From positions 1 through 28,340 of IMG/VR virus record IMGVR_UViG_3300011116_000688: a DNA stretch of 28,340 bases. The stretch is one strand, 5' to 3'. The position numbers and the translations under genes are program-made. Origin of the DNA: a virus. The notes under the pieces are model-generated. The model did not search any database and had not been told where the DNA came from. It saw only the letters and a program-made list of their open reading frames with translations. Numbering within the stretch: the stretch's first letter is position 1; each line of letters starts with the position of its first letter. This document shows, in pieces, positions 1 through 28,340 of this stretch.

Positions 1-60
1 GTAAAGCCCCTCTGGAGCAGGGTTTACGGGTTTTTTGCAGAATTTACTGCTCCAGAGGGG
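1..60. terminator. Nested inverted repeats, probable transcription terminator(s)
   Basis: A perfect 14-bp inverted repeat has arms at 7-20 (CCCCTCTGGAGCAG) and 47-60 (CTGCTCCAGAGGGG). An alternative smaller hairpin pairs GTAAA plus CCC at 1-10 with GGGTTTAC at 20-27 and is followed by six T at 31-36. In plus orientation the small hairpin plus T-run looks like an intrinsic terminator for a gene left of the window. In minus orientation the 14-bp stem lies just beyond the stop of the CobT-like gene, but it has no good T-run. The two structures share arms and exclude each other. The 9-bp direct repeat GAATCACGC lies beside it at 64-81. Confidence 0.5.
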
Positions 61-75
61 CGTGAATCACGCGAA

Positions 76-2373
76 TCACGCGAGAGCGAGGTACTCTCCG
101 ATGATTGTGGCGAGCGAACGCATGGAATTTGCCATCGCCTGCTTGTTCACCACAGCGGTGACGAGGGTGCGAGCGGTTTTTGCACCGTCAATCTTCTCGT
201 CCATCTTGTCCAACTGCTTGTTGATCCAAGCGTCGTTGCCTGCACCGCCGAAACGAGCAGCAGCAGCGATCACCGCAGTGTCGAAACTGCCAGCCCGACC
301 GCGAGCGTAGCCGTCGCGGCTCCAATTGTTGCCCTTCGCGTCAGGAATGAAGCCGCCCATGCTCGGAACCGTAGCACCAGACCGCTCCGACAGACCGATC
401 CAGTGCACCTTGGAACCCGTGCGACGACGCAGAATGTCAATCGCGGCACACACCGACGCATTGTACGGCTTGTCCCAACGCACCGAGCCACGCTGAAACT
501 GCTTGGAGGTCATGCCGTCGTACTCCCAATTCGTATCAAGATCGTAAGACACGCCAGTGACGGCATCTTCCATCACATGGTGATGGTTGCCGTAGGCATT
601 GCCCGCGTACTTCACATTGGGATAGAAGCCGTCAGTCGCTTCGCCGTCAGTCAGCACCACGGTGTGTGCAATCTGAATGCGGTTGGACTGGAGGAAACGC
701 TCCACCACAGGGCACAGGTGATACAGAGCGGCAACCGTGGGCGTGGAACTCATGCGGTAACGACGATCATTCGCAACATAACCCCACTGCTTCCACATGA
801 TGCCCTTCATCCGCTCGTACTGCGGAGCAGTCATGCGACTGCTGAAGAAGTTAATCAGGCTCACCTGCGAAGTACCAGCCTTGCCCTGCATCTTGTCATT
901 CCACGCCTTGCTGTTCTTGGCACAGATGTCCCACGCTTCCTGACTGTACGGGTCAACGCCCTTCGGCAGAGCCACATACGGCGTGTCGCTGAACGCGAAC
1001 ACTTCGAACGGAACGCCAGCCATGCGGCAGAAATCCGTCAGGATGAGCAACTGACCAAGGGTCTGCTGCATGATGCCGTGCATGGAACCGCTCCAGTCGA
1101 GCAGGATCACGATGCCGTGGTTCTTGCCAGTGGTCACACGAGCGGTGCGACGGAAGATGTCCTCGTTCCACTTGTACTGCGTCATGCGAAGCGGGTCAAC
1201 GCCACCAGTCTTCGCAATCACGGTACGCTTCCAAGTGTCCGCCGCCTTGCGACGATCAAACGCGGTCGCCATCGCGGTGCTGGCAGTCTTGTACTCGCTG
1301 CTGCGGAACGGCTCCACCGTGAGACGGTTGCGGCTCACAATGCTCTCCGCGTCCGCGAGCACGGTCTTGAAGTCCACCACGACATCCTGCGGCTCGCACA
1401 GACCCACGCGGATCACATCGTAGCCGCCGCTCTTCTTCTTTTCATTCAGCGTCTTCATTGCATTGTCAAATGCCGACTGGGTACGCGGCATGGGCATGTC
1501 GTTCTGCGGCTTCGGAGCGTCGTTGCCGTTGCTACGCGACTGGGTATCACCCGCACCGCTGCCACCCTGCGAATCAGGGGTGCTAGCCGAACTGGGAGCA
1601 GACTTCTCGCCACCGTCCTGCGTGGTGTTGCCGCTCTCCTGCTTGTCTTCGCCCTCGCCGGTCTGCGAATCAGACGACTGGCTCTCGCTCGTCTCGCCCT
1701 CGCCATCGGTGGGCACGGGGTTGCCGTTCTCGCTCGCCTCCGTTTCCTTCTGCTTCTGCCACTTGGCGGCATCAACCGCGAGCATGGCATCAGCCGCAGC
1801 AACGGCATCCTCCCAAGTGTTCGCCGCGTCGAGCGAATCCACGATGGTCTGCTCCGACGCGGTGAAGGTGATGCTCGCACCAGTGTGCAGACCCAACTTG
1901 AAGTGGAGGTTCACGCGGTCGCCAAGGCACATGTCCGACCACGCCTGACCGTTCGTGTCAAAGAAATTCTTCGCGTGGAGTTCGCCGTAGCCCTTGAAGA
2001 AGTCCGCACGAAGACCGGGGAACTTGTTCTTGATGAGCCGTTCGATGCGAGCGTCTTCCGCGATGTTGAGGTACTGACGAGCCACGCCCTCGCTCACGCC
2101 GTGCTTGGCGGCAAGGGTCTTGCTGTCCGCAGTCCATCCGTTCTGCGGCGTGTTCAGGGCGTGGCTCACCTCGTGACCCACAAGCATATCGTAGAGCGAA
2201 TTGCTCATGTCCTTCCAACGCGGCAGGATAAGGGTGCGAGACTTCAGATCAAACGCGGCAGTGGGCACATCGGAGTGCTCCACCGAAATGTTTTCAGTCG
2301 CCAGGAGACGAGCGAGCACGGACTTGGTGGCCGTGTTCGGGGCGGTCGGAGCCGTAAGGGTAGAATTCTGCAT
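76..2373 (-). CDS. CobT-like protein: HExxH N-terminal part plus C-terminal VWA domain
   Basis: 765 aa from the ATG at 2373; a TTG two codons upstream is also open. Residues 67-71 are HEVSH, a zinc HExxH motif, followed by an EDARIE segment that could supply a further ligand. Residues about 215-300 are a Ser/Glu/Asp/Gly/Gln-rich disordered linker. A VWA domain begins near residue 425 with the MIDAS motif DWSGS. Related proteins occur in large T4-like phages, often annotated as 'cobalamin biosynthesis CobT' because of the VWA part of cobaltochelatase. Nothing here indicates B12 synthesis. VWA proteins of this kind usually work with a MoxR-type AAA+ ATPase, which is not in the window. The gene is divergent from the 2538 gene, and no clear Shine-Dalgarno is visible. 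The long open frame on the opposite strand is a coding shadow. Confidence 0.85.
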   Translation of the reverse strand: MQNSTLTAPTAPNTATKSVLARLLATENISVEHSDVPTAAFDLKSRTLILPRWKDMSNSLYDMLVGHEVSHALNTPQNGWTADSKTLAAKHGVSEGVARQYLNIAEDARIERLIKNKFPGLRADFFKGYGELHAKNFFDTNGQAWSDMCLGDRVNLHFKLGLHTGASITFTASEQTIVDSLDAANTWEDAVAAADAMLAVDAAKWQKQKETEASENGNPVPTDGEGETSESQSSDSQTGEGEDKQESGNTTQDGGEKSAPSSASTPDSQGGSGAGDTQSRSNGNDAPKPQNDMPMPRTQSAFDNAMKTLNEKKKSGGYDVIRVGLCEPQDVVVDFKTVLADAESIVSRNRLTVEPFRSSEYKTASTAMATAFDRRKAADTWKRTVIAKTGGVDPLRMTQYKWNEDIFRRTARVTTGKNHGIVILLDWSGSMHGIMQQTLGQLLILTDFCRMAGVPFEVFAFSDTPYVALPKGVDPYSQEAWDICAKNSKAWNDKMQGKAGTSQVSLINFFSSRMTAPQYERMKGIMWKQWGYVANDRRYRMSSTPTVAALYHLCPVVERFLQSNRIQIAHTVVLTDGEATDGFYPNVKYAGNAYGNHHHVMEDAVTGVSYDLDTNWEYDGMTSKQFQRGSVRWDKPYNASVCAAIDILRRRTGSKVHWIGLSERSGATVPSMGGFIPDAKGNNWSRDGYARGRAGSFDTAVIAAAARFGGAGNDAWINKQLDKMDEKIDGAKTARTLVTAVVNKQAMANSMRSLATIIGEYLALA

Positions 2374-2379
2374 ACCCAA

Positions 2380-2537
2380 ATAATACCATAAAATCAGGCT
2401 TTGGCAAGGGGTATTTCCAATTTAAGTATTCCAATGTCCGATAATTTCAAATATAACCCCTGTAAAATAAAGGGTTTACACTTTTCTTCCATTTTTCGTG
2501 TGGTAGACTACCAACATACCTCTGGAGGATTTCCCGC
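2380..2537. other. Divergent intergenic region
   Basis: This 158-base AT-rich stretch separates the minus-strand CobT-like gene from the plus-strand HExxH gene, so it should hold promoters for both. No convincing TAAATA late box is present. Only a plus-strand Shine-Dalgarno (GGAGG, 2524-2528) is clear. No open frame with coding character was found. Confidence 0.4.
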
Positions 2538-2975
2538 ATGGCGTACCTAAAGAACCCCCGCGTCCGAGACTTCATCCGCACCATCCGCTCCCAGTGCCGC
2601 AAGTGCAACATTCGTTTTGTCTTAAGTAGCGGACACCAAATCAATTCACTGGACGGCGAACGCTGCCAAGGCATATTTGAACCGCCTGACCATACTGCCA
2701 AGTCTACCGCTGCTGCCCGTGGTGCTCTGAAGGTGGCTACAGGAGGTCGCCGTACTTCCGAGTGGCTGTTCTCTCTAGCCCACGAATACGCCCACTTTCT
2801 CCAGTGGATGCGTGACGACCCTATTTTCCACGAGAACGACTACTACACACTAGAGGAAGCCACCGAGCGAGAAGCACTAGAAATCTGTAGGGAGTTTCGG
2901 TTGCCCATGCCTCGCCGTGTGCTCCTGCGTGAAAAAAAGAATTACCTCCGCAAACTCAAGGCAGGCACAGTCTAG
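2538..2975 (+). CDS. Small HExxH putative zinc metallopeptidase-like protein
   Basis: 145 aa. GGAGG at 2524-2528 sits 9 nt before the ATG and fixes the start. Around residues 80-85 lies LAHEYAHFLQW, an HExxH zinc motif in a helical context like that of ImmA/IrrE or SprT-type metallopeptidases. An acidic stretch downstream (EEATEREALEICREF) could provide the third ligand. Near the N terminus a Cys pair (CRKC, about residues 20-23) is visible. The C terminus is basic. It is followed 19 nt later by the zinc-ribbon gene, probably in one operon. The substrate is unknown, and calling it a protease rests only on the motif. Confidence 0.65.
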   Translation: MAYLKNPRVRDFIRTIRSQCRKCNIRFVLSSGHQINSLDGERCQGIFEPPDHTAKSTAAARGALKVATGGRRTSEWLFSLAHEYAHFLQWMRDDPIFHENDYYTLEEATEREALEICREFRLPMPRRVLLREKKNYLRKLKAGTV

Positions 2976-2994
2976 ATACGGTGGAGGATTCGTC

Positions 2995-3282
2995 ATGCCT
3001 GTATATGAATACCAGTGTGAGAAGTGTTTGAAATCGTGGGAGGATGTGCTGCCCATCGCCCAACGCGACACCCCACTAGCAGCCGCGTGTCCACAATGCA
3101 AGAGGAAGAAATGTGTGCGTCGTGGCGTGAGTGTGTGCACGATGGGGGTGGACGCTACCAAGGGGCCGGGGAGTGAATTCAAGCAATTGATGGATAAAAT
3201 TAAACGCAAGCAGCCCAAGCGTTACCACGAAAACCTAGACCGTGCGGCAAGCCTGCGTGGTAAAAAATACGGTTCACAATAG
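2995..3282 (+). CDS. FmdB-like zinc-ribbon protein
   Basis: 95 aa. GGAGG at 2983-2987 lies 7 nt before the ATG at 2995; an upstream in-frame ATG at 2917 lies inside the preceding gene and is rejected. The N terminus MPVYEYQCEKC is the hallmark of FmdB-type zinc ribbons: CxxC at about residues 8-11 and CPQC at about residues 37-40. A basic tail (KIKRKQPKRYHEN) follows. FmdB-like small proteins are often called regulators and also occur in marine T4-like phages. DNA or RNA binding is plausible, but nothing here shows the target. Confidence 0.75.
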   Translation: MPVYEYQCEKCLKSWEDVLPIAQRDTPLAAACPQCKRKKCVRRGVSVCTMGVDATKGPGSEFKQLMDKIKRKQPKRYHENLDRAASLRGKKYGSQ

Positions 3283-3422
3283 AACGGTGTAACACGCACA
3301 CCCCCATTATTTCAGACATTCCGAAATGTGGGGGGAAGTGGGGTAAAGTGTGGCAATATTCTCAAATATTCCCACAAATCGCCGTTTCCAAGCCACGGCA
3401 GCCGTTTCATACATAATTTCAT
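3283..3422 (+). other. Intergenic stem-loop region
   Basis: 140 bases without a gene. A stem-loop can form between CCCCCA (3301-3306) plus ATTTC (3309-3313) and GAAAT (3323-3327) plus TGGGGG (3329-3334), with a 9-nt loop. It lacks a following T-run, so it is not a typical intrinsic terminator. The octamer GCCGTTTC occurs twice further down. No TAAATA box and no strong Shine-Dalgarno precede the next gene. Confidence 0.35.
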
Positions 3423-3737
3423 ATGAAAGGCTTTTCCCACTACACCTCACATCTTGCAGAACAGGGTGAGGCTCCTAAACCCCGTGGTGAATATTTTACC
3501 AGTCGTTTTAACATTAGCGGAAATGTTGTGAGTGCTGTGGCTGTGTACGAAACAACCACAAAAAATTACAAGAATAAAACTAAATTTTGGAGATGGCGTG
3601 TTCGTATAAAAACAAGTGAAGGTTGGATGCTGATGGGGTATATCGGCAAGAGCGAGCGGCAGGAAGAATTGCCCCCGCTTCGTGGGGGAGATGTTGTGGA
3701 GATCAGGGATCTTGTTCTGTCTAGGGTCACAGGGTGA
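3423..3737 (+). CDS. Capsid-targeting-like N terminus plus first copy of a duplicated domain (truncated by duplication)
   Basis: 104 aa. The N terminus MKGFSHYTSHLAE resembles the T4 internal-protein targeting peptide and carries a candidate L-A-E cleavage site at residues 11-13. Residues about 22-103 form a domain with several beta-like segments (NVVSAVAVYETT, FWRWRVRIKTSEGWMLMGYI, GDVVEIRDLVLSRVTG) that recalls OB or SH3-like folds; this is only an impression. The frame ends at TGA 3735-3737, exactly where a second copy of 3486-3732 begins one base out of frame. Without the duplication the gene would continue into the C terminus encoded at 3980-4092, giving an intact protein of roughly 140 aa. 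Function unknown. Confidence 0.7.
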   Translation: MKGFSHYTSHLAEQGEAPKPRGEYFTSRFNISGNVVSAVAVYETTTKNYKNKTKFWRWRVRIKTSEGWMLMGYIGKSERQEELPPLRGGDVVEIRDLVLSRVTG

Positions 3738-3979
3738 ATATTTTACCAGTCGTTTTAACATTAGCGGAAATGTTGTGAGTGCTGTGGCTGTGTACGAAAC
3801 CATCACAAAAAATTACGCGAATAAAACTAAATTTTGGAGATGGCGTGTTCGTATAAAAACAAGTGAAGGTTGGATGCTGATGGGGTATATCGGCAAGAGC
3901 GAACGGCAGGAGGAACTACCCCCGCTTCGTGTGGGAGATGTTGTAGAGATCAGGGATCTTGTTCTGTCCCGAGTCACAG
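3486..3979 (+). repeat. 247-bp tandem direct duplication (3486-3732 and 3733-3979)
   Basis: The block starting GGTGAATATTTTACC at 3486 recurs at 3733. The offset is a constant 247 nt up to the shared CACAGG (3728 and 3975), so there are no indels. I count 13 substitutions. Nine are synonymous when each copy is read in its own frame; the other four fall in three codons (T to I, K to A, G to V). Since 247 is 3n+1, the copies lie in different frames. Confidence 0.95.
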
Positions 3980-4092
3980 GAGGAGATTGGGCAGTAAGAA
4001 ACGCGGTAACAGGCAAACCCCTTGACTACCGTTCCAACTTGTTCTCTCGTCAACTACACGGCAAAATTAAAAGAGGTGCAACCCCTGTATGA
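3682..4092 (+). CDS. Second copy of the duplicated domain with the original C terminus
   Basis: The frame opens at a GTG (3682) or ATG (3691) inside the first copy, but those leading codons are out-of-frame first-copy sequence. The meaningful protein starts with the domain at 3733 (GEYFTSRFNISG) and ends with a tail absent from copy one (GDWAVRNAVTGKPLDYRSNL and a basic end). How it is translated is unclear: a poor internal start (GGGGGAG directly before ATG 3691), coupling to the TGA at 3735, or a +1 shift at GGG-TGA. Its codons show mainly synonymous differences from copy one, which argues that it is translated. The stop overlaps the next ATG (ATGA, 4089-4092). It could also be a remnant of a recently broken gene. 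Confidence 0.6.
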   Translation: MGEMLWRSGILFCLGSQGEYFTSRFNISGNVVSAVAVYETITKNYANKTKFWRWRVRIKTSEGWMLMGYIGKSERQEELPPLRVGDVVEIRDLVLSRVTGGDWAVRNAVTGKPLDYRSNLFSRQLHGKIKRGATPV

Positions 4093-4967
4093 AACCATTC
4101 GCTCGTTACATCTCGGAAAAGTGGTCGCAGAAATACAAGAAAAGTATCAACTGCTCCAACCCCAAAGGCTTTTCACAGAAGGCACATTGTGCGGGCAAAC
4201 GCAAACAGCGGGTGGACGAAGCCGCTCACCTGACCCCTCGCAGAAAAGAAGTATTGAGTGCTATTGGGCGAGCAGCACAGGACACCATAGAGCGTGGCAT
4301 TCCTGACAATAAACGGGAAGCAGCACTCCATCGTCGGCAACGGGTTCGCAACGCAGTAGACGCTGCCATTACTGCACAGGGATACGGCAAGAGTGCAGGT
4401 GAACGAGCCACACGCAAACGGGTAGTGGGACACAAACTAGCCCTGAGCCGCATAGATCGTAAAATGGAAAAACACTACGGTGAACGGGCAGCAGCGGCAG
4501 GCGAAAACAAGCGGGGCTACGAAACCCGTTGGCGAAAGAAACACATGGTGGAAGCAACCACTCGCCACAGCCCCGGCACTACACGCAAGAGCACAGAGAG
4601 GGAGCGGCTCGCAAGCAAGTTAACTGTATTCATGGAAGCGGTGGTTGCTCGTGCGACCCGATTGCACCACACCCCTGTAACCACCGCATGGGTGCTAGCC
4701 GAACCCCCCAAAGTCACGAGCAGCGGCTACGGTGGGGCGGGCAAGAATCCGTACCACGCATTTGTGCCTGACACAACCGATCCCCAATACATGTACCACT
4801 TCAAGGGGCACTACTGGTGGAGTGCGAACAACAGCGGCTGGTGGTTAGAGAGCAGCAGCCGCATCCATATCCGTGACGCTCGGCAGCAATGGGACGGGTT
4901 GGAGGGTGGAGCCGTTGCAACGGGTGAATGGCGTGACGGGAGCGTAACTCTGATCCGCCCTAAATAA
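4089..4967 (+). CDS. Basic phage protein with T4-type capsid-targeting N terminus
   Basis: 292 aa, translationally coupled to the preceding frame by ATGA. The first ten residues, MKPFARYISE, have the layout of the T4 internal-protein leader MKTYQEFIAE: aromatic at 4 and 7, Ile at 8, Glu at 10. This predicts cleavage after residue 10. Next comes a Cys/Lys/Arg segment (NPKGFSQKAHCAGKRK, about residues 24-39), a motif I associate with marine phage proteins. A long helical Arg/Ala-rich part follows (about 50-180), then an aromatic C-terminal region (YHFKGHYWWSANNSGWW, about 235-255). Function unknown; the charge suits a DNA-associated head protein. Its terminal codons contain the CTAAATA box of the next gene. 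Confidence 0.75.
   Translation: MKPFARYISEKWSQKYKKSINCSNPKGFSQKAHCAGKRKQRVDEAAHLTPRRKEVLSAIGRAAQDTIERGIPDNKREAALHRRQRVRNAVDAAITAQGYGKSAGERATRKRVVGHKLALSRIDRKMEKHYGERAAAAGENKRGYETRWRKKHMVEATTRHSPGTTRKSTERERLASKLTVFMEAVVARATRLHHTPVTTAWVLAEPPKVTSSGYGGAGKNPYHAFVPDTTDPQYMYHFKGHYWWSANNSGWWLESSSRIHIRDARQQWDGLEGGAVATGEWRDGSVTLIRPK
4960..4966 (+). promoter_or_regulatory. Late-promoter-like box CTAAATA, 5 nt before a start codon
   Basis: CTAAATA overlaps the stop of the 4089 gene and ends exactly 5 nt before the ATG at 4972. That start has no Shine-Dalgarno. In T4 late promoters transcription begins about this far beyond TATAAATA, so a leaderless transcript is possible. Confidence 0.5.
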
Positions 4968-4971
4968 TCCC

Positions 4972-5889
4972 ATGAAAGACCCACACCGTTTCTTTGCCGA
5001 AGCCCGCCACGCTCGTGACCAGCAGACACAGGAACTACACGAGAACGCAGCGTTCATCGTAGGCATCAACGCACTGACACAGAAGATTGCACCGCACCTG
5101 TCGCTTGGGGTGCGAAGAGCAATTGTGATTGCGATTCTTGGGGGCGTGGCACTCCCGTTTGTAATGGACAGACTGGAACACGAAACCAATAAAATTCGTG
5201 AAGAAGCACGGCTACTGTATGACTACCTGAAAAAACAATTGAAAAAGATGAAGGGGCAGAAACCAGACACAGGCACAACACAAAACCCCCTTGAGTCCCT
5301 GAAAGCAGCAAACACCGCAGACTTGAAGGAATATCCGGGCAAACGGGGGGAACAGGCACACCGGCGTTTGCACCGTGAACTGGACAAAGTACTAAAGGGC
5401 AAAGCATCCAAGAAAATGAACGAAGCCAAAGAGGACGATGCGGCTAGAACTGCACGGCGGGACGCAGAGGGTGTAGCGTTTCGTAAATGGGATCGTGAAG
5501 TGGCAATGCTGTCGGGTGCTGCTCGCCGTACACGCAAGCCCGCAGATGTCCGCAAGTGTGCCCATGCCGTGGCTACACGGGAAGCCCTGAGTTCAGGGAG
5601 TTCCCTGATGGATGAGTATCACCAAGGGCACGAGTACTGGCAAGCGGTGCTGGAGTATGCGTACTTCACAGACATGTTGAGTGCACTTGCTCGCGGTGAC
5701 GGCTACACCCGCCCGTTCCCTAGCGGTCGCAAGTTGCCGTCCGAATTGGTGTTCCCTGTGCCACGGGGTGCACCCATCCGTACTCGTGAACCGCTGATTC
5801 CTAAACTCAACCAGTTTGACAAAAGTGTAGCCACAGATATTCGGGACACCGACTTGGATGCCGAACACTTTGATCCAATGGCATTCTGA
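4972..5889 (+). CDS. Unknown charged phage protein with one hydrophobic segment
   Basis: 305 aa. The start MKDPHRFFAEAR parallels the T4 leader MKTYQEFIAEAR position by position, except that Phe replaces Ile at residue 8 and Pro replaces the aromatic at 4, so cleavage is less certain. A hydrophobic stretch at about residues 48-64 (AIVIAILGGVALPFVM) could span or touch a membrane. It is followed by a charged helical region rich in Lys, Glu and Arg (about 70-200) and a C-terminal part with aromatic and Pro residues. The start has no Shine-Dalgarno and follows a CTAAATA box by 5 nt. A capsid protein that contacts the host membrane during ejection is one speculative role. Confidence 0.65.
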   Translation: MKDPHRFFAEARHARDQQTQELHENAAFIVGINALTQKIAPHLSLGVRRAIVIAILGGVALPFVMDRLEHETNKIREEARLLYDYLKKQLKKMKGQKPDTGTTQNPLESLKAANTADLKEYPGKRGEQAHRRLHRELDKVLKGKASKKMNEAKEDDAARTARRDAEGVAFRKWDREVAMLSGAARRTRKPADVRKCAHAVATREALSSGSSLMDEYHQGHEYWQAVLEYAYFTDMLSALARGDGYTRPFPSGRKLPSELVFPVPRGAPIRTREPLIPKLNQFDKSVATDIRDTDLDAEHFDPMAF

Positions 5890-5906
5890 CCCGATGGCAC
5901 GAAACG

Positions 5907-5913
5907 CTAAATA
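5907..5913 (+). promoter_or_regulatory. Late-promoter-like box CTAAATA
   Basis: It lies in a 45-nt gap, 21 nt before the ATG at 5935, with AAGGAG (5922-5927) in between. This is the normal arrangement of late promoter, short leader and ribosome-binding site. Confidence 0.6.
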
Positions 5914-5934
5914 GTTTGTAAAAGGAGCCACCAC

Positions 5935-6846
5935 ATGAATCCCATCCGCAATCCGTTTTCCCGCGACGAATACCCTGCACTCACCGATGCCATCAACGGC
6001 GTGGTGAACGGGCAACCACGAGAAGTAGAGGAAGCCGTGACTCCAGCAGAGGGCAAGAAGCCGTCTAACCCATTCAACCCCACGCTGGGTGATCTGCTGA
6101 AATCCAAGCAGCAGGACAAAAAGGCAGATGCCAAGACCAAAGGGGTAAAGGAAGAAGTCACCCCCAAGCGTATGGAAGTGCTGAACCGTGCGGTAAAGAC
6201 AGGCATGGCAGGAGGACTACGCAACGCACAGTCTCGTGCACTGGCTGATCGTGCGTCTTTGGCTATCACCCGTGCCTACGCCACCAAAGACGGCAAGAAG
6301 GTCACAGGATTTGAAAAAGCCAAGCGTGAACACGAAGCCGCCAAAGCACGCCACAAGACCCTGAAGAGTACACCTGCGGGATTCAATGAGGACATCCAAA
6401 CTCCTGCTCGTGAGCGTGAGATGTTGGGCAAGATGAAGCGAGCCGAAGCCCGAACCGACGCTGAAGGTAAACGCTATATGCGAGCAACAGGTTCAGCGTT
6501 TGCCACCTCAAAAACCAAGACTGAAAGAGAAAAGAAAATAGGAAAGGCAAGCAAGCGGTACAACACAGCACTATCCGCACAGGACAAGACATACGCCACC
6601 CAACGCAAGGAAGAGATGAGCCGCCGTCTGTACGGCAAGGGCGGCAAACTTGTGAAGCGGGCAGTCAAAGAGTCACAGGAACTAGACGAGCGTATCATTG
6701 ACGAGGTGGATTTCTTTCAAGCCTCCAAGAATTGGGTCAAGGGCAAAGGCTTCAAGACCAACCGTGAAGTGTCTGCTGCACAGGTAGAAAAGAACTACCA
6801 AGCCATGAAAAAGCGTCAAGCCGCAGAAGCCAAAAAGAAGGGTTAA
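5935..6846 (+). CDS. Highly charged modular protein with QTPARE...YGKGGKLVKR module
   Basis: 303 aa, strong RBS AAGGAG. It is very rich in Lys, Arg, Glu and Ala, with little hydrophobic content. A module running from EDIQTPARERE (about residue 151) to YGKGGKLVKR (about residue 233-242) is shared with the 7509 and 20659 proteins. It is followed by a linker VKESQELDERIIDEVDFF (L-D-E and I-D-E sites) and a basic C terminus. There is no obvious capsid-targeting leader at the N terminus (MNPIRNPFSRDEY). It is probably an extended, coiled, nucleic-acid-associated protein; function unknown. Confidence 0.7.
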   Translation: MNPIRNPFSRDEYPALTDAINGVVNGQPREVEEAVTPAEGKKPSNPFNPTLGDLLKSKQQDKKADAKTKGVKEEVTPKRMEVLNRAVKTGMAGGLRNAQSRALADRASLAITRAYATKDGKKVTGFEKAKREHEAAKARHKTLKSTPAGFNEDIQTPAREREMLGKMKRAEARTDAEGKRYMRATGSAFATSKTKTEREKKIGKASKRYNTALSAQDKTYATQRKEEMSRRLYGKGGKLVKRAVKESQELDERIIDEVDFFQASKNWVKGKGFKTNREVSAAQVEKNYQAMKKRQAAEAKKKG

Positions 6847-6847
6847 A

Positions 6848-7477
6848 ATGGGGCAACACGAAAAACTACAACAGGTTGAAGAGTACAACCAACTGCTTGA
6901 AGCAGTCTTGATGTCTCTGTGTGAAGAGTTGGAAACCACACCCGAAGCCCTGTTGGAATCCACTTTGGAAGAAGGCATACTCCGCAAGATAGGAAAAGGT
7001 ATACGCAGAGCCTTTAACAAAATACAACTATCATCTGGCAGGAGAGGATTGAAAACTGCAACAGATCGTGCAATACAGAAACGAAAAGGTCTTGGGCATA
7101 ACGAAAAAGCACGATATGATGTTTTGGCATCAAAAGAAGAAAAGGGCTACGGCTCCAATCGCAAAACTCTTGAGCGGCAAAAGGAAAACCGCAAACTAGC
7201 CCAACAGCAACGAGCCGAAAGTCGTTCCATTAAAATAGACAAACAAAAACGAGCAGAGAAGAAATCCAAGTTGCAAACTGCTGCTCGTGAGCGAATGGCT
7301 CGTGAACAGCCCAAAAACTTGGAACACCAAAAGAAAATGGCAAAACGAAAGCAGGAGCGTGCACAAAAAGCAGCAGAAGAGGCTCGTCGTAGAAGAGAAA
7401 GTAGCGATAGAGACGATGATTGGGGCTACAGCAGTTCCAGCGACTCTAGTTACTCGCCCACAAGCGGAACCATGTAA
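6848..7477 (+). CDS. Basic coiled-coil protein, paralogue of the 7509 protein at its N terminus
   Basis: 209 aa, starting one base after the preceding stop. Residues about 13-45 (EYNQLLEAVLMSLCEELE and following PEALLES) align with EYTAILEEVILSLCEELE and PQALVED of the 7509 protein, so the two share an acidic helical N-terminal domain. It holds several [IL]xE sites (LLE at 16-18, then LLEST). The middle is Lys/Arg/Gln-rich helix (about 60-180). The C-terminal 28 residues are Ser/Asp/Tyr-rich (RESSDRDDDWGYSSSSDSSY). Function unknown; a head-interior or DNA-bound protein is the best guess from composition and neighbours. Confidence 0.7.
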   Translation: MGQHEKLQQVEEYNQLLEAVLMSLCEELETTPEALLESTLEEGILRKIGKGIRRAFNKIQLSSGRRGLKTATDRAIQKRKGLGHNEKARYDVLASKEEKGYGSNRKTLERQKENRKLAQQQRAESRSIKIDKQKRAEKKSKLQTAARERMAREQPKNLEHQKKMAKRKQERAQKAAEEARRRRESSDRDDDWGYSSSSDSSYSPTSGTM

Positions 7478-7480
7478 AAT

Positions 7481-7487
7481 CTAAATA
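7481..7487 (+). promoter_or_regulatory. Late-promoter-like box CTAAATA
   Basis: It is in the 31-nt gap before the 7509 gene, followed by AAGGAGA at 7494-7500 and the ATG 8 nt later. Confidence 0.6.
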
Positions 7488-7508
7488 ATACACAAGGAGA
7501 TTACCACC

Positions 7509-7991
7509 ATGTCACGATTCAACACCGACACCTTCCGTTCGCTCAACGAGAGCATTGCCCGCGTTCAGAACCCACAAGCCGCTCTAGCCGAGGCTATGGA
7601 GTACACTGCCATTCTTGAAGAGGTCATTCTATCCCTCTGCGAAGAACTAGAACTTGACCCACAAGCCCTTGTGGAAGACATTATGACTGCTGAACGACAG
7701 AAAGAACTCGCAGGCAAGATGAAGAAGCAGGGTGCAAAAACTGAAGCAGAATTCAAAAAAAATGAGAAACTTTGGGGTCAAGGAAAACTAAAAGTTAACC
7801 AAAAAACTCGTGCTTTCAAGAAAGAATACGCCAAATCTCAGAAACTAGGTGCACGGTACAATAAGGAAGGCGAAAGCCACAAGGTTTACGGCAAGGGTGG
7901 CAAGGTGCTGAAGAGAATCAAGACATCTCCTTCCACCGATTCACGAGATGTGCGTGGTGGTGGTTATCAAGGGTGGTCTGACCAATCCTGA
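7509..7991 (+). CDS. Small charged protein with capsid-targeting-like leader and YGKGGK module
   Basis: 160 aa, good RBS AAGGAGA. The N terminus MSRFNTDTFRSLNES holds an aromatic pair and a candidate L-N-E cleavage site at residues 12-14. Residues about 31-57 share the acidic EYxxxLExVxxSLCEELE domain with the 6848 protein. Residues about 55-136 carry the module beginning EDIMTAERQKEL and ending YGKGGKVLKR, also found in the 5935 and 20659 proteins. It thus combines two modules found separately in its neighbours. The tail is Ser/Gly-rich. The intrinsic terminator at 8021 follows. Confidence 0.7.
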   Translation: MSRFNTDTFRSLNESIARVQNPQAALAEAMEYTAILEEVILSLCEELELDPQALVEDIMTAERQKELAGKMKKQGAKTEAEFKKNEKLWGQGKLKVNQKTRAFKKEYAKSQKLGARYNKEGESHKVYGKGGKVLKRIKTSPSTDSRDVRGGGYQGWSDQS

Positions 7992-8020
7992 ATCCTAACA
8001 CAACCCAGTCAAACAAGACC

Positions 8021-8041
8021 AACCCCCGCAAGGGGGTTTTT
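8021..8041 (+). terminator. Intrinsic terminator
   Basis: AACCCCC-GCAA-GGGGGTTTTT: a 5-bp GC stem, extended by two A-T pairs, with a stable GCAA tetraloop, running directly into T's. It ends the transcription unit of the 5935-7991 genes. Confidence 0.9.
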
Positions 8042-8048
8042 CTTTGGC

Positions 8049-8059
8049 ATAAATAAATA
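8049..8059 (+). promoter_or_regulatory. Overlapping late-promoter-like boxes (ATAAATAAATAA)
   Basis: Two overlapping TAAATA hexamers (8050-8055 and 8054-8059) lie directly after the terminator and just before GGAGG (8061-8065) of the 8074 gene. The box-to-ATG distance is short, so the leader would be very small or another promoter is used. Confidence 0.5.
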
Positions 8060-8073
8060 AGGAGGATTTGTAT

Positions 8074-8919
8074 ATGGCAAAAGAGAGCAATCTTGGCGGT
8101 GGTGTTGAATTAGAATGGGCTATTGTCTATTATTCTTTGCTACAAAGTGGAATGACTGAACGGCAAATAAAAGAAAGAAACGAAAAGATAAAGCCTTACG
8201 GAGCACGAATATCTGTACAAGCAAAACACGCTGTGAGTCAGGTCATTGAAAAGTTTGGAAAAGAAATTCTAAAAACTGCGAAACACTCTGACGAAATACA
8301 AATGACTCTGCCTGCGGGTGTTCCAGAACCAAAAACAGATGTAATGTTCATGGAAGGCAGAAATCCAATAAAATGTAGCGTGAAGATGGAAGGAGCAGTA
8401 CAGTTGTCTTCAGCAGAGGGAACCACAACAGCAAAACTTTTACGCTCTGCGGTAAAGGGATGCAAACTGTCTGTTACACAAAAAAAAGAATTAGAAAATT
8501 TGATAGAGGATGTGGAGGAAACTCCAACGAAATTGCTTGACCCAAAAAATATTGCAAAGGTAAAGCGTGAACGCCCAGCACTCATATCTGAGTTTCTAAA
8601 GAATGGTGTGGTGAAACGGGATAAAAATTATGAACTGTGGAAAAAAAACGCTCGTCCAGAACTTGTAGGGTCAATGTTGCATTTTTTGGAGAACAACCCA
8701 GAAATAAAAGAAAGCCTAATTGAGCAAACACTTACGGGTGCAGGGCTATTTGGAAAAGACAGTTATGCAACTGCTAACTATGTGTTGAGTCCAAAAAAAA
8801 TGGTAGAAATAAACGACAGGTATATTAGTCAGTTGGCAAGAAGTATCAAAATTGATGCTAGAGGTAAAGCAAGAAAGGGAGTTACATCTATTGCATTCAG
8901 ATTTGATATCAGAATATAA
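8074..8919 (+). CDS. Unknown phage protein, possible PD-(D/E)XK-like nuclease
   Basis: 281 aa. GGAGG at 8061-8065 points to the ATG at 8074; a TTG two codons upstream is less likely. A central PKTDVMF...IKCSVK (about residues 88-108) recalls the D...(E/C)xK active-site layout of PD-(D/E)XK enzymes, followed by AVQLSSAEGTTT. Its end (RSIKIDARGKARKGVTSIAFR) resembles other uncharacterised phage proteins. Unlike its neighbours it has no capsid-targeting leader and is visibly A-rich. It sits alone between an intrinsic terminator and the next operon, so it looks like a separately acquired, separately transcribed gene. The nuclease idea is weak. Confidence 0.6.
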   Translation: MAKESNLGGGVELEWAIVYYSLLQSGMTERQIKERNEKIKPYGARISVQAKHAVSQVIEKFGKEILKTAKHSDEIQMTLPAGVPEPKTDVMFMEGRNPIKCSVKMEGAVQLSSAEGTTTAKLLRSAVKGCKLSVTQKKELENLIEDVEETPTKLLDPKNIAKVKRERPALISEFLKNGVVKRDKNYELWKKNARPELVGSMLHFLENNPEIKESLIEQTLTGAGLFGKDSYATANYVLSPKKMVEINDRYISQLARSIKIDARGKARKGVTSIAFRFDIRI

Positions 8920-8933
8920 AACAGGTTCATAAA

Positions 8934-9686
8934 ATGAAAAAATATTTCCAATTCATCCGCAATCTCCACGAGCGTCTAGGCATCTACGACAACCCTAACG
9001 CTTTTTATGCACCCGAGACAGAAACCGCAGAAGAGCGTATCCGCCGTCATGTACGACACGACCGCACACCCAAGAGTCCTGCTATGCGTAAGGCTGCTGC
9101 GGAGGTAATGAAGCGAATTCGTGCACGAAAACAAGCCGAACTCAACAAGCGTCCTCCGTATCTGTGGGGAAATAAAGCCAGCGTTGCAGGATGGTGGCAT
9201 CCCAAAATGGAAAACTACACATTCCTGCACAAGAATGGCTACCATGTAACACAACTCGTAAGGAATCCGTCTCGCTTCGGCATCAGCAAGAGAGAAATGC
9301 ACGAGGGGCTGCTGCGTGAAGCACAATACTATACTTCACGCGGAATTGGATACTGGACAGAAGACGGAAGCGACGAATTGCCGTACACTCCTGAAGTAGT
9401 AGAGGCTAGAATCAAATCCGAAGACATGGATTTGGCTTACGAAGTGCAGCGGGTCGCGTATATGAAGGGATGGCTCAAGGTGTACAGCGGTGGCAGCGGA
9501 ACCCCATCGCTTGAAGGCATCAGCCGAGACTCCATCAAGGGAGCACTTCGTGAAATGCTAGCCGTGCGTCCTGAACTGATAGACATGGACAGCCGAGTAG
9601 AAATCATTGAAGTGGGCTTGGTGCGTAACCAACAGAAGTTCCACTATCTGCGTGGTGCAGAAATAACCCGTTATCTGAATTCGTAA
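8934..9686 (+). CDS. Phage protein with capsid-targeting-like leader, function unknown
   Basis: 250 aa. The start MKKYFQFIRNLHE contains aromatics at 4, 5 and 7 and a candidate L-H-E cleavage site at residues 11-13. The following region is basic (RRHVRHDRTPKSPAMRK). The central part is aromatic (AGWWHPKMENYTFLHKNGYH, about 82-101) and recalls a recurring domain in T4-like phage accessory proteins. The C-terminal part is a mixed alpha/beta region. Its stop overlaps the next ATG by one base (TAATG), and the next two genes follow the same way, so the three are probably made together. No enzyme motif was recognised. Confidence 0.7.
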   Translation: MKKYFQFIRNLHERLGIYDNPNAFYAPETETAEERIRRHVRHDRTPKSPAMRKAAAEVMKRIRARKQAELNKRPPYLWGNKASVAGWWHPKMENYTFLHKNGYHVTQLVRNPSRFGISKREMHEGLLREAQYYTSRGIGYWTEDGSDELPYTPEVVEARIKSEDMDLAYEVQRVAYMKGWLKVYSGGSGTPSLEGISRDSIKGALREMLAVRPELIDMDSRVEIIEVGLVRNQQKFHYLRGAEITRYLNS

Positions 9687-10198
9687 TGCACCACGATTTC
9701 CGCCAATACCTGACTGAACTGTACGATCAGCCGTTCCCCATTTTCAAAGTGGAGGAAGACAATACTTCTGCATCATACAGTTACAAAATTCGTGATGACG
9801 GACGAAATGACCAATTTGGGCGGATAGAAGACTACATGGTTGTGAACTTTGGGTACATCCAGCCTGACGAAGAAGCGTGGGACATGGATTTCACACGAGG
9901 CGGGTCAACCGCTCTTACAGGTGAAGGACAGGCGAGCCGCATCTTTGCTAGTGTGATGGACGCATTCAAGCGATTCACCAAACGCTACTACGCCAAGACC
10001 ATTTCGTTCTACGCACAGAAAGCCGAGTTAGACGCTAAAACTCTTTCGTATCATTCAGGTTCTCGTGTGAAACTGTATCACTCACTCATAAAGCGATACG
10101 CAGAGAAACACGGATACCGTTTAGCCAAGACACGAATGGCAGCAGGCGGAACACGCGGTATTGAAGTGTTTGAATTGGAAAGAATTGGTAAACTATGA
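9686..10198 (+). CDS. GNAT-like protein with capsid-targeting leader
   Basis: 170 aa. MHHDFRQYLTEL has the exact FxxYLxE leader, with a candidate site L-T-E at residues 9-11. Residues about 75-160 show GEGQASRIFASVMDAFKRF, then ISFYAQ, then SRVKLYHSLIKRYAEKHGY. This succession is seen in phage GNAT-like (acetyltransferase fold) proteins, where the last helix normally helps bind acetyl-CoA. The canonical Q/RxxGxG/A loop is not clear, so activity is uncertain. It overlaps the upstream gene by 1 nt and the downstream gene by 4 nt. If packaged, it could modify host proteins on entry, as T4 Alt does with another chemistry; this is an analogy only. Confidence 0.65.
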   Translation: MHHDFRQYLTELYDQPFPIFKVEEDNTSASYSYKIRDDGRNDQFGRIEDYMVVNFGYIQPDEEAWDMDFTRGGSTALTGEGQASRIFASVMDAFKRFTKRYYAKTISFYAQKAELDAKTLSYHSGSRVKLYHSLIKRYAEKHGYRLAKTRMAAGGTRGIEVFELERIGKL

Positions 10199-11133
10199 GC
10201 CAACTCCAATTCAAATCGTATCTCACAGAAGCGTTCAATCGCCACGCACCGTGGGCAAAACGACTTCATCCTGTCTCGTGGGGCAACATAGGCAAATACG
10301 CAGACCTGATGCACCACAACTACTTTGCAATCAGCCGCAACGAAGGCTTGGATTCAGACATAAGTTCAGACATTGACCGCAGCAATAGCGGAAACACAAG
10401 ATACTATGGTGGATACGGTGTGCCTGTGCGAAGCGGAAAACGAATGAACCGATGGGTGCAGGAAAAGGTGCTGCCCAAACTAGACGGTGGCTCGCTTCAC
10501 CAAATACACGCCCATATTTTCCGTGTGTCGTTTGGTCACGCATTTGTGTGGGGTGAAAATAAAGGCAGCGAAATACGCCAACTCCTGACAGCAGACGGGA
10601 AACGCATCTATGAGTTGTCTTTTTCCCGTCTCATGTTTCCCGTGCATCTGCAAGAGATAAACGGAGACTACTATTGGTCAGACGAGTCTATGGGTGAATG
10701 GGATACCAGCAACGATTTTGTGGATAACGACATGGGCGACTTGAATCCACGCCAAACTATCTCTGTGTTTGGAACAGTCATAGAGATTGCCAAAGCGTTT
10801 ACCACACGCTCGGACTTTGGTGGGCTGTTGTTTGGTCGCAAGCAGCAAGCCAAGGCTGCTCGTGGTCGCATCTACGGTGGATTAGCCCAACGGGTGGGTG
10901 CGTCCATAGGGCTAAAGTCTTACGATTTCCCACAGGGTGATCGCCACTTTGAAGAGATGGGTGGGCCAAGCACTGATACGGTGTTGGTGGTGAAGAATAA
11001 AAATATTTACGACGAGTGCGTGGAGATTGCTGCGGAAGCGTCCAAGACACAGCGGGGACGCGACGCTGTAGCCGCAGGGCTTAAAGCATATGGTGCGTCT
11101 TTGAGCAGACCCAAGCCTGTCCAAAGGCTTTAA
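10195..11133 (+). CDS. Second GNAT-like or related protein with capsid-targeting leader
   Basis: 312 aa, started by an ATGA overlap. MSQLQFKSYLTEAF contains FxxYLxE with a candidate cut after L-T-E (residues 10-12). Near residues 186-240 a pattern parallel to the 9686 protein appears: ISVFGTVIEIAKAF, then LLFGRKQ, then ARGRIYGGLAQRVG. This suggests a diverged copy of the same fold. The N-terminal 180 residues are extra and contain His- and Trp-rich segments with no motif I recognise. No key catalytic residues can be assigned. It is last of the 8934-11133 group; a 91-nt gap follows. Confidence 0.65.
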   Translation: MSQLQFKSYLTEAFNRHAPWAKRLHPVSWGNIGKYADLMHHNYFAISRNEGLDSDISSDIDRSNSGNTRYYGGYGVPVRSGKRMNRWVQEKVLPKLDGGSLHQIHAHIFRVSFGHAFVWGENKGSEIRQLLTADGKRIYELSFSRLMFPVHLQEINGDYYWSDESMGEWDTSNDFVDNDMGDLNPRQTISVFGTVIEIAKAFTTRSDFGGLLFGRKQQAKAARGRIYGGLAQRVGASIGLKSYDFPQGDRHFEEMGGPSTDTVLVVKNKNIYDECVEIAAEASKTQRGRDAVAAGLKAYGASLSRPKPVQRL

Positions 11134-11173
11134 AATCAAATATTGAGTTGCCGTTGTGGCACTTCAAAAATGA

Positions 11174-11180
11174 ATAAATA
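11174..11180 (+). promoter_or_regulatory. Late-promoter-like box ATAAATA
   Basis: It lies in the 91-nt gap before the 11225 gene, 44 nt upstream of the ATG, leaving a leader of roughly 35-40 nt with AAAGGAT near the start codon. It would give this probable structural gene its own late transcript. Confidence 0.6.
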
Positions 11181-11224
11181 AGAAGACAAGCCATTTACTC
11201 TCCCCCAATCGAAAGGATATAACG

Positions 11225-11947
11225 ATGCCATTTACAGCAGGATCAGTAGAACTAGCAAAGGCAACAAAACTTGCCGCACAACTCTCAAATCTGTACCAGA
11301 CATATGGTGCATCTCAAATGAGCGGAATTACTGCTATTCAGATAATTGAAAGCACCGCAAGAAAACTAGGATTCGGAGTAACTGGTCTTACAACAGGTGC
11401 AGGATTTCCTCCTTTTGGTTCTGTAACTGCGACAGGTGGAGTTGCCGTAGCAGCACTTCAAAATCCTCGTGGTGAAACAAAAGCAAATGGTATTGTTCTT
11501 GGTGCTAACAACGGAGCAACTGTTGGAGTTTACATGAAGAAGTATGTAAACTCTGGAAAAGGTTACAAAGCAGTAACCGTTATAGGTGCTACTCTTGCTC
11601 ATGCAACAGCAAACAATGCAAGCGGTAATACTTTTGGTATTCGTGGAGCATTCTCTGCATTCACCAACGATCAAATCGTAATTGGGTCTGCAATTTATAC
11701 AGTATCTGGTGGTGCAACATCTGCTGCCGCTGGAGCAATATCAGAAGTTGCTGTAACCCCAGTAATTGGAGCAGTATATCCTCTTGGAACTGTCCTGAAC
11801 ATTCAAACTGTAGGTGTTACTCGTGATACCGCAGGAGTCGCAGGAACCACATTTGAGTCGTATTCAAGAAATACCGTAGTAAACGCAGGATTTACTGCTG
11901 CGGTATTCTTCGGTGGAGCAGCAGGATCAACTGGCACAGTATCCTGA
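11225..11947 (+). CDS. Gly/Ala/Thr-rich probable virion structural protein
   Basis: 240 aa. The N-terminal part (about 1-60) is helical (ELAKATKLAAQLSNLYQTYG). The rest is a low-charge, Gly/Ala/Thr/Val-rich beta-type sequence (GVAVAALQNPRGETKANGIV, FGIRGAFSAFTNDQIVIGSA) with almost no Lys or Glu, unlike the charged neighbours. Such composition is typical of phage capsid-decoration, tail or fibre proteins, but I do not recognise the family. Codon use leans to A/T-ending codons, as in the fibre-like genes at 22854-25081. It has its own promoter-like box and RBS. Confidence 0.65.
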   Translation: MPFTAGSVELAKATKLAAQLSNLYQTYGASQMSGITAIQIIESTARKLGFGVTGLTTGAGFPPFGSVTATGGVAVAALQNPRGETKANGIVLGANNGATVGVYMKKYVNSGKGYKAVTVIGATLAHATANNASGNTFGIRGAFSAFTNDQIVIGSAIYTVSGGATSAAAGAISEVAVTPVIGAVYPLGTVLNIQTVGVTRDTAGVAGTTFESYSRNTVVNAGFTAAVFFGGAAGSTGTVS

Positions 11948-11962
11948 TAGGGAGGATACTCT

Positions 11963-12457
11963 GTGGCTGAATCCGATTTTGATTTCGGCTTCACTGCGGT
12001 TGACGAGGAAGAACTTAAAGGTTTAACTCCTCTTCAGCCGCAGCCGCCACCACAGCCTGTGGTGTCTAGTGACGCTATTATTGCAATCACAAGCAAATTA
12101 GCAGAACTAGACACCAAGATCACCTCTGCACTTAAACCATTTTCATCAACCCAATTATCACGGGTTGAGGAAAAGATTGACCGCGTTCTGAATATGGAAT
12201 TGGGGGAACTGAACGCTTCATTGAAGGAACAAGGTCAAAATTTGAGTGATGTGCTAGATGAAGTTGAAGAGCGTACATCGTCTATGCGTGAGGAGTGCAA
12301 ACTAAAACTGCAAGAGGTTGAGCGGATGATCGTGCCGCTGCTAACTAATCTTATGAAGAATCCTCAAAAAGAGTACATTCATTGGCCCAATCGTTCGGAA
12401 AAACTGCAATCACAAATTGACAAGATCACAGCAGCAACTAGGAGTTTTGGAGTATGA
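11963..12457 (+). CDS. Coiled-coil protein of a T4-like phage family
   Basis: 164 aa from GTG 11963, chosen because GGGAGG (11950-11955) lies 7 nt upstream and no ATG fits. The N terminus ESDFDFGFTAVDEEEL is acidic, followed by a Pro/Gln spacer (PLQPQPPPQP). A long heptad-like helix then runs about residues 40-130. The end, LLTNLMKNPQKEYIHWPNR then QIDKI, is a signature I associate with small proteins of marine T4-like phages of unknown role. It overlaps the next gene (ATGA), so the two are probably translated together. Coiled coil and position suggest a structural or assembly factor. Confidence 0.7.
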   Translation: MAESDFDFGFTAVDEEELKGLTPLQPQPPPQPVVSSDAIIAITSKLAELDTKITSALKPFSSTQLSRVEEKIDRVLNMELGELNASLKEQGQNLSDVLDEVEERTSSMREECKLKLQEVERMIVPLLTNLMKNPQKEYIHWPNRSEKLQSQIDKITAATRSFGV

Positions 12458-14352
12458 GCGAAGAATATAAAAGCCTACGCACTATTATTCTTGAAGTTCA
12501 AGCCGCTGCTGCTCCACAGGTTGTTTCCACAGCCAAGCCCCAACAAAAGGCTGAACACAAAAAGGGTGAGATTTGGAAGACTGCAAGCGGACATTACGGT
12601 GCTCGCAATCCCGCAGGAGTTGTGGATTATTTTGATGACGAGCAACGAGCCAAAGTATACGCTAAAGGTCAGGGGCGTGGTGGCAGCGTAGATCACGGCA
12701 AGGTTGATACCTCTCGTGAAGTTTCATTAGATCAGGACGGTTTTGCAAAAGATAAAGCCGCAGACCAAAAGCCACAAGCCGCTCAACCCGAAGCCAAACC
12801 TGCTGCTTCTGCACAAAAACCACAGGGTGAAGCCAAGCCACAAGCAGCACCACAACAAGCCAAGCCTCAAGATCAACCCACCAAGACTGCCAAGGATCAA
12901 CCACAGCCTGAAGAAGAGCATCCCGATGTGGCAGCAGAAGACCCACAAACAGTTTTTGATGCTGCTTTCCGTGAAGACCCTGTTGGCAGTGGAAAACTAA
13001 AGCCTGATATCCGCAAGGCTAATGTGGTAGCCAAGGCTATCAAAAGCGAAGCCTTTGATGGCCCACAAGACGATAGTGAATCGGTGTTTGGCGATGCAGC
13101 AGTAGAAAAACAGTTTACCGATGAAATGAATCACGCTGCTCTTGCGGCACTCCGTGGGCAGAAAGTGGTTGACTTTGAGTTGTGTGACAAGATGTTCTCG
13201 CAAGTGGGATTCTGCTATGACCGAATGGGCAAGAAGACAACCAAAGGTATCGTGCGTAAAGAGATGCCACAGTTCTCTTCACAGGTTGACCCAAGCAAAA
13301 AGGATTCGGCTGCATTCAAGACCCTTATGGCAGCGAAGGGATACACTAGCCCTGACCAAGTAACTCCTGAAGACTTGAAACTAGAAATCAACATGGAGAA
13401 GGCGTATCAGGAAGCACTCAAGAGTGCAGGCTACGAGATCAACGATCAAGAAGTGGATGCGACTTCACTCAAGCCTATTCAGGGTGAACTACTAGGTTCC
13501 AAAGTTGCTGCAATGTACGGAACCCTAGTCGCTGCACAACAAGACCCACAGAACTACGGGAAGGCTGCTGCTCGTTTGCTTGAACCCATTTATGTGAGCG
13601 ACGGGTATGTGATTGACGGGCATCACCGTTGGGCAGCACAATGTGCAGTAGATATTGCCAACGGTGCAGGAACCAATGCCAAGATGAAGACACGAACCAT
13701 TACTAAAGATGGCAAGCCTGTGCCTATTGACGAAATCATTGAGTTTTCAAACAAGTTTCAACAGGATGCAGGACTAATGAGCCAAAGCCGCTCGGGTGCA
13801 ACTGTGGTTGAAAAGCCAAAGGAAGAAAAGAAGGAGAAGCCCGTGAAAGAAGGATTTATTGACACCCGTTTGTCTCGTAAGAGTTTGGTTGAGTCGCTGC
13901 TTGAAGCCGTCAAGGTCAAGCGTGATCGTAATCCACAACTAGGAACCATTGGCTACGGTGTAAACACCGACGATCCTGCACGATTTGTGCGGTCAAATGT
14001 TCCACTCAAGCCACGCAAGACCGATGCAATGGGCAATCTGCTCCCCAAGCCTAGTGCAAAGGGATGGAAGGCAAGCGAAGCAGCCACAGGCAATGCGATT
14101 GAAATGGCACAGCAACTCATTGCCACCATGAACATCAAGCCCACAGGCACAAAGTTTGAAGTGTACGGCGAGAAAAACGGCAAGCCGTACACACTAAAGG
14201 TAAAGAAGATCAAAAAGATGGGCATAGATACTTACGAGACTGCTGGTAGCCGTGAAGTGGAACTCAAAGCCGCAGGCACAGGACTACAGGTGCTAGACAA
14301 GCGAACCCGTAAAGTAGTATTGGATCGTGGCAACGATATGCTGTGGGACTAA
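12454..14352 (+). CDS. Large modular protein with ParB-like DGHHRW domain
   Basis: 632 aa. The N terminus MSEEYKSLRTIILE has a candidate I-L-E site at residues 12-14. Residues about 31-70 form a short module (GEIWKTASGHYGARNPAG), followed by a Pro/Gln/Lys/Ala low-complexity linker (about 100-155). A folded region at about 165-470 contains IYVSDGYVIDGHHRWAAQ (about 380-396), the ParB/Srx-like DGHHR motif seen in ParB-type nucleases or CTPases. After a Lys/Glu linker (VEKPKEEKKEKPVKEGF), a C-terminal part (about 480-632) resembles a separate domain (KFEVYGEKNGKPYTLKVKKI). The linkers hold several [IL]xE sites. A DNA-related role is likely; nuclease activity is unproven. Confidence 0.7.
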   Translation: MSEEYKSLRTIILEVQAAAAPQVVSTAKPQQKAEHKKGEIWKTASGHYGARNPAGVVDYFDDEQRAKVYAKGQGRGGSVDHGKVDTSREVSLDQDGFAKDKAADQKPQAAQPEAKPAASAQKPQGEAKPQAAPQQAKPQDQPTKTAKDQPQPEEEHPDVAAEDPQTVFDAAFREDPVGSGKLKPDIRKANVVAKAIKSEAFDGPQDDSESVFGDAAVEKQFTDEMNHAALAALRGQKVVDFELCDKMFSQVGFCYDRMGKKTTKGIVRKEMPQFSSQVDPSKKDSAAFKTLMAAKGYTSPDQVTPEDLKLEINMEKAYQEALKSAGYEINDQEVDATSLKPIQGELLGSKVAAMYGTLVAAQQDPQNYGKAAARLLEPIYVSDGYVIDGHHRWAAQCAVDIANGAGTNAKMKTRTITKDGKPVPIDEIIEFSNKFQQDAGLMSQSRSGATVVEKPKEEKKEKPVKEGFIDTRLSRKSLVESLLEAVKVKRDRNPQLGTIGYGVNTDDPARFVRSNVPLKPRKTDAMGNLLPKPSAKGWKASEAATGNAIEMAQQLIATMNIKPTGTKFEVYGEKNGKPYTLKVKKIKKMGIDTYETAGSREVELKAAGTGLQVLDKRTRKVVLDRGNDMLWD

Positions 14353-14353
14353 A

Positions 14354-14899
14354 ATGAAAGACTTCAAGGACTTGCGAGATCACGCATTCAATTCACTTCA
14401 AAGGTTATTCTTTGAAGAGTTTGACGCTGAACTCACCGAAAGCAAAATAGTTCTTGATATGCCTAACTTTACTCGTGAAGATGTCATTGAATATTTGGAA
14501 CAGGAAGGTATTGAGTGGGAAGAAAAGGACGGTGTGATTGAGATTCTTGATCCTGTTGAACAAGCAGATATTGATGTAGAAATTGAAGCCGAAGAGGCTG
14601 ATGAAATTGAAGAGTCTGTTGAAGTTGAAACTGAAATGATTAACGAGGCTTCCGCTCGGCGTAAGATTGTGGTACGCAAGGGCAAGAAGCGAATCATTTT
14701 CAAGTGTGGGCCGGGCATGATGAAGCGTGGGCCTCGTCTGTGTGTCCGCCGACCGGGTTCGCAACTACGCAAACTAAAGATGCGATCCAAGCGATCTGCT
14801 CGCAAGGCTCGTTCCAAAAGGAATGTGGCAAAGCGTAAGCGTAAACTGTCTATGCGTAAACGGCTGTCGTTCGGCTTGCGACCACGCAAGCGTAAGTAA
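14354..14899 (+). CDS. Protein with acidic middle and protamine-like Arg/Lys tail
   Basis: 181 aa from the ATG one base after the preceding stop; an earlier in-frame start lies inside the upstream gene. The N terminus MKDFKDLRDHAFNSLQRLFF is amphipathic, with L-T-E at residues 27-29 as a possible cut. Residues about 40-95 are strongly acidic (EIEAEEADEIEESVEVETE). Residues about 100-135 hold RKIVVRKGKKRIIFKCGPGM and a second Cys. The last 45 residues are mostly Arg and Lys (RKARSKRNVAKRKRKLSMRK). The acidic part could mask the basic tail until cleavage. It is probably a DNA-condensing or internal head protein; family known to me only as hypothetical. Confidence 0.7.
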   Translation: MKDFKDLRDHAFNSLQRLFFEEFDAELTESKIVLDMPNFTREDVIEYLEQEGIEWEEKDGVIEILDPVEQADIDVEIEAEEADEIEESVEVETEMINEASARRKIVVRKGKKRIIFKCGPGMMKRGPRLCVRRPGSQLRKLKMRSKRSARKARSKRNVAKRKRKLSMRKRLSFGLRPRKRK

Positions 14900-14917
14900 A
14901 AAACAGGAATATACACC

Positions 14918-15745
14918 ATGATTCAATGTGACAAGACACCAAACGGTGGCAGCATCCGAGTTCAGGGAAAGGACTCGCAAGCAGAAGTGTCATTTGTAGT
15001 TTCCGATCCCAGCGAAACTCCGCTATCTCTACACATAACCGAACAACACGGCAGTGATCCACGATTGACCCTAGCGGTGATTGACAGCCTTGTGGAGCGT
15101 TATAATCCGCCTGTTGTGTGGTTCCGTACAGGCAATGCAGAACTTCGATACATTCCGTTCATATCAAACGCTGTGTACAGGCATTCCACAGTTCACGAAC
15201 AATCCCTGTTCACCCGTCCATTCAAGGACAGCAAATCGTTTACCCGAATCTACTCACTCGCTGAAGCCATGAGCAGTTACGCTCTTGTGCGTTCGGTGAA
15301 CGAAGAACTGCAAATATTTGACAGATACGCTGTACTGTCAAAGTTTAGGAAAGCGTTAAAACCGCTGGAATTCTTGTCGCTAAAAGAAGAATGTGACTAC
15401 AATATACAGACCGCGTGTGTAGACGCAACACGACAGACTATTCAAAACGGCAAGGAGAACTTGGATGCCACAGGCTCGTACTCGGCGGCTTTTGAAAAAG
15501 TGCTACGCGAACTGGAAGAGAAGCAGAAGAACGGCTCGTACTCGTTTGACGCGAAAACAGCGTACCTGCGTGAAGTCGTGGTTGGAGTGTGTCTACCAGC
15601 AATCGTCCTATTTGGTAGCAGCAATTCATTTACACAGGCTGTGACCGAAGCGTTTGTGCGTGGTGCAGCCCAATACGCACGAATATCTGAAGAACTGCTA
15701 GAAGGCTACGAGGACGCATTGAAGAATTCAAAAGAGATTCTTTAG
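14918..15745 (+). CDS. Unknown phage protein
   Basis: 275 aa, RBS AGGAA about 10 nt before the ATG. The N-terminal 120 residues look alpha/beta (SFVVSDPSETPLSLHITEQH, LAVIDSLVERYNPPVVWFRT). The remainder is mainly helical with a weakly hydrophobic stretch at about 225-240 (VVGVCLPAIVLFGSSNSF), too polar at its ends to be a sure membrane segment. No catalytic motif or capsid-targeting leader is visible. It lies between the Arg/Lys-tailed protein and a 55-aa protein, and a GATAAATA box follows its stop. Product unknown. Confidence 0.65.
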   Translation: MIQCDKTPNGGSIRVQGKDSQAEVSFVVSDPSETPLSLHITEQHGSDPRLTLAVIDSLVERYNPPVVWFRTGNAELRYIPFISNAVYRHSTVHEQSLFTRPFKDSKSFTRIYSLAEAMSSYALVRSVNEELQIFDRYAVLSKFRKALKPLEFLSLKEECDYNIQTACVDATRQTIQNGKENLDATGSYSAAFEKVLRELEEKQKNGSYSFDAKTAYLREVVVGVCLPAIVLFGSSNSFTQAVTEAFVRGAAQYARISEELLEGYEDALKNSKEIL

Positions 15746-15754
15746 TGAATATTT

Positions 15755-15762
15755 GATAAATA
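15755..15762 (+). promoter_or_regulatory. Late-promoter-like box GATAAATA
   Basis: The closest match in the window to the T4 late element TATAAATA (7 of 8). It lies 29 nt before the ATG at 15792, with AGGAGA (15781-15786) between, so a normal short leader is expected. Confidence 0.65.
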
Positions 15763-15791
15763 ACTGTGCTACATACTATTAGGAGAACACT

Positions 15792-15959
15792 ATGCCCAAC
15801 ATGAGAGATATGCTACTGTGGATGCAGCAACAACAGAACAAGCCTGAATTTGCTGCTGCCAAGCGTTGGATGGATCGCAATCAAACTCCAGCACCACAAC
15901 AGCCCAAGACTGAACCTGAAGTGGAAGCGGTTGATGAAGCACCCGCAGACAACGAATAA
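15792..15959 (+). CDS. Small 55-aa protein, function unknown
   Basis: Supported by AGGAGA six nt before the ATG and a promoter-like box upstream; the next gene begins 3 nt after its stop. The N-terminal half is amphipathic helix (MPNMRDMLLWMQQQQNKPEF), then AAAKRWMDRNQTP, and the tail is Pro/Glu/Asp-rich and acidic. No Cys and no membrane segment. It may be a small head or assembly peptide; there is no family match I can name. Confidence 0.6.
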   Translation: MPNMRDMLLWMQQQQNKPEFAAAKRWMDRNQTPAPQQPKTEPEVEAVDEAPADNE

Positions 15960-15962
15960 TCC

Positions 15963-16628
15963 ATGAAAACTTTTCGTCATGCGTTCGTTGACATAAACGG
16001 CGACATAAGTGCAAAGGAAGAAAACGGTAGCCGCCGTTACACCACACCTGATGGTGTGTTTCCGTCTGTGACCACAGTTACAGGATGGGCAAAGCGAGCA
16101 TTCTTTGCCAAGTGGCGACGAGAAAACCCTGATGAGTCACGCCGTATTTTGGCTCGTGGCACACGGGTTCACGCCATCATAGAAGACTACCTGCAAAACC
16201 GAATAGAGACTACACTCACCGAAGCCGCAGGCACGGAGGAGTTGGACATGTTCCACACCATGCAGCCGTATTTGGACTGCATTGACAACATTCGTGCAAT
16301 TGAAGTGCCCCTGTGGTCTAAAAAGATTGGGCTAGCAGGACGCACCGACTGTATTGCAGAATACAACGGCAACCTGTCTGTGGTGGACTTCAAGACTTCC
16401 AAGAATCCCAAGAGCGAAGACGCAATCAGCGATTATTTTACACAGGGAGCCGCATACGCTCTTATGTGGCAAGACCTGACAGGGCAGCGTGTAGACAATA
16501 TTACAATAATCATGGGCGTAGCCAGTACAGGCGAGTGTCAAGTATTTGAAGCCCACACCCGTGATTGGGTGGAACCCCTTGTGGATGCCATCGCCCTGTG
16601 GCGGTCTGAACAGGTTACACACGCCTAA
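15963..16628 (+). CDS. MGME1-like PD-(D/E)XK exonuclease
   Basis: 221 aa. The order of motifs fits the RecB-like / mitochondrial genome maintenance exonuclease 1 (MGME1) family common in phages. SVTTVTGWAKRAFFAKWRRE (about residues 36-55) is followed by an RGTRVHAIIEDYL helix (about 65-77), IGLAGRTDCIAEYNG (catalytic Asp, about 120-134), VVDFKTSK (D-x-K, about 139-146) and an AYALMWQDLTG helix after a Gln/Tyr-type region. The family degrades single-stranded DNA ends and serves recombination, repair or replication. No Shine-Dalgarno is visible; coupling to the 55-aa gene three bases upstream is likely. No capsid leader is obvious. Confidence 0.85.
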   Translation: MKTFRHAFVDINGDISAKEENGSRRYTTPDGVFPSVTTVTGWAKRAFFAKWRRENPDESRRILARGTRVHAIIEDYLQNRIETTLTEAAGTEELDMFHTMQPYLDCIDNIRAIEVPLWSKKIGLAGRTDCIAEYNGNLSVVDFKTSKNPKSEDAISDYFTQGAAYALMWQDLTGQRVDNITIIMGVASTGECQVFEAHTRDWVEPLVDAIALWRSEQVTHA

Positions 16629-16631
16629 ATA
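16625..16631 (+). promoter_or_regulatory. Late-promoter-like box CTAAATA, 5 nt before a start codon
   Basis: Overlaps the stop of the exonuclease gene and ends 5 nt before GTG 16637 and 14 nt before ATG 16646. No Shine-Dalgarno is present for either start, so a leaderless or near-leaderless transcript is possible. Confidence 0.5.
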
Positions 16632-16636
16632 ATGGC

Positions 16637-17863
16637 GTGAAACCTATGAATTCATTTATTCCCTTTCTAGCGGAATCCCTAAAGAGCACAGGTGGGAAGA
16701 ATGTCCACTTGGAACATCTAGAGGATGAGATATTCAATAGCGGGTTTGCAGGCTTCTCAAAGGCAATGAACTCCCTGCGTGGTGTGGTGCAGTCGCTCTA
16801 CGGCAACGACACTGTGCCTTACGATATCTCTGTGAAGTGGGACGGTGCTCCTGCGGTCATCATGGGCATCAATCCAGAGAACGGCAAGTTCTTCGTGGGC
16901 ACAAAGAGCGTGTTCAACAAGACTCCCAAGATCAACTACACCGATGCAGATATAGATGCCAACCACCCTGCTGACGGGCTGAATGCCAAACTCAAACTAG
17001 CCCTCAAGTATTTCAAGACGCTGCGTATCAACACCATTCTGCAAGGCGACTTGCTGTTTGACAGCGAGACACGCAAGACCGAAAATATTGACGGAAAGCG
17101 GTACATTACTTTCCAACCCAACACCATCAAGTACGCGGTTGATCCCAAGTCGCACTTGGGTACACGAATTGCGGGAGCCAAGATTGGTATTGTGTTCCAT
17201 ACCGAATACGGTGGTGACAGCATGGCAGACCTGCGTGTTGTCAAATTCAATCCGTCACTTGAGGGATTAGCCAAAAGCAAAACTGTGTGGTACGACAATG
17301 CCACCTACCGATTCTCTCGTGGTGACGGCTTGTTTACTGCCAAAGATATTGCACACATCAACGGGCAGATAGACGAAATTATTCGTGAAGGTATTGCCTT
17401 GCGAACGGTAATGAACGGGCTAGCCAAAAACACCGCAGTTGTAGCAGAGATCAAAATGTATTTCAACGGCATCATTCGCAGCGGACGCGAGTTAGGTGAT
17501 GCCAACGAACTTCTGTCTTTTCTGTCGGCTAAAGTGGATGCCAAGCGTAAGGAACGCAAGACTAAAGTTCCTGCCAAAACACCCACTCCCACACTAGACT
17601 ATGTGCGAAACAACCGTAACCAAATCAATCGGCTGTTCGCACTACATAATCGTGTAGCACAGATCAAGAAGTATGTGCTAGGCAAACTAGGAACCCTTTC
17701 CACAGAGTTTGGAACATTTGTGCAAAAGGGTGACAAGTATGTTGCAACAGTTCCCGAAGGGTTTGTTGCAATAGATCGGTTGAGTAACGATGCGGTGAAA
17801 CTGGTTGACCGCATAGAGTTTTCAAAGGCTAACTTCACGATTTCCAAATCGTGGAAACAGTAA
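16637..17863 (+). CDS. KxDG nucleotidyltransferase (DUF6267-like) with capsid-targeting leader
   Basis: 408 aa from GTG 16637, or 405 aa from ATG 16646. The ATG form begins MNSFIPFLAES, matching the T4 leader layout exactly (aromatics at 4 and 7, Leu at 8, Glu at 10). The body starts with HLEHLEDEIFNSG and contains DISVKWDGAPAV (Lys 67 in GTG numbering). This is the KxDG motif of the DNA/RNA ligase and capping-enzyme superfamily, where the Lys becomes adenylated or guanylated. Downstream, QGDLLFD, PNTIKYAV, KIGIVFHTEYGG and LRVVKFNPS match motifs III to V in order. The substrate is unknown. It could repair RNA or DNA ends, and its leader suggests possible packaging in the head. Confidence 0.8.
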   Translation: MKPMNSFIPFLAESLKSTGGKNVHLEHLEDEIFNSGFAGFSKAMNSLRGVVQSLYGNDTVPYDISVKWDGAPAVIMGINPENGKFFVGTKSVFNKTPKINYTDADIDANHPADGLNAKLKLALKYFKTLRINTILQGDLLFDSETRKTENIDGKRYITFQPNTIKYAVDPKSHLGTRIAGAKIGIVFHTEYGGDSMADLRVVKFNPSLEGLAKSKTVWYDNATYRFSRGDGLFTAKDIAHINGQIDEIIREGIALRTVMNGLAKNTAVVAEIKMYFNGIIRSGRELGDANELLSFLSAKVDAKRKERKTKVPAKTPTPTLDYVRNNRNQINRLFALHNRVAQIKKYVLGKLGTLSTEFGTFVQKGDKYVATVPEGFVAIDRLSNDAVKLVDRIEFSKANFTISKSWKQ

Positions 17864-17905
17864 AGAGTTGGTGTACCGCAAGTGCATTACGGGAGGTGAT
17901 CCAAA

Positions 17906-19189
17906 GTGGCTAAATCTGTAAAAGATACACGACGAAGCAAAACCATAGTGGTTGCTTTCGGTCGTTTTCAGCCACCAACTTCGGGACACCAACTCTTATT
18001 CAACAAGGTGGTAGACACGGCACGGAAGATGGGAGCAGACCACGCGATTGGTTTCAGTCGCAGTCACGATCCCAAAAAGAATCCGTTGTCGCCATCTCGT
18101 AAACACTTTTGGTTGAAACGCCTATTTCCAGGAGTAAATTTTATAAACTCTGACGAGATCAAAACTCCATTTGATCTTATATACAAGATGGCAGATATGG
18201 GTTACGATCATGTAGTATTTGTTGGTGGAGAAGATCGCAGCGAAGACTACGACGATTCGGTTATGCGTAAACTGATGAAGCACTCCGATCCCAAAAAGCG
18301 TCTGAAACTAAAACGGTACGATTTCGTCATGGCAGGAAAGCGTGACGAGAGTGCAAGCGGTGTGCAAGGCATGAGTGCCAGCAAAATGCGAGCAGCGGTT
18401 GCCGAGAACGACAAGAAATCGTTTGCAAAAGGAATGCCTTCTGCTGCAAACCGTGACGACATTGTTCGCCTGTTCAACGATCTAAAGAGTGGTATGCGTC
18501 TAAAGATGAAAGAAGAGTTTGACTTTACCGAACTGTATCACACTGCTGCGGCTAACCTGATTGAAAGCGACAAGTACAAGCGTCGTGCAGATACACCCGG
18601 TCAAACAGGTGGTTTCTCCAAGCACAACACACAGTTCCCCACACCGCCGTGCAAAATTGACGAAGACTTGGGTGATTGGTTTGCACAGAAATGGGTCAAC
18701 ATTGGTGGCAAGAAAGACCCCAAGACAGGCGAGTATCCGCCGTGTGGTCGCAAGAGTGCAGACAGTAAGGGGCCATACCCCAAGTGCCGTCCCATGCGTC
18801 GGGTGGGCAAGACTCCTGAAACTGTGGGAGAGATGTCACCAAAGGAACGCAAGGCGGCTGTGCGTCAGAAGCGACGAGCAGAAGGCAAGACACCCAAAGC
18901 AGGCAAGGGCAACAAGCCCACCATGACTAGCCACAAGAAGATAGAAGAGGCATCGTGCCCACGAAACCCACGAGGCACAGCCGAAGACACATGGGTAGCC
19001 GTGAAGAACGGGCGAGTCAATTTTTATATTGGTTCGTGCACCCAACCGTATCAAACCTTTGGCGACGGTGACGCGGTTCAAGCCATTCGCTACGGTGAAG
19101 AAATCTATGTTACGCTGCGAAACGGCAGAATTCAAATATACAAGATAAACAATGGGCGTTCGGTTTACGGTCCCGTGCGTATGATGTAA
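17906..19189 (+). CDS. HxGH-type nucleotidyltransferase fused to two small C-terminal domains
   Basis: 427 aa from GTG 17906, fixed by the very strong GGGAGGTGAT at 17891-17900. Residues 14-29 (IVVAFGRFQPPTSGHQ) are the GRFxPPTxGH motif of the cytidylyl/adenylyltransferase family (as in NadM-type enzymes). GVQGMSASKMRAAV near 153-167 is the second nucleotide-binding motif (ISxxxxR type). After a linker (MKEEFDFTELY), residues about 250-330 hold a basic Cys-containing domain similar to the phage DUF5872 group (DWFAQKWVNIGG, PPCGRKSAD, KERKAAVRQKRR). The last 75 residues form a separate beta module with repeated strands (KNGRVNFYIGS, RNGRIQIYKIN). Substrate unknown; NAD-related or lipid/sugar nucleotides are possible. 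Confidence 0.8.
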   Translation: MAKSVKDTRRSKTIVVAFGRFQPPTSGHQLLFNKVVDTARKMGADHAIGFSRSHDPKKNPLSPSRKHFWLKRLFPGVNFINSDEIKTPFDLIYKMADMGYDHVVFVGGEDRSEDYDDSVMRKLMKHSDPKKRLKLKRYDFVMAGKRDESASGVQGMSASKMRAAVAENDKKSFAKGMPSAANRDDIVRLFNDLKSGMRLKMKEEFDFTELYHTAAANLIESDKYKRRADTPGQTGGFSKHNTQFPTPPCKIDEDLGDWFAQKWVNIGGKKDPKTGEYPPCGRKSADSKGPYPKCRPMRRVGKTPETVGEMSPKERKAAVRQKRRAEGKTPKAGKGNKPTMTSHKKIEEASCPRNPRGTAEDTWVAVKNGRVNFYIGSCTQPYQTFGDGDAVQAIRYGEEIYVTLRNGRIQIYKINNGRSVYGPVRMM

Positions 19190-19202
19190 GGTAAAAAATA
19201 AC

Positions 19203-19209
19203 CTAAATA
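19203..19209 (+). promoter_or_regulatory. Late-promoter-like box CTAAATA
   Basis: In the 52-nt gap before the 19242 gene, 32 nt upstream of the ATG, with CAAGGAA in between. It would start a transcript covering the two large modular genes that follow. Confidence 0.6.
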
Positions 19210-19241
19210 TAGAAAACACAGTCACCCAAGGAACCCTTCGC

Positions 19242-20657
19242 ATGGATACCGCTATCAAATCTAAATTGCAAGCCCTGCTCCGTCTTGGTCTAGTTTCACA
19301 GGCTAATGTGCGTAGGGCAATGACTCTGTTCTCTGATCCTGAACGATACGCCCGTAGCCCTGCCTATCGCACACTTATGCAAGAAATTCTAGTAGATGTG
19401 GTGGACACCATTCTGAAGAATCGTGTTCTGTATACCGCACTACGCTCGTCTCTAACCAAAACAAAGGGAGCCGCCGATGCTTCAGAAACCGTTGCAGGTA
19501 CTAGCCAAAAGTTGGGAGAAGGTGTGGAAAGTGATCGCACAACTGCACTCCTCCGTAGTGGCTTGGTGGACAAAAGCCAAGTAACTGCTGCTCGCAAGGC
19601 TCTCAAGTCCAAGAGCAATATGAAGCAGATGAGCATGGGCAAGGTGTATCGTGAAATGATGATTAGTATGTTGGACAATATGGTAAAGAAGATCACAGGC
19701 AATCCTGCCCTGTTCAACGCTTTCAAGTACACTATGGGCAAGGAAGTTGTGGAAGAGGGTTTTGATTGGGCTTGCGAAGAGAGCATTGCTCTTGTTGATC
19801 TACATGAAGACGCACAAGAGATTCTTGAAGCCAACAAGCCCACCAACCCGTCTCTGTGGGCAAAAGCCAAGAGTGCTGCCAAGAGCAAGTTCAAGGTGTA
19901 TCCGTCTGCTTATGCCAACGGATGGGCAGTCAAGTGGTACAACTCCAAAGGCGGTGGATGGAAGAGTGTGAGCGAAGGCAAGACCTTCTTTGATTTTGCT
20001 ACCGATCTGCAAGAGTTGAGCAAGAAGACCAAAGACGCTTATGTTGCCAAGCGTGGCTCGCAACTGCAAAGGATGACTACTGGTCTTGACCATCATCGCA
20101 ATCTCCTGACAGGCAGGCAGCAAGCCAACGCTGTCAAGGGCATCAAGCGAGCAATGGGTGTCAAGGAAGAAGCAGAACAGATTGACGAGTTGAGCAAGAA
20201 GACTCTTGCTTCTTATGTGCAAGGAGCACACAGAAGTCAGGGAACCCACGAATGGGAAAGTGGAAACAAGGCAGCAAAGGGTGAGTACCACCAAAACAAA
20301 AAGTACATCAAGCGAGAAATTGGAATCGGTCGTGCACTAAACCGTCTCCAAAAGGAAGCAGTAGAAAGCGGTCAACTCACTCCTGAAGAGCAGGAGATTT
20401 ACCTGACTGCTGTGAACACCGAGGGCATCTACCGCTCACGCATCACCCCTATCATCAAGAACTACCAGCGTAAACTAGGCAAGGGCAAGTACAACCCTGA
20501 ACTAGCCATCAAAGGCTTTGTTTACGCAGTAGAAGACGCAATCAAAGAGTACGCCAAGTACGGCAGCAAGATTCGTTTGACTGGCGAACAGAAGCGACGA
20601 GTTGCCAAAGAACTACTAGACCATTTCGCAGACGAGATCAACCCCGAAGGAGCATGA
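19242..20657 (+). CDS. Modular repeat protein with internal duplication and QIDE linker
   Basis: 471 aa. Two related N-terminal repeats of about 65 residues are visible. One begins LLRLGLVSQANVRRAM (about residue 11), the other LLRSGLVDKSQVTAAR (about residue 103). Each ends in a helical segment followed by N-x-x-L-(F/Y)-x-A. Residues about 198-240 contain NPSLWAKAKSAAKSKF, VYPSAYANGWAVKWY and SKGGGWK, a small domain recurring in phage proteins. ELSKKT repeats follow at about 260 and 318, the second preceded by the linker KEEAEQIDE (I-D-E site). The C terminus is a helical domain (LTPEEQEIYLTAVN). Probably a late accessory protein; the separate modules suggest several functions or post-assembly processing. 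Confidence 0.7.
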   Translation: MDTAIKSKLQALLRLGLVSQANVRRAMTLFSDPERYARSPAYRTLMQEILVDVVDTILKNRVLYTALRSSLTKTKGAADASETVAGTSQKLGEGVESDRTTALLRSGLVDKSQVTAARKALKSKSNMKQMSMGKVYREMMISMLDNMVKKITGNPALFNAFKYTMGKEVVEEGFDWACEESIALVDLHEDAQEILEANKPTNPSLWAKAKSAAKSKFKVYPSAYANGWAVKWYNSKGGGWKSVSEGKTFFDFATDLQELSKKTKDAYVAKRGSQLQRMTTGLDHHRNLLTGRQQANAVKGIKRAMGVKEEAEQIDELSKKTLASYVQGAHRSQGTHEWESGNKAAKGEYHQNKKYIKREIGIGRALNRLQKEAVESGQLTPEEQEIYLTAVNTEGIYRSRITPIIKNYQRKLGKGKYNPELAIKGFVYAVEDAIKEYAKYGSKIRLTGEQKRRVAKELLDHFADEINPEGA

Positions 20658-20658
20658 G

Positions 20659-22275
20659 ATGAAAGAGAACAAGGCATTCAAGGATTTCCGCAAAGCACTA
20701 AACGAGAGTGAATACTCGGAGGTTCTCACTGGTTACGGCAACCGCTCTGCACACAAGGACGATGCAGGTTTGCATCATCTACAGTCTGCGGGTGCTCTAG
20801 CAGGCATCAATGCCATGCTTGCCACCATCGGCAAGGGCACTTACCTTGACCCCAACGAGGCTTTCCTCAAGATGAAGGTGCGTCTCAATGTGGTGCAACT
20901 AGACTTTGCGTGGAAGCCCGGTTCGTGGGACGGTGGCGTTGGTTCGTTTGACATTCCTGTTGTGCAGTTTGGTCGCGTTGACGGCTACGACGCAAAAACA
21001 GGAGAAATTCGTTTTGACGGCAAGGCTAACCCCACAGGTGGCTACACCGAACTGAATCTCCATGTGGATGTGGAACTTACCCCCGAGTCCCTGTATGTGG
21101 TGACTGCTAAACTGACTCCTTCCGTTCCTGTAGCGGAAGAGGTTGAGGTTGCAGAGGGATGGAAGTCTCTCAAGAAGACCAAAGCCGACCTGAACGCTAT
21201 TCGTGCAAGCGGCAAGAAGGTAAGCGTTCAGCACGGTGAAGGCGATACCCTGTATCGCGTTTCCAAAGCCAAGAAGGCTGTGAAGGAAGAGGCTGAATTG
21301 GATGAAGATTTACAAACTCCTGCTCGTGAAAAGGAAATAGAGCGTAAGGTACAGAAGCACGAAGACATTGCACAACGCGGTTACTCTGCAAGAATGACAA
21401 AGACTGGCAAGGCTGCAAAGCGTGGTGAAAAACTAGAAACCAAGCACGACGCTGCTTCTATCCGTCTTCTCAAGCGTTCACAGAAGGAAGCAGATTCGCC
21501 CCGCACCTACGGTCGCGGTGGCAAACTCGTCAAGCGTGGTAGCCGTGCAGAAGTAAAGGAAGGGATGGAGCAGATTGACGAAGTATCGCCTCCCGGCATG
21601 GAGCACATGACTGGCTCCAAGCACACAAAGGCTTCGTTTGCCAAGCAGTACGGCAAGCGTGGCAAGGAAGTCATGTACGCTACCGCTTGGAAACTCCACA
21701 ACAAGAAGAAGAAAGAAGTCAAGGAAGAAGCGGAGCAGATTGACGAAGCAGGGCAAGCCAAACTAGAGCGTTTGGGCAAAGCCTACGACAAGGCACGACT
21801 GGGTGCTCGTGGTGTTCTCAACCCTGAACGCAAGAAAGAACTAGGTGATGCGTACTTCAGTATGCGTGACAAGGTTTTGGACAAGCGAAAGAAGCGTATT
21901 GAGAAGGGCACTTTCGACAAAGAAAAGGAAGTGCAAGCCCGAGTAGCCCACAACAAGAAGAACTACGGCAAGGGTGTCTTTGGTCATGTGTTTGGCAAGA
22001 AGACTGTGAAGGAAGAACTGGTTGGCGGGCAGAAGAAACTGGATGTGAACAAGAACAAGCGTCTTGACGCACAGGATTTCGCTCTGCTTCGTGCCAAGAA
22101 GAAAAAGCCTGTCACCGAAGCCAAGATGAAGCAGTGGGTTCCACGCTTGGACAAACTGATGAAGAACCGTGATGTGGTTCGCAGTAGACCCAAGAAGAGC
22201 ATCCTGACTCAAAAGGTGCAGGACGGCAAGAAGGTGGGTTCTCCCCGCCCAATAGCCAAGTACGAGGGCAAGTGA
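20659..22275 (+). CDS. Large modular linker protein with EF-hand-like loop and several QIDE sites
   Basis: 538 aa, RBS AAGGAG, next to the previous stop. The leader MKENKAFKDFRKALNES has a candidate L-N-E cut at residues 14-16. Residues about 17-165 form a folded beta-rich domain (DFAWKPGSWDGGVGSFDIPV). Then come modules separated by acidic linkers: VKEEAELDE (about 207), the QTPARE...YGRGGKLVKR module (about 218-294), VKEGMEQIDE (about 299), PPGMEHMTGSKHT...YGKRGKEVMYATAWK (about 312-350), KEEAEQIDE (about 355), a basic helix region, and an EF-hand-like calcium loop DVNKNKRLDAQD (about 462-473). The Lys-rich C terminus could bind nucleic acid. A prohead-protease substrate is an inference. 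Confidence 0.75.
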   Translation: MKENKAFKDFRKALNESEYSEVLTGYGNRSAHKDDAGLHHLQSAGALAGINAMLATIGKGTYLDPNEAFLKMKVRLNVVQLDFAWKPGSWDGGVGSFDIPVVQFGRVDGYDAKTGEIRFDGKANPTGGYTELNLHVDVELTPESLYVVTAKLTPSVPVAEEVEVAEGWKSLKKTKADLNAIRASGKKVSVQHGEGDTLYRVSKAKKAVKEEAELDEDLQTPAREKEIERKVQKHEDIAQRGYSARMTKTGKAAKRGEKLETKHDAASIRLLKRSQKEADSPRTYGRGGKLVKRGSRAEVKEGMEQIDEVSPPGMEHMTGSKHTKASFAKQYGKRGKEVMYATAWKLHNKKKKEVKEEAEQIDEAGQAKLERLGKAYDKARLGARGVLNPERKKELGDAYFSMRDKVLDKRKKRIEKGTFDKEKEVQARVAHNKKNYGKGVFGHVFGKKTVKEELVGGQKKLDVNKNKRLDAQDFALLRAKKKKPVTEAKMKQWVPRLDKLMKNRDVVRSRPKKSILTQKVQDGKKVGSPRPIAKYEGK

Positions 22276-22454
22276 AAGGCTTTTGGGAATACATCCGTCT
22301 GCGTCCGAACAAACCTCTAGTGTTTGAGGACATCTTTATTGGGCAGGGAGTGGAACTACAGTCTCCTATTCCCGGTTCAAACATCAAAGACAACGATCTG
22401 ACTCCCAAAGAGAAGCAGAACCGATTCAAGAAAAAGCAGGGGCTTAAAAAATAA
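22272..22454 (+). CDS. Small 60-aa basic protein with leader-like N terminus
   Basis: Starts with GTG overlapping the preceding stop (GTGA), with GAGGG at 22264-22268 upstream. MKGFWEYIRL matches the leader layout (aromatics 4 and 7, Ile 8) but has Leu instead of Glu at residue 10, so it would not be cut there. The rest contains PLVFEDIFIGQGVELQSPIP and ends in Lys/Arg/Gln (EKQNRFKKKQGLKK). Function unknown. Coding is supported by tight packing and the start signals. Confidence 0.6.
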   Translation: MKGFWEYIRLRPNKPLVFEDIFIGQGVELQSPIPGSNIKDNDLTPKEKQNRFKKKQGLKK

Positions 22455-22470
22455 CTAGAACTTTTTCGTC

Positions 22471-22854
22471 ATGGACTTCAAAAAACTCAACCGCGACAAC
22501 TTTTTAATTTATGCTATGGGGAGATACACTAATCCCCAATGTGAAGGCATGGGAGAGTTCAACGAAGACCTGAATCGAATCAAATATGTGAAGCGGTTGC
22601 TTAAAAAATACAAGCGTAGCGGCAAGATTCGCCCCATCTTGCTGCTCAACCATCTGACAGTTCTAGGAAATGTGTTTACCCCGATGGGTGCGGCTCGTAT
22701 GCTATTTTTCAAATTGGAGCCTGAACTCCACGCACCCCTGAAAACCGCTCTCCTGTATCTAAACTACATAGGAGAAGGGATGGTATTGGACGATACCCCT
22801 GTGGACTCGGTTCCAATGGACGGACGGCTTGGAGAGGTTTTACGGAGGCTATAA
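22471..22854 (+). CDS. T4-like phage conserved protein (DUF7207-like)
   Basis: 127 aa. MDFKKLNRDNFLIYAMGRYT, then DLNRIKYVKRLLKKYKRSG, then RPILLLNHLTVLGNVF and AARMLFFKLEPEL is a helical pattern of a small protein conserved in T4-like phages, to my recollection grouped as DUF7207. Function unknown; conservation in this lineage suggests a structural or replication-linked role. No Shine-Dalgarno is obvious in the 16-nt gap. Its stop overlaps the next ATG by one base (TAATG). Confidence 0.7.
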   Translation: MDFKKLNRDNFLIYAMGRYTNPQCEGMGEFNEDLNRIKYVKRLLKKYKRSGKIRPILLLNHLTVLGNVFTPMGAARMLFFKLEPELHAPLKTALLYLNYIGEGMVLDDTPVDSVPMDGRLGEVLRRL

Positions 22855-23405
22855 TGCCAAACAGTGCAGGACTCTTCACTAGGTTTTTCAAGCCAAACGC
22901 CACCGTAAAGGGGTGGTGTCTGACTGGGTTTTGGGATTTTGATGCAGCAGCAGGATCGCCTCCCACCAGCATGACTGCCTACAATTTTATAGACGGATAC
23001 AACCTAATATTTGACGATCAAAAATACAAAGATCAGTTCACACGAGTTCCATCAACCACACATCAGAATGTTTCAACTGGTGCAATTCCGCTAAAATTTG
23101 TGACTCCAATGCAAAACACCAAATACAAAGTTTTTGTGCAACCAAAAACAGTTGGAACAGTTTACGGGCAGGCAGTTGCTACTGATAACACAAACCCACG
23201 AGCACTTTTTGGGTATTGTCTAAATTCACCACAGTATCCAAAAACAAAAGACGGATTTTGGATACGATTTGGTTTTCATCTGAACAACACCGACACATGG
23301 TACTCTGCGGCTGGGAACAGCATAGCAAATGGGCCAAATCTTGGTGGAACACTCAACAGAGTTGATGCTAGTGAATTTATTCAACTACAGGTGGTTGTGC
23401 TATGA
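22854..23405 (+). CDS. Probable tail-fibre-associated structural protein
   Basis: 183 aa, RBS GGAGG about 8 nt before the ATG. It is beta-rich, with many Thr, Asn, Gly, Phe and Trp residues (FTRFFKPNATVKGWCLTGFW, FWIRFGFHLNNTDTWYSAAG) and low charge, ending in a hydrophobic strand. It is overlapped (ATGA) by the fibre-like gene that follows. Composition and position suggest a tail-tip or fibre adaptor protein; I do not recognise a family. Confidence 0.6.
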   Translation: MPNSAGLFTRFFKPNATVKGWCLTGFWDFDAAAGSPPTSMTAYNFIDGYNLIFDDQKYKDQFTRVPSTTHQNVSTGAIPLKFVTPMQNTKYKVFVQPKTVGTVYGQAVATDNTNPRALFGYCLNSPQYPKTKDGFWIRFGFHLNNTDTWYSAAGNSIANGPNLGGTLNRVDASEFIQLQVVVL

Positions 23406-25081
23406 GTTCCATGTACAGCCCAACAAGTCTATTTGGAAACGCTGCATACGATGTTCCCACAGCATCGGCTTGGTGCTTATGGGAGGAAAACGGAACTACT
23501 CCTGTAACAATTGATAGTGCTGGAGTTTCTGGTGATGTTTTGTACCTGTCTAGAGGTGTTCGTAGAATACGATTCCAAAACCAAAACAGGTTTTCAAGTG
23601 GTGGATATGTTGGATTTGGTCTGTATGAAAACGGAAACAAAGCAGTAGCAACTCCAACAAACAATCATGCAGTTCTTCAAATGCACGGAACTACTGCAAA
23701 CAGCGGTGTGACAAATGGAGGTTCATCTGCTGCCTGTGATGTTTGCGTGATTGGTTTTGATGGTATTGGTTCTTCAACCACATATAGGAATAGCCTAGCA
23801 GATACAAATAGCAGTTTCAGAGTGCGTGGAAACGCTGTATTCTTTTCTTTCAGAGCCGATAGCGACACACGAAAACCGTATATTGCAAATTGCGTTAGGT
23901 ACAGCGAAAGTTTTGACCAATGGACTAATGTTGGTTCAACTGAAACTCTAGTCACCACAGGAGACACACTAGCACCTGTATCCCTGTCTTCGGCTACTAA
24001 AATATGGAAACTGATTCCAACCAGCGGAACTGTATACACAGGATCGCAATTGTGGATAAACATAGACAGTAACACTACCACTGCTTCTTCTACTCCCACT
24101 TCTCTGAATGGAGAGATGTCTGTTACAGGCAGAACATATACTTTCAGTGCATATTTCAAGAAAGCAGAATACAGTTACGGGCAGATTCAAGTAGTTTGTC
24201 TAGGTCTAGGCACTAATCAAATAAACACTGCTTTCAGAGTTGACACTGGTGCTTTTGTTGGTGCTGTAAGTTCTACTGGTTCATGGAGCGATGTGACAAG
24301 AACCATAACCGATGCAGGAAACGGATGGTATCGTGTATCGGTATCAGGAAAGTGGACAGGGGCAAACAACGCTATTATCCGAGTATATTTGAATGGTGGA
24401 GACACATCTGGTGGCAACGGAACCAGTGGAATTTTGGTGACAGGTGCACAATTTGAAAACGGTTCAAGTGCTACTCCGTACATAAAAACAGAAGCGTCTG
24501 TTCCTGTTTACGGAGATCAAGAACTTCTCATCAACAGAAATCCAGGTTCCACAGGATACGCAGGAACCACAGGTGCGACATTTAGTTCTCATATAGCACC
24601 ATTCTCTGTTGACCCCAAACTACGAGCAACTGCTTGGGGAACCATTGTTATTCCGGGTGTTAGTGGAGACTCGTCTTCAAGCGTATACACCTATCTTGAA
24701 GATCGCAGCAGCAGAGTGATTGGTGTTTCTGCTGGCAAAGGAGTGTTTACTGTCCTGCTTGATCCACCTATGGGCACTACCAGTTATTGTGTGGTTGCGT
24801 GTGCAGAACAGGAACAGTATTACGGAAGCGAAACCACAGCAGCAGCGGGTTCTTTGGGTTCTATTCCTCCAAAGGAAGAGTTCCCAATACTGATGATACA
24901 GAACAACGATGTGAATGTTCCTGATGACTCACGAACCAAAACCAGTTTTACCATAAAGAGTTTGAGACAAACCACAAACTACGGCTCATTCCTTGAGAGC
25001 AACGGCAAATACATGACTACTGCGGGGTTGAACACACGAATACACTTCCTAGTGTTTGGAGGCTTGACTGCCTATGCGTAA
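23402..25081 (+). CDS. Tail-fibre/spike-like protein with carbohydrate-binding-type domain
   Basis: 559 aa. The N-terminal part (about 1-155) is beta-rich with Gly, Ser and Asn. From about 160 to 365 lies a domain typical of phage fibres and spikes: YSESFDQWTNVGST, then TYTFSAYFKKAEYSYGQIQV, AGNGWYRVSVSGKWTGANNA and a final GAQFENGSSATPYIKTE. This layout is a jelly-roll carbohydrate-binding module that probably touches host surface sugars. The last 190 residues are Ser/Thr/Gly-rich. It overlaps the upstream gene by 4 nt and the downstream gene by 8 nt. Binding specificity cannot be told. Confidence 0.75.
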   Translation: MSSMYSPTSLFGNAAYDVPTASAWCLWEENGTTPVTIDSAGVSGDVLYLSRGVRRIRFQNQNRFSSGGYVGFGLYENGNKAVATPTNNHAVLQMHGTTANSGVTNGGSSAACDVCVIGFDGIGSSTTYRNSLADTNSSFRVRGNAVFFSFRADSDTRKPYIANCVRYSESFDQWTNVGSTETLVTTGDTLAPVSLSSATKIWKLIPTSGTVYTGSQLWINIDSNTTTASSTPTSLNGEMSVTGRTYTFSAYFKKAEYSYGQIQVVCLGLGTNQINTAFRVDTGAFVGAVSSTGSWSDVTRTITDAGNGWYRVSVSGKWTGANNAIIRVYLNGGDTSGGNGTSGILVTGAQFENGSSATPYIKTEASVPVYGDQELLINRNPGSTGYAGTTGATFSSHIAPFSVDPKLRATAWGTIVIPGVSGDSSSSVYTYLEDRSSRVIGVSAGKGVFTVLLDPPMGTTSYCVVACAEQEQYYGSETTAAAGSLGSIPPKEEFPILMIQNNDVNVPDDSRTKTSFTIKSLRQTTNYGSFLESNGKYMTTAGLNTRIHFLVFGGLTAYA

Positions 25082-25298
25082 ACTAAAACGATTCGCGTCT
25101 TTCATGGAACAGGAAGGTGGAGGCACAGGACTGCCAACTGGAGCACCCACAAACACCGTTGGCGGTGGAAAAATTGCAGGTTTGGGCAGCGATTTCCCTC
25201 CTGTGCCTGCCAAAAGACGGTTCAATATTTTAAAGAGGAAGACTGCCAAACTCATAAATAATAAGGTGATTGAAAACACTGATTCAGAAAGGAAGTGA
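25074..25298 (+). CDS. Small phage protein with APTNTVGGGKIAG motif
   Basis: 74 aa, with GGAGG at 25058-25062 in the end of the fibre gene. The start MRKLKRFASFMEQEG resembles the capsid leader (FxxF, F-M-E). It continues with TGAPTNTVGGGKIAGLGSDF and a basic tail RRFNILKRKTAKLINN. Short proteins with an N-terminal leader, PTNxxG and Pro-rich middle, and Lys-rich end recur in T4-like phages; their function is unknown to me. The gene's end contains an ATAAATA box for the following membrane-protein gene. Confidence 0.65.
   Translation: MRKLKRFASFMEQEGGGTGLPTGAPTNTVGGGKIAGLGSDFPPVPAKRRFNILKRKTAKLINNKVIENTDSERK
25254..25260 (+). promoter_or_regulatory. Late-promoter-like box ATAAATA
   Basis: Located inside the end of the 25074 gene, 43 nt before the ATG at 25304. 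It could give the putative lysis genes their own late transcript. Confidence 0.5.
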
Positions 25299-25303
25299 CT
25301 TAT

Positions 25304-25741
25304 ATGTTTAGTCCAGAACTCATATCATTGATTGGCGGCTCTGCAACAGGCTTCCTGTTCCGCTTCATGGCAGAGAAGCGTCAAGATCAAAAAGAAATGT
25401 TTGAACGCCTGATGGCTGCTAACAAGCAGACAACAGAGAATCAAGACAAGGCTGCGGAGCGTGTTCCACTGGATGTGGGCAAGGGTATCCGTCAACTCAT
25501 CGTGCTTGCAGTTCTGTTTGCCACCCTGCTTGCACCGTTCATTCTTCCGTTCTTTGGTCTACCCACTTTTGTAGAGGTTGACGCACAGACTCCTGAAGGC
25601 TTCTTCGGGCTGTTCCCTGCCACAACCAAGAAGTATTTCGTTGAAGTAAACGGCTTCCTGTTTGCTTCCGAAACTCGTCAAATTCTAGTGAGCATTGTCG
25701 GCTTCTACTTCGGTAGTGCTGCCGCTGCCAACAAGTCATAA
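25304..25741 (+). CDS. Three-helix membrane protein, candidate holin
   Basis: 145 aa from ATG 25304, with AGGAAG (25290-25295) 8 nt upstream; a GTG overlapping the previous stop is the alternative. Hydrophobic segments lie at about 5-21 (ELISLIGGSATGFLFRF), 64-88 (LIVLAVLFATLLAPFILPFF) and 123-140 (ILVSIVGFYFGSAAAA). An amphipathic charged helix (EKRQDQKEMFERLM) follows the first. Size and three-segment layout fit phage holins of the 3-TM type. It lies 9 nt before a lipoprotein gene that could be the spanin. No endolysin is next to it, so the lysis role is inferred. Confidence 0.65.
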   Translation: MFSPELISLIGGSATGFLFRFMAEKRQDQKEMFERLMAANKQTTENQDKAAERVPLDVGKGIRQLIVLAVLFATLLAPFILPFFGLPTFVEVDAQTPEGFFGLFPATTKKYFVEVNGFLFASETRQILVSIVGFYFGSAAAANKS

Positions 25742-25750
25742 GGAGTGCCC

Positions 25751-26059
25751 ATGAACAAGATTAAACTAATGCTTGCGTCTCTTTTGCTTGCGGGTTGCAG
25801 CACAGGCCCCGAAGTGATTCCTGACAACACTACTGATAGTGTGATTATGATGAAACTCAAGCACGAGATTCTTAACGGCGATCAGATCAGTCAGAACTGG
25901 GGATGGATTCTGTGGTATCTGCCTGTTCTGTTCCTAGTCCTTGCATGGGCTTGGAAAGAATTCATCAACAAGCCTCTACACCTTGACGACAAGGAAGACG
26001 CTGAGGCAGACAAATCAGAGACTACGGATATTACTCCGAAGCCTCCTGCTGCCCCTTGA
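25751..26059 (+). CDS. Lipoprotein with transmembrane helix, spanin-like
   Basis: 102 aa from ATG 25751; AGGAG at 25741-25745 lies 5 nt upstream. The signal peptide MNKIKLMLASLLLAGC has a clear lipobox (L-A-G-C) with the lipidated Cys at residue 16. Residues about 50-68 (WGWILWYLPVLFLVLAWAW) are a transmembrane helix, followed by an acidic tail. An outer-membrane lipoprotein anchored also in the inner membrane is the plan of unimolecular spanins such as T1 gp11. Here, however, the segment between anchors is only about 33 residues, short for crossing the periplasm. Its 3' end overlaps the convergent RuvC-like gene by 29 nt. Confidence 0.7.
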   Translation: MNKIKLMLASLLLAGCSTGPEVIPDNTTDSVIMMKLKHEILNGDQISQNWGWILWYLPVLFLVLAWAWKEFINKPLHLDDKEDAEADKSETTDITPKPPAAP

Positions 26060-26609
26060 TCGTTTCGTACATCTTTTTGCAGATATAGTACGAGTCTACA
26101 ATATCTGAAACAGGGCTACCTACTTCCTTGCGGTTGGGGGCTAGCACTGCTTTCAGGTGCATTCCTGTTTCCCACACAAACGCATCGTACATTTGAGTCT
26201 TATCAGCGTTGCCTTTGCCTGCCGCAAATTTCTTAACTTCGGTGGGTGGAATGATTGTGACAGGGATGCCTAGATGATACATTTTGTATTTCAGAATTCC
26301 AGTATTCTCTGCAATGTTAAATACTCGCCCACTTGCAGAATACGCATATCCCTCAAGTGCCACATGGGAACAGCCCATCACAATATCAATAGCCCAATCA
26401 GCAATACTTTCGTATCGCTCTTGGTCAGAATTCCAATCCGAAAGCCGCTCGCCGTAAATATTCATGGTGCGAATTTCTGATTGTTTTTTATTTTCAGTTA
26501 AGAAATAGAACGAGCAGCATTCGTGACTCCACGGCAGCGAATCGTCTGGATTGTTGTACAAACAGACGGCTGGACCACAAAGCGAATAATCAATTCCTGC
26601 TATCACCAT
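26031..26609 (-). CDS. RuvC-like Holliday-junction resolvase
   Basis: 192 aa. The RNase H-like fold residues are visible in order: GIDYSL with Asp 7, VALEGYAY with Glu 86, the IPPTEVKKFAAGKGNADKTQ segment (about 120-139) and SDIVDSYYI with Asp 169 and Asp 172. These match the four acidic catalytic positions of RuvC-type resolvases. Phage versions cut branched DNA in replication and before packaging; T4 uses an unrelated enzyme, endonuclease VII, for this. The start has no Shine-Dalgarno; a minus-strand CTAAATA ends 5 nt before the ATG. Its 3' end overlaps the spanin-like gene. Confidence 0.85.
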   Translation of the reverse strand: MVIAGIDYSLCGPAVCLYNNPDDSLPWSHECCSFYFLTENKKQSEIRTMNIYGERLSDWNSDQERYESIADWAIDIVMGCSHVALEGYAYSASGRVFNIAENTGILKYKMYHLGIPVTIIPPTEVKKFAAGKGNADKTQMYDAFVWETGMHLKAVLAPNRKEVGSPVSDIVDSYYICKKMYETIKGQQEASE

Positions 26610-26613
26610 ACAG

Positions 26614-26638
26614 GTATTTAGGGAACTTGCCTAAATAC
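26614..26638. promoter_or_regulatory. Palindromic divergent late-promoter pair
   Basis: GTATTTAGG (26614-26622) and CCTAAATAC (26630-26638) form a perfect 9-bp inverted repeat around a 7-bp spacer. Each arm contains CTAAATA, one per strand. The minus copy ends 5 nt before the resolvase ATG. The plus copy precedes the 26658 gene and its AAAGGAGG. Confidence 0.6.
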
Positions 26639-26657
26639 AGGAAAGGAGGATTCTATT

Positions 26658-26894
26658 ATGTTTCCAGGAATGATACCAACTGAACCAGCCAAGCAGGCTG
26701 AAAACTACAATGAAACCGTGCTGATCCCTCTGTTGGAGAAGCGAGTCCACAATCTGACTAGCAATCTGATTCTAGCCGAAGCCAAACTAGAGATTGCTCT
26801 CAAGGAAAAGGCAGAACTGCAAAAGCAGTTGGACGCAGCACAAGCGGCTGCAAAGCCTGTTGAGGTTGCTCCCGTCACCGAAGACGGGGCTTAA
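26658..26894 (+). CDS. Small coiled-coil protein
   Basis: 78 aa; AAAGGAGG ends 8 nt before the ATG. MFPGMIPTEPAKQAENYNET leads into a long heptad-like helix (about 22-65: LLEKRVHNLTSNLILAEAKL, then EKAELQKQLDAAQAA) and a short acidic tail. Its stop overlaps the stop of the minus-strand 26-aa frame. It probably oligomerises; function unknown. Confidence 0.65.
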   Translation: MFPGMIPTEPAKQAENYNETVLIPLLEKRVHNLTSNLILAEAKLEIALKEKAELQKQLDAAQAAAKPVEVAPVTEDGA

Positions 26895-26971
26895 AATCCC
26901 ATCAGGCGGGCTAGCAGTAGCCCCACACAAAAACTGATACCACACACTAGGGCTTTCTGAATCCTGTTCAT
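26891..26971 (-). CDS. 26-aa putative membrane peptide coupled to the serine protease
   Basis: Too short for usual gene calling. It begins MNRIQKALVCGISFCVGLLL and ends ARLMGF, one hydrophobic helix with a basic N terminus. Its ATG (26971-26969) overlaps the protease stop as ATGA, and GGAG lies 8 nt upstream inside the protease frame, so translational coupling is likely. Its stop meets the stop of the plus-strand 26658 gene. It may be a small membrane partner of the protease; function unknown. Confidence 0.5.
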   Translation of the reverse strand: MNRIQKALVCGISFCVGLLLARLMGF

Positions 26972-27744
26972 GGGGCTGTCTCCAATTGAACACCCGAAAG
27001 GTCTAGTGCTGTGTATTTGATCCAATCGGCTACCAAATCCAAACGGGTTGCTGAATTTTCAAACACTCTTCCATCGCAAATGGCTAGAGACGATACCACA
27101 CCAACAAGCACTCCTTTGGCATCAATGACTGCACCGCCTGAATCACCAAAAAATACTGTTGTTTCGTGCCTGTACATTTTGAAGCATGTGGGGTCTTCAA
27201 TCAGCGTTCCGTAATACGCAAACTCTCCCCATTTGCTGCGGCGTTTAAAATCGCCACCAAATCCTATCACGGTTAGCGGCTCGCCTCGTGAATACACATT
27301 GGTGTCGGGATTGAGCAAAGGGATAGGTGTGAACGGACAAGATGTTTCTAATATTGCAACGGCTACATCCATAAAAATGGTTTCACCCACCTTGAATTTG
27401 GGGTGCAACCTGTAGTCTGCAATTCTGTAATACTCGCATCCTGCCTTGAAGTGGGTCACATCCCCATCGTCTAGACAATGCCCTGCGGTAACAATAACAC
27501 GAGGTGCAATTAGAACGGCACTACCAATCTCACAGCCGTCTCGTGTAACCAATTCACCCACCGCAAGTTCTTCTGTATGCTCGTCCAGCAGGGAAAATCC
27601 ATCCATGAACCACGGGAGGGTTGTGACAGACTCCCCTGCTGGAGAATCCTGTGGTGTGTCGTATACCGACACCGATGCCTCGTCACATGCCCCGAAGAGT
27701 AGTGAGAGGGCGAGCAGAAGAGATGGAACATAGCCTCTCTGCAT
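26968..27744 (-). CDS. Trypsin-like serine protease, putative lipoprotein
   Basis: 258 aa. A signal peptide (MQRGYVPSLLLALSLLFGAC) ends in a lipobox-like FGAC with Cys 20, so the protein should be exported and lipid-anchored. The chymotrypsin-fold triad is complete: VTAGHC (His 89), MDVAVAIL (Asp 126) and FFGDSGGA (Ser 202). TVIGFGGD and VLVGVVSS (about 159-165 and 210-217) fit the family's strand motifs. Several Cys could form disulfides. Secreted trypsin-like proteases are rare in phages, so this looks like a host-derived moron. The start has no Shine-Dalgarno; CTAGATA ends 5 nt upstream. Likely roles are lysis, surface alteration or predation-type functions of the host; none is shown. Confidence 0.85.
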   Translation of the reverse strand: MQRGYVPSLLLALSLLFGACDEASVSVYDTPQDSPAGESVTTLPWFMDGFSLLDEHTEELAVGELVTRDGCEIGSAVLIAPRVIVTAGHCLDDGDVTHFKAGCEYYRIADYRLHPKFKVGETIFMDVAVAILETSCPFTPIPLLNPDTNVYSRGEPLTVIGFGGDFKRRSKWGEFAYYGTLIEDPTCFKMYRHETTVFFGDSGGAVIDAKGVLVGVVSSLAICDGRVFENSATRLDLVADWIKYTALDLSGVQLETAP

Positions 27745-27749
27745 ACAAA

Positions 27750-27756
27750 TATCTAG
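27750..27756 (-). promoter_or_regulatory. Variant late-promoter-like box CTAGATA, 5 nt before the protease ATG
   Basis: On the minus strand CTAGATA-TTTGT-ATG has the same spacing as the CTAAATA boxes at 4960, 16625 and 26615-26621. One base differs from the consensus, so this is weaker on its own. Confidence 0.35.
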
Positions 27757-27796
27757 CCCATCCCACCAAACAAAAATGTCTAGATTTCTAAAAGAA

Positions 27797-27818
27797 ACAA
27801 CCCCCTTTCGGGGGTTGT
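27797..27818 (-). terminator. Intrinsic terminator (minus strand)
   Basis: Minus-strand ACAACCCCC-GAAA-GGGGGTTGT is a 9-bp stem with a GAAA tetraloop, followed by TTTCTTTT. It ends transcription of the ribonucleotide reductase gene before the protease. A second small hairpin, GGAGAT-GCT-ATCTCC (27825-27839), lies between it and that gene. Confidence 0.85.
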
Positions 27819-27866
27819 CGGGCGGGAGATGCTATCTCCTGCGGGGCACAAGCCTGCGAAGTTTAT

Positions 27867-28340
27867 TTATCTCATAGTTGGAATGCTGTTGGTATTTTCT
27901 CCAATATCAACCAGTTCACAGGCTCCTGCGGAACATGCTAGACTCTGTGTTCCTGAAGTATTGTCAGTCTTTTCGTAATTTATCAGTTCAGACCAATCAA
28001 CATCCTTTGGCATCTTTGAAAGATGTGCTTCGTATTGTTCTTTGGTGCAGTCTTGATATGGTGCTTGCTTATAGGTTCCCAAATCCATCGGAAGGAAACT
28101 GATACCGCTGATTTCATCAAAGTGCTTGTACACCCACGCACCAACCTCCATCCACTCGTGCTCACGCACAGTCACGGTGATGCTGGGCTTGTGTTCGCAC
28201 CAGTGACGCTGATAGGTGAGCCACAACTCTAGATGCTCAATAGCAGTCATGTCGTTGCGGGTCACAGAACCCACAGCCTTCATGGGGAACGAGAACACCA
28301 TTGTGTGGTCAGGACGCATGTTGCACGGCTCGTGTGGGAA
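27867..28340 (-). CDS. Class II (adenosylcobalamin-dependent) ribonucleotide reductase, C-terminal part
   Basis: Partial: the frame is open to the window edge, continuing upstream of the first visible Met, and 157 residues are seen. MVFSFPMKAVGSVTR, SITVTVREHEWMEVG and ISFLPMDLGTYKQAPY are the C-terminal beta-barrel signatures of monomeric class II ribonucleoside-triphosphate reductase. The end holds CSAGAC, a C-x4-C pair placed like the thioredoxin-reducible cysteines of the Lactobacillus enzyme. The active-site cysteines and B12-contacting residues lie outside the window. The enzyme makes dNTPs for phage DNA synthesis without oxygen dependence but needs B12 from the host. A terminator follows downstream. 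Confidence 0.85.
   Translation of the reverse strand, partial: FPHEPCNMRPDHTMVFSFPMKAVGSVTRNDMTAIEHLELWLTYQRHWCEHKPSITVTVREHEWMEVGAWVYKHFDEISGISFLPMDLGTYKQAPYQDCTKEQYEAHLSKMPKDVDWSELINYEKTDNTSGTQSLACSAGACELVDIGENTNSIPTMR

Follow-up and report, generated by a model that had tools for sequence, protein, structure and literature searches.

S1-type serine proteases are already known from phages. The proteins annotated as protease in PHROG 9683 and the trypsin/HtrA-like proteases of Rhizobium phages P10VF, AF3, and RL38J1 are of this type, and they show weak sequence and structural similarity to the protease described here. That protease has the fold and catalytic triad of S1 proteases at large (Pfam Trypsin, PF00089, and Trypsin_2, PF13365) but differs from these chymotrypsin-fold enzymes in having no equivalent of Asp189, a lipoprotein anchor, and a coupled microprotein. 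A preliminary description of the locus had taken a triad protease with an export signal to be unusual in a phage; the trypsin fold as such is not, but the P10VF protein, unlike ours, has no lipobox and is not followed by a small hydrophobic frame. DegS and other membrane-tethered periplasmic S1 proteases (DegP-HtrA, MarP) may act alike, in that a trypsin-fold domain is tethered to the membrane on the extracytoplasmic side, but the protease described here carries a lipid anchor in place of a transmembrane anchor and has no PDZ domain. Its NCBIfam matches place it in neither the DegP/HtrA Do family nor MarP: they score far under the cut-offs (15 bits versus a cut-off of 250 for MarP), and there is no PDZ match.

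Phage-encoded envelope lipoproteins include the T5 Llp and Cor proteins, which are classical exclusion factors; these, unlike our protein, are not proteases, and no sequence relation to it was found. In Rz/Rz1, a lipoprotein gene overlaps the gene of a membrane protein, and spanins and holins are late envelope proteins; the pair of genes reported here recalls the Rz/Rz1 overlap but lacks the features of Rz/Rz1. In the open-access literature, we found no description of a phage-encoded exported or lipoprotein trypsin-like protease. Comparison with known anti-phage defense proteases (PADLOC) gave no whole-protein match, only protease-domain matches to RT-Protease_XI, LmuA, and Avs1b.

The window, by which we mean the whole stretch of DNA that was analyzed, is a 28,340-bp virus fragment (IMGVR_UViG_3300011116_000688). 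A 150-kb relative, the contig of locus L043, encodes a T4 gp17-like terminase with 55 to 58% identity to cyanophage and Methylophilales phage terminases, and the ribonucleotide reductase (RNR) from one related locus has its nearest relatives in Roseobacter phages. Judging by the gp17-type terminase, the carriers of the module are an uncultured lineage of T4-like phages, and this lineage is present in many metagenomes. The gene psbA was considered as a host marker and set aside, there being none in the 150-kb relative. Within the collections searched, the protease family occurs in uncultured phage contigs only. In cultured phages, tblastn queries consisting of the peptide, the window protease, and two diverged proteases gave either nothing or weak domain-level matches, and two scans of 84,980 genomes (one for the protease mature domain and one for the peptide) returned no bacterial relatives, a pattern-limited result in which absence is not proof.

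The protease gene (26968..27744, minus strand) encodes 258 amino acids. The protein begins with MQRGYVPSLLLALSLLFGAC(20)DE..., a signal sequence and the lipobox LFGA-C20, followed by the mature domain. It matches Trypsin_2 (E = 4.6e-15) and Trypsin (E = 7e-13), both beyond the curated cut-offs (57 bits versus 27.6 and 49.3 versus 20.6), and 23 of 23 homologues match as well. An AlphaFold2 model (pLDDT 74.8, pTM 0.75) has the chymotrypsin double-barrel fold and matches S1 proteases in the PDB with E values down to 9e-11 and TM scores of 0.5 to 0.6. The catalytic triad consists of H89 (TAGHC), D126 (FMDVAV), and S202 (GDSGG, G200-D-S202-G-G), and all three residues, together with the lipobox Cys20, are unchanged across the 23 homologues, down to 34% identity, which bears out the full triad and lipobox signal first read from the window by itself.

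The features of a bacterial-type lipoprotein are all present, namely, an MQR or MKR start, a hydrophobic run, and a cysteine that is invariant in the 23 homologues, and we infer export of the protease, lipidation at Cys20, and attachment to the membrane. The residue at position +2 after the lipidated cysteine varies among homologues (D, E, A, V, or Q), which rules out retention in the inner membrane through Asp at +2 as a general rule. The label trypsin-like, applied to the protein earlier, suits its fold and not its specificity. At the position equivalent to chymotrypsin 189, six residues before Ser202 (located by alignment, with unchanged spacing assumed), the protein has Thr196, and two homologues have His; Arg/Lys specificity of the trypsin type is unlikely because Thr, not Asp, occupies this position.

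The second gene (26891..26971, minus strand) encodes a predicted single-helix microprotein of 26 amino acids, MNRIQKALVCGISFCVGLLLARLMGF. It starts in the protease stop codon, its ATG and the protease TGA together forming ATGA, so that the two genes share 4 bases, and the interval 26891-27744 given for the locus at the outset spans both exactly. Inside the 3' end of the protease gene lies a Shine-Dalgarno sequence, GGAG (26980..26983, minus strand), with an 8-nt spacer to the microprotein ATG. Of 16 homologous microprotein genes, 13 match the Shine-Dalgarno sequence over 4 nt or more with suitable spacing, compared to 8.7% of random sites, and the match is kept despite differing protease C-terminal codons and residues beneath it. 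The microprotein has a core of 15 hydrophobic residues, ALVCGISFCVGLLLA, flanked by basic residues, in agreement with the single hydrophobic helix proposed earlier, and its charge distribution points to an N-in topology. One face of the helix presents S-x3-G-x3-A-x3-G (i, i+4, i+8, i+12), the same in all variants; small-residue faces of this kind are typical of helix packing. The C terminus, R-x-x-G-F/L, is short and hydrophobic and ends in F or L in every variant. Homologues range from 26 to 31 residues.

How faithfully the two genes stay together was assessed with several queries. A protease search of IMG/VR found 13 loci, of which 7 have a homologous small frame directly after the protease and 6 do not. 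These six (L007, L008, and L010-L013) form one clade, in which about 60 nt are deleted and the protease is intact and near-identical; no second copy of the peptide was found elsewhere in their contigs. Since the peptide is gone while the protease stays, the peptide is dispensable at least there. Querying with the mature domain, which gives the protease 3' end no preference, brought in two more loci, L035 and the deep relative L043 (50% identity), whose microprotein, MKCELTQTQRVLLGAISFCVGVLLARAVGL, is ATGA-coupled and clearly related to the window peptide. A search with the peptide only reached clades too diverged for the protease search and found 36 loci, with a protease immediately upstream in 36 of 36. 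At the protease-only loci L049-L052 the small frame is present too, though missed by the peptide search.

Both genes are thereby kept at 40 of 46 assessable protease loci, and the small frame starts exactly at -4 (xTGA, on the protease stop) in 36 of the 40; related metagenomes contributed many near-identical loci, so these counts do not represent independent events, and there are 17 distinct peptide sequences. The fair retention count is that of loci found without the peptide query, where both genes are present in 16 of 22. On these comparisons, the protease and the microprotein are a conserved, linked two-part module, and the keeping together of the pair through deep evolution marks it as a real two-part device. 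The preliminary description had proposed such a module and had named homologues without the small frame as evidence against it. The linkage and the export/lipid-anchor signal uphold the proposal, while the frameless homologues do exist, as a single clade of six contigs and not among the other assessable loci.

Over ten diverged copies of the peptide core, the pooled pN/pS was 0.32, with pS mostly 0.4 to 1.0 per site; by this measure the microprotein is under purifying selection. That the small frame is a spurious, untranslated one, conserved through an RNA or overlap effect, is very improbable: the frame is indeed missing in one clade, and constraint at the DNA level is seen at the locus, in the 5' portion of the protease coding sequence, but there are many synonymous changes under conserved amino acids, the Shine-Dalgarno sequence and start position are conserved, and the frame is kept beside proteases of only 34% identity. 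We regard it as established, from sequence comparison, that the overlooked 26-codon frame is a real gene. A selected microprotein family, unannotated until now and tied to a predicted membrane-anchored protease, is thus added to phage biology, and it illustrates that genes of fewer than 32 codons escape annotation despite good conservation.

The coupling of the genes and the C-terminal F or L of all variants raise the question of whether the microprotein acts as an inhibitor or immunity factor, restraining the protease until it is needed, with the C-terminal G-F/L of the peptide lying product-like in the S1 site; Thr in place of Asp at position 189 makes a hydrophobic P1 residue possible. We consider this quite unlikely, since in the deletion clade the protease is intact and near-identical although the peptide is gone, which is unexpected for an obligatory inhibitor.

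The module sits in a conserved gene order: RNR, protease, microprotein, and a RuvC-like gene. In the window, the conserved upstream neighbor is the C-terminal part of an adenosylcobalamin-type RNR gene (27867..28340, minus strand; phrog_367), which ends in a strong intrinsic terminator (27796..27819, minus strand) that divides RNR from the module and is conserved in homologues. At the related locus L046, the 3' part of the RNR gene contains an HNH-type homing-endonuclease-like ORF (1827-2411), whose end has an RNR-like tail, KVVDLTT. Downstream of the microprotein in the window is a convergent 78-aa ORF (26658..26894, plus strand); its stop codon and that of the microprotein overlap in the sequence TTAA. 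Such an ORF, of 78 to 87 aa, lies between the microprotein and RuvC in some clades and is absent there in others.

A late-promoter-like motif, CTAGATA (27750..27756, minus strand), begins exactly 12 nt before the protease ATG, and either CTAAATA or CTAGATA stands equally far from the ATG in relatives from both main clades. The late promoter of the T4-like phage Aeh1 has been described as CTAAATA, at -12 from the start site (PMC1524935). A T4-type late motif, CTA[AG]ATA, exactly 12 nt before an ATG predicts a leaderless late mRNA, and we predict from this arrangement that the protease is translated from such an mRNA and the microprotein through its own Shine-Dalgarno sequence and coupling. The window has seven CTAAATA sites (4960, 5907, 7481, 16625, 19203, and 26631 on the plus strand and 26621 on the minus strand), all 12 to 39 nt ahead of an ORF start on the same strand; the three that lie at exactly 12 nt suggest several leaderless late transcripts in the window phage.

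The 5' end of the protease gene is unusually constant. In clade 1, pS is 0.16 for the first 25 codons (0.00 for codons 13-24) versus 0.61 for the remainder, and in clade 2 the signal-peptide codons are likewise frozen. From the promoter to the lipobox (27670-27756 in the window), synonymous sites are nearly frozen per clade, as seen in the window with L003, L009, and L033-L035 and in L043, L065, L070, L085, and L049. The stretch does not appear to be a cassette common to unrelated genes, because a DNA scan found it only before this protease, and local RNA structure was also rejected, since folding of the window sequence did not outdo shuffled controls (z = -0.72) and the clades do not share the same predicted stems. 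The stretch may have a function at the DNA or RNA level or serve as a recombination handle.

The explanation we favor for the pair, to which we give about an even chance, is a late, translationally coupled two-gene module in which a tethered, envelope-cutting protease and its membrane partner help lysis and release. After export and lipidation at Cys20, a linker of some 22 residues would tether the protease to the membrane, and from there it would cut host envelope proteins. The microprotein would be made in proportion to the protease from one mRNA, and its one short N-in helix would pack through S-x3-G-x3-A-x3-G with itself or with a membrane target, setting the C terminus (R-x-x-G-F/L) next to the protease as a partner or regulator. 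Cutting of envelope proteins late in infection would then aid lysis and the release of progeny. That the two-part device acts on the host cell envelope late in infection is probable, and we infer a late, lysis-related use, which would make it a concrete envelope-targeting module in the uncultured T4-like lineage.

The main rival to a lysis use is receptor or superinfection control: receptor or injection proteins would be stripped off or disabled by the anchored protease, which would shut out sister phages or stop progeny from adsorbing again to the infected cell and its debris. Phage lipoproteins are classical exclusion factors, the export and anchor signals fit, and the divergence of the catalytic domains between clades (34 to 52% identity) would suit changing targets; cyanomyoviruses lack the r genes that serve superinfection and lysis inhibition in T4 (PMC2984593), which leaves room for another system. 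The late promoter motif, however, is later than usual for exclusion genes, and no homologue of a known exclusion protein was found, and we rate this reading as somewhat unlikely. A broader proposal, which we rate as less likely than not, is a new kind of phage device: a lipid-anchored protease, controlled by its own transmembrane partner of 26-31 aa from an overlapping gene and expressed from a leaderless late mRNA, would dismantle host envelope proteins for release or exclusion.

Alternatively, the microprotein could be a tiny holin- or pore-type peptide and the pair a lysis cassette that combines a membrane lesion with an envelope protease. The late motif and the one hydrophobic helix with its small-residue face would fit, as would weak matches to the holin family phrog_198 in 6 of 11 microprotein members and 0 of 10 shuffles, the microprotein being the sole phrog_198 match in contigs G001, G005, and G007. 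These matches, however, reach only E = 0.003 to 0.04 and cover one helix of a longer holin, none being a significant full-length match; the profile is promiscuous, with matches in 11 of 14 control genomes; the window peptide itself does not match; and the peptide is missing in one clade. We therefore consider a holin unlikely.

A few further features of the window and its relatives were noted. The 33-kb contig IMGVR_UViG_3300020183_000277 has two diverged protease-microprotein modules (L092 and L096) in opposite orientation, each with an RNR end and RuvC, from a duplication or a chimeric assembly. Elsewhere in the window, a multi-helix membrane protein (25295-25741, plus strand; phrog_38283, unknown) is followed by a short lipoprotein with a transmembrane helix (25745-26059, plus strand); these two genes turn up together in most of the clades encountered and are possible lysis or envelope genes. 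The adjacent window ORFs at 3423-3737 and 3682-4092 share a nearly identical segment of about 80 aa (GEYFTSRFNISGNVVSAVAVYET...), a tandem duplication.
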